This document shows positions 1 to 56,249 of a stretch of 56,249 bases of DNA, piece after piece (positions within the stretch are counted from its first letter, which is position 1; each line of letters opens with the position of its first letter). Source of the stretch: an uncultured Chthonomonas sp. GTDB lineage: Bacteria > Armatimonadota > Chthonomonadetes > Chthonomonadales > CAJBBX01. The notes beneath the pieces were generated by a model. It ran no database searches. It saw only the letters and a list, made by a program, of their open reading frames with translations, and was not told the DNA's origin. Where the stretch lies: positions 1 through 56,249 of the forward strand of contig CAJBBX010000023.1 of assembly GCA_903951425.1 (NCBI GenBank), given 5' to 3'. A program made the translations under genes and the position numbers.

Positions 1-62
1 CCCTGACCAAGTACGCCATCCGCGAAGGCCTGACCACCCCTGACATCACCCGCACCGACTAA
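1..62 (+). CDS. C-terminal end of a LuxR/NarL-type response regulator (cut by window edge)
   Basis: Only the last 19 codons are present, read from base 3 and ending in TAA at 60-62. The first 59 bases are identical to bases 4550-4608, which encode the C-terminal tail of the complete response regulator at 3949-4620. The copies diverge immediately afterwards: this one stops, whereas the other continues for three more codons. This is therefore the end of a paralogous regulator gene, or of a duplicated fragment of it. Whether an intact receiver and HTH lie upstream cannot be seen. Confidence 0.8.
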   Translation, partial: LTKYAIREGLTTPDITRTD

Positions 63-572
63 CCGCGAACGGACATACCGTTGGTTGCCAGGCCCGCAGC
101 GACCCCCGCCTCCGGTGGCTCGGGCCTCCTTCGCCCGAGTCTGCCGTGGCAAGCGTGCGCCGGTGGTTTCGATACGGTCCGCGCGAACGGCTGCGCGGAC
201 CTACTCAACCGACGGCTGAGGCCGCGCGCCGCCGTTGACGCTCGCGCTGAGCGAAGCGAAGCACCCCGGCTCCTGCATCGCGCCTGCGGACCCGGGCCAC
301 CAAGCCCAGCTCGTCTGAGCCACCAGACCAGACCGACACACGGACGAACACCGACGAACACGGACCCACACGGGCCGCCGTGCTCACCCCTTCCCCCCTT
401 CATCCCCTCACCTCCTCACCTCGTCACGCCCTCAACCACCGCGTAGAACTACGCGCAAAATCGAGTAGAACCCGGGTCGCCCGCACGGGCAATCCCTCTT
501 CCACTGAGCTTCGCCGACTGCTAGGATTGGTCGTGGCGCGTGGAGCGCCCTACTTCACTTCTGGAGAGGCAC
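63..572. other. Intergenic region with a hairpin and a C-rich repeat
   Basis: No convincing gene is seen in these 510 bases. A 7-bp stem (119-125 with 133-139, 7-nt loop) follows the partial regulator gene and may be a terminator, although no T-run follows. Bases about 333-374 hold degenerate ACGGACGAACAC-type units. They lead into the C-rich repeat at 375-427 that recurs after the second regulator gene. The promoter of the SBBP gene should lie in the last 140 bases, but no clear -35/-10 pair was recognised. Confidence 0.5.
375..427. repeat. C-rich 53-bp repeat, copy 1
   Basis: This matches 4662-4714 at 51 of 53 positions by direct reading. It begins CCGCCGTGCTCACCCC and ends in CCTCA-containing tandem units. 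Both copies lie downstream of a response-regulator C-terminus and both are preceded by ACGGAC/ACACGG-type units, so repeat and regulator tail appear to have been duplicated together. Confidence 0.75.
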
Positions 573-3500
573 ATGCTCAGTCGTACCAAGCACACGCCGC
601 GACTGGCCCTGGCGGCGGCTTTCGCCGTCGTTTCGGCCACTGCGGTCGCGGTTCCGCCGGCGCAGATGGCGCGCCTGTCGGGGCTCAACCTGCCGTTGTC
701 CTTTGAGAAGAACACCGGGCACTGGCCCAAGGGCGTGGAGTTCGTCGCCCGCGGCGGCGGCGGGACGCTCTTCCTGACCAGGCGCGAGGCCATCCTGTCG
801 CTCCGCAAGGGCGACAAGGCCGCGGCGCTCCGCCTGAAGCTGCAGGGCTCCAACGGCGGCGCCGTGGCGTCCGGGCTGGAGAAGCAGCCCGGCATCGTGA
901 ACTACTTCATCGGCAAGGACCCAGCCGGGTGGCGCACGCAGGTCCCGACCTACTCCCGCGTGAAGCTGGCTGGCGTCTACCGCGGCATCGACCTGGTCTA
1001 CTACGGCGCGGGCAAGTCGCGCACGCTGGAGTACGACTTCGTCGTGAAGCCCGGCGCCGACCCGAAGCAGATCCGCATGGCGATATCCGGCGCGAAGTCG
1101 CTCCGCACGGCCGGCGGCAGGCTCATCGCTTCCACAGCTTGCGGCGACGTGACGCTCAACCGGCCCTACGCCTACCAGACCATCGGCGGTGTCCGCAGGC
1201 AGGTCGCCTGCTCATTTACCCTCGAGCGCAACACCGTCGCCTTCCAGGTCGCCCGCTACGACGCGAGCCGCCCGCTGGTCGTGGACCCGACGCTGGCCTA
1301 TGGCTCCTACCTTGGCGAGGCCGGCCAGACGGACATGCCCGCCATCGCCGTCGATTCCTCCGGCGCCGCCTATGTCGTGGGCGGTACGTCGGCTGCGACC
1401 TTCCCCACGACCGTCGGCGCCTACGACACGTCTTACAACGACGCGGGGGACGCCCACATCACGAAGCTCAACGCCGCAGGCACAGCTCTGGTCTACAGCA
1501 CGTACCTCGGCGGTGCGAGCGATGATCAGGCGTACAGCATCGCGGTCGATGCCGCCGGCGCCGCGTACGTCACGGGCAGCACTGCGTCGCTCCACTTCCC
1601 CGTCACGAACAACGCCTACGACGGGTCTTTCACCGGATCCGGGGACTGCTTCATCACGAAGATTGGCGCGGCCGGCGCCGCCCTGGAATACAGCACCTTC
1701 CTGGGCGGGACGGGCGCCGACTGTGGTCGCTCCATCGCCATCGACAGCTCCGGGGCCGCCTACGTCACCGGCTACACGCTGTCGGACGGATTCCCCACCA
1801 CCGTCGGCGCCTATGACACCTCGTTCAACGGGTTCGCCGATGTCTTTGTTACCAAGCTGAACTCGACCGGCACGGCGCTGGTCTACAGCACCTACATGGG
1901 CGCGGTCGCCTATGACACCGGAACGGCCATTGTCGTAGATGCGACCGGCAGCGCTTGCGTCGCCGGGTACACCTCGTCGGGCACCTTCCCGACAACGCTC
2001 ACAGCCTATGACCGGTACCACGGCGGCGCCGGCTATGATGCCTTCGTCGCCATGTTCACCCCCACCGGCGCCGCGTTGACCTACAGCACCCTCCTTGGTG
2101 ATACCGGATCGGACCAGGCCTACGGTGTCGCGATTGACGGCGATGGCCGCGCCATCGTCGTAGGCAATACGACTTCGTCCGCGTTTCCCACCACTCCCGG
2201 CGCCTACGACAGGTCGCACAACGGGTCCAAGGATGCCTTCATCACCAAGGTGAACGCGACGGGCACGGCCCTCATCTATAGCACCTTCTACGGTGGGCCA
2301 CAGGACGACAGCGGCCTGGCCGTAGCGCTGGACAGCACCGGCGCCGTCACCATCGTCGGCGCCACGACGAGCGGCGTTCCTAGCGTTCCTACCACTGCGG
2401 ACGCCTACGATGCCACCCACAACGGCCTGAACGACGCCTTCGTCGCGAGGCTGAACGCTGCTGGAACGGAATTGGCCTACGGCACGCTCCTTGGCGGAGC
2501 GTCGTTTGATGCCGCCTACGGTGTCGCCGTCGACTCTTCCGCGTCGGCCTACATCGCAGGCATCACGACCTCGGCCGATCTCCCCGTGACCGCCGGCGCC
2601 TACGATACGACGCCGGACGGCACAACTAGCGGTTTCGTCGCCAAGCTATCGTTCGCGCCGCCCGCCGCGCCGACGACCATCACCGCCGACGCTGTGACCT
2701 GCCTTGCGTTCGACAGCATCACACTGACCGGTACGCTGACCAAGACCTCCGACAGCAGCGCGGTCTCCGGCAAGACAATCCAGTTCAAGATCGGCGACGC
2801 AGGAACGTGGACCAATGCGACCGCCGCTACCGGCGCCGACGGCAAGGCGACGCTCTCAGTCTTCGCGCCTATGACCGCCGGGGCGTACACCATCTACGTA
2901 CGCTTCGAGGGCGACGCCGACTACGCCGCCTCCGATGCATCGAACACGCTGACCGTCACCGAGCGAAACTCTACCACGCTGCGCATGGACGCCGCCACAG
3001 CGACGACCGGCAGCCGCACTACGCTGCGGGCGCGGCTGACCGACGCGGGCGGCTCCCCTGTCGTCGGACGCAGAATCCGGTTCAAGGTCGGCGCACTTGC
3101 CGATGTTGCAGCCGAAATCCCCACCACCGCCGACGGCTACGCCACTGTGACGATCACGGCGGGCGCGGCAGGCGGATGCGACGTGCAGGTCTGGTTCGAG
3201 GGCGATGCGCAGTATGCCGCCACGGACGCTTTGGGGGGCCTGACCATCACTGACCTGCAGGCCACCACGCTGACGGTGCCGCGCATCTTGGCGGCGCCTG
3301 GATCCGAAGTGCGTCTGTTTGCGTACCTCAGGACCGACGCCGGTTCGACGACGGTCGGACCCGGCATTGCCGGCAAGCAGATTGAGTTCCGAGTGAACAG
3401 GGAGCCGTGGGCGCCTGCCTCCGGCCTGACCGACGCCACGGGCAAGGCCTCGCTGACCATCACGGCGCCTCCCGCGGGTGGGACCTCCGACATCGAGGCA

Positions 3501-3866
3501 CGGTTTGCCGGAGATGCCACCAATGCCCCCTGCAATGGAACCGGCGCCCTGGTCGTGGCCGCCAAGCGCAACGTCTACATCTATACGCTTAACCGCTCGG
3601 TGGCGGCCGGCGGCTCCACCAAGCTGGTCGCCTACCTCTACTGGTACCAGACGAACGGCACGCTGACGCCGCTCAGCGGCCAGTCGCTCAGGCTCCAGTG
3701 CGCCGGTGCAGGACTGGACAGCTCAGTCACCACCGATGCGTCCGGCAAGGCGACCGTCTCGGTCACCCCTGCCACGGCCGGCGCGCACCCGTTCACCGTG
3801 ACCTTCACGGCGGACGCGGACTATAACGCGGGCAGCGGCGGCGGGACGCTGACCGTAGCGCCGTAA
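573..3866 (+). CDS. Secreted SBBP seven-bladed beta-propeller protein with four Ig-like domains
   Basis: The ATG at 573 is preceded by GGAGAGG, and translation from it gives a clean signal peptide (MLSRTKHTPRLALAAAFAVV...), so it is preferred over the upstream GTG at 540. The product is 1097 aa. Residues about 35-240 resemble the DUF7948-type domain that precedes SBBP propellers. Residues about 242-692 hold seven consecutive SBBP repeats, each with a YSTYLGG-like opening, an AVDxxGxAYVxG core, FPTTxGAYD and KLNxxGTAL, which is enough for one closed seven-bladed propeller. Residues about 698-1097 form four Ig-like repeats of roughly 100 aa, each ending FxGDADYxAS...LTV-like. A role in surface display or binding is inferred; no catalytic motif is visible. 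A strong hairpin follows the stop. Confidence 0.88.
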   Translation: MLSRTKHTPRLALAAAFAVVSATAVAVPPAQMARLSGLNLPLSFEKNTGHWPKGVEFVARGGGGTLFLTRREAILSLRKGDKAAALRLKLQGSNGGAVASGLEKQPGIVNYFIGKDPAGWRTQVPTYSRVKLAGVYRGIDLVYYGAGKSRTLEYDFVVKPGADPKQIRMAISGAKSLRTAGGRLIASTACGDVTLNRPYAYQTIGGVRRQVACSFTLERNTVAFQVARYDASRPLVVDPTLAYGSYLGEAGQTDMPAIAVDSSGAAYVVGGTSAATFPTTVGAYDTSYNDAGDAHITKLNAAGTALVYSTYLGGASDDQAYSIAVDAAGAAYVTGSTASLHFPVTNNAYDGSFTGSGDCFITKIGAAGAALEYSTFLGGTGADCGRSIAIDSSGAAYVTGYTLSDGFPTTVGAYDTSFNGFADVFVTKLNSTGTALVYSTYMGAVAYDTGTAIVVDATGSACVAGYTSSGTFPTTLTAYDRYHGGAGYDAFVAMFTPTGAALTYSTLLGDTGSDQAYGVAIDGDGRAIVVGNTTSSAFPTTPGAYDRSHNGSKDAFITKVNATGTALIYSTFYGGPQDDSGLAVALDSTGAVTIVGATTSGVPSVPTTADAYDATHNGLNDAFVARLNAAGTELAYGTLLGGASFDAAYGVAVDSSASAYIAGITTSADLPVTAGAYDTTPDGTTSGFVAKLSFAPPAAPTTITADAVTCLAFDSITLTGTLTKTSDSSAVSGKTIQFKIGDAGTWTNATAATGADGKATLSVFAPMTAGAYTIYVRFEGDADYAASDASNTLTVTERNSTTLRMDAATATTGSRTTLRARLTDAGGSPVVGRRIRFKVGALADVAAEIPTTADGYATVTITAGAAGGCDVQVWFEGDAQYAATDALGGLTITDLQATTLTVPRILAAPGSEVRLFAYLRTDAGSTTVGPGIAGKQIEFRVNREPWAPASGLTDATGKASLTITAPPAGGTSDIEARFAGDATNAPCNGTGALVVAAKRNVYIYTLNRSVAAGGSTKLVAYLYWYQTNGTLTPLSGQSLRLQCAGAGLDSSVTTDASGKATVSVTPATAGAHPFTVTFTADADYNAGSGGGTLTVAP

Positions 3867-3886
3867 CTCGACGCGCAACCAACCAA

Positions 3887-3915
3887 CGCCCCCCGGAGCC
3901 CGTTTCCGGGGGGCG
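3887..3915 (+). terminator. Hairpin terminator candidate after the SBBP gene
   Basis: A perfect 11-bp inverted repeat (CGCCCCCCGGA / TCCGGGGGGCG) with a 7-nt loop starts 20 bases after the SBBP stop codon and ends 33 bases before the regulator start. It lacks a U-tract, so it may be a weak or Rho-assisted terminator that only partly separates the two genes. Confidence 0.6.
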
Positions 3916-3948
3916 TCGGTCGCCCATCACAGACCCATGGAGTAAGCC

Positions 3949-4620
3949 GTGGCGAACTCGTTCTTCCTTGTAGATGACCATGACATGCTGCGCGAAGGCT
4001 TGCGCGCCCTACTGCAGGCCGAGGGACACACCATCGTCGGCGAGGCCGGCGATGGCGACGCGGCACTGGAGACCATCCCTGCGGCCCGGCCCGACGTGGC
4101 CATCATCGACGTGGGCCTCCCCGGCCTGAACGGGATCGAGGTGACCCGAGAGCTGGCGCGGACGGCGCCTGAGGTCCGCGTGATCGCCCTGTCGCTCCAT
4201 GCGGAGAGATCGATCATCATCGAGATGCTGCGGGCCGGCGCCCGGGCCTACCTCCCCAAGGCGTCCGCCTTCAGCGAGTTGCTCACGGCGGTCGGCGAGG
4301 TGCTGCACGGTCGTCTGTACTTGAGCCCAAGCATCGCCTCGGGCGTGCTGGAGGGCCTGCTCACCAGCCCGGCCGACAGCCCGCAGGGCGCTTTCGCCGC
4401 CCTGACGCCCCGGGACCGCCGGATCATCCAACTGATCGCCGAGGGACACACCTCCAAGGAGATCGCCGCCCGCGAGTCGATCAGCGTGCGGACGCTGGAG
4501 ACGCACCGGTCGAGCATAATGGCCAGGCTGGAGCTGAACAGCGTGGCCGCCCTGACCAAGTACGCCATCCGCGAAGGCCTGACCACCCCTGACATCACCC
4601 GCACCGACGCCACGGGGTAG
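3949..4620 (+). CDS. NarL/LuxR-family response regulator
   Basis: This is a two-component transcription regulator of 223 aa, a normal family length. The receiver domain covers about 3-120, with acidic residues D9/D10, phospho-acceptor D54 in IIDVGLPG, the conserved Ser at S82 and K104 in YLPK. The LuxR-type HTH covers about 150-210 (LTPRDRRIIQLIAEGHTSKEIA, then SVRTLETHRSSIMARL). Start is GTG at 3949 with TGGAG upstream. No histidine kinase lies in the window, so its sensor is unknown. Its C-terminal coding bases are duplicated exactly at 1-59. Being sandwiched between the SBBP gene and a large secreted protein suggests, but does not show, control of secreted functions. Confidence 0.92.
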   Translation: MANSFFLVDDHDMLREGLRALLQAEGHTIVGEAGDGDAALETIPAARPDVAIIDVGLPGLNGIEVTRELARTAPEVRVIALSLHAERSIIIEMLRAGARAYLPKASAFSELLTAVGEVLHGRLYLSPSIASGVLEGLLTSPADSPQGAFAALTPRDRRIIQLIAEGHTSKEIAARESISVRTLETHRSSIMARLELNSVAALTKYAIREGLTTPDITRTDATG

Positions 4621-4652
4621 GCGCGCACGGACGGACACGGACACGCACGGAC

Positions 4653-4672
4653 GAGCACGGACCGCCGTGCTC
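4653..4672. terminator. Hairpin within the ACGGAC-rich tract
   Basis: GAGCACGG and CCGTGCTC form a perfect 8-bp stem around a 4-nt loop, 33 bases after the regulator stop codon, followed by a C/T-rich tract. It could terminate the regulator transcript. The equivalent hairpin in copy 1 (around 370-381) is shorter. Confidence 0.4.
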
Positions 4673-4714
4673 ACCCCTTCCCCCTTTCATCCCCTCACCT
4701 CCTCACCTCCTCAC
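4662..4714. repeat. C-rich 53-bp repeat, copy 2
   Basis: This is the second copy of the repeat at 375-427 (51/53 identical). Its right end runs into the minus-strand coding sequence that ends at 4703, so its CCTCAC units supply the last codons and the stop of that gene. Confidence 0.75.
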
Positions 4715-7700
4715 AACAGCCGGCTTCCACACAGCGATGCGCCGAATGTAGACGGTCGATGCCTCGGCTGAGACGCGCAGGTCCGCATTGTTGCAGCCGT
4801 CGGCGAAGCGGGCGTCGGGCAGGCCGAGGAGCAGCGTCTTCCACTGGCCCGTGTCCTGGCAGACGATCTGCCGGGTGGCCGGCTTGAACGCGCCGGGGTT
4901 GGCCGATACTCGGATCGAGAGGTCGCTGGAGTCGTACTGGATGTCGGCCGAGCCGCGTCCCTGGTCCAGGTACTCGACTGCGAGGATGGTGCGGCCCTGC
5001 CGCAGTTCGGCGGCGTGGGCCTCGTCCACATCGAAGTAGAAGTAGGCCTGCTTGCCTCCGACGCCGTCGGCGCCCGGCGCGATGACCACCGAGCCGCCGC
5101 GATCCTCGCGCGCACTCGCGCCCTCGTCAGGATTGTCCTTGTTCGCCACGCCGTGGGCCACGTCGGGCCGCCCTGCGGTGAGCGTCGCCGCCCAAGCCGG
5201 GACGATCTGCTCCCAGCCGGCCTCGGGAGTGGCGTCGTCGACGGCCTCCATGGGTTGCACGGCGGGACGGCGCCCGCCGCCTGCGGCCGTCGGATCGCGG
5301 ATCTCCAGGGCGTACTGGGTGACCGAGGCGAAGCCGGCCTCGGCGGCCATGGCTTCGTCGGAGGCGGAGGAGGGGAGCATCCGCCACCGGTCCGACGAGA
5401 AGACGCCGATGCCGACCGCTGTGTTCAGCACCGCGCTGAGCACGGCTCCGTCCTCGGCGGTGGCGCGCGGCGAGACGTTGCGGCGGTCGCGCCAGTCGTC
5501 CAGCGCCACCAGCGCCAGACCGCCCTGCGAGCCGAACGCGCCGGCCGCCTCCGGATCGCCCAGGCTCTTGCCGGTCTCCGGCGCGGCCACGCCGAACCGG
5601 GCCTCGACGGGCCGCGTCCAGCCCGTGCCGGGGTCGCTGATCCGCGTGGTCACCCAGCTGTCGATGGCCGGGCTGTCGTGGTAGACGCGGAAGTGCCAGG
5701 TGGCCGTCCCCTTGGCTTCGGCCCCGCGTGCTCCGGGCGTACCGACGCCGCTGAAGGCCACGCCGGCGCCCTCGCCGTATAGCTCCAGCCCATCGACGTG
5801 CAGCGTGGTGGCCAGCGGGCCGCCGGCGTCCATGCGGAGGGTGGCGGGCGCCGACTGCAGCGCTCCGAAGTCGTACCAGGTCACGCCGTCCTGGCAGGCG
5901 CAGAGATGCCCGAAGCCCTCGTCGTGGCCCGCCTTGCGCAGCAGGTTGCGGCCTTTGTCGAAGGCCAACTCGACCAAGCGCGGGCCGATGCCGCCGCCGG
6001 CCAGCCGGAAGGCGAAGCGTGAGCGAGGCGAAGTCACCCGGGCCATGCCGTCGGCGACCTGGAGCTTTACGGCCTGTGTGTCCGCGGCCGGCGGGCCCAG
6101 GTAGAAGGCCACCCAGATCGGGCCGGCCCACCTGCCCGGCACTCGGAGGAGCATCTCGCCACGGCTGGAGCCGGGCTCATCCGGGCAGAACTGCGCCGGC
6201 AACACGCGGAGCGGGCGGCCCGTAGCGTCGATCTGCTGGGCGGTGACCGACGGGATGCCGGCCGGTGGCGCCTCGCCCACCTGCCGGGCCAGGACGGACA
6301 GGTCCTGACGCAGCCGGATCACCGCACCCACCCTCGTGCCGTCGGCCGGAGCCACCCGCGCCACGAACCGGAGCCGCGCCGCCGGGATGGCCCATGCCGG
6401 GCGCACCGGGCTGTGGCGCGTGGGCGACTGGATGCGCTGGTAGGCCTGCAAGCCCTGGCGCAACGCCACGGTGCGGGCCATGCGCGCCAGGGCGGCCGAG
6501 CCCTCGGCGGTGCGCGAGGTCGTGATCGCCAGCAGGCAGACGCCGGAACCGGGCTTCGACCGGATCTCCAGCGACGCCAGCCGGTTGCCTTCAGCGCCGA
6601 CGCTGAACGCGCGCAGCGTCCACGCCTTGTCGTACCAGACGTTGCCGCGCAGCACCTCGGCGCCGTCCTCGGCGAGCAGTGTCCAGGCGCGGCTGGAGCC
6701 GTCGGTGAAGCGGGCGGTGACGGCGGCCATGGCCGGGATCGGGCCCGCGGCGCGGCCGAGGAGGATCATGGCGCGGCCCGGCACGCCGCCGGCGGGGGCC
6801 TTCCAGGCCACGGGACGGGCCAGGTCCACCGCGCCGACGCCCCGGTTCTCAGCCGGATCGATGAGGCAGAACGCGGCTCCCTCGGCCACGTGCGGTCCGG
6901 GGCGCAGCCCGCCCCACGCGCCGCTCCAGGTGTTGTCGATGGGCGCGGAGGCCAGGGCGCGCAGGTCGGCGAAGGCGAAGTGCGCCGAGGGCGTGGGGCT
7001 CCAGGCAGAACGCGTGGGCAGCGGAGGCAGCGGAGCCGCGGTGTCGGTGGCGGGCAGCGGCGCGCCGAAGCTCACCCGGTCCGCATGACGCACGCCGCGG
7101 ATCATGGCATTGAGCCCCGCCGCGTCGACCACCAGCCGGCCGGCGGACAGCTCGGACCCGTTGACGTAGGCCTTCTTGCCGAGCAGCGACTCGTGGGGAC
7201 TTGTCACCATGATGTCGAACGCGCCGCGCGGCGCACCCGGCAGGCTTGGGTTCACCATGACCGTGAAGCCGAATCCGACGCCATACAGCCGTCCGTAGCT
7301 CTCGATGTCGCAAGCAACGGTGCCGGAGCAGAAGGCGATGGCGCCTGCGCGGCCTACATCGACCTGCATCACGGCTCCGCCCAGCGGCTCGGCCAGCCAC
7401 CGGAAGTCGTTGCCGCCCCAGCCGCCCGAGACGCCCGTCTGGCCGAAGACGTCCAGGTTCTCCACGTACTCGCCGGCGGCGTTGCGCACGCCGATGTGGT
7501 ACTGCTCCAGGCTGCCGCGGACGAGGTACTTCCAGAAGGGCTCGCCGGTCTCGAGGTAGAGGCGGATCGCCATCTCCGGGATGCGGCCCATCTCGCCCCA
7601 GGTCACCTTGCCCAGCCAGTAGCTGCTGTTGACGGCCTGCAACAGGAAGGAGGGGTCGCGGGCGTCGGTCTCGATGGGGTCGCCGGTGTACCAGTAGGTG

Positions 7701-9259
7701 TTGCGCCAGAGTAGCGTCTCGGCCATCTCCCATGCCTCGTCGGCCAGGGCGCGGCGGGTGGGGTCGCCGTGGAAGGTGTCGTAGTAGTCGAGCAGGAACT
7801 CGCCGCCGTTGGCCGCGCCCATGGAGAAGACGGCCCAGGGCAGGTCGGCCATACCGGCCAGATCATATATGTAGTGCCGCGACCACTTCACCATGCCGTC
7901 CAGCACGGGCAGGTAGCGCGGCTCGGGCGAGGTGCGGTGGAGCCAGAGCATGGCCGAGGCGATGCCCCAGTTGAACATATGCCGGGTGCTCGTGGCCGAT
8001 ACGCCGCCCATGCCCTCCTTGAAGGTCCCGGCCAGCGGGTGCTTCCAGACGGTGCAGACATCACTGCCGAAGCGCTCCTCCACGCTCCGGGGCAGGAGGT
8101 ACTCCACCTGATCCTTCAGCGCGGCCAGGCCCTCGGCGTCGCCCACCTCCACCATGGTCCGGGCCGTCTTGCCGGTCTGGTGCGCCACCAGCTGCACGGC
8201 TCCCGGCTCGAAGAAGGGCTTCTCGCACATCTCATACGGTCGGTAGAGGATGGCGTCGATGCGGCTCCGGCGGTAGTCCGGCGCCAGGCCCAGCGCGTGC
8301 AGGAAGCGCACCTGCGCGGGCGACTTGCCCTGCTTGAGCCACGACATATCGTTCATGCGCGGGGCCTGCGGCAATGTGGCCCGGTAGGTCGCGAGGATGT
8401 GCTTGATGACGAAGCGGTTCGGGTCCGAGTTGGACGGAACGTCGGTGTTATAGAGGATACGGAAGCGGCTGGCGGCGATCGTGGGGCCCTTGGGCAGCTT
8501 CAGGCGGAGCCAGTCGCCGGCGTAGGGCACGCTGAGGCAGAAGAACTGGCCGGGGTGGTCTGGCAGCCCGGCGCAGTAGCTGGAGGCCAGGTGCTTGTCG
8601 CTGCGGTCGGTGGCGCGGGCCTCCTGGAACTCATAGGCGGCGAAGAGGCGTGAGCCCGGCGACCAGAGCCCCACGGCAGGGATCGGCGCGGCGCCCATGG
8701 CCGGGGCGTAGGACCAGCGCGGGCACCAGTCGCCGCGCATGGGGCCCATGCTGATGGGGTAGGGGTCCTCCACGGCGCCGGGGTAGAGGATGCCGTGCTG
8801 GTAGAAGGTCTGCTTGGCGTCCGCCGAAGCGGGCAGGGAGCAGCGGAGGAAGTAGAGCGGCGGCGTGTTGGCCCAGACCTTGCGCCACGCGGCCTCATCG
8901 AAGGCGGCGAAGTCCATCCGGAACTCCACGCGCGGGTAGGGGTCGTCGCCGGCCAGCCGCACGGCGACGAAGGACCCGGCCCCCATGCGCGGAGTGCCCG
9001 TACCCGGTGCGGCCAGGCCGGTGAAGCGGAGCGTGCCGGCCGTCTCGGTGCAGTGTCCGGCGGTCCAGCGGGCGCCGGAACTGAAGCGCACCTCGGCCAC
9101 GGGCCGCAGACCGGAGGCGCTCCGCGCAAGCACGTCGAATCCCACGGCCGCCCCGCCCTGTCGGACGGCGCGAACCACGGTGCGCGCGTTGCGGAGTTCG
9201 GCCCCCGCGGGCGCCGCCAACACGGCCGCTGCCGTAGCCAACCACCAGTGCCTCTGCAT
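4703..9259 (-). CDS. Very large secreted protein, probable helical-barrel plus beta-sandwich enzyme-like protein
   Basis: The product is 1518 aa when started at the ATG at 9257-9259, which has GGGAGGCGG upstream and gives a signal peptide (MQRHWWLATAAAVLAAPAGA). An upstream in-frame extension to 9436 is Arg-rich and unlike a leader. I do not recognise a named family. The middle (roughly residues 330-640) is alpha-helical, with WxxDP, GEPFWKYLVRGSLEQYH and repeated helix pairs reminiscent of (alpha/alpha)-barrel glycosidases or lyases. The following several hundred residues look like beta-sandwich domains. The last 140 residues resemble a carbohydrate-binding jelly roll. Its place among glycoside hydrolases supports polysaccharide processing, but no catalytic residues can be named. 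The stop codon lies inside the repeat at 4662-4714. Confidence 0.75.
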   Translation of the reverse strand: MQRHWWLATAAAVLAAPAGAELRNARTVVRAVRQGGAAVGFDVLARSASGLRPVAEVRFSSGARWTAGHCTETAGTLRFTGLAAPGTGTPRMGAGSFVAVRLAGDDPYPRVEFRMDFAAFDEAAWRKVWANTPPLYFLRCSLPASADAKQTFYQHGILYPGAVEDPYPISMGPMRGDWCPRWSYAPAMGAAPIPAVGLWSPGSRLFAAYEFQEARATDRSDKHLASSYCAGLPDHPGQFFCLSVPYAGDWLRLKLPKGPTIAASRFRILYNTDVPSNSDPNRFVIKHILATYRATLPQAPRMNDMSWLKQGKSPAQVRFLHALGLAPDYRRSRIDAILYRPYEMCEKPFFEPGAVQLVAHQTGKTARTMVEVGDAEGLAALKDQVEYLLPRSVEERFGSDVCTVWKHPLAGTFKEGMGGVSATSTRHMFNWGIASAMLWLHRTSPEPRYLPVLDGMVKWSRHYIYDLAGMADLPWAVFSMGAANGGEFLLDYYDTFHGDPTRRALADEAWEMAETLLWRNTYWYTGDPIETDARDPSFLLQAVNSSYWLGKVTWGEMGRIPEMAIRLYLETGEPFWKYLVRGSLEQYHIGVRNAAGEYVENLDVFGQTGVSGGWGGNDFRWLAEPLGGAVMQVDVGRAGAIAFCSGTVACDIESYGRLYGVGFGFTVMVNPSLPGAPRGAFDIMVTSPHESLLGKKAYVNGSELSAGRLVVDAAGLNAMIRGVRHADRVSFGAPLPATDTAAPLPPLPTRSAWSPTPSAHFAFADLRALASAPIDNTWSGAWGGLRPGPHVAEGAAFCLIDPAENRGVGAVDLARPVAWKAPAGGVPGRAMILLGRAAGPIPAMAAVTARFTDGSSRAWTLLAEDGAEVLRGNVWYDKAWTLRAFSVGAEGNRLASLEIRSKPGSGVCLLAITTSRTAEGSAALARMARTVALRQGLQAYQRIQSPTRHSPVRPAWAIPAARLRFVARVAPADGTRVGAVIRLRQDLSVLARQVGEAPPAGIPSVTAQQIDATGRPLRVLPAQFCPDEPGSSRGEMLLRVPGRWAGPIWVAFYLGPPAADTQAVKLQVADGMARVTSPRSRFAFRLAGGGIGPRLVELAFDKGRNLLRKAGHDEGFGHLCACQDGVTWYDFGALQSAPATLRMDAGGPLATTLHVDGLELYGEGAGVAFSGVGTPGARGAEAKGTATWHFRVYHDSPAIDSWVTTRISDPGTGWTRPVEARFGVAAPETGKSLGDPEAAGAFGSQGGLALVALDDWRDRRNVSPRATAEDGAVLSAVLNTAVGIGVFSSDRWRMLPSSASDEAMAAEAGFASVTQYALEIRDPTAAGGGRRPAVQPMEAVDDATPEAGWEQIVPAWAATLTAGRPDVAHGVANKDNPDEGASAREDRGGSVVIAPGADGVGGKQAYFYFDVDEAHAAELRQGRTILAVEYLDQGRGSADIQYDSSDLSIRVSANPGAFKPATRQIVCQDTGQWKTLLLGLPDARFADGCNNADLRVSAEASTVYIRRIAVWKPAVVRR

Positions 9260-9694
9260 AGTGCCGCCTCCCTGCGCCGAAGCCCGACCGATCGGACGCG
9301 CGTGCCTGTTTATACCCGCCGCCCCTGCCGGCGAAGGGCGGCAGCACGCCGTGGCGCGTAGAAGCCTGCGCACGCGTTGAGCAGCATCCGCCTTGCAACG
9401 ATCGTGGTAACGGCCACGCCGATGGCGACGTCGCACAACGGTCCACGCGTAGTCAACTCGTCAGCCAACCATCGCGAGCCGACACTGGGAGGTAGCGCCA
9501 TGACGAAGCTCAGCCTTGCCGGCGCGGCGGACCGGCGGAGGTCGTGTCAACTGGAGTGTGTAACTGGTTCACCGCGCCTGCCATGTCGCGGGCGGGTCCC
9601 GCGCTCGCCCAAGCAGGACAGTCGCCACCCGAAACCGAACTACGTTCGCGCCGGTGGGAGTTGCCCGTCTGCTTGCCGGCCATGGAGGGGAACC
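9260..9694. other. Divergent intergenic region
   Basis: These 435 bases separate the minus-strand 1518-aa gene from the plus-strand DUF6259-like gene, and should hold both promoters. A GGGAGGT followed by ATG at 9500 is in frame with the downstream gene but would add 65 Arg/Pro-rich residues before the signal peptide, so it is not preferred. No other gene or convincing RNA was seen. Confidence 0.4.
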
Positions 9695-11788
9695 TTGCTG
9701 CTGAACTCGTTCTTACGGCTTGCTGTCGCTTGCGCCGCCCTTGCCCTCGGCGCATGCGCCCTTGCGTCTCCGGCGCCGCCGCCCATCGCGCTGAAGTATG
9801 GCCAGGTGGAGCTGGACGCCGACCGGCAGTCGGGCGCCCTGCTACGGGTGGCCTTCACGGGCCGGGCCGTGACGCTCACGCCGCCTACCGGCGCGGCGGA
9901 GAACTACCGCTTGCTGCTGGTGAAGCCTGACGGCTCCATGGCTACGATCCTGGGCAAGGAGCAGCGGCTCACGGGCTCGACGGTGAACCGGGGCACGCTC
10001 ACCCTCCGGTGGGAGGGACCGCTGAAGGACACCGCGGGCGCGGAGCATAAGGTCGCGGTGCGGATGACGGCGCGGGCCGCCGGCGCCGGGCTGACCTTCG
10101 GGTTCCATCTGGAGAACAGCACGCTCGGCAAGGTGCAGGAGGTCTCCTACCCCTACCTGGGAGGCGTCACCGGGTTCGGCGCGACCGACGGCAAGCCCTC
10201 CGACGCCACGGTGTGGGCGCCGACCTCCACACCCACCGAGAGGCCGCTGCTGCCGACGGCGGGCGGAGTCGGCTTCGCCTATCCGGGCCAGCTCAACATG
10301 GGCTTCACCTGCCTCCAGAGCAAGGGCGCAGGCCAGACGCTCTACATGGGCATGCACGATCCGGTCGCCCGGTACAAGGCGTTCCGATTGACGGAGAGCG
10401 GCGGCGACCTGGCGGCCTCGGTGCAGCATACGCCCTTCGTGCCGCCGGGCGGCTCGTTCGACGGCTCGCCGGTCATGTTCCAGGTGGTCAAGGGCAACTG
10501 GCTTGCCGCCTCGCGCCTCTACCGCGACTTCTTCCAGGCCGCGTTCGGCATCGTGCAGCCGTCGGAGGACTGGATACGGCGGCAGTCCTTCTTCGTCATG
10601 ACCATGTTCATGATGCCCGAGGGCACCATCGGCTACACCTTCAAGGACATCCCCCGCTGGGCCGACGCCGCAAAGAAGGCCGGCCTCGGCGCCGTGCAGG
10701 TCAGCGGATGGCAGATGGGCGGGCACGACAACGGCTACCCGCTCTACGAGCCCGACCCGAGGCTGGGGACCTGGGAGGAGCTGGCGGCGGGCATCCGCTA
10801 CTGCCACAGGCTGGGGCTGAAGGTCTTCTTCTTCGCCAACTACCAGCCGATGATGGTGGAGATGGAGCGCTACAAGACCGAGTGGAGCAAGTACCGCGAG
10901 ATGGCCCCCGGCGGCGGGTTCACCTGGATGGCGGGGTGGGGCATGGGCACCCTCTGGGCCCGCGCGGGCCACCCGAAGCTGATGACCTGGGCCAACCTCG
11001 CCTTCCCGCAGTTCCGAAAGGTGATCGTCGACTACTTCGCGCGGCTGGCCTCGATCGGCGCCGACGGAGTGCATGTCGACAAGATGTTCCCGTCGGGCAT
11101 CGACTACAACCCCGACAGCCCTCTGAGCCCCGACAGCGCCACCTGGGAGGGGGCCATCACGCTGAGCAAGGAGATCATGGCCGCCTGCCGCAAGCTGAAC
11201 CCGGACTGGTGCATGTCGTTCGAGTGCAACTGGGACCGGATGCTCCAGTTCGGCGGCGCCACCTGGTGGGTCGGCAACCAGCTCATCACGCGGAAGGTCT
11301 TCCCCGAGCACGTGGAGACCACGAGCATCACGCAGGCCTATGACATTCTGGGCGTCAACAACCTGGTGCGTGACGGCCATGTGGTGATGCTGGCCCCCAT
11401 GAGCTTCGGCAGGGGCCTGGACTGGGCGCCGGTGCAGGGGCTCGCCGGCTACGTGCGGCAGGTGAAGCTGATCCGCGACCAGCTGGCGGACGCGGTCTTC
11501 TACGGCCGATCGATGGGGCAGGAGCCGGTGAAGCTGGAGGGCGGGCCGCCGGACGGCGTGGCGTACAACGTCTGGGTGGACCGCCGCACGGGCCGGCGGG
11601 TCTGCATCCTCACCAACAGCCGCATGGAGCCGCGCACGCTCACCTTCCCGGGCTTCGCCGGCGCCGCGTCGGGCCGCGTTCGGCTGCATGTGCCGGGCCG
11701 CAGGGCGCGGACGCTGGAGCTGCCCGCCGCCGTCACGCTGCCCGCCGAGCGGGTCGTCTTCGTCGAGGAAGTGGGAGGCAAGCGATGA
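9695..11788 (+). CDS. Secreted DUF6259-like TIM-barrel glycosidase-like protein
   Basis: Start is taken as TTG at 9695: GGAGGGG lies 4 bases upstream and the N-terminus is a signal peptide (LLNSFLRLAVACAALALGAC). LGAC could be a lipobox, so it may be a lipoprotein. The product is 697 aa. Residues about 30-280 form a beta-sandwich containing TLTLRWEGPL and YPYLGGVTGFGA. Residues about 290-560 match DUF6259-type (beta/alpha)8 proteins, with VQVSGWQMGGHDNGYP, VFFFANYQ and DGVHVDKMFPSG; the Asp of HVDKM, near residue 461, is a plausible active-site acid. A C-terminal beta domain closes the protein. It overlaps the next gene by 4 bases (ATGA), so the two are translationally coupled. The substrate is unknown. 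Confidence 0.8.
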   Translation: MLLNSFLRLAVACAALALGACALASPAPPPIALKYGQVELDADRQSGALLRVAFTGRAVTLTPPTGAAENYRLLLVKPDGSMATILGKEQRLTGSTVNRGTLTLRWEGPLKDTAGAEHKVAVRMTARAAGAGLTFGFHLENSTLGKVQEVSYPYLGGVTGFGATDGKPSDATVWAPTSTPTERPLLPTAGGVGFAYPGQLNMGFTCLQSKGAGQTLYMGMHDPVARYKAFRLTESGGDLAASVQHTPFVPPGGSFDGSPVMFQVVKGNWLAASRLYRDFFQAAFGIVQPSEDWIRRQSFFVMTMFMMPEGTIGYTFKDIPRWADAAKKAGLGAVQVSGWQMGGHDNGYPLYEPDPRLGTWEELAAGIRYCHRLGLKVFFFANYQPMMVEMERYKTEWSKYREMAPGGGFTWMAGWGMGTLWARAGHPKLMTWANLAFPQFRKVIVDYFARLASIGADGVHVDKMFPSGIDYNPDSPLSPDSATWEGAITLSKEIMAACRKLNPDWCMSFECNWDRMLQFGGATWWVGNQLITRKVFPEHVETTSITQAYDILGVNNLVRDGHVVMLAPMSFGRGLDWAPVQGLAGYVRQVKLIRDQLADAVFYGRSMGQEPVKLEGGPPDGVAYNVWVDRRTGRRVCILTNSRMEPRTLTFPGFAGAASGRVRLHVPGRRARTLELPAAVTLPAERVVFVEEVGGKR

Positions 11789-13242
11789 GGCGAGCGGCGG
11801 CGGTGACGGCACTTCTTGCTGCATGCCTCTGGCCGGGAGCGGCACGGGCGCAGGGCATCGAGAACGGCGGGTTCGAGAGCGGGGGATTTGCCGGATGGAC
11901 GGCCGACCCCAACTGGGTGGTGGTGGACAACACCTGCGGCTACTACTCGGGATGGGCCGGCAAGTACTGGGCCTGGAGCGGCGGCAAGGGCGAGCCGGCC
12001 CTGGGCGTGCTCAAGTCCAAGCCCTTCAATATGGATAAGGACGCCGTGCGCCTTCTCATCTCGGGCTGGAGCTCCATCCACGGCACGGGTCAGCCCCGCC
12101 GCTGGAACCACGTCTCGCTGAAGCTGGCGGACGGGACGGAGATCGACCGCGTCTACGCGCCCGATACCACCGTCTTCGTGCCCGCCTACCTCGACGGCTC
12201 CAAGCACAAGGGCAAGAGCGTCTACGTGGAGGCGGTCGACGACGCCGAGATGGCCACCTACTCCATGCTCTGCATCGACGACGTGCGCACCGCCGACTTC
12301 CCGGCCGACTTCGTGCAGCCCGTGCGCCGGGCAGGGCGCTTCGACCCGCGCAAGAGCCTTCGCCTGGAGGACGACGCCCTGGCCATCGAGGCCGACCGCG
12401 CCAATGGCTCCATCACGCGCATACTGGACAAGGCGACGGGCCTCGACCTGATCCTGGAGCCGACGCTGGCGGGCAGCTACCGGTTCGCGCTGCCGATCCC
12501 CGGCAAGGAGCCCTGGCAGACCCTGGAGGCCAACTGGATCTTCGGCCGCGACCAGAAGCTGAGCAGCGCGGAGGTCCAGGGCCGCACGCTGACGCTGCGA
12601 TGGGACGGCCCCCTGCGCAACTACCTTGGCGAGGCCTACGACGCCTCGACCACAATGACCGTGCAGCTGCGCGACGGCGGCGCACTCTTCGAGCTGGCCA
12701 TCGACAACCGAACCAGCCTGCCCGTGGGCGAGACCTACTTCCCTGTGCTGGGCGGCATCCAGGGGCTCGGAGCCACGCGCGGCGCCCTGAAGGCCACGGA
12801 GATGGTGCGCCCCTCCGGCACGGCGGCCGCTCCCGCCACAACGGCTGCTACCATCTTCAGCGTCTTCAACAACATGTCGCCCTTCGGCGATCAAGGCCCG
12901 GAGCAGTACTACAGCTATCCCGAGGCCCAGCCGCAGCCCTGGGTGGCCTTCCACGCCCCCAAAGCCGGCCGCAGCGTGCAGGTTGGGGCGCTGGACCCGG
13001 CCAACCGCCAGCTCTACGTGAGGCTGGAGCTGGTCCCGTCGTCGGCCGGCACCCCGCGCGACGACGGCAACTGGCCCCGCCCCGCCGAGCTCAAGGGAGC
13101 GCCGGTGGGCGTCGAGTTGACCTTGGTGGACTGCAAGGGCGGTCCTGTGGGGAAGCCGTACAAGGCCGCGCCGGCGCTGCTGAAGTTCCTCAGCGGCGGC
13201 GGACCGGAGCTGCTGAAGGAGTGGGCGAAGAGGCGGCCGTAG
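11785..13242 (+). CDS. Secreted two-domain carbohydrate-binding-like protein, coupled to the DUF6259-like gene
   Basis: The product is 485 aa. ATG overlaps the preceding stop by 4 bases. The signal peptide ends near ARAQG. Residues about 25-170 (IENGGFESGGFAGWT...) look like a CBM-type jelly roll of the 'NGGFE..GFxGW' sort. Residues about 190-400 repeat the N-terminal beta-sandwich of the upstream gene, with TLTLRWDGPL and YFPVLGGIQGLGATRG aligning with that protein's TLTLRWEGPL and YPYLGGVTGFGA. The TIM barrel is absent, so this looks like a binding or accessory partner of the upstream enzyme rather than an enzyme itself. No known family name is claimed. Confidence 0.75.
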   Translation: MRRAAAVTALLAACLWPGAARAQGIENGGFESGGFAGWTADPNWVVVDNTCGYYSGWAGKYWAWSGGKGEPALGVLKSKPFNMDKDAVRLLISGWSSIHGTGQPRRWNHVSLKLADGTEIDRVYAPDTTVFVPAYLDGSKHKGKSVYVEAVDDAEMATYSMLCIDDVRTADFPADFVQPVRRAGRFDPRKSLRLEDDALAIEADRANGSITRILDKATGLDLILEPTLAGSYRFALPIPGKEPWQTLEANWIFGRDQKLSSAEVQGRTLTLRWDGPLRNYLGEAYDASTTMTVQLRDGGALFELAIDNRTSLPVGETYFPVLGGIQGLGATRGALKATEMVRPSGTAAAPATTAATIFSVFNNMSPFGDQGPEQYYSYPEAQPQPWVAFHAPKAGRSVQVGALDPANRQLYVRLELVPSSAGTPRDDGNWPRPAELKGAPVGVELTLVDCKGGPVGKPYKAAPALLKFLSGGGPELLKEWAKRRP

Positions 13243-13258
13243 CGGGTCGGGGCATGCG

Positions 13259-13495
13259 CTACGTGATCGGCGCCGACCGGCGCAACGCCGCCTCGACGAA
13301 CTCCGGATCGGCCTGTGACGCATCAACGACATCGACGCTGATCAGCAGGTCGGACTCCATGAACTCCTCGCGCAGGTCGGCCAGAACCGGAGCCGCCAGC
13401 GGCGACTGCGTGAGGAGCATGAGGTCGAGGTCGGACCACGTCCGCGCCTCACCCGTGGCGCGGCTCCCGAAGGCGACCACCGGCGTTCCCGCCAC
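13259..13495 (-). CDS. Minimal nucleotidyltransferase (MNT/MntA-like), start uncertain
   Basis: The reading frame contains the nucleotidyltransferase signature GS-X10-DxD (AFGSRATGEARTWSDLDL), and VDVVD further on can supply the third carboxylate. From the GTG at 13495 it is 78 aa. Family members are usually about 95-110 aa, and sensible protein sequence continues upstream in frame (...APVRQILARYV) to about 13560 without an ATG, GTG or TTG. The true start is thus unclear, or the 5' end is damaged. Such proteins often pair with a HEPN protein as toxin-antitoxin or modify nucleic acids or proteins. No HEPN gene is adjacent here. Confidence 0.65.
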   Translation of the reverse strand: MAGTPVVAFGSRATGEARTWSDLDLMLLTQSPLAAPVLADLREEFMESDLLISVDVVDASQADPEFVEAALRRSAPIT

Positions 13496-13566
13496 ATACC
13501 GGGCGAGGATTTGACGGACCGGCGCCAGGTCGCCGGCTGCAAGGGCGAGGCTGATCTGCTCCCGCC

Positions 13567-16500
13567 CTACCCCCGCGCCCGAACCTTCGCCATGACCTGC
13601 GCGCCCGCGTCGACCTTGAGGCGCGCCTGGATCGCCGTGGACGCGCCGGGGCCGATGGCCTGGGTCCGGTTCAGCGTGACTGTGTCGGTTCCGATGCCGG
13701 TGACCACGCCTGATGCCGCAGGGCGCCCCTCAAGGATGGCCTTTGCCTCGACGATGGGCACGGGCACACCGTCGGCGGTCACGAACCGCACGTCGTACTG
13801 GCCGGCCTCGGTGACGACGGCGGAGAGGTCCACGGTCGCCTCGGCGCCGCGCCACTGACCGGCCATCTCCCATGCCTCGGGATGGTCGTAGAGCTGGAAC
13901 TCCCAGAGGGTCGGGCCGGGGCCGGTGTACTTCAGGATGTGCAGGCGGACGTACCGGCCGGTGACGCGCTCGAAGTCGGCCTGCCACGCCGCGCCGATGG
14001 TGGAGCCGGTGTGTAGGGTGCGCCACGGCTGGTCGGGCGCGCTCCGCGTCTCGATGGTGAAGGCCTGCACGCGGTCCGCCAGTTCCATGATGCGGGCGCG
14101 GGCGAACTTGCGCGGGCGGCCAAGGTCGATCACCACCCAGGGGTCACGATCGCCGTCGACCGAGCCCCACCGGCTACCCGTGTCACCGTCGACGAGATAC
14201 CCTGGCTCGTAGGGTGCGCTGTGGCTGGTCGATGCCGTGGCGGCGCAACCCTGGCTCAGCGGCGTCTGATGCGCATGCGCCAGCCGGTCGTCGACGCGGT
14301 GGGCCTGAAGCAGCCTGAGGGTCGGCGTGCCGACAGCTTCGGTGATGCGCACGCGGATCCTGTCGACCGTGACGGGCGCGAAGAGGTCGATCTTCCTGCG
14401 GCCCACGGCCGTGCCGGAGGCCAGCTTCTGCCAGGCGCCGCCCACCCGGCCCTCCACCGTGTAGGCGCGGATGCGGTGGCCTTCGCCGTACTCCTCCCAG
14501 AGGTCGACGCAGTTGACCTGCTCAGGCCCGCCGAGGTCCAGGGTCGCGGTGCGCCCGCTGACGGACTTCACCGATGCCACGGGGTGGCCGAAGTTGCGCT
14601 CGATGGCGTGGCCGAACTCGGTGTAGCGCGCCATGTCGCCCTCCGGGATGCGGCCGGTCGTGTTCGGCGTGGCGTTGAGCAGCAGCACCGACCCGCGCCC
14701 GGCCGACTGCACGTAGAGGTCCATCAGCCTATCGAGGCTCTTGCGTTTCTGCTCGTTGCCGGCGTTCCAGAACCAGTTGTGGTCGTAGAGCGGCGTATCG
14801 CACTCCACCGGCGCCCAGGCGTCGCCGTCGGGGTCGCCCTGATCCTGGGTCGCCCCGCCTGAGGCCAGGTCGGCGCGCCGCAGGCTGTTCCAGTTCGGGT
14901 CGCGGGAGATGCCTGCCTCGTTGCCTACCCAGCGGATCGAGGCGTTCCGCCCCTGAAAGACCACGGCGTTCGGGGCCAGGCGCTTCAGGATGTCCGACAG
15001 GTCGATGATCGAGCCGCCGTCCAGCCAGACCTCGCGCACCAGGTCCGGCCCGCAGAAGCCCAGGACCTCCTCCCACTGGGTTCGGAAGAGGCGGTTCCAC
15101 TCGGCCTGCCGGGCCGGGTCGTCGGTCTTGCCGCCCGCTCCGATGGATTTGGTGAAGCGCACGTCGTCGGGATAGAGGTAGATGCCGATGCTCAATGCGT
15201 GCTTGCGGCAGGCGTCGGCCACCTCCTTCACAAGGTTGCCCTTGCCTCCGCGCCAGGGGATGTTGCGCACGCAGTACTCGGTGGTCGTGGTGGGCCACCA
15301 GCAGAAGCCGCCCACGTGGCTGGCCACCAGCAGCACCTCTTTGGCTCCCCAGGCCTTTGCTGCGCGGCAGATGCCATCTGCGTCGAAATGGCTGGGGTTC
15401 ATCTTGGTCAGGTCGAACTTGCCGTCGGTGTCGTACTCGGTGCCGAGCCACGTGGCCACGCCCAGGCAGACGAAGAGGAGGCGCTCCTGTTCGTGCCAGG
15501 CGTATTGCGCGGCGCTGGGCTTGGCGAGGGGCGCACGCAGGGGACGCACTTCGTCCAGCGGGCGGCCGTTGAACCAGCGGGCGAGGACGGCGATGTTGCG
15601 GTCGTTGCCCGAGAACGCCGTCGATGGCTTGGACCGATACAGCGCCACGGGCCGCGGCAGCGACGAGCCGTCGGGCCTGGCGAAGCCGTAGATGCCGTAG
15701 GCCCTGTTGACCGGGTCCGATAACGCCTTGGCGGCGTCATGGCCGTCGCCCCAGCCGACCAGGCAGAGTAGCGGCCGGGTTTGGGGACCGAAGCGCGGCG
15801 CGATGGCCTGCAACTCGCCGGGCCTGCCGCCCTCCTCCATGAACCAGTCGACCTCCTTCAGGACGCTGTTGCCCACGAGGCCCGACGTGCGCGGGTTGTG
15901 GCAGGAGAGCCAGATAGTGCAGTCCGGCTTCACGCGCTTGGCGGTGTCGTGGATCACGCGCCAGCATCGCTCCACGGCGCGGCCCTCGTAGGCGGCGCGG
16001 TCCGCGGCCGTCAGCGACGCCTCGCCCGCAAACGGCTTTGACATAAGCTTCTCGAACAGCTCCCGCTCGCAGGGCAGCCACTTGCCCGCCGTGGCCCGCT
16101 GCCGTGCGCCATCGCTGGGGCAGAAGAGCCAGTCCACCATGAAGCCGTCCATCTTGCCCAGCCGGAGCCCCTCCTCCACGGCCTGCCCCAGGTAGGCCAG
16201 GTAGGCATCGGTAAAGGGGATGCACTGGTCGCCCTGCGCGCCGTAGCTCAGGTCGGGATGCTCCTGCGACCAGCGGGTATTGGCCCCGGCGCAGAAGTAG
16301 CCCATCACCCTCATGCCGCGCTTGTGGCCCAATCGAACGATCTCCGGCAGGAAGTCGTGTACGAGGCCCGGCTGCGCGGGGATGCGGCCGCCCTTGTACC
16401 AGGCGTAGCCGTTGCAGGAGACGGCGAACGTCTGGATGGTGTTGCAGCCCAGCGCCTTGTACCAGGCCACATGCTCGGACGGCGAGGCATCGGCCCAGAG

Positions 16501-16659
16501 CCCCGGCCTGGCGAACCCGCCCACGCCCCCGTCGCCCCAGTTGAAGTCGATGCAGAAGGCGCGAATGGGCGCCCGCCCCGCCGCAGGCGAAGGCAGGGCC
16601 GCCCCGACGGCCGAGGCCATCAGGGCGCCGATCACGAACAGGGCCACCCGAAGTTCCAT
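13567..16659 (-). CDS. Secreted two-barrel protein: N-terminal TIM-barrel plus GH29-like alpha-L-fucosidase plus F5/8C domain
   Basis: The product is 1030 aa with a signal peptide, and GGGAGGAG lies 5 bases before the ATG. Residues about 30-345 form one barrel-like region (CIDFNWGDGG, GCNTIQTFAVSCNGYAW, MRVMGYFCAG, DGFMVDW). Residues about 365-640 form a second, GH29-like barrel (MNPSHFDADGICRAAKAWGAKEVLL, then SIGIYLYP, then REVWLDGGS). D547 in WLDGG sits where the GH29 nucleophile lies. Residues about 805-920 are an F5/8 type C (CBM32-like) domain with LVDGDTGSRW and WVVIDLG. A short beta domain ends the protein. GH29 enzymes retain configuration while releasing alpha-L-fucose. The other barrel has no assigned activity. 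It is transcribed divergently from the GH95 gene across 158 bases, suggesting shared control. Confidence 0.82.
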   Translation of the reverse strand: MELRVALFVIGALMASAVGAALPSPAAGRAPIRAFCIDFNWGDGGVGGFARPGLWADASPSEHVAWYKALGCNTIQTFAVSCNGYAWYKGGRIPAQPGLVHDFLPEIVRLGHKRGMRVMGYFCAGANTRWSQEHPDLSYGAQGDQCIPFTDAYLAYLGQAVEEGLRLGKMDGFMVDWLFCPSDGARQRATAGKWLPCERELFEKLMSKPFAGEASLTAADRAAYEGRAVERCWRVIHDTAKRVKPDCTIWLSCHNPRTSGLVGNSVLKEVDWFMEEGGRPGELQAIAPRFGPQTRPLLCLVGWGDGHDAAKALSDPVNRAYGIYGFARPDGSSLPRPVALYRSKPSTAFSGNDRNIAVLARWFNGRPLDEVRPLRAPLAKPSAAQYAWHEQERLLFVCLGVATWLGTEYDTDGKFDLTKMNPSHFDADGICRAAKAWGAKEVLLVASHVGGFCWWPTTTTEYCVRNIPWRGGKGNLVKEVADACRKHALSIGIYLYPDDVRFTKSIGAGGKTDDPARQAEWNRLFRTQWEEVLGFCGPDLVREVWLDGGSIIDLSDILKRLAPNAVVFQGRNASIRWVGNEAGISRDPNWNSLRRADLASGGATQDQGDPDGDAWAPVECDTPLYDHNWFWNAGNEQKRKSLDRLMDLYVQSAGRGSVLLLNATPNTTGRIPEGDMARYTEFGHAIERNFGHPVASVKSVSGRTATLDLGGPEQVNCVDLWEEYGEGHRIRAYTVEGRVGGAWQKLASGTAVGRRKIDLFAPVTVDRIRVRITEAVGTPTLRLLQAHRVDDRLAHAHQTPLSQGCAATASTSHSAPYEPGYLVDGDTGSRWGSVDGDRDPWVVIDLGRPRKFARARIMELADRVQAFTIETRSAPDQPWRTLHTGSTIGAAWQADFERVTGRYVRLHILKYTGPGPTLWEFQLYDHPEAWEMAGQWRGAEATVDLSAVVTEAGQYDVRFVTADGVPVPIVEAKAILEGRPAASGVVTGIGTDTVTLNRTQAIGPGASTAIQARLKVDAGAQVMAKVRARG

Positions 16660-16817
16660 GCCACTCCTCCCCGGCTGCGGCGCCGATGCGTGCGACGGTT
16701 GGTGTACCGATCATGCTACCGCACGGGGACGTGCCCACATCGCCCGCCATGTCTGGGGTAACGTGGAGGGAGCGGGCCGGCGATGGGACGCATCGGCCGC
16801 GCTGCGGAGGTGCTTGG

Positions 16818-19496
16818 ATGATGCATTGGGCGATGGCCATCGTGGCCGTAGCGGTGCTGGCCGGGGCGGCGACCGCCTCGCCGGAAATACGTTTCAGCCG
16901 TCCGGCCCGCGCTTGGGACCGCGAGGCGCTGCCCATCGGCAACGGGCGGATCGGGGCCATGGTCTTCGGGCGGACCGACACGGAGCGGATCCAGTTCAAC
17001 GACGTGACGCTCTGGTCCGGCGGCAAGAACCCCTCCGGCGCCTACGACGTGAAGACCTTCGGCACCTACCAGAGCTTCGGCGACCTGACCCTCGAGACCG
17101 CGTCCGGCGGCAGCCCGCGCCTGGTCTGCGCCAGCGGCCATGCGCCGGACCGCGAGGAGAACGGCCTGGCGGCCACCATGGACGGCAACCCCGACACCAA
17201 GTGGTGCGTCATCCACGAGGGCAAGCCGCTGATCTGGCAGATCGACCTGCCCCAGCAGCGCGTTGTGGCCGGTTACAGCCTCACCTCCGCGGATGATATG
17301 CCCCTGCGCGACCCACGCACCTGGCGGCTCGACGGTTCCGACGACGGCCAGCTCTGGACCCCGCTGGACTGGCACGACAACGAGCCGCCCTTTGCATCGC
17401 GGCACGAGAAGCGCCGCTTCGCGTTCGCCAACCAGCGCGGCTACCGCCACTACCGCATCGTCTTCAAGCCGGCGACCGATGCCACGCACTGCCAGGTCGC
17501 CGAGATCGCGCTGGACGACGTCTCCGCCGATCGGGTCCCAGCCGGCTATGAGCGCACGCTGGACCTGGCCACGGGTATTGCCCGTGCCCGCTGGACTGAG
17601 GGCGGCGTTACGTACACCCGCGAGGCTCTGGCTTCGGGTCCGGGACACGTGATCGTGGTTCGCCTGACAGCTGACCGACCGGGCAAGCTGGGCGGCGTGG
17701 TTCGCCTGACCGATGCTCGGAAGCTGGCCACACGCGCCGCCCCGAACACGCTGGCCTTCGCGGGCGCGCTTGAGAACGGCCTCCGGTACGCCGCCCGGCT
17801 CCGCGCTGTGGCGCAGGGCGGCTCAGTAGCGACCGTCAACGGAGCCCTGCGGTACCAGGGCTGCGACAGCCTGACGCTCATCCTCGGCTGCAGCACCGAC
17901 TACGCGCTGGACCCTGCAACCGGCTTCCGCTCAAGCAAGGACCCGGCCGAGGCGGTTTCGCGCCGCGTGGCCGCCGCCGCGCACCTTGCGTACGATCAGC
18001 TTCGCGCCGACCACATCCGAGCCCACGCCGCCCTCTTCGGACGCGTGAAGCTGGACCTGGGTGCCCCGCCGGTCGGCCTCGACACGCCTGCGCGCCTGAA
18101 GGCCTACGCCGCGGGCAGGCCCGATCCCGATCTCGAGGCCACCCTCTTCCAGTACGGACGTTACCTGCTCCTCTCATGCTCCCGCACGTCGCTGCCGGCC
18201 AACCTGCAGGGGCTCTGGGCCGACGACCTGCAGCCCGCTTGGTTCGCCGACTACCATACCAACATCAACCTCCAGATGAACTACTGGGGCGCCGAGCCGG
18301 GCAACCTGAGCGAGTGCGCCATGCCTCTGCTCCGCTGGGTCGAGGCCATGGTCCCGGGTAGCCGCGAGGCGACGCTGGCCTCGTTCGGCAAGGAGACGCC
18401 GGGATGGACCATGCGGACCAGCGTCAACGCATCGGGCGGCAACGGCTGGGAGTGGAACCTGCCTGCGTCGGCCTGGCTGGCCCAGCACTTCATGGACCAC
18501 TATGAGTTCACCGGCGACCGGGCTTTCCTGCGCGCCTCGGCGTGGCCCATCCTCCGCGATGTGAGCGAGTTCTGGCTCCACCACCTGGTCGAGCGCAACG
18601 GCAAGCTGGTGGCTCCCATGGGCTGGTCGCCCGAGCACGGCCCGCGTGAGGACGGCGTGGCCCACGACCAGCAGATCGTCTGGGACCTCTTCACGAACAC
18701 CCTCAACGCGGCCGATGCGCTGGGCGCGGACCCCGTCTTCCGAGCCCGCGTCGCCTCCGCCCGCGACCGTCTGCTCGGCCCGCAGGTGGGTTCCTGGGGG
18801 CAGATCATGGAGTGGACCACCGAGCGGCCGGAGTTGGAGAAGAGCGACCACCGGCACACCTCGCACCTCTTCGCGGTCTACCCGGGGAGGCAGATCAGCC
18901 TGAGCGCCACGCCCGAGTGGGCGAAGGCGGCGATCGTCTCGCTGGAGGGTCGGGCCACGACAGGCGACTCGCGGCGGTCATGGACTTGGCCCTGGCGTAC
19001 GGCCTTCTGGGCTCGGCTGGGACGGCCGGAGAAGGCGCACGAGATGGTCGCCAGCCTGCTCCGTTACAACACCATGGAGAACCTCTTCACGGTCCACCCG
19101 CCCTTTCAGATGGACGGCAACTTCGGCATCGTGGGCGGCATGGGCGAGATGCTGCTGCAGTCCCACGTTCGGGCGGCGGGCGCCAATGCGGGCTCGCTGA
19201 CGCACGAGATCGGCATCCTGCCCGCCCTGCCCTCGGCCTGGCGCGACGGCTCCTACTCCGGCATGCGCGCCCGCGGAGGATTTGAGCTTGGGGCGCAATG
19301 GGAGGCGGGTCGCTTGCGATCTGCGACGGTCCGATCCACGCTGGGCGGTGAGGCCGTGGTGCGCCTCCCCGGCGGCGCGTCGGGCGCGGCAGTGAGTACA
19401 CTGGAGGGCGAAGTCATCCGCGCCACGGCGGCGGGCAGCCTCCTACGCTTCGCAACGCGCCGCGGCCGAACGTACACCATTACGCCGGGCCCATAG
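16818..19496 (+). CDS. GH95 alpha-L-fucosidase with inserted F5/8C-like domain
   Basis: Start at the ATG at 16818 (GCGGAGG 7 bases upstream) gives 892 aa with a signal peptide ending near ATAS. The GH95 N-terminal sandwich begins LPIGNGRIGAMVFGRTD...FNDVTLWSGG. It is interrupted at about residues 95-238 by an F5/8C-like domain (TMDGNPDTKW, DGSDDGQLWTPL) and resumes at GYERTLDL. The catalytic (alpha/alpha)6 region has NLQGLWADDLQPAW, HTNINLQMNYW (N482 and N484), WSPEHG (E606, candidate acid) and QMDGNFG (D766), matching the known 1,2-alpha-L-fucosidase active site. It should invert and release terminal alpha-1,2-fucose outside the cytoplasm. A GT9 gene follows after 22 bases. Confidence 0.9.
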   Translation: MMHWAMAIVAVAVLAGAATASPEIRFSRPARAWDREALPIGNGRIGAMVFGRTDTERIQFNDVTLWSGGKNPSGAYDVKTFGTYQSFGDLTLETASGGSPRLVCASGHAPDREENGLAATMDGNPDTKWCVIHEGKPLIWQIDLPQQRVVAGYSLTSADDMPLRDPRTWRLDGSDDGQLWTPLDWHDNEPPFASRHEKRRFAFANQRGYRHYRIVFKPATDATHCQVAEIALDDVSADRVPAGYERTLDLATGIARARWTEGGVTYTREALASGPGHVIVVRLTADRPGKLGGVVRLTDARKLATRAAPNTLAFAGALENGLRYAARLRAVAQGGSVATVNGALRYQGCDSLTLILGCSTDYALDPATGFRSSKDPAEAVSRRVAAAAHLAYDQLRADHIRAHAALFGRVKLDLGAPPVGLDTPARLKAYAAGRPDPDLEATLFQYGRYLLLSCSRTSLPANLQGLWADDLQPAWFADYHTNINLQMNYWGAEPGNLSECAMPLLRWVEAMVPGSREATLASFGKETPGWTMRTSVNASGGNGWEWNLPASAWLAQHFMDHYEFTGDRAFLRASAWPILRDVSEFWLHHLVERNGKLVAPMGWSPEHGPREDGVAHDQQIVWDLFTNTLNAADALGADPVFRARVASARDRLLGPQVGSWGQIMEWTTERPELEKSDHRHTSHLFAVYPGRQISLSATPEWAKAAIVSLEGRATTGDSRRSWTWPWRTAFWARLGRPEKAHEMVASLLRYNTMENLFTVHPPFQMDGNFGIVGGMGEMLLQSHVRAAGANAGSLTHEIGILPALPSAWRDGSYSGMRARGGFELGAQWEAGRLRSATVRSTLGGEAVVRLPGGASGAAVSTLEGEVIRATAAGSLLRFATRRGRTYTITPGP

Positions 19497-19518
19497 CCGT
19501 CGAACTCAAGGAGCGACC

Positions 19519-20631
19519 TTGCACCATCCACCCGACCTGAGCCGCGCCAGGCGCCTGCTCATCGTGAAGCTGTCCGCCATAGGCGATGTGGTACACGGGC
19601 TGCCTGTGGCAGCGGCGCTGAAGCGCAGCTTCCCCCGCCTGGGTATCGACTGGGTTGCCGAGCCGCTTGCCGCTCCGCTGCTGCAGGGTTGCCCGGCCGT
19701 TGACGAGGTGATCGTCACCGCAAAGCGCCGCCGCTCCCAGCGCTTCACCGGCCAGGCCCTCCGTGAGACGCTGGCCCTGGGCCGGAGCCTGCGGGCGCGG
19801 GGCTACGACGTAGCGCTGGACATGCAGGGGCTCACCAAGAGCGCCGTCCTGACCGCGCTCTCCGGCGCGCCCTGCCGGTACGGCTACGACTGGACACGCG
19901 AGCTGGCCCCCCTCTTCGAGCGCCGCGTCCCCCGTGCCGAGGCGAGCCTGCACGTCGTAGACCAGCTCCTGGACGTGGCCGCTTATCTCGGCGCCGACAC
20001 CAGCGACCCCGTCTTCCCGTTGACCCTGGGCGAGGACGAACTGGCCGAAGCCCGCGCCGCGCTGGCCGGGGTCGGCATCGACGCATCGCAGCGGTTCGCC
20101 GTCTGCAACCCGACCGAAGGCGGCGGCACCGGCCAGAAGGGCTGGGCGCCCGACCGCATGGCAGAGGCCGTGCGTCGCCTGCAGGCCGAGGACAGCCTGC
20201 CCGTAGTCCTGGTCGGCTCGCCGGCCGACAAGGAGATCGCCGACCGGCTCTGCGCGGCTCAGACGCCGCCGCCCGCCAGCTTGGTGGGCCGGACGAGCCT
20301 GCGGCAGTTGGCCGCCGTGATCCAGTTGGCGGCCGTTCACCTCAGCGGCGACACCGGCTCCTCGCACATCGCTGCGGCGTTGGGCGTGCCGGCGGTGACC
20401 GTCTTCGGGCGATCGAACCCCGACCGGGTCTGCCCGTACGGCTATCGCCAGTACGTGGTGCATCACCGCGAGGCCTGCCACGATGTCTGCCGCCGCTTCC
20501 ATGAGACGGCGGCCATCAACACCACCCAGAAGTGCCTCGCCGACTCGCCGCGCTGCATGGGCGCCATCGAGACGGGAGAGGTGGTGTCCAGGGTGCGCCA
20601 AGCGCTGGCGGATCGCTACGGTCGGGGCTGA
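19519..20631 (+). CDS. GT9-family (heptosyltransferase-like) glycosyltransferase
   Basis: Start is TTG at 19519 with AAGGAG 5 bases upstream; the product is 370 aa, usual for the family. The N-terminal Rossmann half begins RLLIVKLSAIGDVVHGLPVAAALK. The C-terminal half carries VCNPTEGGGTGQKGW and the donor-site region HLSGDTGSSHIAAALGVPAVTVFG. The family transfers heptose or related sugars from ADP-sugar donors onto lipopolysaccharide core, in the cytoplasm. It follows the GH95 gene closely but works in the opposite metabolic direction, so co-transcription may be incidental. Its 3' end overlaps the convergent DUF1566 gene by 16 bases. Confidence 0.9.
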   Translation: MHHPPDLSRARRLLIVKLSAIGDVVHGLPVAAALKRSFPRLGIDWVAEPLAAPLLQGCPAVDEVIVTAKRRRSQRFTGQALRETLALGRSLRARGYDVALDMQGLTKSAVLTALSGAPCRYGYDWTRELAPLFERRVPRAEASLHVVDQLLDVAAYLGADTSDPVFPLTLGEDELAEARAALAGVGIDASQRFAVCNPTEGGGTGQKGWAPDRMAEAVRRLQAEDSLPVVLVGSPADKEIADRLCAAQTPPPASLVGRTSLRQLAAVIQLAAVHLSGDTGSSHIAAALGVPAVTVFGRSNPDRVCPYGYRQYVVHHREACHDVCRRFHETAAINTTQKCLADSPRCMGAIETGEVVSRVRQALADRYGRG

Positions 20632-22118
20632 GCCTCCAGCGGCGTCTTGTTCAGGAGCTTCAGGCCGTCTGCCGAGTACTCGTACAACACACCGTTCCGC
20701 AGGATGACGACGCCGCGGGTCGAGGCCTCCATCCGGCTCTCCATGCCCGCGTCCATTCGCATTTCGGGGCCCATCGGCGATGGCATGCCCGGCCCGGCAT
20801 TGGTCGCCTCCCGTGCGATGGGCGTCAGGTTCGGCTTCACCGGACGAGTGGCGCCGGACTGGAGGTCGCGCACCAGGCGCACGTAGTTCAGGATGTGGAT
20901 CGAGTCGCCCTGCGGACCCCGCCCCGATGCGAACACCGACGGATCGCCTGACTTGGGGTCGCTTCGCTGGCTACCGGCGCCGTGGATATCGATCCACAGC
21001 CCCATGTTGCCCAGCGACCTACCGAAGGCGACGTACACGGCCGTGTCGCCGCGCCCTTCGCCGTGGGTGGTGGAGGTCCAGTAGAAGGGATAGTCGGTCT
21101 GGCCGGCCTCGTTGGTGATGGCCGTGCAGCGGAAGAGCGGCGAGATGGCCGCCGACTGGGTGGCGTCCGGCGAACGGCCGTAGTCGACGATGCTCTGGAG
21201 CTCCTTGGCGTTGGGCAGGCGCCAGTCCGAGTAGCCGAGGTGCTTCGACCGGTTCCGCTCCTGGGCCAGCGCCAGCGCTTGCTGCCACGTCATGCCCTTG
21301 CCGCTGTCCTCCTGCTCCCACATCAAGCCGGTCGCCTGGTCCAGCACCAGCCCCTTGCCTGCCGGCTTTAGCTGGTTGATGCCGTAGCTCCTGGGGCCGC
21401 GGACGCACTGCACGAAGAAGGTCTTGGCGCGCCCACCGGGCATGGTGAGGCCGTACCCCTTGATCCTGCCGTCGGCGAAGTTCACGCCGAAGAGCAGCCT
21501 CCCGACGAAGTTGGTCTTCGCCATGTAGACCGTGCTTGAGGCGTACTGCGAGTCGATCACCCTATCGCCGTCCTCCTCCCTGCCGTAGGCGAACGCGAAC
21601 GCCTTCGTGTCGATGAACGGGATGAGCCCGCCGTTCGCGGCCGCCATCGGGCTCGGGTCGGTGCCCCGGAAGTCGATCAGCGAGTAGAGCTCCTTGATGG
21701 TGGGCAGCCGCCAGTCGGTGTAGCCGCCGTACCGCGCGGCGTTGAGGGCGGCGGGCCGCTTGCAGGCGGCCTCGTAGGTGAGCTTGTCGACAGCGGTCAG
21801 CGCCCCGTCGTTGTTCAGCTCAGGGCTCCTCTGCCACATAAGGCCCGTGACGAGGTCCCGCACCACCCTGCCGTCCTTGCCCACGGCATACACTGGGCGC
21901 CTGCCCTCGAACTGGCCGTCCTGCCCGTAGAAGGCCTCCGTGGGCCCCGGCGCGGCGAGCATCTGCCCACGGTCTGAAAAAATGCGCGTCTGGCCGGTGT
22001 CCGGCAATGGCGATGACAGCGGCTTTGTCTTGGCGGCTTGCTTGGGCGGCCCGGCGACCGCCTGGCCCAGCGATGCGGCGAGCAGGGCCGCGGAGAACAG
22101 GTGGCGATTGAGCATCAT
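20616..22118 (-). CDS. Secreted double-DUF1566 protein with C-terminal 'LRxGxLY' module
   Basis: ATG at 22118 with AGGAGGGG upstream gives 500 aa and a signal peptide (MMLNRHLFSAALLAASLGQAVA). There are two DUF1566 (Lcl C-terminal-like, C-type-lectin-related) domains. The first has TGLMWQRSP...YTDWRLPTIKELYSLIDF. The second has TGLMWEQEDSG...YSDWRLPNAKELQSIVDY. A Met-rich linker follows (MGPEMRMDAGMESRMEA). The end is VVILRNGVLYEYSADGLKLL, then NKTPLE. The same end module occurs in the Met/Gly-rich protein two genes upstream. The gene lies 13 bases after the PQQ-propeller gene, so the two should be co-transcribed. DUF1566 function is unknown beyond association with exported or surface proteins. 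Confidence 0.85.
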   Translation of the reverse strand: MMLNRHLFSAALLAASLGQAVAGPPKQAAKTKPLSSPLPDTGQTRIFSDRGQMLAAPGPTEAFYGQDGQFEGRRPVYAVGKDGRVVRDLVTGLMWQRSPELNNDGALTAVDKLTYEAACKRPAALNAARYGGYTDWRLPTIKELYSLIDFRGTDPSPMAAANGGLIPFIDTKAFAFAYGREEDGDRVIDSQYASSTVYMAKTNFVGRLLFGVNFADGRIKGYGLTMPGGRAKTFFVQCVRGPRSYGINQLKPAGKGLVLDQATGLMWEQEDSGKGMTWQQALALAQERNRSKHLGYSDWRLPNAKELQSIVDYGRSPDATQSAAISPLFRCTAITNEAGQTDYPFYWTSTTHGEGRGDTAVYVAFGRSLGNMGLWIDIHGAGSQRSDPKSGDPSVFASGRGPQGDSIHILNYVRLVRDLQSGATRPVKPNLTPIAREATNAGPGMPSPMGPEMRMDAGMESRMEASTRGVVILRNGVLYEYSADGLKLLNKTPLEAQPRP

Positions 22119-22131
22119 GGTCGGACCCCTC

Positions 22132-23439
22132 CTACTTGCCGAGACAGTACAAGAAACGCTGCGACCGCAGGTAGATGCGGCCCTGGCTGATGGCCGGGCT
22201 GGCGCTGCAGTCACTGGCGTCATCTTCAATCTTGTTGACCGCGATCTGCTCGAACTGCGGCCCGCTTCCCAGAATGAAGGTGCCGTTCGTGCGGCTCGTG
22301 GCGTAGAGCCTGCCGTCGGCCAACACCACCGAGGCGTAGACCGGCATCTTGTTCGACGGCGCGTCCAGTCGCTCCCGGTAGACCGGCTTACCCGTCTGCG
22401 CGTCGGTGCAGCATGCGTATCCCTGCTCGCTGACCCACATCAGGCGGCCCTGGCTGATCACCGGCGACGGCACATAGGGCGCCTGCGCGCTGGTCCAGAG
22501 CAGGTGCGTCTCCGTGACGTCGCCTTCGCCGCCGGCGCGTACTGCCGTCACCGATCGCCTGTTGAAGCCGCCCGCGATGTACATCACCCCACCGGCCGCT
22601 ACCGGGCTCGGACAGACGTTCCCGGCGGTATCGACCCGGGCGTACCAACGGAGCTTGCCGGTGTCGGCGTTGAGGCCCCATACCTCGCCCGCCACGGGGA
22701 CCACCAGGTCCGTGCGGCCCGGCGCCACTTCGAGGACGAGGGGCGTGGCATAGCAGAGCTCGGCGCCGGCGGCTTCGGCGGTCCAGACGACGGCGCCGGT
22801 CTTCTTGTCCAGCGCACGGATCGATCGGCTCTCCTCCGAGGCGTTCACGATCACCCAGTCCTTGTAGAGGACGGGGCTCGCGCCCGAGCCCCAGCGCCGG
22901 TTGCTGGAGCTTGTGCCCAGGCTGGTCTGCCAGAGCTTCTGTCCTTGGAGGTCGAACGCCAGGGCGCCGCTCTTGCCGAAGAAGACATAGACGCGCTCAC
23001 CGTCGGTGACCGGCGTGCTGCTGGCGTACCCATGCTCGGCCAGGTAGCCGGCGTAGGGGTCCTCCGGCAGCGTGGCGGCCACCGCCTGGTTCCAGAGTTG
23101 CTTTCCGGTCCGCTTGTCGAAGCAGATCAGGTGCCGCTTCAGGGCCGCCGGGTCGCTTGCAGCGCCGCCGGGGATGCCGTAGCCGGTGTAGCAGGTGACG
23201 AGTACCTTGTCTCCGAAGACGATAGGGCTGGAGCTGCCCGGTCCCGGCAGGGGGGCCTTCCAGGCGATGCCCTCGGTGGCGCTCCACCGCACAGGCAGCC
23301 CCTTCTCGGTCGCGATGCCTGAGGCCGCCGGGCCGCGGAACTGCGGCCAGTCATCAGCCTGGGCCGGGCCGCTTGGGTCGAGCAGCGCCACGACAGCGGC
23401 GAGGGCTGCGCACAACTGATGTACCGTGCTGAACATCAT
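22132..23439 (-). CDS. Exported PQQ-binding-like beta-propeller protein
   Basis: The product is 435 aa with a signal peptide and then DDWPQFRGPAASG, the opening typical of this class of PQQ-like propeller proteins. Repeated blades carry DKRTGKQLW, DKKTGAVVW, NADTGKLRWYA and DAQTGKPVYRERL. Two adjacent ATGs are possible starts; the ribosome site is weak. These proteins fold as eight-bladed propellers but generally lack proven quinone-dependent dehydrogenase activity, and some act as scaffolds or secreted binding proteins. It is paralogous to the gene at 36411-37673. Transcription continues into the DUF1566 gene after 13 bases. Confidence 0.88.
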   Translation of the reverse strand: MMFSTVHQLCAALAAVVALLDPSGPAQADDWPQFRGPAASGIATEKGLPVRWSATEGIAWKAPLPGPGSSSPIVFGDKVLVTCYTGYGIPGGAASDPAALKRHLICFDKRTGKQLWNQAVAATLPEDPYAGYLAEHGYASSTPVTDGERVYVFFGKSGALAFDLQGQKLWQTSLGTSSSNRRWGSGASPVLYKDWVIVNASEESRSIRALDKKTGAVVWTAEAAGAELCYATPLVLEVAPGRTDLVVPVAGEVWGLNADTGKLRWYARVDTAGNVCPSPVAAGGVMYIAGGFNRRSVTAVRAGGEGDVTETHLLWTSAQAPYVPSPVISQGRLMWVSEQGYACCTDAQTGKPVYRERLDAPSNKMPVYASVVLADGRLYATSRTNGTFILGSGPQFEQIAVNKIEDDASDCSASPAISQGRIYLRSQRFLYCLGK

Positions 23440-23559
23440 GGAGCCTGGGCCTCCGGCCGTTCACAATCAATGGTGCGTCCCGGTCGGGCGCTGGGCTCGG
23501 CCGGGACGTATGGGACATTCGTCGCGTGGTGCGGGTCGGTTAGTCATGAACGAAAGCCG

Positions 23560-24105
23560 CTACTTGGGGCGCTGCTGCATCCCGCCGCCCGGCATCCCGC
23601 CCTGCATTCCGCCCTGCATTCCGCCGGGCCGGCCGCCGGGGCGCATGGACGGCGCCTCGTCCTCAAGCGTCACCTTGTTGAGCAGCTTCAGCTCCTTGGC
23701 GGAGAACTGGTACAGCGTGTTGCCGCGCAGGATGTAGACGTATTCCGCGGTGGCCACCATGACTGGCGTCTGGCCGGGCCGGCCCATGCCGGGCATCATG
23801 CCCATCATGCCGGGTCCGCCCATGCCGGGCATTCCCTGGCCCATGCCGGGACCGCCCTGACCCATGCCGGGTCCGCCCATGCCGGGCCCCATGCCCGGTC
23901 CGCCCTGCATCATGCCGCCCTGCATCGGGTCGCCCTGCATCATGCCGCCCTGCATGGGATCGCCCTGCATGGGGCCGCCCTGGGCGATCTGAATGCTCCG
24001 CGAGCCCTTGGCGCTCTTGGACTTGACCTGCGCCCCAGCGGGGAGCAGCGCGACCGAGAAGAGCAGAGCGGCGGCCGCTACGGCCGGCAGTACTCGGATG
24101 TGCAT
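23560..24105 (-). CDS. Small secreted Met/Gly-rich protein with C-terminal 'LRxGxLY' module
   Basis: The product is 181 aa. ATG at 24105 follows GAGGAGGT. A signal peptide (about 1-25) is followed by a low-complexity tract (about 43-112) of MQGG/MQGD and GPGMGQ/GMGGPGM units. A short conserved module follows (YVYILRGNTLYQFSA, then KELKLLNKVTLE), and a second Gly/Met tail. The module matches the C-terminus of the DUF1566 protein at 20616-22118. The Met density could bind copper or silver or simply form a disordered linker; the sequence does not decide. It is the first of three minus-strand genes, with 120 bases before the PQQ-propeller gene. Confidence 0.8.
   Translation of the reverse strand: MHIRVLPAVAAAALLFSVALLPAGAQVKSKSAKGSRSIQIAQGGPMQGDPMQGGMMQGDPMQGGMMQGGPGMGPGMGGPGMGQGGPGMGQGMPGMGGPGMMGMMPGMGRPGQTPVMVATAEYVYILRGNTLYQFSAKELKLLNKVTLEDEAPSMRPGGRPGGMQGGMQGGMPGGGMQQRPK
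23755..23985. repeat. Coding low-complexity repeats in the Met/Gly-rich gene
   Basis: Short tandem and interspersed units such as CATGCCGGG, CCGCCCTG and ATCATGCCGCCCTGCAT encode the Gly-Met tract on the minus strand. They are in frame and irregular in spacing, so they are protein-coding repeats prone to slippage and length variation, not CRISPR. Confidence 0.7.
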
Positions 24106-24289
24106 GTGGATAGACCTCCTCTAGGTGGGTAGAACCGGGCGCCGATGGCATTGCGAAGGCTCCGTGCGTCCCTTGTAGCCATACTTACGCGGCGGATGGG
24201 CGACCGAAACAGGGAATGCGGGCCCGACGGCGAAACTAACCCGGCTTCGGTGTCCGAAGGGATAGGCGCACCGGAGCAAGGAGACCGAG

Positions 24290-25207
24290 ATGAACACACT
24301 GAACCTTGGGACGAGCGGCTTGCAGGTCCCGCAGGTGGCCCTGGGCTGTATGCGGATTGCAGGGCTGGACGAGAAGGCCGTTGATGAGCTGATCGGCGCC
24401 GCGCTGGAGTCCGGCATCACCTTCTTCGACCACGCCGACATCTACGGCGGGGGCAGGAGCGAGGAGGTCTTCGCGGCTTCCATCGCCCGGCTGGGCATTG
24501 ACCGTGGCCGCCTCATCATCCAGGACAAGTGCGGCATCCGGTCGGGCTTCTTCGACTTCTCCCGGGAGCACATCCTGGCGTCGGTGGACGGGATGCTCCA
24601 GCGCCTCCGCACTGACTTCATCGACGTGTTGCTGCTGCACAGGCCCGACGCGCTGGTGGAGCCTGACGAGGTGGCGGAGGCCTTTTCGCAGCTTCTGGAG
24701 AGCGGGAAGGTGCGCCATTTCGGCGTCAGCAACCATAACCCGGGCCAGATCAAGCTGCTGCAGGCGGGCCTGCCAATGCGGCTTCAGGCCAACCAGCTCC
24801 AGTTCAGCATCACCAACACCGGCATGATCGACCAGGGCCTGAACGTCAACATGGAGATCGACCGTTCGGTGGACCGCGACGGCGGCGTGCTGGACTTCTG
24901 CCGCCTGCAGCAGATGACCGTGCAGCCGTGGTCGCCGCTGCAACACGGCTTCTTCCGCGGCGCGTTCCTGGGTAGCCAGGAGTTCGCGGGGCTCAACGCC
25001 ACCATCGAGGCCGTCGCTGAGCAGTACGGCGTCTCCAGCACCTGCCTGGCCATCGCGTGGATCCTACGGCATCCGGCGAAGATGCAGCCCATCATCGGCA
25101 GCACGAACCCCGACCGCGTCCGCAAGGCCGCCGAGGCGTGCGACGTGGCCCTGACCCGGCCGCACTGGTACGAGATCTACCGGGCCGCGGGCAACACGCT
25201 GCCGTAG
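24290..25207 (+). CDS. Aldo/keto reductase (YdhF-like group)
   Basis: The product is 305 aa. ATG at 24290 follows AAGGAGA. The AKR tetrad is visible: D47 and Y52 in FFDHADIYGGG, K80 in IIQDKCG and H117 in VLLLHRPD. The C-terminal part has GSTNPDRVRKAAEAC, the usual NADP-phosphate loop. It is a cytoplasmic NAD(P)H-dependent reductase for aldehydes, ketones or sugar derivatives. It heads a plus-strand set with a Tat-exported GH29-like gene (99 bases later), URO-D-like, M60-like and Gfo/Idh/MocA genes, suggesting work on a sugar released by those enzymes. The specific substrate cannot be read. Confidence 0.93.
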   Translation: MNTLNLGTSGLQVPQVALGCMRIAGLDEKAVDELIGAALESGITFFDHADIYGGGRSEEVFAASIARLGIDRGRLIIQDKCGIRSGFFDFSREHILASVDGMLQRLRTDFIDVLLLHRPDALVEPDEVAEAFSQLLESGKVRHFGVSNHNPGQIKLLQAGLPMRLQANQLQFSITNTGMIDQGLNVNMEIDRSVDRDGGVLDFCRLQQMTVQPWSPLQHGFFRGAFLGSQEFAGLNATIEAVAEQYGVSSTCLAIAWILRHPAKMQPIIGSTNPDRVRKAAEACDVALTRPHWYEIYRAAGNTLP

Positions 25208-25306
25208 CGCGGCTCCGGCGTAGCGGGCGCGATGTAGAACGTAAAATGAAGCACTGGCCGCCGCCTGAGCCGCGGCGGCCCAGACCACGAGGGAGAACCA
25301 CACAAC

Positions 25307-26383
25307 TTGGCAGACAACGTCTCGCGCCGCGACGCCCTGAAGAGCTACGGCGCCGCCCTCGCCGCCGCAACCACCAAGCCCGGCGGCATGCTCGGACTGG
25401 GCGCCTCGCTGCTGGCCCCGCCGCCCAAGCACCGCGCCGACTGGATGACGAAGGGCTCCTTCGGCATGATGGTCCACTGGATCGCCCCCGGCCCGGCGCC
25501 TGAGAAGGGCGAGTGGGTGCAGGACAACGACCGCGCGGTAGACGCGTTCGACGTCCAGGGCTTCCTTGGCCAGGTTCGCGAGTCTGGCGCCGGGTGGGTC
25601 ATCCTCACCCTCGGGCAGAACAGCGGCTACTACTGCAGCCCCAACGCCACCATGGATCGCCTGGTCGGGCCGGGCCACTGCTCCAAGCGCGATCTGGCGC
25701 TGGAGATCGCCAAGGGCCTCCACAAGATGGGCAAGCGGTTCATCGCCTACCTGCCCGCCGAAGTGGCCGCGCAGTCCGAGGCTGTCCACAAGGGCTTCGG
25801 CTGGAACCCGGATAACCAGGACGAGTTCCAGCAGCGCTACACCTCCTTCATCCGCGAGTACTCCGAGCGGTTCGGCAAGCTCTGTGACGGCTGGTGGTTC
25901 GACGGCTGCTACACCTGGCCTGTCTTCCACAACAGCCTCTACAAGTGGCCGCTCTGGTACGAGGCCGCTCGGGCAGGCAATCCCAACGCGGCGGTGGCGT
26001 GGAATGACGGCTCCTACTGCATCGGCATCACCAAGCCCGTCAACGCGGAGCAGGATTACCTCTCCGGCGAGATCGAGAAGATCATCGACGGCAAGATCCG
26101 TCTGGGCCGCGAGGAGACGGCGTCACTCCACCTGCCGGACAGCCGCTACGCTGCGGGGACCAGTTGCCTGAACCACGCGCTCCTCTACATCGATGCCGTC
26201 TGGGGCCACGCCAAGCCCGGCCCCATGGAGCCGCTCCTCTACACCGATGAGCAGCTGTTTGCGTTCGTGCGGAACTACCGGCGAGCCCGAGGCGCCGTGA
26301 CGTTGAACGTGGGCATCTATCAGGAGGGCCGCATCGGAGCGGAAGCCGTGGCGCAGCTCAAGCGGCTCAAGGCGACGCTGTAG
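25307..26383 (+). CDS. Tat-exported GH29-like alpha-L-fucosidase-family protein
   Basis: The product is 358 aa from TTG at 25307, with a weak GAGGGA further upstream. The N-terminus NVSRRDALKSYGAALAAATT is a twin-arginine signal, implying export after folding. The barrel has GMMVHWIAPGP, GWVILTLGQNSGYY, LHKMGKRFIAYLPAE and DGWWFDGCY; D199 is at the GH29 nucleophile position. It is shorter than typical GH29 enzymes and lacks their C-terminal beta domain, so it may be a minimal form with altered specificity. The URO-D-like gene starts 2 bases after its stop, making an operon very likely. Confidence 0.8.
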   Translation: MADNVSRRDALKSYGAALAAATTKPGGMLGLGASLLAPPPKHRADWMTKGSFGMMVHWIAPGPAPEKGEWVQDNDRAVDAFDVQGFLGQVRESGAGWVILTLGQNSGYYCSPNATMDRLVGPGHCSKRDLALEIAKGLHKMGKRFIAYLPAEVAAQSEAVHKGFGWNPDNQDEFQQRYTSFIREYSERFGKLCDGWWFDGCYTWPVFHNSLYKWPLWYEAARAGNPNAAVAWNDGSYCIGITKPVNAEQDYLSGEIEKIIDGKIRLGREETASLHLPDSRYAAGTSCLNHALLYIDAVWGHAKPGPMEPLLYTDEQLFAFVRNYRRARGAVTLNVGIYQEGRIGAEAVAQLKRLKATL

Positions 26384-26385
26384 CC

Positions 26386-27540
26386 GTGGGCATGACCTCA
26401 CGCGAGCGTATACTGGCGGCCCTGGCGCACCGTGAGGCCGACCGCGTGCCCTTCGACATGGGTAGCCTGCCGGTGACGGGCATCCACCGGGTGGCCTACG
26501 TGAACCTGCGCGCCGCGCTGGGCCTGCCCGCTCGCCAGACGGCCATCTACCACATGATGCAGCAACTCGCCGTGGTGGATGAGGATGTCCACGAGGCCAT
26601 GCGGACTGACTGCCGCGGCGTGCGCCCCAACCCGCCCGCCGGCTGGCGGCTGGAGCTGACCCACGACGCCGACTTCTCCTACTTCGTCGATGAGTGGGGC
26701 CTGACGCGGCGCACCCAGCGCGACCGGGGCTACTACTACGACCTCTGCACCGCGCCGTTGGGCGCGGTGGAGACGGCCACCGACGTCGCCGCATACCGAT
26801 GGCCCGCCCCGGCCGACGATGCCCGACTGGAGGGCGTCCGAGCCCGGTGCGAGGCCCTCCGCGCCCAGGGCAAGGCCGTGCTGCTGGGCGGTGTGGGCTC
26901 GGGCATGATGGAGTTCTGCCAGGCCATGCGCGGCTTCGAGCAGTTCTACTGCGACCTGGCCGGCGACACGACCGTCCTCGAGGCTATTGCCGACAAGGTG
27001 CTGGAGCTGAAGTGCGCCTACTGGTCGCTGGCCCTGAGCCGCCTGGGCGACGTGGTGGACGTGGTGCAGGAGGGCGATGACTTCGGCGGGCAGCACGGCC
27101 TGCTCATGTCGCTCCCCACGTGGCGGCGCATCTTCCGGCCGCGCGTGGCGCACCTCTTCAGGGTGATCAAGCGCGCCGCGCCGGGCGTCAGGCTGCTCTA
27201 CCACTCCTGCGGGAGCGTGCGGGCCATCCTCCCCGACCTCATCGAGTGCGGTATGGAGGTGCTCAACCCCGTCCAGGTGAGCGCCGCCCAGATGGACACC
27301 CGCGAGTTGAAGCGCGACTTCGGCAAGGCGCTCACCTTCTGGGGCGGCGGCGTCGACACCCAGCAGGTGTTGCCCCGCGGCACGCCGCAGCAGGTGCGCG
27401 ACGAGGTGAAGCGCCGCATCGACGACCTGGCGCCGGGCGGCGGCTTCGTCTTCGCCTCGGTGCACAACATCCAGGACGTGCCCGCCGCCAACATCCTGGC
27501 CATGCGCGACGCCCTGGCGGAGTTCGGAGGCTATGGGTAG
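26386..27540 (+). CDS. Uroporphyrinogen-decarboxylase-like (URO-D/MtaA-type) protein
   Basis: The product is 384 aa from GTG at 26386, with an in-frame ATG two codons later as an alternative. The start MTSRERILAALAHREADRVPFD is the typical opening of MtaA/CmuA/URO-D-like barrels. YHSCGS gives the His-x-Cys pair used for zinc in methyltransferase members. FWGGGVDTQQVLPRGTPQQV and HNIQDVPAANI are standard late motifs. Members of this group are often not haem enzymes but corrinoid-linked methyltransferases or unassigned proteins. It is tightly coupled to the GH29-like gene, so a role in sugar catabolism, for instance removing O-methyl groups, is a speculation. No corrinoid protein gene is nearby. 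Confidence 0.85.
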   Translation: MGMTSRERILAALAHREADRVPFDMGSLPVTGIHRVAYVNLRAALGLPARQTAIYHMMQQLAVVDEDVHEAMRTDCRGVRPNPPAGWRLELTHDADFSYFVDEWGLTRRTQRDRGYYYDLCTAPLGAVETATDVAAYRWPAPADDARLEGVRARCEALRAQGKAVLLGGVGSGMMEFCQAMRGFEQFYCDLAGDTTVLEAIADKVLELKCAYWSLALSRLGDVVDVVQEGDDFGGQHGLLMSLPTWRRIFRPRVAHLFRVIKRAAPGVRLLYHSCGSVRAILPDLIECGMEVLNPVQVSAAQMDTRELKRDFGKALTFWGGGVDTQQVLPRGTPQQVRDEVKRRIDDLAPGGGFVFASVHNIQDVPAANILAMRDALAEFGGYG

Positions 27541-27631
27541 GGGCGCGGACGAAGCGGTCGCCGGGATGCGGTACACCATTGGCGGCCATGCGCACCGACT
27601 GCTGCGGCGCACGTCGCCAAGGAGACCATTT

Positions 27632-29872
27632 GTGACCCTGACACTGCCTATCTGCCTGCTGCCGCTGGTAGCCCTGCCGGTCCTTGTCGGCGCCGACCCG
27701 GCCTCGGACGCCCGCGCCGCGCTCCTCTCGGGCGTGACCGAGATCGTGGCGCCGGGCGCCATTCCCGGCGACCTGGCCGTGACGGGCGCCGACGCCTTCG
27801 TCGTGCTGACCGCCCGCATGGGCCGCGCCCGGCTGCCCATGGTGGCCGCCGCCCGCTACGGCAAGGGGCGCGCGGTGGCCGTGGGGCACGAGGGCTTCCT
27901 CGGTGGGCAGAGCCTGCGGAACGCCGGCAACGCCCGCCTCGCCGCCAATGCCGCGCGCTGGGCCGCGGGCAAGGCCTCGGGCGCCCTGCGCGTGGGCCTG
28001 CTGAACGGCGACAGCGCGCCCGTGCGGCCCGTGCTGGAGGCCGCCGGTTGCGCGGTCAGCACGGTGCGGCCGGCCGACCTGCCCGGCGCGCTGGGCGGCA
28101 TTGATCTGCTCTGGCTAAACCAGGCCGGCCTCGACGGCGCCAACCTGTCCCGCACCGACGCCGTGCGGCAGTGGGTGCAACGGGGCGGCGGCGTGGTCGT
28201 CTCCGGCCCAGCATGGGGCTGGCAGATGCTCAACCCCTCGCTGGACTTGACCCGCGACCAAACGGGCAACCGCATCGTGGCGCCCATGGGCGTCGCCTTC
28301 TCCAACGCCATGCTGGACGCCACCAGCCCCGCCGGCTACGCCGTGGCCGGCGACACGCCGGACGCGGCCCACGCCGGACGCGCCCTGGAGGCCCTGCGAG
28401 CCCACGCCGACGGCCGCGCCGCGCTCACCGGGCAGGGGCTGGAGCAGGTGACCACCACGCTCGGGCAGGCCGTGGGGGCGCTGGGCGGCACACGCCCGGA
28501 CTTCACCCGCAAGGTGGAGGCCCTCTGCGCCGACAGGGGCGGCAACGCCGTGCCGACCCGCGCAGCGCCCATCGCCGCTGACCAGGTCTTCGCCCGCCTG
28601 AAGGCCGTGCTGGACCTGCAGAAGCTCCGCAGACTGCCCGCCGAACAGGTTCGCGCGCATCCCGCTGCAGCCTCGTTCCCCGGCCCGGTGCCCGCCGAGG
28701 CACGCCGCGAGACCCGCACCGTGGCGATCGACACCCGGCGCCCGGAGTGGCACGGCCTGGGCCTCTACGCCGCTCCGGGCGAGGTCATCACCATCACGCT
28801 CCCGGCCGCCGCCGCCGGTAGGGGCCTTGCGCTCCGAATCGGCGCGCACACTGACACGCTCTGGCATCTGGCCAGGTGGCAGCGCTTCCCGGAGGTCACC
28901 ACCAGCCGTACGCTGGACGCGCCCGTCACCAAGGTGGCGAGCGCCTTCGGCGGCACGCTCTTCATCGTTGTCCCCGAGCGCTGCAAACTGGGAAGCGTGA
29001 ACGTGACCGTGGGCGGCGCCGTGGCATCGCCGCGGTATGTCCGCGGCGAGACCGACCCTGCCGAGTGGCGAAGCCGCATCCGCAGTGCGCCGGGCCCCTG
29101 GGCCGAGATGGAGGGCCGCCTTGTCATCATCACCGTGCCCAGCGCGTCGGTCCGCGATCTGGATGACCCCGAGGCGCTCATGGCCTACTGGGACGAGGTG
29201 ATGGAGCGCTGCTACGAGCTCTACGCCGCGCCGCGTCGCAACCGGCCCGAGCGTTTCTGCGTCGACCGGCAGATCAGCGCGGGCTACATGCACTCGGGCT
29301 ACCCCATCATGACCGGCGACGATGTGGCGAAGGCCTTCTGCGATGTGAAGCTGCTCCGCGGCCGGAACGCGCCGATTTGGGGCTACTACCACGAGATGGG
29401 ACACAACTTCCAGCGGCCCGAGTGGACCTGGGAGGCCTGGGGCGAGACCACGAACAACCTATTCTCCATGTACGGCGCCGACCGGATCAACGCCACGCCC
29501 ATCGGCGCCCATCCGGCCATGGGGCCCGACGCCATCGAGGAGCGGGTGAAGGTCGTGTCGGCCGCGCCCGGCGCTTCTGCCTACTACGCCAGGGACCCCT
29601 GGTACCCGCTGACGATGCTCGACCTGATCCGGCAGGAGTTCGGCTGGGAGCCCTACCGCAAGCTCTTCACCGAGTTCGGCGGCCTTCCGCAGAGCGCCCG
29701 CCCGCGCACCGAGGCCCAGAAGCAGGACCAGTTCCTCACGCGCCTCTCGCGCATCCTGGGCCGGGACCTGTCGGGCTACTTCTCCCAGTGGGGCGTGAAG
29801 AACGGCGAGGCGGCCCGCAAGCAGGTGGCCGACCTGCCGGCATGGCTCCCCGCATCGTGGCCAGTGAAGTAG
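27632..29872 (+). CDS. Secreted M60-like (enhancin/TCAF-type) zinc metallopeptidase
   Basis: Start at the GTG at 27632 (AAGGAGA upstream) gives 746 aa and a signal peptide (MTLTLPICLLPLVALPVLVGA); the frame is open upstream to 27533. Residues about 25-270 resemble the glutamine-amidotransferase-like N-terminal domain of TCAF-type M60 proteins (RARLPMVAAARYGKGRAVAVGHEG, RQWVQRGGGVVVSG). A beta-sandwich follows. The peptidase domain has H587-E588-M-G-H591 and E605 in WEAWGETTNN, fitting the M60 HExGH...E signature. M60 enzymes often cleave mucin-like O-glycoproteins. Alongside fucosidases and galactosidase genes this supports glycoprotein attack, which is inferred. Confidence 0.88.
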   Translation: MTLTLPICLLPLVALPVLVGADPASDARAALLSGVTEIVAPGAIPGDLAVTGADAFVVLTARMGRARLPMVAAARYGKGRAVAVGHEGFLGGQSLRNAGNARLAANAARWAAGKASGALRVGLLNGDSAPVRPVLEAAGCAVSTVRPADLPGALGGIDLLWLNQAGLDGANLSRTDAVRQWVQRGGGVVVSGPAWGWQMLNPSLDLTRDQTGNRIVAPMGVAFSNAMLDATSPAGYAVAGDTPDAAHAGRALEALRAHADGRAALTGQGLEQVTTTLGQAVGALGGTRPDFTRKVEALCADRGGNAVPTRAAPIAADQVFARLKAVLDLQKLRRLPAEQVRAHPAAASFPGPVPAEARRETRTVAIDTRRPEWHGLGLYAAPGEVITITLPAAAAGRGLALRIGAHTDTLWHLARWQRFPEVTTSRTLDAPVTKVASAFGGTLFIVVPERCKLGSVNVTVGGAVASPRYVRGETDPAEWRSRIRSAPGPWAEMEGRLVIITVPSASVRDLDDPEALMAYWDEVMERCYELYAAPRRNRPERFCVDRQISAGYMHSGYPIMTGDDVAKAFCDVKLLRGRNAPIWGYYHEMGHNFQRPEWTWEAWGETTNNLFSMYGADRINATPIGAHPAMGPDAIEERVKVVSAAPGASAYYARDPWYPLTMLDLIRQEFGWEPYRKLFTEFGGLPQSARPRTEAQKQDQFLTRLSRILGRDLSGYFSQWGVKNGEAARKQVADLPAWLPASWPVK

Positions 29873-29999
29873 CGGCCGAGGCCCTCTCGCGCGGCGGGGC
29901 AGGAATGGGCGCGCGTTCCGGCGAATCTGCGCCTAACGCAACGAACCTCCGGGGCCCCAGGGCCTTCGGGCAGCATCGGACATAGACCAGGAGAGCACA

Positions 30000-31160
30000 A
30001 TGGCGAAGCGCAAGCTCAACGTGGCCCTCATCGGCTACAGCTTCATGGGCAAGGCCCACAGCAACGCATACCGGCAGGTGGCCCGATACTTCGACCTCGA
30101 CGTCGAGCCGGTCATGAAGGTCATCTGCGGCCGGACCGAGTCCAAGGTCCAGGCCATGCGCGACAAGTACGGCTGGGAGGAGTACGCCACCGACTACCGC
30201 GACGTCATCAACCGGCCGGATATCGACCTGGTCGACGTCACCGTGGCCAACAATCAGCACGCCGCCATCGCCACCGCGGCGGCCGAAGCGGGCAAGCACG
30301 TCCTCTGCGAGAAGCCACTGGCCATGAACGTGGCCGAGGCCAAGGGGATGTTGGCTGCCGCCGAGAAGGCCGGCATCATCCACGCCATCTGCCACAACTA
30401 CCGCAAGGCCCCGGCCATCGCGCTGGCCAAGCAGCTCATCGATGAAGGCCGCATTGGCCACGTCTACCACTTCCGCGGTGTCTACCTGCAGGATTGGATC
30501 CTGGACCCCAGCTTCCCCATCGTCTGGCGGCTCGACAAGAGCGTGGCGGGCTCCGGCTCGCACGGCGACCTGGCTGCGCACCTCATCGACGCGGCCCGCT
30601 ACCTCGTGGGCGAGATCACCGGCGTCTGCGGCATGATGGACACTTTCATCAAGCAGCGCCCGCTCCTGGCCGACTTCGACGACCGGCTGGGCGGCAAGGC
30701 ATCGGATCAGATGGGCGAGGTGACGGTGGACGACAGCTCCATCTTCATGGCCCGCTTCGCGCAGGGCGGCGTGGGCACCTTCGAGGCGTCGCGCTTCTGC
30801 GCGGGCCGGAAGAACTACCAGCGCTTCGAGATCAACGGCAGCAACGGCTCGCTGGCCTTCGACCTCGAGCGGATGAACGAGCTGGAGTTCTTCGACCGCA
30901 CGGACCCGGCTCACGCGCAGGGCTTCCGCACCATCACCGCCACCGACGGTTGCCACCCCTACGCCGGCAACTACTGGCCTGCAGCGCATATCATCGGCTA
31001 CGAGCACACCTTCATCAACCTGCTAGCAGACCTGCTCAAGGCCATCGCCGAGGGCAAGGCCGCTACGCCCAACTGGGTCGACGGCGTGAAGAACCAGGCG
31101 GTCCTCGAGGCGGTCGAGAAGTCCTCCGCCGCCAGGGGCTGGGTTACCCCCGAAGCCTGA
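30000..31160 (+). CDS. Gfo/Idh/MocA-family NAD(P)-dependent oxidoreductase
   Basis: The product is 386 aa; ATG at 30000 follows CAGGAG. The Rossmann motif is VALIGYSFMGKAHSNAY. The family's conserved lysine is in CEKPLAMN, and GSGSHGDLAAHLIDAARYL is the usual GxxxDxxxH-like segment. The family oxidises or otherwise transforms sugars, inositols and their derivatives in the cytoplasm. It ends the plus-strand set of catabolic genes. No signal peptide is present. The substrate is unassigned. Confidence 0.94.
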   Translation: MAKRKLNVALIGYSFMGKAHSNAYRQVARYFDLDVEPVMKVICGRTESKVQAMRDKYGWEEYATDYRDVINRPDIDLVDVTVANNQHAAIATAAAEAGKHVLCEKPLAMNVAEAKGMLAAAEKAGIIHAICHNYRKAPAIALAKQLIDEGRIGHVYHFRGVYLQDWILDPSFPIVWRLDKSVAGSGSHGDLAAHLIDAARYLVGEITGVCGMMDTFIKQRPLLADFDDRLGGKASDQMGEVTVDDSSIFMARFAQGGVGTFEASRFCAGRKNYQRFEINGSNGSLAFDLERMNELEFFDRTDPAHAQGFRTITATDGCHPYAGNYWPAAHIIGYEHTFINLLADLLKAIAEGKAATPNWVDGVKNQAVLEAVEKSSAARGWVTPEA

Positions 31161-31339
31161 CGCAGCATCGCCAACACGCACGGGGCTCGCGCTACTCCAG
31201 CCACGGAGCGGCCGGGCCCCGAGGCGCATCCGGGGCGACGGTTGACCGCGCCGCACCGTAGACGTAGACTGCGAGCATGTTCGATCCAGTCGCTGGTCCG
31301 CGACTTCCCGGCCGCACCGGGGCGCCCCGACCGGGTCCT

Positions 31340-31465
31340 GTCCGCCTGCTCTGCCACTCGGTAGCACATCGTCGCCGCGGTCGGCTTCTACGGTGTGTGC
31401 ACCTCCAACCCATCGTCCATGCGCGTCCGCCCGGTCAGCGTGTGCAACGGGGCCGCCGCCATTGT
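31340..31465 (-). pseudogene. Relic of a GH36 alpha-galactosidase C-terminus
   Basis: In one minus-strand frame the bases read PLHTLTGRTRMDDGLEVHTP, a TAG stop at 31388-31390, then KPTAATMCYRV. This matches the C-terminus of the intact GH36 gene, which reads AVRTLTGRMLMEEGLELRAT, then ERPAAVTLCYTSKKPE. No longer reading frame covers it and the interior stop breaks it, so it is the decayed end of a second GH36 copy. The remainder of 31161-31512 holds no other gene that I can see. Confidence 0.7.
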
Positions 31466-31512
31466 GCGCATCACGCGGTGGCCGGACGGGCCCCGTGGGG
31501 CGCTTCGAAGCG

Positions 31513-33795
31513 TCACTGGCCGGTGGGCTTGCACACCGTGTAGCTCCTGTCGGGCTGCAGTAGGTACCAGGTCCAGCCCGGCTCAGCGGGCCGCGTGTCA
31601 CGCAGGGCAGTACGGCCGTTGGCGGCACGTATCTCCAGCCCAGGCGCCTGCAATCCCACACGCATGGGGCCGGACGCAACCGGTAGCCGCAGGCTCCATC
31701 GGCCGGCGCTCGCCGTCAGGTCGACCGGGCCTTCCGTGTAGAGCCGCCCGCCGCCGACGGGGTGGAACTGCAGCAGCGCCGCCTCGGCGATGAGGTTGCA
31801 GCCGTAGATGCACTCGTTCAGGAACCCCAGCTTCTTGCCGTCCAGGTTGTAGCCGAAGGGCTCCAGCGGCACCACGCTGTCCGCCTGGACCGGGTCCCAG
31901 TTCTCGGGCTTGCCGATGAAGATGACCGACTTGTCGGGTTGCAGCGCCGCCAGCGCGTCGGCCCAGCTGTGGGCCTTCCACCGGAGCACGTCGGCGATGA
32001 GCTGCCGGTTCGCGGGCACCAGCCGGTCGCGGCCCTCGTCCAGGCAGGCTCGCAGGAGCCGCATAAGCATCCCCTCCTCGGCGCCGTTGGCATAGCAGAG
32101 GTTGGCCCGGCAGCTCGTGAGGCCGAAGAGGTCGCGCCCGGCGAACTGGCCGTAGTGCGGGTTGAAGAGCCACGTGTGCTTCATGATCACAGCGAGCTGC
32201 ACATCGACGCCGTCCAGGTAGCGCTTCTCGCCGGTGAGCTTGTGGAGCCGGAGCAGCGTGAGGGCCGAAAGCGCTTGGATCTGGATCTCGAAGCCCGCGC
32301 CATAGCCGAAACTGGTGAGCTTGTCGGCGGCGCTCCGGGCCTCTTGCAGGTAGCGGGCCTCGCCGGTGAGGCGGTGGTACTGGAGCATCACCGCTGCGTA
32401 GAGGCCCGTCACGCCATAGTCGAAGTCATAGCCGGTCTCCACGTTCCGCGCGGCGTTGAGGTCCACGAAGACGCCCCAGGTGTAGTTCATCCTGCGGCCC
32501 AGGTCGAGCAGCACGGGCGTCAGGCCCAGCGAGGCCTTCTTCAGGTCGCCGTCGCCCTGCGCCATGGCGTACTCGTTCAGGATGTAGATCGGCCAGAGGT
32601 ATCCCTGCCAGAAGTCCGCCTTGGCCGCCGCCTCGCGGGTGGGATACCAGCCGTAGCCGCCCTTGCTGCCGAAGTCATTGACGTAGTTCGGCGCGAAGCC
32701 GGGCTTCAGTTGCCGCACCGCCATGTCGAGCGTCTTGGCCTCGGCTTCGGGCATGTACCGGCGCACGTAGTCGATGAAGGGAAGCTGGTTGAAGTGGGGC
32801 GTGGCGAGGGTCCAGTAGACCCAGTCCGGGTCGTTCCGCGCTCCGAGCTGCCGGTAGAGCGTGCGGCCGATCTCCTCCCAGTTGCGGAACCGGTACTCGG
32901 GCTTGGGCGCCTGGGCGAAGATGCGCCGGTAGCCGCTCAGGAAGCGGCGGGCTGGCTCCGGCGTGGGGGCCACCTCCGGCGCACCGGGCTCGAGGTTCAG
33001 CATGGACGCCGAAACGCGGAAGCTGCGGGCTGTCGGCTCCTGCTTCGGTGCTGGAATCTGCAGTCCGAAGCGGAACGGTCCGCCGGTGGCCTCGCCGAAG
33101 GCGCCGGGCGGCTGGACCACGATATCGTCATGTACCTCCCAGCCGGTCACGCTCTTGTAGATGGCCGTGCCGCAGGCCTGAAAGGCGGCATCCATCGTGG
33201 TGAAGTCGGCGTAGTAGAGGAGCGTGGACCGTAGGATGCGCCGGTCTCCGAAGTGGACGAACTGGTTCATGTCGCGGCGCCAGTGCCAGATCTTGATCGG
33301 GTGCGGCACGGGCGTCTCAAAGTAGAACGCCGCCTGTGGGTCGGCTGGGCCGTCGGCCGCGTCGGCGTACCAGAGCTCCGGCAGGGCGCGGCCAAGAGCC
33401 TCGCGCGCGGCTTTCGGGTCGGCGTCGGCCAGGTCGAGCCAAGTGCGGATGAGTCCCGGCGCTCCGGTGGGTAGCGCGATCCCCACCGTGTAGCGGGTCC
33501 AGTCGAGTTTGCCTGAGATGGCGTAGGTGACGCCGGTACGGTTCTGCGTTCGCTTCACCTGCTGAAGATTGGCCGCCAGCAGGAACGGCAGCGCGTCGGA
33601 GCCGCCGCCCGGCGTCCAGTGGAGCTCGCCCGCACCGCCCCGACGGCTGATCGAGACCCAGGGCTTGCCGGGCTCGAAGGCCACGGAGTACTCACCGGTG
33701 TCCGCCCAGAAGCCCTTCAGCGAAGTCGCCTCAGCCGCCATGCCCAGTCCCGCGCAGCCCAGCGCCGCGCCGATCGCCCATGCCCGTGCAGCCAA
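31513..33795 (-). CDS. Secreted protein with probable (alpha/alpha)-toroid domain, GH36-linked
   Basis: The product is 760 aa with a signal peptide. I recognise no family name. Residues about 25-250 are beta-rich. Residues about 280-640 are alpha-helical with paired-helix signatures (LQYHRLTGEARYLQEARSAADKL, LRLHKLTGEKRYLDGVDVQLAV), like the six-hairpin toroids of glycosidases and lyases. A beta domain ends the protein. It starts 3 bases after the GH36 stop codon, so both are one transcript and it probably processes the same glycan. No catalytic residue can be named with confidence. Confidence 0.75.
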   Translation of the reverse strand: MAARAWAIGAALGCAGLGMAAEATSLKGFWADTGEYSVAFEPGKPWVSISRRGGAGELHWTPGGGSDALPFLLAANLQQVKRTQNRTGVTYAISGKLDWTRYTVGIALPTGAPGLIRTWLDLADADPKAAREALGRALPELWYADAADGPADPQAAFYFETPVPHPIKIWHWRRDMNQFVHFGDRRILRSTLLYYADFTTMDAAFQACGTAIYKSVTGWEVHDDIVVQPPGAFGEATGGPFRFGLQIPAPKQEPTARSFRVSASMLNLEPGAPEVAPTPEPARRFLSGYRRIFAQAPKPEYRFRNWEEIGRTLYRQLGARNDPDWVYWTLATPHFNQLPFIDYVRRYMPEAEAKTLDMAVRQLKPGFAPNYVNDFGSKGGYGWYPTREAAAKADFWQGYLWPIYILNEYAMAQGDGDLKKASLGLTPVLLDLGRRMNYTWGVFVDLNAARNVETGYDFDYGVTGLYAAVMLQYHRLTGEARYLQEARSAADKLTSFGYGAGFEIQIQALSALTLLRLHKLTGEKRYLDGVDVQLAVIMKHTWLFNPHYGQFAGRDLFGLTSCRANLCYANGAEEGMLMRLLRACLDEGRDRLVPANRQLIADVLRWKAHSWADALAALQPDKSVIFIGKPENWDPVQADSVVPLEPFGYNLDGKKLGFLNECIYGCNLIAEAALLQFHPVGGGRLYTEGPVDLTASAGRWSLRLPVASGPMRVGLQAPGLEIRAANGRTALRDTRPAEPGWTWYLLQPDRSYTVCKPTGQ

Positions 33796-33798
33796 CGC

Positions 33799-36333
33799 TC
33801 ACCTCCCGCCTTCCGGCTTCTTCGACGTGTAGCACAAGGTCACCGCCGCGGGCCTCTCCGTCGCGCGTAGCTCCAGCCCCTCCTCCATGAGCATTCGCCC
33901 CGTCAGTGTGCGCACCGCGCCTCTGTCCATCTCCTCCACGGTGTAGGTGGCTGCCGGGTCGAGGCCCCGCAGCTTCACGCGCAGGCTCTCGGTGGGGCAG
34001 TCGGCGCGGCGGAAGGCCTGTACCACACCGCGGCCCTCCTCGGGCAGGTCGAACTGCCATGCCATCCAGGCGTCGTTGGCCTTGCTGTAAGGGGTCAGCG
34101 GCCAGTAGTCGCCCAGTTGGCACGGGCCCACGCGCCGCCACTCGGCCACCATCTTGCGGAGCAGGTCGTAGTCCTGGTCTTTGCGCCGCGTGTCGATGCC
34201 CATGGTGAACTCGGGCGACATCTGGCTGCGGATCAGGTACTTGTCGCACGTTAGGAAGCCCGTGCCGTGGAAGGGGATCCAGGAGGCGACGCCGTAGGTG
34301 TGGCACTGCTCGCCCACGGGTTCGAAGGTGTAGTCGCTGCGGAGGAGCGGCACGGCGCGGCGAAGGGTCTCCAGGTCGTTGCGGCGGCCTCCCGAGGCGC
34401 AGGAGTCGATGAGCATCCCCGGCCGCCGGCGCTGTAGGTCATCCCAGTATGCGAGGTAGCCCGCCACGTGGCGCATCTCGGCCACGCCCTGCCGGTCGTC
34501 GGCGTCGTCCGATTGCCAGTAGCTGAGCGGGTCGATGTTGAAGTCCTGCCGGTAGAGGTCGATGCCCTGATCGGTCATCAGCTTGTCGATGTGCTGGGCC
34601 AGCCAGGATCGGCACTCGGGGTCGCCCAGCCGTAGCAGGCCGCCCGCCTTGCCGCCGATGACCCACTGCGGACGCTGCTCGGCCAGCCATGTGCCTGCCG
34701 CCACGCGCTCGGGCTCGAACCAGACGATGGTGCGGATGCCTCGCTGCCGAGCCCAGTCGCTGACGCCCCGGATGCCCTGGGGCCAGCGGCTCGGCTCCAC
34801 CTCCCAGGTGCCGACCTTGGGCCAGCCGTCCGGGTCGCAGGGGTACCAGCCGGCGTCCTGCCACCAGAACTCGGGTCGGACGCCCTGCTCCAGGTAGCCG
34901 TTGAGGAAGCGCTGCTCCTCGGTTCCGTTGCTGATGATGCCGGGGTAGTGGTTCCCGTTGCAGGCCGACAGCATGGGCTTGATGGGCTTGCCGTCGGGGC
35001 GGGGAAGGTTGTGGGCCACCATCCAGCGCCGCCAGAGGTTCTGCGCGCGCTCCGGATCGCCGCGATGGAAAAGGAGTACTCCCATGGCGCTCCGCAACGC
35101 CTCGCCCGGCTCCATGGCGAAGCGGGTCCGCTCCTGCCCGCCGCAGACGCGCAGGCGGCCGGAGGCGTCGCGCATGAAGTCGGCGGACCACTGGCCCGCC
35201 CAGCCGATGACCGCCAGGGCGCCGCCGCCGGGCCAGGCAAGGCTGAAGTAGGGCATGTCGCTGTTGGTGGGTCGCCCGCCCTGCGTGGCTACATGCCGCG
35301 ACGCGCCGGGCGCCATGGGCTCCACGATGGGCTCGTAGTCATTGGCGGCGCAGATGCTGCCGAGCCAGCGGCGCAGTTCCAGCGGGCCCTTGCCCGGACG
35401 CTCCAACCTGACGTCGAGCGAACGCACCCCCTCGATGATCGGCGACCGTGTGCCCGACCGATTGCGGAAGGCCAGCGTCCACTCGACCACAGGATAGTCG
35501 CGGTAGGTGACGGCGGTGCAGACGGCTTCCAGCCCCGGCCCCGGCTCGGTGAAGGTGAGGGTCCGCTGGGTGCGGCCGCCGGACAGCTTGCTGGTGGCGG
35601 TTGCGAATTGCCAGGTCGGCAGCAGCTCGTCGGACGGCACGCCGCCGTAGGTGAACGAGAAGGGAAGCCCGTAGACCGTGCGCGTCCGCGGCGCCTCGCT
35701 TGCCACGGGCAGGTCGCCCAGCCGCACGCCGCGGCCGTCGGCCAGCGTCGCCACGGCCTCGGCCCAGTTGGCCTGGTCGCAGGAGATGCCGTCGCCGGCG
35801 TCGCCCGCCTCCAGCGTGAACTCGGAGGCGCCGGAGAGAGGCACATCGATGGCCTCGGCAGGCTTGCCGCAGGTGACGGTGCCCGACCGGTAGGCGCGAA
35901 CGCCGTCCACGCGCACGCCGAAGACGACGGTGCCGCCATTGGCGTGGTCGTCGATGCCGATGCGCGCCGTCAGCCTCTCACCTGGGCCGGGTAGCCGCAC
36001 CACGACCTTGCTCGGCGCGTGGCAGTAGAGGCCGTGGCCGTAGTCCACGCCGCCGATGCGCAGCGGAGCGCCGCCCCGGGCGTTCAGTTGCACGGGGCCG
36101 TGGTTCGCCAGCACGGTGAGCCCCGCCGACGGGGCGACAGGCGCCGCTTTGCGGGCAGGCGCCGCCGGTCGCCGGAGATGGGCCGCAACCCAGCGGCCGG
36201 CGTCGGCCATCTCGGCCGGAGTGGGAAGACAGACCGGTCGGGCGGGGCTCATGGCGAGTAGACCTCCCAATCCTGCGATGCATGGAAGCATGGGCGCGTA
36301 CCTCTGCCGCAAGGTTCGGCATCGGGTCGCCAC
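33799..36333 (-). CDS. Secreted GH36/GH27-type alpha-galactosidase with N-terminal NPCBM domain
   Basis: The product is 844 aa from GTG at 36333, chosen because the Arg-rich stretch makes a proper signal-peptide n-region; ATG at 36291 is the alternative. Residues about 85-200 are an NPCBM-type galactose-binding domain (GGVDYGHGLYCHAPSKVVVRL...FGVRVDG). The GH36 sandwich follows, then the barrel with WWQDAGWYPCD, IVWFEPERV, D597 in LYRQDFN (candidate nucleophile) and D653 in SCASGGRRND (candidate acid). It releases alpha-galactose residues by a retaining mechanism. The next gene follows at 3 bases. A decayed second copy of its C-terminus lies at 31340-31465. Confidence 0.92.
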   Translation of the reverse strand: MATRCRTLRQRYAPMLPCIAGLGGLLAMSPARPVCLPTPAEMADAGRWVAAHLRRPAAPARKAAPVAPSAGLTVLANHGPVQLNARGGAPLRIGGVDYGHGLYCHAPSKVVVRLPGPGERLTARIGIDDHANGGTVVFGVRVDGVRAYRSGTVTCGKPAEAIDVPLSGASEFTLEAGDAGDGISCDQANWAEAVATLADGRGVRLGDLPVASEAPRTRTVYGLPFSFTYGGVPSDELLPTWQFATATSKLSGGRTQRTLTFTEPGPGLEAVCTAVTYRDYPVVEWTLAFRNRSGTRSPIIEGVRSLDVRLERPGKGPLELRRWLGSICAANDYEPIVEPMAPGASRHVATQGGRPTNSDMPYFSLAWPGGGALAVIGWAGQWSADFMRDASGRLRVCGGQERTRFAMEPGEALRSAMGVLLFHRGDPERAQNLWRRWMVAHNLPRPDGKPIKPMLSACNGNHYPGIISNGTEEQRFLNGYLEQGVRPEFWWQDAGWYPCDPDGWPKVGTWEVEPSRWPQGIRGVSDWARQRGIRTIVWFEPERVAAGTWLAEQRPQWVIGGKAGGLLRLGDPECRSWLAQHIDKLMTDQGIDLYRQDFNIDPLSYWQSDDADDRQGVAEMRHVAGYLAYWDDLQRRRPGMLIDSCASGGRRNDLETLRRAVPLLRSDYTFEPVGEQCHTYGVASWIPFHGTGFLTCDKYLIRSQMSPEFTMGIDTRRKDQDYDLLRKMVAEWRRVGPCQLGDYWPLTPYSKANDAWMAWQFDLPEEGRGVVQAFRRADCPTESLRVKLRGLDPAATYTVEEMDRGAVRTLTGRMLMEEGLELRATERPAAVTLCYTSKKPEGGR

Positions 36334-36410
36334 TCACCTGCCCCACATCCCTCCGCGGGGAGGTATCCTCCGCCCGCAAGGTGAACCTTGTGCCGGAGGA
36401 GCTACTACCC

Positions 36411-37673
36411 GTGAAGTTTCAAATGATGAGCGCGCTATTGGTCGGCCTGATGACGGCGGTGGCCAATGCGGGCGCCCAGACCGGTGAGCCGGAGTGGCCC
36501 GAGTACCGCGGCCCGGCCCGCACCGGAACCGCCGTGGCGAAGGGCTTGCCCACCGCCTGGAGCGAGACGAGCAACGTGGTCTGGAAGACGCCCATCCACG
36601 GCCGCGGCTGGTCCACACCGGTGGTCTACGGCCAGCGCCTCTGGCTGACCACGGCGTCCGAGGACGGCAGAGCCATGTCCGTCGTCTGCCTCGACCGGCA
36701 GAGCGGCAAGGTGCTGCTGGACAAGGTCCTCTTCCAGCCGACATCGCCGGGCGACTTCAATCCCACCAACAGCTGGGCTTCTCCCTCGCCGGTGGCGGGC
36801 CGTGGCCGGGTCGTCGTCCACTTCGGCACCCACGGCACGGCCTGCTTCGACAACAAGACGCTGGCGCAGCTCTGGCAGCGCACCGACCTTAACTGCAACC
36901 ACATGGTGGGACCCGGCTCCTCGCCGCTGCTTGCCGGCGACCGGCTTTACCTCACCTATGACGGCACCGACACGCAGCGCACCTACTGCCTGAACCTCGC
37001 CACCGGCGCCACCCTCTGGATGGCCGACCGAACCAGCGGCCCCGCCGCATCGGTGGCCTTCGACCGCCGCAAGTGCTTCAACACCCCTGTCCTGGCCACC
37101 TACCAGGGCAAGCAGCAGCTCATCTGCCAGGCGGCCATGGGCGTCTTCGCCTACGACCCCGCCACGGGCCAGGAGATCTGGCGCGTGCGGCACGGCGGCT
37201 ACTCCAACGCCTCGCGCACGCTGGTCGACGCCGAGCGCGTCTATGTCAGCACGGGCTTCGACTCGTCGCATATGCTGGCGATACGCTTGGGCGGAAGCGG
37301 CGACGTTACGGCCACCCACGTGGCGTGGGAGCTGGACCGGGGCATGCCCAGCAAGCCATCGCCCATCCTGCTCGGCGACCGCATCCTGGTGATCGCCGAC
37401 TCGGGCACGCTTACCTGCCTGGAGGCGGCCACCGGCAAGACGCTCTACAAGGAGCGCCTCACCGGCACCTACTCCTCCAGTCCCATCCTGGCCGATGACC
37501 GCATCTACCTCTTCAGCGAGCAGGGACGCGGCTATGTGCTGGACCCCGGACCCGCGTTCAAGGTGATCGCCGAGAGCGAGTTGCCCGAGGGCTGCATGGC
37601 CTCACCCGTCGCCGTAGGCAAGACGCTCTTCGTGCGCACCAAGGCTGCCGTCTACCGGCTCGAGGCGAAGTAG
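36411..37673 (+). CDS. Exported PQQ-binding-like beta-propeller protein (second paralogue)
   Basis: GTG at 36411, with GGAGGAG upstream, gives 420 aa and a signal peptide (MKFQMMSALLVGLMTAVANAGA); the frame is open back to 36282 but lacks a sensible leader. EPEWPEYRGPARTGTAVAKGLP matches, in style and position, DDWPQFRGPAASGIATEKGLP of the gene at 22132-23439. Blades contain DRQSGKVLLDK, NLATGATLWMA, DPATGQEIWRV and EAATGKTLYKERL. It diverges from the GH36 operon over 77 bases and converges on the URO-D-like gene with a 1-base gap. Role unknown; binding or scaffold is the cautious guess. Confidence 0.88.
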   Translation: MKFQMMSALLVGLMTAVANAGAQTGEPEWPEYRGPARTGTAVAKGLPTAWSETSNVVWKTPIHGRGWSTPVVYGQRLWLTTASEDGRAMSVVCLDRQSGKVLLDKVLFQPTSPGDFNPTNSWASPSPVAGRGRVVVHFGTHGTACFDNKTLAQLWQRTDLNCNHMVGPGSSPLLAGDRLYLTYDGTDTQRTYCLNLATGATLWMADRTSGPAASVAFDRRKCFNTPVLATYQGKQQLICQAAMGVFAYDPATGQEIWRVRHGGYSNASRTLVDAERVYVSTGFDSSHMLAIRLGGSGDVTATHVAWELDRGMPSKPSPILLGDRILVIADSGTLTCLEAATGKTLYKERLTGTYSSSPILADDRIYLFSEQGRGYVLDPGPAFKVIAESELPEGCMASPVAVGKTLFVRTKAAVYRLEAK

Positions 37674-37674
37674 C

Positions 37675-38781
37675 CTATCCGGCCCACTCCCGTACCGTGG
37701 CCGCCATGGCGTGGACGTTCTCCTCGGGCACGTCGTAGAGCAGGTAGTCGCTGGCGGCCACCATATGCTTGCGCCCCTGGGTCTCTTCCAGCACCGTGGC
37801 GGTGGCGCGGCGAACGTCGTCCGTGGAGCCTTGGAGCAGCAGGTCCAGCCCCACGTTCCCGCGGGTGCAGATGGCGTCGTCGAGCTTGGTCAGTGCGTCC
37901 GCCATGGAGGCGACGTTGCCCACCGGCGGCGGGCTGAGGGTCTCGAAGAGGTCGATCCCCATCTGGTTGTAGAAGCCCAGAGTGAGAAACGGCTCGATGG
38001 GTGAGCAGATGTGCGAGTAGATGAGCAGCCCGCGCTCGTGCGCGATGTCGGTGACCTGCTTGGAGAAGGGCACAAGGTAGTTGCGGTAGTAGGCCGGGGA
38101 GATCATCTCCTTTGCGGGCCCGCCAAGGAAGACGAAGTCGGCGCCGCCGGCCGCCACGGCGTCGATGATCCGAGCGTCAAGCTCCACGATGCGCTCCATG
38201 AGGCGCCGGGCCTGCTCCGGGCAGTCGTGCACCAGCAGCGCCGTGTCCTTCGTGCTGGGGAAGCAGAGCAGTTCGTAGGGCTGCATGGGCCACTGCACAT
38301 CCACCGCCGCGACGTCGCCCACCGTCGCCACCACCGACCGCACGTACTCCGTCACGCGGGTCAGGTCGGCATCCAGCGCCGCGTCCACGTACCAGGCCAG
38401 CGCATTCAGCTCCTCGGGCGCCTCCAGGGCGTGCTTGGTGAAGTAGCCGCCGCTCGGCTCCTGCATCATCGTGCGGGTCAGCGCTCCGGCCGGGGTCTCC
38501 AGCCGCTCTGTGCGGAAGGTCCGCTCGCCTTCGCGGCTCTCATCGGTCGGCTTCCAGCGCAGCTCGGGATTGCACTCCCCGAAGTCCGGGATGCCCACGT
38601 TGATGAGCGGGAGGATGTCGAACCGCGCCACTGCGGCCAGCGTGTCCTCCAGGGTCGTCTCCCAGACGCTCCGCTTGCCGGCCAGCTTGGTATCAAACCC
38701 GGCCCCGCCGCCGATCTGCGGTGAGCAGACGGGTGGTCCGCCTTGGGTAACGGCACGCTTGAAGGCTTCTCGGGGGGTCAT
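37675..38781 (-). CDS. Uroporphyrinogen-decarboxylase-like (URO-D) protein (second copy)
   Basis: ATG at 38781 gives 368 aa. A longer open frame to 39483 overlaps the divergent GH38-like gene and is rejected. MTPREAFKRAVTQGGP is the family opening. SHICSPIEP supplies His-x-Cys, and AICTRGNVGLDLLLQGS holds a later Cys and the GNVG loop, so the H-x-C...C zinc set of corrinoid-type methyltransferases is possible. It is clearly diverged from the gene at 26386. It is divergent from the GH38-like gene across 189 bases. Confidence 0.85.
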   Translation of the reverse strand: MTPREAFKRAVTQGGPPVCSPQIGGGAGFDTKLAGKRSVWETTLEDTLAAVARFDILPLINVGIPDFGECNPELRWKPTDESREGERTFRTERLETPAGALTRTMMQEPSGGYFTKHALEAPEELNALAWYVDAALDADLTRVTEYVRSVVATVGDVAAVDVQWPMQPYELLCFPSTKDTALLVHDCPEQARRLMERIVELDARIIDAVAAGGADFVFLGGPAKEMISPAYYRNYLVPFSKQVTDIAHERGLLIYSHICSPIEPFLTLGFYNQMGIDLFETLSPPPVGNVASMADALTKLDDAICTRGNVGLDLLLQGSTDDVRRATATVLEETQGRKHMVAASDYLLYDVPEENVHAMAATVREWAG

Positions 38782-38970
38782 GTGCAGCCTCGAACAGGTG
38801 AAGTGCGGCCCGGGTACGCGCCGGACGCCACAGCCAGTGTAGCAGCCGACCGCGCGGAGCCGCGCAAACGCAGTACCATAGAGCGCAGGCGGCGCGGTCA
38901 CATTGGTGAGGCAGCGTTGCATGCGGCTGCGGCGCGCGAGGCGGACTGCCCTGCCGCAAGGAGACGCACC

Positions 38971-41900
38971 ATGACCAGAGCGTTCGCGATCCCCAGAGCC
39001 GCCGTCGCCCTGCTTGCCATTGCCGCCGCTTCGCCTACTTGCGCGGCGGGCGCCGGCAACCGCCTGCTGTGGCAGATCGGGACGCCCGACGGTAGCTACC
39101 GTGAGTTCGCCATGGCGGGCCACCACCCGGAGTACGCCGCCCGATTTCAGAAGGAAGCAACCTACAGCGTGGGCGTGAGCAGGTGCGGACAGATGTGGCC
39201 CTTCATCCATCCGGGACCGTCCGACGCTTGGGCCGGCTCCAGGCTCCACCCGTTCCGCGTCGAGTTCCGCATGGCCGCCGCACCAACCTCGCCATGCAGG
39301 CTGAACGTGAACCTGGTGGACTCGCGCCACGACTCGCCGCAGGTGCTGCAGGTCGACATCAACGGCATGCGCACCTTCCGATGCCCTGTGACGCCTGGGG
39401 CTGTGGAGGACTCGCTGGCAGATCCGGCAGCGGGCCGGCAGTCCACTGTCAGCATCCCGTTCCAACCGTCGCTGCTGCGCCAAGGACGGAACCGGATCAC
39501 ACTGACCGTGGTCAACGCCAGTTGGATACTATACGACGCCGTCTCGCTGGAGACCGGCTCCGAAATACCGTCTGCGCCCGTGCTCGCGCAGGTGTCCGCC
39601 CTCGTCTCGCCCGAGCGTGTCGGCGTCGCGTCGGCTTTGACCGTCTCAGCGACCAATATCGGCGCCGAGGGCGAGGTCTTGTTGAGCCTGCCCGGCCATC
39701 CCCACACCCGCGTTGCGGCGCACGCCGTTCCGGGACCGAACACCTTCGGACTTCCGCTGCCCGCCGGGCAGAAGGAGGCGCCGGAATGGGTCACGGTCAC
39801 CGCGGCTGGGCGGGTGCGGACAGTGCCGGTGCAGGCGCCTCACACGGTCTGGAGGATCGGTCGGCCCGACGGCGACTTCCATGAGTTCGCCGTCGCCGGT
39901 CGGTACCCCGAATACGCCGGCCGCTTTCCGAGGGATGTCGCCTTCACGGTCGGGCGCAGCGACGCCGGCCGAGACTGGCCCTTCATCCACCCGGGCCCGC
40001 ATGATCCCTGGGCGGGAGGCAAGCCGCACCCGTTTCGTATCGCCTTTGAGCTAGCCCATGCTCCGATCGGATCAGCGCGTCTGAGCATCGATATGGTGGA
40101 CACCCAGCCGCTGGGCGGCCCGGCGCTGGAGGTCGACGTCAACGGACGCGCACGCTACCGGCTCCAGTTGCCCAAAGGCGGCAGCGACCACTCCCTGGGT
40201 GATGCCTCCAAGGGCCGGCCGCACAAACTCTCCATTCCCATCGCCGCGTCGCTGCTCCGGGCCGGCAGCAACACGATCGCCCTGACCATCGTCTACGGGA
40301 GCTGGCTCACGTACGACTGCATCTCGCTGGAGACCGGTGTGGGGCTCCCGGACGGCCCGCGGATCGAGGGGCTGGCCGCCGTCGCCACTCCCCTGTTCCG
40401 CCGAGCGGGCGGCCGCCTGCGGCAGGTGGTTCGCGTGTCGGCCCGGAATAGCGGAGCGGCCGGTGACGCTCGCGTTCGTGTCGCCGGTGGCCACTGGCGG
40501 ACGACGCGGATCTCGCCTGGCGAGAACACGGTGGACCTGCTGGTGGAGCCATTCCAGCGGCCCACGCCCACGCTGGTCACGGTTCGCTCCGGCGGTTGCG
40601 ACAGCGCTGCGAGGTTCACCGCGCAGCCGGAGCGACGTTGGAAGGTCTTCGTGGGCCCGTCGACGCACACAGATATCGGATACACCGACTTCCAGGAGCG
40701 CGTCTACGCCCGCCACAACGAGAACACCGATGCCGCCCTTCGAGCGTCGGCGGCCATGCCGGGCTTCAGGTGGAACCTCGAGGTGGGGTACCAGGCGGAA
40801 CTGTACCGGGATCGAGGTGAAGCGGCGCACCGCTCGCTCCTCCGGGCGATCCGGGAGGGGCGGATCGGCTTGGGCGCCCTCTACCTGAACATGCTCACCG
40901 GCCTCTGCTCCGGCGAGGAACTGGCGCGTGCGGTGACGTTCGTACAGGAGCTGGCTCAGGAGGCCGGTGGCGCGGCGTTGGCCGCCAATCTGACCGACGT
41001 CCCGACGGCTGTCGGCACGCTGCCCATGCTGCTCACCCAGTCGGGTGTTCGTTACTTCGCGGACGGCGCCAACGATGTCATCCCATTCGCCTGGGGCGGC
41101 CGGCGCATGGACCAGGCGCCCTACTGGTGGGAGGGGCTGGACGGCTCGCGCGTGCTGGCCATCACAACCCGGACCTACGCCCAGGCCGGCACCGTGGGAA
41201 TGATGGACGATGTGGCAACCATGGAGCAACGGCTCCCCGGCTGGCTACGGCAGATCGGGCGCCAGGGCTACCCTTGCGATGCGGCCTACGTCTACGGCGC
41301 CTTCTCGGACAACCAACCCATGACGGCGAAGTACGCCGAGACGGCCGCTGCCTGGAACACACGATGGGAGTACCCGCGCATCATCGTAGGCCGCGTGGAC
41401 GACTTCTTCCGCCACGTCGAGAAGACCGCAGGCAAGCGGCTCCCGGTGGTACGAGGCGACCTGGGAGTGGTCTGGGAGGACGGCGCCGCCTCGTCGGCGT
41501 TGGAGACAGCCGTGGTGCGTCGGGCAAAGGCCCGGCTCGAGGCCGCCGAGCGATGGCACGCGCTGGCCGCCGCAATGAGCCCGCAGCACCGATTCCCGGT
41601 GGGCGACATCCACCGCGCCTGGGACCAGGTCCTGCTCTTCGACGAGCACACGTGGGGCGCCGCCGACAGCGTGACGAACCCGGATGGCGAGCAGACCCGC
41701 CACCAATGGGCCGTCAAGGCCGGTTTCGCCCAGGAGGCCGAGCGACTGTCCGCCGGCCTTCTGGCGTCAAGCCTGGAAGCGGTCCAAAGCGTCGGCATGG
41801 CGCGCCGCGCACCGTCTCCGGCTCTCACGGTCTTCAACGAACTATCCTGGCCTCGGGACATCGTTGCGAGCATGCCGGCATCCGGAGCCGAGGGTGGGCT

Positions 41901-43218
41901 GCGTGTTGTGGAGGTCGGCGAACCGTCTACCAGCATTGCCTGTTGGCGAACCGCTGATCGCGTCCAGTTCGTGGCCCGCCGGGTGCCGGGCCTGGGCTGG
42001 CGGTCCTACCGGCTGGCCCGGGGCATAGTCCCCAGCGCGCCAGCGATTCTGCATCAGGGCGGCGACCGCTGGTCCTGGGAGACACCCGATTTCGGCCTGC
42101 GGATCGATCCCGCCACCGGCGCACTGAGCAGCCTGTACGACAAGGCGCTTCGGACCGAGTGGGTCCAGTCCCACAGCCCCTACGGGCTGAACCAGTTCAT
42201 CTACGTGGTAGGCGGAGGCGGCGTGAAGACGACCGATCGGTCGGCGTCCATCCCCGCCATGGCGGTCTCAACACACACATATGCCGAGGTGGAGGTCATC
42301 GCAAACGGTCCGGTTCAGGCGGCGATTCGGATCACTCGCACCGGCGAGGGTACGCCGCCCGCCGACACGGTGCTGGTCCTGGGTCCGGGCCGCCGGATCG
42401 AGTTCCGCAATGTGCTGCACAAGGCGGCCACACTGGGCAAGGAGGCCGGGTGCTTTGCCTTCCCGTTCCGCCTAACCGCGCCGGGTGCAGGCAGGGCGTT
42501 CGTCGAGCTTCCCTACGGCACGATGGAAGTAGAGCGGGACCAGGCGCCGGGAGGATGCCGCGACTGGTACGCAACCAACAGCTACGCCGCGGTCTCGGAT
42601 GGCCGCCGAAGCGCCACCCTGGCCACCCCGCACGCGCCCATGCTGACCTTCAACGACATCTTCCGGGGCCGCCTGCAGGAGCATGTCGGTTCCATCAACG
42701 GCTCGGTGTTCGCCTATGTGTTCAACAACAGCTGGGGCACCAACTACAAGGCATCGCAGGGCGGCGATATGGTCTTCTCCTTCGCCCTGGACCTGCGCCC
42801 CGGGGCATTCGATGCGGCCGCCGCCACCCGCTTCGGCTGGGAGGCGCTCTCCACCATGCCGGATCCGAGCCGAGGCGCCGAAGCAGGCCTGTCGCCTGCG
42901 GCATCGGTCCCGTCCACGCCCTCTTCGCCGTCCGCGGCACCGGCCGGGCGCCTCCTTGGCCTGACCGGCGATGCGGTCCTGGTGGGCGGGGTTACCCGGT
43001 GCGGTGCATTGCTGCAGGTTCGCCTCTACAATCCGTCCGGGAGCCGCTCCCTGGCGGTGGTGTCGCTCCCCGGCAGGAGGCTGGGTGACGCGTGGGTGGC
43101 GGACCTGACCGGCAAGCCGAAGGCCAGGCTTCCGGTGGCAACCGGCGGCGCGAGTGTCCGCGCTACCGTTCCCGCGCGCGGCACCGTAACGCTCCTGCTT
43201 GGGCCGGGTCCGCCGTAG
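38971..43218 (+). CDS. Secreted GH38-like alpha-mannosidase with two tandem N-terminal modules
   Basis: ATG at 38971 after AAGGAGA gives 1415 aa and a signal peptide. Residues about 30-165 and 290-430 are two copies of one module (LLWQIGTPDGSYREFA / VWRIGRPDGDFHEFA, then WPFIHPGPSDAWAG / WPFIHPGPHDPWAG). It resembles the carbohydrate-binding domain III of PL4 rhamnogalacturonan lyases. The GH38-like catalytic region spans about 555-920: H566-x-D568 in THTDIGYTD (zinc pair), D676 in NLTDVPTAVG (possible nucleophile) and D891/H893 in LFDEHTWGA. Beta-sandwich domains complete it. GH38 enzymes cleave alpha-mannosides. It is far longer than classic bacterial GH38 because of the added modules. Confidence 0.85.
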   Translation: MTRAFAIPRAAVALLAIAAASPTCAAGAGNRLLWQIGTPDGSYREFAMAGHHPEYAARFQKEATYSVGVSRCGQMWPFIHPGPSDAWAGSRLHPFRVEFRMAAAPTSPCRLNVNLVDSRHDSPQVLQVDINGMRTFRCPVTPGAVEDSLADPAAGRQSTVSIPFQPSLLRQGRNRITLTVVNASWILYDAVSLETGSEIPSAPVLAQVSALVSPERVGVASALTVSATNIGAEGEVLLSLPGHPHTRVAAHAVPGPNTFGLPLPAGQKEAPEWVTVTAAGRVRTVPVQAPHTVWRIGRPDGDFHEFAVAGRYPEYAGRFPRDVAFTVGRSDAGRDWPFIHPGPHDPWAGGKPHPFRIAFELAHAPIGSARLSIDMVDTQPLGGPALEVDVNGRARYRLQLPKGGSDHSLGDASKGRPHKLSIPIAASLLRAGSNTIALTIVYGSWLTYDCISLETGVGLPDGPRIEGLAAVATPLFRRAGGRLRQVVRVSARNSGAAGDARVRVAGGHWRTTRISPGENTVDLLVEPFQRPTPTLVTVRSGGCDSAARFTAQPERRWKVFVGPSTHTDIGYTDFQERVYARHNENTDAALRASAAMPGFRWNLEVGYQAELYRDRGEAAHRSLLRAIREGRIGLGALYLNMLTGLCSGEELARAVTFVQELAQEAGGAALAANLTDVPTAVGTLPMLLTQSGVRYFADGANDVIPFAWGGRRMDQAPYWWEGLDGSRVLAITTRTYAQAGTVGMMDDVATMEQRLPGWLRQIGRQGYPCDAAYVYGAFSDNQPMTAKYAETAAAWNTRWEYPRIIVGRVDDFFRHVEKTAGKRLPVVRGDLGVVWEDGAASSALETAVVRRAKARLEAAERWHALAAAMSPQHRFPVGDIHRAWDQVLLFDEHTWGAADSVTNPDGEQTRHQWAVKAGFAQEAERLSAGLLASSLEAVQSVGMARRAPSPALTVFNELSWPRDIVASMPASGAEGGLRVVEVGEPSTSIACWRTADRVQFVARRVPGLGWRSYRLARGIVPSAPAILHQGGDRWSWETPDFGLRIDPATGALSSLYDKALRTEWVQSHSPYGLNQFIYVVGGGGVKTTDRSASIPAMAVSTHTYAEVEVIANGPVQAAIRITRTGEGTPPADTVLVLGPGRRIEFRNVLHKAATLGKEAGCFAFPFRLTAPGAGRAFVELPYGTMEVERDQAPGGCRDWYATNSYAAVSDGRRSATLATPHAPMLTFNDIFRGRLQEHVGSINGSVFAYVFNNSWGTNYKASQGGDMVFSFALDLRPGAFDAAAATRFGWEALSTMPDPSRGAEAGLSPAASVPSTPSSPSAAPAGRLLGLTGDAVLVGGVTRCGALLQVRLYNPSGSRSLAVVSLPGRRLGDAWVADLTGKPKARLPVATGGASVRATVPARGTVTLLLGPGPP

Positions 43219-43236
43219 CCGCGTGGTGGGTCTTGC

Positions 43237-46200
43237 CTACCGCTTCGTACCGGCGTTGACGACCTCATATAGCCCTCCACCGACCCAGCCGCTCATGCGC
43301 CCATCCGGCGCCTGGGTCTGGAACCGGACGTCATGCAGGCCGAGACGGGCCAGCAGAATGGGGCCGCCATAGAGAGGCGAATCGGATCGCGGCAGCGTTC
43401 CGTCCAGCGTGTACCTGATCGCCGCCGACCTGGCAGCCCTCAACTCGAGACGGACCTCTCTCTGATACACGCCGCCAGCCGGGTTGGCTCGGACCTCCCA
43501 GTCTCGGCCGGCCAGAGACGACCCCACGGATAGATCGTCGATGCACGCGTCGAACGGCCCGTGGCCGCCGCGACTGTCATACGCGAGCAGGACCGCGCTG
43601 ATGGTCTTGCCGGTAAGGTGCCGCCCAATGGGGATGCTGACCTGGGTCCACTGGCCCGCGATCCCCTTCGGGTTTGCCGGGTGTACGTTGTCACCCGTGC
43701 TCGTGGTCGCCGAAGACGCTCGCAGGTCGGACCCGTCCGTGAACACCAGGTCGACACCGATCTGCCTGCTGGTCTGGTCGCTCGGCTTGAACCAGTAGCT
43801 CAGGACCGTGTCGCGGTAGACGGCGATGGGTCCTTCAAGAACCCTGTAGTAGGCGTACGCGTGGGTGGGGTCGTCCGCTCGGCCGGAGATCCGTAGCGCG
43901 CGCCGGCCGGTGCGGCGCTCCTGATCGGTGACGCGGCACATGGCTCCGGACACGCCTGCCTGCCACGACCCCGTGGTGTCGACCAGACCGGGAGCGCGCT
44001 GGGGATCGCCCGTTTCCCATCCCGTCGTTAAGGCGCTCATGCCGGCGACGGGGCTAACGGGCACGTCCAGGGAATTGGCCAGTGCTGCGCACCGTCCCTG
44101 CGCCTGGTTGTCGATCGCGAAGGAGCCGGACGCGGAGACGTTGCCGATCAGCCGCGCGGCGCCGCACCCGCCCATCACGCGGACCTCGGGACCGGGCGCG
44201 CCGTCGAACCGGGCGTTCTCAACCGCGCATCGGCCGCCCCGGATTGTGATCGTGCCGCTCAGGTTGTTCAGGCCCTGTATCAGTACGCTACCGCGCCCCC
44301 CGACGACCCCTCCGATGCTCGACGGCCACATGGCCGAACCGAAGAGGGAAGCCGTGCCGGCAAAGCGCTCGCCGACCACGATCCCGCCCACCACATGGCG
44401 CCCCAGAGGCACCAACTGGGGACTGATCAGCGAGATGCGGCTTTGGCCGGAGGTATCGATGGCGACACACCGCTCGCCGGTGTCGGTTCCATGGTGGATC
44501 ACGCGGGCCTTCGTGCTGCCACCGTCGTCCCGGAATGCCAGGCCGTCGTGGCCGGCATACAGGAAGGTGCTGAGCACCTGCTCGTCGTCACAACTGCCGA
44601 GGACCACTCCGCTCAGGTTGGCCCGCACGTACTCGATCGTGGCGTCCCAGTTCGCCGTCGGCACAGGCTTCAGGCGCGGATCGACCCAGAAGCTGAAGTG
44701 CGGGTTGAAGTGCACGTCGTCGATCCAGCCCTTGCCGCGGCACTTGCTGACGAACAGGCCCTTCTGATAGTAGGAGCCGTCAAGGTAGCGGATCAGGTGG
44801 CCGTCGCTTCGATGGGTCCAGAAGTCCACGCCTTGGAACGCGTTCGCGATGTTGACATGCATCACCCAACAGCGCGGGCCGAGGCTCCTGACCGCCCAGG
44901 GATACGGCACGATGTCGGCCATATTCTGGTCCGGGTACCAGATGGTGAGGCCGCGGATGCCCGATCCGGCCCGGAGCTGGACGAAGGGCGTGCCCTCGGC
45001 GTTTCCGCGCCCCGATGTGGTCAGCAGCGCCGCGCCCGCACAGAGGGTGTGGTGAGGTGTATCGAAGGAGCCGCGAAGCTCGACCCCGGTGGGTACGGTG
45101 ATCTGCCCTGACAGGCGGTAGACCCCTGCCGGTACGTAGACGGTCCCGCCGCCGGCCCGGCCGCAGGTGTCAAGCGCTCGGCGGAAGGCGTCCGTGTTGT
45201 CCTGGCGCTCCGGCGCGGCCCCGTAGTCGGAGACGAGGAAGAGTTTAATCGTCGCCGGCCTGGGATCTGGAGGCAACGGCATCAGCGATATGTCCGGCCT
45301 GGCGAACGCAACTGGGCGGTGCGTGACCTGCACATCGCCGCGCTCGGCCCGGCAGTCGATCCGGGGACTGCCGGCGAACCTGTTGCCGATGATCCTGGCC
45401 CGAGTGACGCCCGAACCGAGCCTGACGTGTGCACCCGCCTGCTGGAACGAGCAGCCCATGGCTGTCAACGTGCCGGCAGTAGCGTCGACGGCCACCTGCC
45501 GCCATGCGCGGAACGAGCAGTTCTGGAACATGAGTGTGCCCGAGCCGCCGCTGGTGATTGCCGACCGGCCGCCGCTACCGAACGTGCAGGTGTTGAACTG
45601 CGCCACGCCGCCGAACGAGGCAGGCGCCGCGACGGCGCACTCTCTGCCCTGGAATGTGCATCCGGTTGCAGAGATGCCGATCGGGCTCACGGCATCCAAC
45701 TGGAGCGCGGTCGCACAGTCGCGCACGGTGCAGCCGAAGAACACGCCGTTCATGAGCCCATCGCCGGGCCGCAATCGAATGCCGATCCGGTAGCCGTCGA
45801 TCTCCACGCCGTACACGTAGCCCCACTCATCGCGCCCCAGATCAAGCGCCGTCGCCTCGCGGAGCATGAAGCCTCGCAGCGTCGCCCGCGCTGCGTCCGT
45901 CTTTGGCGCGCCCGGGAGTGGGGCCGTTTCCCACCATCGCGGGCTGAAGCGCACTGCATGCGTGCGGCCGATGTCGTAGCAGGCGTCGATAGAGACGCCG
46001 GTCTTGATCGGCGTGCCGTACACATTGCGCACCACGAAGAGAAAGTTGGTCTGTGGGCCGATACAGATGCCCTGGAAGGGGTTCACCAGGGTCACGTTCA
46101 GCACATTCGGGTTCGCAATGGACTGAGTGGCGCCCGCCGCCCTTACGGTTGCGACGGTCCACGGGTAGGGTACGGGGCGGACGGCAGACTGCTCCGGGTA

Positions 46201-46620
46201 CCAGACGGCGATCTCGCGCACGCCGCAGTTGCTGGTCAGCCCGATGGCTGGGGGACCCTCAACGCTGCCCTTGCCTGCGGTCGGCATCAGTAGTGTGCCG
46301 CGTTCCCAGCCTCTCCGGCTCGGCGGCGTCCAGTCGCCGCGTAGCGTCACGCCGTCCTTGATGACGAGGGGGCGCTCGATCCGGTACCTGCCGGCACGGA
46401 GGAACACCACGCCTCCGCCCCCGGCAGCGGCGCTGTCCACGGCGGCTTGGATGGCGGGGCTCGCGTCCGAGCCGGGGTCCGCCGGCGGGCTGACCACTGA
46501 TGTGGCAATCACCACGTCGTCTGTGGGAAAGAGCGTGGCCACCACGACCGGCTTGTCCTCTGCGGCGGCCGCCACGCGGGCCAGGAGGAGCACGGCGATC
46601 ACGAATAGCTGTTTGAGCAC
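43237..46620 (-). CDS. Secreted double beta-helix (pectate-lyase-superfamily) protein with chitobiase-type C-terminal domain
   Basis: GTG at 46618-46620 gives 1127 aa and a signal peptide (MLKQLFVIAVLLLARVAAA). The open frame to 46983 runs antisense through a tRNA and is rejected. Two beta-helix units begin in matching fashion. The first has SPAIQAAVDSAAAGGGGVVFL, then YRIERPLVIKDGVTLRGD. The second, near residue 455, has NTDAFRRALDTCGRAGGGTVYV, then YRLSGQITVPTGVELRG. Both later carry IWYPDQNM/VWYPEQSA. A galactose-binding-like segment and a chitobiase/CHB_HEX-type tail (VRLELRAARSAAIRYTLDG, then TLPRSDSPLYGG) follow. It likely binds or cleaves a polysaccharide, but no lyase residues are assignable. 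It converges on the GH38-like gene with 18 bases between. Confidence 0.85.
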   Translation of the reverse strand: MLKQLFVIAVLLLARVAAAAEDKPVVVATLFPTDDVVIATSVVSPPADPGSDASPAIQAAVDSAAAGGGGVVFLRAGRYRIERPLVIKDGVTLRGDWTPPSRRGWERGTLLMPTAGKGSVEGPPAIGLTSNCGVREIAVWYPEQSAVRPVPYPWTVATVRAAGATQSIANPNVLNVTLVNPFQGICIGPQTNFLFVVRNVYGTPIKTGVSIDACYDIGRTHAVRFSPRWWETAPLPGAPKTDAARATLRGFMLREATALDLGRDEWGYVYGVEIDGYRIGIRLRPGDGLMNGVFFGCTVRDCATALQLDAVSPIGISATGCTFQGRECAVAAPASFGGVAQFNTCTFGSGGRSAITSGGSGTLMFQNCSFRAWRQVAVDATAGTLTAMGCSFQQAGAHVRLGSGVTRARIIGNRFAGSPRIDCRAERGDVQVTHRPVAFARPDISLMPLPPDPRPATIKLFLVSDYGAAPERQDNTDAFRRALDTCGRAGGGTVYVPAGVYRLSGQITVPTGVELRGSFDTPHHTLCAGAALLTTSGRGNAEGTPFVQLRAGSGIRGLTIWYPDQNMADIVPYPWAVRSLGPRCWVMHVNIANAFQGVDFWTHRSDGHLIRYLDGSYYQKGLFVSKCRGKGWIDDVHFNPHFSFWVDPRLKPVPTANWDATIEYVRANLSGVVLGSCDDEQVLSTFLYAGHDGLAFRDDGGSTKARVIHHGTDTGERCVAIDTSGQSRISLISPQLVPLGRHVVGGIVVGERFAGTASLFGSAMWPSSIGGVVGGRGSVLIQGLNNLSGTITIRGGRCAVENARFDGAPGPEVRVMGGCGAARLIGNVSASGSFAIDNQAQGRCAALANSLDVPVSPVAGMSALTTGWETGDPQRAPGLVDTTGSWQAGVSGAMCRVTDQERRTGRRALRISGRADDPTHAYAYYRVLEGPIAVYRDTVLSYWFKPSDQTSRQIGVDLVFTDGSDLRASSATTSTGDNVHPANPKGIAGQWTQVSIPIGRHLTGKTISAVLLAYDSRGGHGPFDACIDDLSVGSSLAGRDWEVRANPAGGVYQREVRLELRAARSAAIRYTLDGTLPRSDSPLYGGPILLARLGLHDVRFQTQAPDGRMSGWVGGGLYEVVNAGTKR

Positions 46621-46730
46621 GGGCACCCCCTGTTGATTCTTAGCCCGGCTCGATCGGGCGACCACGACGCCGAGACCGGCGGGGCTCTTGCTCAACGCAT
46701 CCCAAGGCGCACACCCGGGCTGAGATGCGC

Positions 46731-46766
46731 AAACGGGATGCTCGCGAGTTCGCGAGCATCCCGTTT
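46731..46766 (-). terminator. 17-bp perfect hairpin downstream of tRNA-Gln
   Basis: AAACGGGATGCTCGCGA and TCGCGAGCATCCCGTTT form a perfect 17-bp inverted repeat around 2 bases. It begins about 20 bases after the tRNA 3' end on the minus strand. The arms start with AAA and end with TTT, so it could work in both directions. It is best read as the tRNA terminator. Confidence 0.75.
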
Positions 46767-46786
46767 CACTGTAGGACTGGTCAGTA

Positions 46787-46859
46787 CTGCCGGATAAGGG
46801 TTCGAACCTTAGACCTGCTGATCCAGAGTCAGCCGCTCTGCCAACTGAGCTATCCGGCA
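46787..46859 (-). tRNA. tRNA-Gln (anticodon CTG)
   Basis: The minus strand reads a full 73-nt cloverleaf. The acceptor pair is TGCCGGA/TCCGGCA. The D-arm includes GCTCAGTTGGCAGAGC. The anticodon stem GCTGA/TCAGC encloses loop CTCTGGA with anticodon CTG. The T-arm is AAGGTTCGAACCTT and the discriminator is G. A U-A first pair is typical of tRNA-Gln. The 3' CCA is not encoded (TAC follows), so it is added after transcription. Confidence 0.95.
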
Positions 46860-46870
46860 ACGCGACTGTC

Positions 46871-46899
46871 ATTTTACCGTCCGGCGCGGCGCTTGTCAA
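46871..46899 (-). promoter_or_regulatory. Sigma70-type promoter of tRNA-Gln
   Basis: On the minus strand TTGACA (46894-46899) and TAAAAT (46871-46876) are separated by exactly 17 bases. The -10 element ends 11 bases before the mature tRNA 5' end. This is the best consensus promoter seen in the window. Confidence 0.85.
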
Positions 46900-47296
46900 C
46901 CGCTGCCTTTGTGTTGGTGTGACCCGGACAGGTGTCGGGCCCGGTGCAGCAGCCCGGCCGCCGCGTTCGGCCATGGTCGACATCGGGCGCGCAAGCCGTC
47001 CGCCTCAGAGAGGGCGTCGGTACTCCTGCTTGGCCATCGTCGAGCACATCTGAACGCCGGCCTCATCAAACCCAACGAGGGTGTCGTCCGACCACAGAAT
47101 GGGCCGCCAAGGAAGGACTTGGCTCTCACGGCCCCGAAACGAGCTACGTGTCGTACATGCCTCATGTCTGCTGGTGCGCTCCCGCCAACCCGGTTGGCAC
47201 AGGAGACACCAATTTTGCTTAATGTATTCATGAGTATCATATAATCTATTGAATATCCATGGATTGCCGCAACGAACGAGTCCTACGGAGTAGTGG
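46900..47296. other. Gene-poor stretch with an AT-rich island
   Basis: No reading frame here looks protein-like: frames on both strands give Arg/Cys-rich, unconserved-looking sequence. Bases about 47208-47265 form a sharply AT-rich island in an otherwise GC-rich region. It holds a perfect TATAAT at 47240-47245 on the plus strand. Confidence 0.5.
47215..47245 (+). promoter_or_regulatory. Possible promoter in the AT-rich island
   Basis: TATAAT at 47240-47245 is a perfect -10 element. TTGCTT at 47215-47220 is a weak -35 with a long 19-base spacer. It points towards the small open frame at 47297-47494 and the HEAT-like membrane protein gene. Confidence 0.4.
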
Positions 47297-47494
47297 ATGT
47301 GGCGGCAGCGTAGTCGGTCATCGGGCCTGATGACGGAAGGGGGTGTCCGAGTGGAACGGGATGCGCGTGACCTGACGCCGTACATCGCAGACTTGCTGCT
47401 GATGCCCGCCGTTATCGCCCCCGGCGCGGCGTGTGATGCGCTCCTGGCCGCGCGTGGCGCCGAGGTGCGAAGTGCGCCGGGGCTGACCGCCTAG
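47297..47494 (+). CDS. Possible small protein of unknown function
   Basis: This is a 65-aa open frame with ATG at 47297, GGAG 6 bases upstream and a TATAAT-type promoter about 50 bases before it; a second ATG lies at 47330. The sequence (RDLTPYIADLLLMPAVIAPG...) has one hydrophobic stretch and no recognised domain. The transcription and translation signals are its only support, so it may be spurious. Confidence 0.25.
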   Translation: MWRQRSRSSGLMTEGGVRVERDARDLTPYIADLLLMPAVIAPGAACDALLAARGAEVRSAPGLTA

Positions 47495-47511
47495 CCCTGG
47501 GGTAACGGCCT

Positions 47512-47554
47512 TTGACCTCGTCAACAGCACTGACAGCGCTGTCAGTGGGGTCAA
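47512..47554. promoter_or_regulatory. Nested palindrome, operator or terminator candidate
   Basis: The perfect 18-bp palindrome ACTGACAGCGCTGTCAGT (47529-47546) lies between outer arms TTGACC (47512-47517) and GGTCAA (47549-47554). It sits 18 bases after the small open frame and 82 before the HEAT-like membrane protein gene. It could terminate the former or bind a dimeric regulator of the latter. Confidence 0.45.
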
Positions 47555-47636
47555 GCGAAGCGAGTGTGCCGGCCACCCCCCCCTCGCCCCGAAACGCCGC
47601 GATGGACCTGTCCGTCTACACCATGGAGGAGACGCC

Positions 47637-48503
47637 ATGACCGGTTTCGGGATACCTACGCCGGGTGAGGAAGGGAAGCAGCCGGCGCCCGCGGGCCTTC
47701 GGTCCGGCAATCGCACGATGCGTGCGCTGGTGGCGGCCCTCCTTGCCATGGTGGCCGCCGTGGCCTTCACCACGCTCATCGCGTTCCGCTCCACGCGGCA
47801 GACGGAGGTCGCCGTCGAAGCTCGTGCCTGGTCGCCCAACGGGAACCCCAACAGCCCCATTGCGCCGACGGAGAGCGTCTCGATCGTCACCGAGGAGCCG
47901 AGCCCGGGCATCGTCTGGGTACCGCTGGCCCTGGTCGGCGGACTGGGCGTCGTATACGCCTTCCGGAGGGGACGGTCTGCCTCGCGCATGCGCTTCCTGG
48001 GCGAAGTGACCGACGTGACCGTGGCCGGACGCCTGGCCGAAGCGCTCTGGCAAGGCGACCTCTACATGCGCACCGAGGCCGAGGAGGCGCTGATCGGCCT
48101 TCTGCCGCGCTTCAAGGCATCGGACGCCGGATGCCTCTCTGACGCCCAGCGCGCCTGCCTGCACCGGACCCTCAAAGCGCCCAAGCGGCGGCGCGAGGCC
48201 GACCTCATCGTGGCCGTCATCGGAGCCCTGACCGAGATCGGCGACGCCCGCGCCCTGCCCCATGTAGAGCGGCTGGCCGAAGAGACCGCGCGCACCGAGG
48301 CTCAGCGGCTGGTGCAGCGCGCCGCCATGGAGGCGCTACCCGCCCTGCGCGAACGCATCGAGGTGGCCCGCGCCGCGCGTACGCTGGTCCGACCCGCCCA
48401 GGGCGGCCCGGGAGCCGATACGCTCGTGCGCCCCGCGGCCCCAAGCGCCGACACTCCGGTCGAGTTGCTCGTGCGGGCATCGTCCGCGCCGCCGGAGCGC
48501 TGA
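47637..48503 (+). CDS. Membrane protein with two TM segments and HEAT-like helical repeats
   Basis: The product is 288 aa; ATG at 47637 follows GGAGGA. Hydrophobic helices at about 28-50 (MRALVAALLAMVAAVAFTTL) and 91-109 (GIVWVPLALVGGLGVVYAF) flank a 40-residue external loop. The cytoplasmic part (about 115-240) has short alpha-helical repeats of the HEAT/PBS type, such as ADLIVAVIGALTEIGDARAL followed by PHVERLA. The tail repeats TLVRPA twice. Function is not recognised; HEAT repeats usually mediate protein contacts. No operon partner is evident. Confidence 0.75.
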   Translation: MTGFGIPTPGEEGKQPAPAGLRSGNRTMRALVAALLAMVAAVAFTTLIAFRSTRQTEVAVEARAWSPNGNPNSPIAPTESVSIVTEEPSPGIVWVPLALVGGLGVVYAFRRGRSASRMRFLGEVTDVTVAGRLAEALWQGDLYMRTEAEEALIGLLPRFKASDAGCLSDAQRACLHRTLKAPKRRREADLIVAVIGALTEIGDARALPHVERLAEETARTEAQRLVQRAAMEALPALRERIEVARAARTLVRPAQGGPGADTLVRPAAPSADTPVELLVRASSAPPER

Positions 48504-48573
48504 TCCGCGCCCCGCCCTCCGGGGATCGCGTATACTCTCCCAATCCGGCCGTTGCCGTCCGGCCACCCGGGAG

Positions 48574-50949
48574 ATGCCCATGTTCGCCGTCGCCCTGATC
48601 TGCTCGCTTGCCGCGCTCGCGTCGCCCGTCGCCGGTCCGCCGTCCGTCCAGGTGGAGCCCATGGGCTACAGGGACGCCGCCCTGGCCGCCCGAACGTGGC
48701 GCCCCTCGGAGTGCGCGGGACCGGTAGCCCTCGCCGGTGGCAACCTGCTCCTTCCCTGCCGCATGTCGCAGAAGGGCCAGAGGGCGTACTGGGACAGGGA
48801 CCTCCGCCTGAACCTGAGCGCCGCCTCCCGCATCGCCTTCAAGATTCGCGTGCTGGGCGATACCTCGGGCATCTCGGCCTGTACGCTCTACTTCCGATCT
48901 GGCGAGGGCTGGTACGGCGGCGAGTTCGACGCCGGCGCCGGCGACTGGACTACCGTGCGCCTCGACCGCTCCTCCTTCGTGCCCGAGGATACGCCCGCGG
49001 GCTGGGGCAAGATCGACGGTATGCGCGTGGGCTTCTGGAAGGCCGGTCCCGTGGACACGCGCGTCGAGTTGGGCGCCGTCACTGCAGAGACTGCCGCCAC
49101 CGTGGTGGTGCGCTGCACCGCTCCGGGGGCCGATCGCTCATCGGCCGACAGCATGGTCAAGCTCCTGCGGTCAGCGGGGGTCGACGCCGGCGGGATCGAC
49201 GACACCGACGTGGCCGCAGGCATGCTGGCCGACCGGCGCCTGGCCATCTACCCGCAGAACCCCGTCGTCAGCGAGGCCGAGGCCCAGGCGCTCCGGGCAT
49301 TCGTGGCCGGCGGCGGCAAGATCGCGGCGTTCTACAGCCTGCCGGAAGCGCTGGCGCAGATACTCGGCGTGCGCGGCACGGGATGGACCAAGGCGCTCTA
49401 CCCCGGTCAGTTCAGCCGCATACAGGTGGTGGACCGAGCCCTGGCCGGCGCCCCGGCCTACGCCGACCAGGCGAGTTGGAACATCCAGAAGGCCGAACCC
49501 GCCGCGTCGACCACCCGCGTGGCCGCCACCTGGCTCGACGGCCAGGGCAAGGAGACCGGCGAGGCCGCCCTCCTGCTCGGGCGCAATGGCTCATTCATGA
49601 CGCATGTGGCGCTGGATGACGACGCAGCCCGCAAGCGGACGCTGCTCCGGGCGCTGCTGGGCGCCCTGCAGCCCTCGGTCATGCAGGATGCCGCGGCCAC
49701 CGCCGTCGCCGAGGCCCAGGTTCTGGGCGACTGGCCCGACCTGCCGGTCGCTCGAAAGGGCATCCTATCGCTAGCCGGCTCCGGCCCCAGGCGCGCGCAG
49801 GCGCGAAAGGGCATCGCCGCGGCCGAAGGGCTCTTCAAGCAGGCTTCGGGCCTGCTGACTAAGCGAGACTATAGCGGCGCCATCCAGACCGCCGAGAAGG
49901 GCCACGCCGCCCTCGAAGCCGCCCACGGCGCCGCCATGCCCGGCAAGCAGGGCGAGTTCCGCGCCTTCTGGTGTCACTCGGCCTATGGAGTGCAGGGGTA
50001 CACCTGGGAGCAGACCTGCGCCAAGCTGGCCGCCGCGGGCTTCACGGCCGTGCTGCCCAACATGCTCTGGGGCGGCGTGGCCGACTACGCCAGCGACGTG
50101 CTGCCGGTCTTGGACGAGTGCCGGCAACGCGGCGACCAGATCACCGCCTGCCTGGCCGCGGCGCGCAAGCACGGACTGCAGGTACACGTCTGGAAGGTGA
50201 ACTGGAACCTGGGCGCGGCGCCCGAGAGCTTCGTCACACGCCTGCGCGCCGAAGGGCGGCTGCAGGCCGACGCCCAAGGACGTGAAGGCGCGTGGCTCTG
50301 CCCCTCCGACCCGCGCAACCGCGACCTGGAGCGCGACGCCATGGTCGAGGTAGCCCGGAAGTACGCCGTGGACGGCGTCCACTTCGACTACATCCGCTAC
50401 CCCGACTCGAACCACTGTTTCTGCGCCAACTGCCGGACCCGCTTCGAGACGCGCCTGGGCCGCCCGGTGGTCGTCTGGCCCGCCGACGTGCTGCGCGACG
50501 GCCGCGACCGCGGGGCCTACCTGGAGTTCCGCCGTTCCAACATCACCGCGCTGGTGGAGGCCGTGGCGGCGGGCGCCCGCGCGGTGCGGCCGGGCATCAA
50601 GATCTCGGCCGCAGTCTTCCCGAATTGGCCCGCCTGCCGCGACGAGATCGGCCAGGACTGGGCCAACTGGGCCAAGCGGTGCCTGCTGGACTTCGTCTGC
50701 CCCATGGACTACAACGCCTCCACGCCGCAGTTCCGTGCGCGGGTGCGGTCGCAGCGGCCTGCGGTGGCGGGTGTGCCCCTGTACCCCGGCATCGGCGCGT
50801 CGGCGCCCGGCCTCAACGCCTCGCAGGTGCTGCGGCAGATCGAGGCGGCCCGGCAGGAGAAGGCCGATGGCTTCACCATCTTCAACCTGGACCGCCGAAC
50901 GCTGGACGAGATCGCGCCGGTGCTGGCCCTGGGCGCCACCCGGCGTTAG
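48574..50949 (+). CDS. Secreted GHL10-type glycosyl-hydrolase-like protein
   Basis: The product is 791 aa with a signal peptide (MPMFAVALICSLAALASPVAG). Residues about 30-170 form a beta-sandwich. Residues about 175-400 include a glutamine-amidotransferase-like segment (RRLAIYPQNPVVSEAEAQAL, then RAFVAGGGKIAAF). Residues about 460-785 are a GHL10 barrel, with EFRAFWCHSAYGVQGYTWE, GLQVHVWKVNWNLG, DGVHFDYIRYPD, KISAAVFPNWP and VCPMDYN. GHL10 proteins are predicted glycosidases, and some act on peptidoglycan or exopolysaccharide. Export and setting fit extracellular glycan cleavage. Confidence 0.88.
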   Translation: MPMFAVALICSLAALASPVAGPPSVQVEPMGYRDAALAARTWRPSECAGPVALAGGNLLLPCRMSQKGQRAYWDRDLRLNLSAASRIAFKIRVLGDTSGISACTLYFRSGEGWYGGEFDAGAGDWTTVRLDRSSFVPEDTPAGWGKIDGMRVGFWKAGPVDTRVELGAVTAETAATVVVRCTAPGADRSSADSMVKLLRSAGVDAGGIDDTDVAAGMLADRRLAIYPQNPVVSEAEAQALRAFVAGGGKIAAFYSLPEALAQILGVRGTGWTKALYPGQFSRIQVVDRALAGAPAYADQASWNIQKAEPAASTTRVAATWLDGQGKETGEAALLLGRNGSFMTHVALDDDAARKRTLLRALLGALQPSVMQDAAATAVAEAQVLGDWPDLPVARKGILSLAGSGPRRAQARKGIAAAEGLFKQASGLLTKRDYSGAIQTAEKGHAALEAAHGAAMPGKQGEFRAFWCHSAYGVQGYTWEQTCAKLAAAGFTAVLPNMLWGGVADYASDVLPVLDECRQRGDQITACLAAARKHGLQVHVWKVNWNLGAAPESFVTRLRAEGRLQADAQGREGAWLCPSDPRNRDLERDAMVEVARKYAVDGVHFDYIRYPDSNHCFCANCRTRFETRLGRPVVVWPADVLRDGRDRGAYLEFRRSNITALVEAVAAGARAVRPGIKISAAVFPNWPACRDEIGQDWANWAKRCLLDFVCPMDYNASTPQFRARVRSQRPAVAGVPLYPGIGASAPGLNASQVLRQIEAARQEKADGFTIFNLDRRTLDEIAPVLALGATRR

Positions 50950-50987
50950 CCGCCGCACCTGAACCGCCTCACTGGAGCCGATGCGCC

Positions 50988-51542
50988 ATGCGACGTACCT
51001 TGCCGATGATGACCGCCTGCTGCCTATGCCTCCTCTCAGCATCGGCGCTCCAAGCGGGGCCGAGCCCGCCGCCCGTGCCCTTGCTGGTCGGCGGCGCGGC
51101 GCACGGGGCCGAATTCATCGATGCGCTGGCGGACCTGGGCGTGGGCAACTTCGTCTGGGTTCCCAAGTGGTGCGACCCCACATCCCCCGCGCCGTGGGAC
51201 GACAAGCACACGATCCTGGACGACGCAGACGCCTGCGTCCGGCGCAAGATGAGCTTCATGATCAGCCAGCGCCGGGGTCTCGGGCGTGCTTGGAAGCTCG
51301 GAGGTAACGAGTTCGGCGGCGACACCGAGGCCGAGCTCCACAGCGCCGCAACGGTGCGTGAGATATCCCGTCGAGCCGGTCCCCTGTTCGTCGGGCTGCA
51401 GGCCGAGGAGATGGATGCCGACCTGCTGCAGAGCGCGTTCCGGGTCAGCGCCCGCACACGCCTACCGGACCTATACCGGTTCACGGATCGCGGCGGCGGG
51501 TGCCTCCGCGAGGAGATCGCTCGGATTACCGGTAACCACTGA
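50988..51542 (+). CDS. Secreted protein, apparently truncated enzyme N-terminus
   Basis: The product is 184 aa from ATG at 50988, with a signal peptide (MRRTLPMMTACCLCLLSASALQAG). The body (VGNFVWVPKWCDP, then KMSFMISQRRGLGRAW, then VGLQAEEMDADLLQ) looks like the first strands of a larger barrel enzyme, but the frame stops after EEIARITGNH. No continuation was recognised downstream, where the AraC gene and a less GC-rich tract begin within 45 bases. It is therefore probably a 3'-truncated gene cut at the edge of an inserted or rearranged segment. It may not be functional. Confidence 0.55.
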   Translation: MRRTLPMMTACCLCLLSASALQAGPSPPPVPLLVGGAAHGAEFIDALADLGVGNFVWVPKWCDPTSPAPWDDKHTILDDADACVRRKMSFMISQRRGLGRAWKLGGNEFGGDTEAELHSAATVREISRRAGPLFVGLQAEEMDADLLQSAFRVSARTRLPDLYRFTDRGGGCLREEIARITGNH

Positions 51543-51586
51543 ACGGGTACGGCCCGGCAAGCGATGTTCGTACCTGGGAGACTGCC

Positions 51587-52498
51587 GTGGCAGGAAAGCA
51601 ATGCGTCAGAGTCCTTGAGAGATCCGATGCCTTCGGTCAGGACTGCCTGCCACTGAGCCTGCTGCGTTGCGTCCATCATGGCGGGTTCCCGTTGCACGTT
51701 CACGGGTTCTCCGAAGTCGTGTTCGTGGTGAGAGGCGAAGGAACGCACCTGGCCTGCGGCACCCGTCGTCGGCTTAGTCCGGGCGACGCGTTTGTGATGC
51801 ACCCTGGCCAGCCGCACGGCTACGCGGATACGGCTGGCCTGGAGCTGTGCAACGTGGCGTTCATCGCTCAGGAACTGAGCCTACCGACCCTCGGCATCGA
51901 GCCCCTGCCTGGCTACCACGCGCTCTTCGTGCAGGGGCCCAACTCTCTCTCTTATCACGCACAGCCGACCGTGCTCCAACTGGTTGGAGATGACCTGACG
52001 CGCGTGTCCACGCTGCTTCATGACCTCGAGGAGGCGCTGCGCCAGCCCAGACCGGGCCGTGCGCTGCGAGCCACCGCTTGCTTCATGCTCCTGGTTGCCG
52101 AGCTATGCGCACATTGGGCACAGGTTTCGCGTCGTCAGGTCGGTGCCGTCACTGGCCTTGAGAGTGTGGTCAGCTACGTCGCACAGCGATGTTCCGAGCC
52201 CATCACTTTGGCCGACATGGCGAGTGTCGCATGCCTCTCCACACGATCGCTGAACCGCGTCTTCAGGGCTCACTTCGGCTGTTCGCCGATCGCATACGTC
52301 ATGCAGGTGCGCATCGGGGCGGCCGCCGGTCTACTCCAGGATCGTCGCTTCACCATCAGCGAGCTCGCTTACCGATGTGGTTTTGCCGATAGCAGCTACT
52401 TCACGAGGTGCTTTCGAGCTGCCACGGGCATGAGCCCAGCGGAGTTCCGCCTCCATCGGCAGTCGGACGAAGCGGAAGACACGCCTGAGGCCGAATGA
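51587..52498 (+). CDS. AraC-family transcription regulator with cupin sensor
   Basis: The product is 303 aa from GTG at 51587. The N-terminal cupin (about 25-120) has PLHVHGFSEVVFVVRGEGTH and LSPGDAFVMHPGQPHGY, the usual sugar-sensing fold of RhaR/MelR-like regulators. The C-terminal double HTH (about 185-290) has ITLADMASVACLSTRSLNRVF and FTISELAYRCGFADSSYFTR. It probably controls carbohydrate genes, perhaps the esterase 162 bases downstream. Base composition is visibly less GC-rich than the glycosidase genes, suggesting a separate origin. Confidence 0.92.
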   Translation: MAGKQCVRVLERSDAFGQDCLPLSLLRCVHHGGFPLHVHGFSEVVFVVRGEGTHLACGTRRRLSPGDAFVMHPGQPHGYADTAGLELCNVAFIAQELSLPTLGIEPLPGYHALFVQGPNSLSYHAQPTVLQLVGDDLTRVSTLLHDLEEALRQPRPGRALRATACFMLLVAELCAHWAQVSRRQVGAVTGLESVVSYVAQRCSEPITLADMASVACLSTRSLNRVFRAHFGCSPIAYVMQVRIGAAAGLLQDRRFTISELAYRCGFADSSYFTRCFRAATGMSPAEFRLHRQSDEAEDTPEAE

Positions 52499-52660
52499 TC
52501 AAGGGGGCGGTGACACAGCGGTCGTTCTCAGGCGCAGCTTGGCAAGATAGTGCAAGAAGTCGGCAGAATCGTCATAGCACTGCGTCTCTTGGACGTGCCA
52601 TAACGTCCCTGAACCACTGGCGCGGGCGCCCAAGGGTGCCGGCCACTTAGGGAGGTTGCT

Positions 52661-53656
52661 ATGTCATCTGTGATGCTGTCCGCGGCGCGCGGCGCTCTGA
52701 TGGCGGGCGCTGCTTTGCCGTTTCTGCTGTGTAAGCCTGCGGGTGCCCAGGATCTGGGGCCATTTGGAGGACCGCCACCGCCGGGGTTCCAGGGCCCCCC
52801 GCCAAGCTCTAGACGCTTCGTCTTGCCTCCGGGCGCAGTCGTTCATCGCGACCTGGCCTACGTGACGAATGGTCATCGGCTCCAGAAGCTGGACCTCTAC
52901 ACCCCGAAGAGCGGACGGCGCTTGCCGGTCATCATCTCGATCCATGGCGGTGCGTTCAAGTTCGGCAGCAAGAATGACATGGTACCTACAGAGTATCTGG
53001 CGCAGGGCTATGCGATCGCATCGATCGATTACCGTCTCAGCGGCGACGCTCTGTTTCCCGCACAGATTCAGGACTGCAAGGCCGCCGTCCGATGGCTCCG
53101 AGCGCATGCGTCCGAGTACAGCCTCGACCCGACCCGGTTTGCCGCCTGGGGAGGATCTGCAGGAGGCCACTTGGCGGCGATGCTGGGCACGACCGGAGGC
53201 GTGAAGGAGTTCGAGGTCGGCGAGAACCTGAGTCACTCCAGCGCGGTACAGGCCGTAGTGGACTACTTCGGCCCGACGGACTTCCTGCAGATGGACGCAC
53301 ATCGGCTGCCGGACGGTGACGAGCACGATCCTGCGGGTTCTCCCGAGTCGCGCCTGATCGGTGGGCCGATCCAGCAGAATCAGGCCAAGACCGCGAAGGC
53401 AAGCCCTATCAACTACGTCACTAAGGATGCGCCGCCGTTCCTAATCTGCCACGGCGACCGGGACCGGCAGGTTCCGCACCATCAGAGCGAATTGCTCGCC
53501 CAGGCTCTCAAGCGGGCCAGCGTTCCGGTGACGTTCCATACGTGCGTGGGCGATGGTCACGGTCGCCTGATGGACCCGGCGGTTCCCAAACTCACAAGCG
53601 AGTTCCTGGCCAAGTGGCTCAAACTTGGTAAGAACGGACGTACGACAGCACCTTGA
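52661..53656 (+). CDS. Secreted alpha/beta-hydrolase esterase (BD-FAE-like)
   Basis: The product is 331 aa; ATG at 52661 follows GGGAGGT. A signal peptide and a Pro-rich linker (about 30-50) precede the hydrolase. The oxyanion-hole motif is SIHGGAFKFG. The nucleophile S166 is in GGSAGG. The acid is in ICHGDRDRQ and the histidine in GDGHGR. These features fit the BD-FAE/acetyl-esterase group that removes acyl groups from polysaccharides. It shares the less GC-rich composition of the AraC gene upstream, which may regulate it. Confidence 0.88.
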   Translation: MSSVMLSAARGALMAGAALPFLLCKPAGAQDLGPFGGPPPPGFQGPPPSSRRFVLPPGAVVHRDLAYVTNGHRLQKLDLYTPKSGRRLPVIISIHGGAFKFGSKNDMVPTEYLAQGYAIASIDYRLSGDALFPAQIQDCKAAVRWLRAHASEYSLDPTRFAAWGGSAGGHLAAMLGTTGGVKEFEVGENLSHSSAVQAVVDYFGPTDFLQMDAHRLPDGDEHDPAGSPESRLIGGPIQQNQAKTAKASPINYVTKDAPPFLICHGDRDRQVPHHQSELLAQALKRASVPVTFHTCVGDGHGRLMDPAVPKLTSEFLAKWLKLGKNGRTTAP

Positions 53657-53675
53657 CCGCGTCCTGGGCGACCCG

Positions 53676-54167
53676 TCATGAGCCCAGGTGCGGTGCGGCA
53701 AGCCGACACAGGAACGCGGTCGTTCGTTGCCGCATGCGGGCGCCCTTCTCCCACTCCGGTTCGCTGGGCAGACGCAGACCGGCCCACTCGCAGTAGGCCG
53801 AAGCGTCGTCCCAACTCACGCACACAACCGGGTGATCCGCCCTTTCTGACGGGAACCCCTTGCCAGACCAGACCGGTGCGCCCGAGTCCGCCTGGTCAGG
53901 AGGTCGATGGCCCGTAGCGTCCACGAAGCGCTTGTACTGGGCGTTCGTGGGCGAGGCCGACTGCCCGGTACCCGCCCCGGTCGGCCGTCCCAGGCCGAAG
54001 TCGCCCAGCTTCCAGATATCCCCCACCAGGAGGATGTTGGCGGGCTTGACGTCGCGGTGCACGGCTCCCTGCTCGGCCAGGTAGGCCAGGGCGACCGCGA
54101 TATCGCGGACCACGCGCAGGGCCTGTTCGACGGTCATGGCCGTGCTGCGGCGCCACTCCTTGTGCAT
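53676..54167 (-). pseudogene. Deletion chimera: Ser/Thr kinase fragment joined to FGE-sulfatase-domain fragment
   Basis: The frame encodes 163 aa. Residues about 11-70 are the middle of a protein kinase, with catalytic loop [13 protein letters not shown] and [10 protein letters not shown]. From about residue 72 the sequence switches to a formylglycine-generating-enzyme-like (SUMF/EgtB/PvdO) domain: [48 protein letters not shown]. The kinase N-lobe, the rest of the C-lobe, the linker and the FGE C-terminus are missing. Full proteins with kinase then FGE domains are known, so this is best explained by internal deletion plus loss of both ends. It is almost certainly non-catalytic. Confidence 0.75.
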
Positions 54168-54251
54168 CGCGGTGCATCACCGCCGATGCCGTCAGCCCCT
54201 ACGACACCGCCACTTCAGAGCGACATGACCATCCTCGTCATGGAGATCGTC

Positions 54252-54791
54252 TCACAGATCGTGGCGCTCCAGATAGGCGCGCCAGGCGGTACATGCGCCC
54301 TCCAAAGAGGGCAGAGGGTTCTTCGGCATACGCCGGGCACGGCACTGATCCGCGAGCGTCCGGGCGACATCGCGGCACTCGCTGGGCTGCGTCAGTGCCA
54401 ACTGCGGCCGCAGCTCTTCCGTTACAGGCTTGCCCTCCAGGTGTCGGATCCAGTTCTCGATTTCCCAATTGGGACAGATGGCCAACCACCGATCGTTCTC
54501 GCTGATCCTGGCACGCATTTCGGCGTCGAGGGTACCCAGAAGCGCCTCTATGTTGTGCTCCAGCGTGTCTCCGTCCGCGTCGACGAGGACCAACAGGTGC
54601 GTCTCTGCCCCGGATGCCAGCAACGCGCGCACCTCCGCAGGAAACGCCGCAAGCACCTTAGTCTTCCCGTCGCACGGGATGTACCTGGGCCGCCCTCCTG
54701 TGGGTAGGTTCGCCCGGTTCAGGAAGGCGGCTGCGAACGAATGGTGCTGCGCATCCTCGCAGAGAACGACCAGCTTGACGCGCCTAGGCAT
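54252..54791 (-). CDS. Small TOPRIM/DUF4276-like protein, coupled to the AAA ATPase
   Basis: The product is 179 aa. Its ATG lies inside the last codons of the ATPase gene (8-base overlap), so translation is coupled. LVVLCEDAQHHSF followed by HLLVLVDADGDTLEHN gives a single acidic residue after a first strand and a DxD after a later strand, as in TOPRIM-like nuclease folds (DUF4276, RloB, AriB-like). NWEIENWI and RRMPKNPLPSLEG are further conserved-looking blocks. It may be the effector nuclease of a two-gene system with the ATPase. The fold assignment is by motif only. Confidence 0.6.
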   Translation of the reverse strand: MPRRVKLVVLCEDAQHHSFAAAFLNRANLPTGGRPRYIPCDGKTKVLAAFPAEVRALLASGAETHLLVLVDADGDTLEHNIEALLGTLDAEMRARISENDRWLAICPNWEIENWIRHLEGKPVTEELRPQLALTQPSECRDVARTLADQCRARRMPKNPLPSLEGACTAWRAYLERHDL

Positions 54792-55893
54792 CGATCCACC
54801 CCCGAGCGATCCGTTCCGCAAGCGGTAGGCCCGTTTCGTCAGGTGGGACCCTCCGCACCTGTGTCGGTGCGCTGTGACCGGCTCGCGAGAACAGAGCAAC
54901 GCGCTTCTCGCCCATCGTCGCGATGGCCTCGGGGCTGTGAGAAACCACGATGAGCTGCCCGTCGGCGGGGCGCGTGTCCAGCATCTGCTCCAGCCATGGC
55001 TGTATCTCCGCGAGGCCCACGAAGTTGTCCGGCTCATCGACCAAGATGACGGGGTGCTCATTGGTCTGCTGGTACGCCGCAAGCAGATAGAGGGCGAGCA
55101 GCATACGCTCACCGTCGGAGAGTTGCCCCATGTTCAGCGTAACCGTGCTTCGCAGGCTCCCGGTCTGCTCGAAGACCAACTGCATCAGCTTGGCGTCGCG
55201 CCCGCTCTCCTCAAGCTGCACGTAGTCGAAGTCGGGCCACACGGTCTTCAGCAGGTCGCGCAGCGTGACCAGCGTCTTCTGGTTGGACATCAGCCGGCGG
55301 TACCACGAGACGATGTTGCCCAGTGCGATATCGGGCCGGTCGGCCTCCGCACGGCTCTCCTTCTCGAACAGCGGGGGGAGCGGGCGCAGCACGACGATGC
55401 CCGCGATGAAGTCACGAAACCCCTGCAGTTTGGTGTTGACATGGGATGGTTCCACAGCAGCGATGGCGGACTGCGACCAGCTTAGCGGAAACCGGCCGCC
55501 CTTCTCGCCGCTGTCCTTGTGGAGCTGGACACCGTCCTTGTCGCGCAGGATCAGGGTCCGCTCTCCCTCGCGCAGTTGCTCCTGCTGCACCCGCGACTTT
55601 CCCAGCTCGCGGCTGCAGTCGAACTCGACGCGGTACGACAGGGCAGAACCCCGAACGTCCGCGTCGAGCTCAAGCGTCACGACGCCGTGCGTCTGCCAGG
55701 CTGTCAGGTCACTGGCGCGCACAATGTCATCCACGCTCTTCCACCCGCACACCCACGCCTGCAGCAGGCGGACCACATCCAACGCGGCAGACTTGCCGCC
55801 TCCATTGAGGCCCAGCACCAAAGTCTCAGGTGTAGGTTCCCACTCGAAGTTCACAAGACAGCGGTAGTTGTCCGCATAGAGCCGTTTGATCAT
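54784..55893 (-). CDS. AAA/ABC-type ATPase (AAA_21/AAA_15, OLD-like) of a possible defence pair
   Basis: ATG at 55893 after GAGGAGG gives 369 aa; the ATG at 55935 lacks support. The Walker A motif is GLNGGGKS at 28-35. The ABC-type signature is LSDGERMLLALYLL, Walker B is PVILVDEPDNF, and the switch His is in LIVVSHSPEAIA. This is the compact SMC/ABC-like ATPase class seen in OLD nucleases, PARIS AriA and RloA-like proteins. It lacks a fused TOPRIM domain, but the adjacent coupled gene encodes a TOPRIM-like protein, so the pair may divide sensing and cleavage between two chains. No other defence gene is adjacent in the window. Confidence 0.85.
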   Translation of the reverse strand: MIKRLYADNYRCLVNFEWEPTPETLVLGLNGGGKSAALDVVRLLQAWVCGWKSVDDIVRASDLTAWQTHGVVTLELDADVRGSALSYRVEFDCSRELGKSRVQQEQLREGERTLILRDKDGVQLHKDSGEKGGRFPLSWSQSAIAAVEPSHVNTKLQGFRDFIAGIVVLRPLPPLFEKESRAEADRPDIALGNIVSWYRRLMSNQKTLVTLRDLLKTVWPDFDYVQLEESGRDAKLMQLVFEQTGSLRSTVTLNMGQLSDGERMLLALYLLAAYQQTNEHPVILVDEPDNFVGLAEIQPWLEQMLDTRPADGQLIVVSHSPEAIATMGEKRVALFSRAGHSAPTQVRRVPPDETGLPLAERIARGWIDA

Positions 55894-56249
55894 CCTGAGC
55901 CTCCTCGAATCCCTACCAAGCCGGACCGTAAGCACGGAACGCGTACTGACCGCGCGCGAGCCTAGGTCCTGCGCGGGACTGCCTGCCTAGTAGGCACACG
56001 CGCTGGGCGCGTAACCCTAGATTACCCGTAGGCTCACTGTGCCGGGTGGCGCGGGGACGATGGCCCAGGCGGAAGGGCTGCAAGGCCACGAGCCGAAACT
56101 ACGGAGTTCTAGCCTCGCTTCCGCAGTTTGAGCGCCGCCGGATTTTGCAGTGATCTCAGAGTGCCCTTGCCGTAGCCCGCTGCCGTGCGTGGCCGGCATC
56201 TGGAATGCGATGTAGTGTAGACACGCCGGCCTGTGGGGATTGGCCATAC
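55894..56249. other. Upstream region of the ATPase pair, to window end
   Basis: No gene is supported here; a 76-aa frame at 56017-56247 has no protein-like features. The short palindrome TGCCTAgTAGGCA at 55985-55997 lies 92 bases upstream of the ATPase start and could be an operator. The promoter of the ATPase operon should be in this stretch but was not resolved. Confidence 0.4.

Follow-up and report, generated by a model that had tools for sequence, protein, structure and literature searches.

Two exported proteins encoded on either side of a PQQ/BamB-like propeller gene in an uncultured Chthonomonas sp. share a module of about 37 residues, which is predicted to be one four-stranded beta-propeller blade. 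The module recurs across the Armatimonadota, most often as a lone blade in a short exported protein and also grafted onto unrelated exported proteins. We put at about even the chance that free and grafted copies of this orphan blade co-assemble via their hydrophobic faces, so that the blade would serve the cell envelope as a self-assembling docking tag.

The locus and the shared module

The window, meaning the whole stretch of DNA analysed, has 56,249 nucleotides. It contains three genes, here called A, P and B, which all lie on the reverse strand with P between A and B, as the initial annotation had described (Table 1). B starts at the ATG at 22118, 13 bp after P, and a GGAGG sequence overlaps the P stop codon. 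In Pfam, two stretches of B match Lcl_C (PF07603, E 6.7e-46), and gene A has no match in either Pfam or NCBIfam. In two congeners, gene A is found at 90-91% identity. A scan of the locus for promoters and terminators, which is uninformative in this GC-rich genome, returned no sites.

Table 1. Positions of the three genes and of the module-related features within the window
Feature	Position	Strand	Details
Gene A, Met/Gly-rich exported protein, 181 aa	23560-24105	-	Signal sequence, disordered Gly/Met-rich arm, one predicted blade, disordered tail
Gly/Met-rich low-complexity arm ahead of the A blade	23767-23982	-	Tandem GGPMQGDPMQ-type repeats; pLDDT ~50
Predicted single-blade module in A	23656-23766	-	Profile match E 1.6e-21
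Predicted strands of the A blade	~23752-23763, 23725-23742, 23701-23718, 23668-23685	-	
Gene P, complete PQQ/BamB-like beta-propeller, 435 aa	22132-23439	-	PF13360, E 1.8e-32
Gene B, double Lcl_C (DUF1566) exported protein, 500 aa	20616-22118	-	Grafted C-terminal predicted blade
Met-rich linker between the Lcl_C domains and the blade in B	20739-20800	-	Absent from homologues without the blade
Predicted single-blade module in B, C-terminal	20628-20738	-	Profile match E 9.7e-16

The module covers approximately residues 114-150 of A (PVMVATAEYVYILRGNTLYQFSAKELKLLNKVTLE) and the C-terminus of B (RMEASTRGVVILRNGVLYEYSADGLKLLNKTPLE). A local alignment of the two copies scores 79, whereas the best of 20,000 shuffles reaches only 46. 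The similarity is far above chance, and the initial annotation was right to propose a module common to both proteins. It had also placed the module at the C-terminus of both. This holds for B, but in A the module is internal and is followed by a Gly/Met-rich tail of 31 residues. The motif given as LRxGxLY needs correction to LR-xxx-LY (LRGNTLY versus LRNGVLY), and the Met-rich linkers reported near the module do precede both copies. As for P, the module profile scores below zero on it.

The genome has a third copy, on contig C175, near the N-terminus of a PEBP-like protein of ~719 aa. A neighbouring gene appears related to the PEBP-like protein and is absent from the module matches. The dN/dS values are 0.17-0.28 for A, 0.12 for P, 0.21 for B and 0.19-0.23 for the PEBP-like protein, and all four are kept by purifying selection.

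Two other propeller genes of this genome were noted. One, a second PQQ_2 gene at 36282-37673 (+) in the window, is ~33% identical to P and lies ~12 kb from the trio. The other, on contig C92 (L004, 541-2268, -), encodes a PQQ propeller with a Met/Gly-rich tail like the arm of A, without the blade module.

Predicted fold

Given 19 natural sequences as input, AlphaFold2 models a four-stranded meander, with strands at residues 10-13, 17-22, 25-30 and 36-41. The pLDDT is ~97 over residues 11-40 of the folded segment of A. The full-length model of A consists of a signal helix and the blade only, with the remainder disordered (pLDDT near 50).

The top PDB matches of the module model in Foldseek are nearly all beta-propellers (Vps18, Atg18, MET Sema, AztD, BamB). 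Their probability is ~1 and their rmsd mostly 0.6-3 A over 31-47 columns, and no E-value falls below 0.07 because the query is tiny. VIA-align 2 gives Z scores of up to 5.4, mostly to propellers; scores under 8 can reflect a common arrangement, and the four-stranded meander is a simple one. The blade call therefore rests jointly on strand count and order, blade size, the propeller-dominated match list and the register with PQQ blades. As a model-based assignment, one four-stranded propeller blade is well supported.

Strand B is 75-100% hydrophobic at five successive positions, and L18, Y21, F23, L31 and L39 reach 98-100%. Both faces of the predicted sheet are therefore hydrophobic, as in a propeller blade flanked by two others. 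The AlphaFold2 model has the four-stranded antiparallel unit of a beta-propeller. A ring closed by at least four blades in one chain is not found, A and most members having one blade and a few having two. In the two-blade proteins (L138, L154 and L197) the modules are split by a linker, and these proteins are possibly early amplification steps.

Relation to known families

Aligned by hhalign with 26 PQQ blades of the same genome, the module scores 11.8, compared with a maximum of 10.2 in 100 column permutations, at a probability of only 5%. Its consensus reaches E 0.24 and 11.4 bits against PQQ_2, below the cut-off of 27.6. These values are only suggestive of a sequence kinship with PQQ blades.

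Among 55 free-standing members, Pfam returned no PQQ match, and Pfam and NCBIfam together gave nothing coherent, with no family covering the module. A PDB sequence search with the module profile returned nothing significant. Judged by these sequence searches, the module is a distinct family, without match to ordinary propellers at the thresholds used. The initial annotation had considered that a ubiquitous propeller fragment would count against its proposal, and the module is not of that kind. Having one blade per chain and scoring below the PQQ cut-off, it is therefore filed neither as a propeller nor as a PQQ protein.

Distribution and free-standing form

The search proposed in the initial annotation, for the module in other proteins, was productive in the genome itself (the copy on C175) and throughout the phylum. 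A 50-sequence profile at E 1e-4 detects the module in 115 of 291 Armatimonadota genomes, representing 74 of 156 genera, and a 13-sequence profile at E 1e-3 detects it in 79 of the 291. It is present in 9 of 294 Planctomycetota genomes and in none of the viral contigs searched. Named relatives with the module are mostly Armatimonadota. One contig with a module gene (L046; G036 C73) is a near-perfect palindrome with mirrored gene order, duplicating that gene, and is probably an assembly artefact.

The most common form is a free-standing exported protein, composed of a signal sequence, a Gly/Pro/Gln/Met-rich arm, one predicted blade and a tail. Module proteins shorter than 260 aa have a median length of 145 aa, and a strong hydrophobic segment at the N-terminus is found in 66 of 70. 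An AxA-Q-like cleavage site is found in 56 of 69 free-standing module proteins.

Propeller genes often arise and decay (PMC9218822), so the module might be a decaying propeller fragment, or else a low-complexity artefact, in either case without function. We regard this as extremely improbable. The same residues and architecture are found in 74 genera, under purifying selection and with a confident predicted fold, and this conservation already contradicts a relic.

Grafts onto other exported proteins

Proteins that carry the blade as a graft include Lcl_C (B), PEBP-like (PF01161), YHYH (PF14240), CotH with EF-hands (PF08757) and PDZ proteins, one PDZ graft protein also having an STN domain. A further graft is on a Planctomycetota protein without Pfam match. 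The blade is found at C-terminal, N-terminal and internal sites of its hosts. Grafting is seen in several lineages, and the linkers resemble the arms of the free form. With one and the same blade attached to five or more unrelated types of exported protein, a role as a common docking tag is plausible.

In the case of B, the homologues of families f16 and f17, which are 50-56% identical, stop at the very point where the B linker starts. The linker and blade were therefore most likely added to B in or near the genus, as far as these sequence comparisons tell. The initial annotation had offered a single-blade graft as one reading, which agrees both with these homologues lacking the module and with its predicted fold.

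Free copies accompany grafts in 10 of the 15 Armatimonadota genomes with a graft, and possibly in 2 more. Counting 12 of 15, Fisher's test gives P 0.001 with shared ancestry ignored. For this reason, and since the two possible free copies are counted, the co-occurrence of graft and free copies across genomes is only suggestive. Grafts without a detected free copy are found in G263, G265, G238 and the Planctomycetota genome G291.

The first three of these genomes, with a graft only, fit another reading, in which the docking partner of the lone blade is some other envelope component (a receptor, an anchor or another beta-sheet protein with an open edge) and the copies do not bind each other. Grafting onto unrelated exported proteins at both ends and internally is likewise what a portable docking tag of this kind would show. 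We give this reading a minor but real chance, perhaps that of one guess among four. It is weakened by the two hydrophobic faces, which suit a two-sided self-packing unit, and by the gene neighbourhoods, where no gene accompanies the module in a majority of families and therefore no candidate partner emerges.

Gene neighbourhood

The A-P-B order is kept in G000 and G002, and the contig of G001 ends inside B; these are the three sequenced species of genus g1. Beyond the genus, none of the other sampled module loci has a P-like propeller next to the module. The initial annotation had proposed a three-gene set in which A and B dock to one partner, possibly the propeller between them, and had named the genes not being neighbours in relatives as a finding against it. 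At the module loci sampled outside the genus the trio is absent, so the arrangement is a feature of the genus only.

PQQ propellers are present in 20 of 20 module genomes tested, and P homologues are also found in genomes without a detected module (G009, G005). Their co-presence with the module, the other part of the proposed search, is therefore uninformative. Within the genus, the conserved order, the narrow gap between P and B and the purifying selection on all three genes would still suit a three-gene system with docking to P. Considering the other loci, the P homologues in module-less genomes and the background level of ~2.4% of genes having a PQQ gene within 3 kb, we hold such a system to be quite improbable. 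As a general mechanism, docking to a neighbouring propeller is rejected, as no P-like neighbour occurs at the loci sampled beyond the genus and PQQ propellers occur with or without the module.

Over ~78 module loci, the search for a conserved partner gave scattered small groups only, none of them phylum-wide. Genes for a related protein of ~900-1240 aa (335 aa in L126) are found near the module gene, in either orientation, in families f22, f44, f27 and f26 (loci L124, L126, L128, L140, L148 and L151). Prepilin-like genes are near some module genes and are common in these genomes. Two-component regulator genes adjoin module genes in families f17, f11, f15 and f39. OmpR-type response regulator genes were seen near module genes at L041 (6190-6870), L112 (4851-5537), L043, L127 and L149, some with histidine-kinase-like genes beside them.

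The presence of such regulators in a few families would be in keeping with metal handling, in which the Met-rich arms would bind a soft metal such as copper in the envelope, with the blade as scaffold. The Met content of the 25-residue stretch just ahead of the blade is 13%, compared with 4.9% in other flanks, and one protein, the two-blade L154, has Cys/His/Met-rich stretches (CPMCGGMMGG and HCPMMQQM). However, Met is missing from the 25-residue stretch in family f6 (nine genomes), no metal-transport gene was seen to recur beside the module, and typical metal-binding residues are not conserved in the blade. Overall, we consider metal handling unlikely.

Possible mode of action and significance

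Of these readings we prefer the self-assembling blade. With hydrophobic side chains on both sheet faces, a lone blade should not stay solitary and would be expected to pack against something. In most module genomes the simplest partner would be another copy of the blade. Copies would then most likely pack face to face into a homo-oligomeric propeller or a stack, and grafted copies (in B, the PEBP-like protein, YHYH and CotH proteins) would join assemblies of the free protein A. The blade would in this way be an envelope docking tag that assembles by itself, with P a neighbour of A and B and not a partner.

Single engineered WD40 blades of PkwA were unfolded monomers, so assembly of one blade is not assured; oligomeric propellers are known from fragments of 2-6 blades, and the solved oligomers used two or more blades (PMC6805158). 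The function of single blades has so far been studied with such engineered fragments, and those made of a single PkwA blade did not fold. With a conserved natural family of one-blade chains, the single-blade question could be put to evolved proteins.

Should lone blades join into propellers in nature, a form seen so far mainly in engineered proteins would have living examples. A portable docking tag, if true, would link several unrelated envelope proteins. Armatimonadota, a poorly studied phylum, would also gain a new exported domain without Pfam or NCBIfam model.

A single blade is the supposed starting point from which propellers grew. Somewhat more tentatively, at a little under even chances, we propose that these are natural, phylum-wide single-blade exported proteins that form homo- or hetero-oligomeric propellers with the blade as docking tag, a present-day counterpart of the single-blade ancestor that has been proposed for the major lineages of propellers. 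No description of a natural, widespread single-blade domain or module family was found in the literature searched, most subscription journals being outside its scope. From its sequence and model, the module appears to be a known structural unit, the propeller blade, with a new way of life.

Comparison with known systems

Sorting tags of the PEP-CTERM type are marked by a position at the extreme C-terminus, a membrane helix and a basic tail, and the module lacks this combination. Its position is internal in A and close to the N-terminus of the PEBP-like protein, and the tail of A is only Gly/Met-rich.

The blades of PQQ/BamB propellers (PF13360 and relatives) are, like the predicted module, four-stranded meanders of the same size, and the module stretch LYQFDAKTLKL is in register with the PQQ stretch "LDAATGK..W". 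However, these propellers have four to twelve blades per chain while module proteins mostly have one, and the module is without the Gly and Trp of the PQQ motif and passes no Pfam cut-off. The IRE1 luminal domain and type II beta-prisms also descend from propeller blades in a non-propeller setting (PMC3797127). In contrast to the module, they have several blade-like repeats per chain and folds of their own, and no portable single-blade domain.

The nearest analogues are YmzC and engineered blade fragments. YmzC of Bacillus subtilis (PDB 3kvp) is a small solved protein, of which 38 of 43 resolved residues superpose on the module model in VIA-align 2 (Z 4.7, rmsd 1.6 A). The crystal has six chains of a 72-residue construct, of which only ~43 residues are resolved, as a blade-like sheet. 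Identity is 10% over the aligned residues, and the module profile, run against PDB sequences with E values of up to 10, does not recover YmzC, so the likeness is in fold only. YmzC is one small B. subtilis protein; no description of it as a blade was found in the literature searched, and we know of no graft family of YmzC.

Finally, engineered fragments (PkwA, WRAP, Pizza, tachylectin-2) are parts of propellers made as separate chains, and can homo-oligomerise (PMC6805158, PMC7337062). These are man-made, whereas the module is predicted to be one blade per chain encoded in nature.
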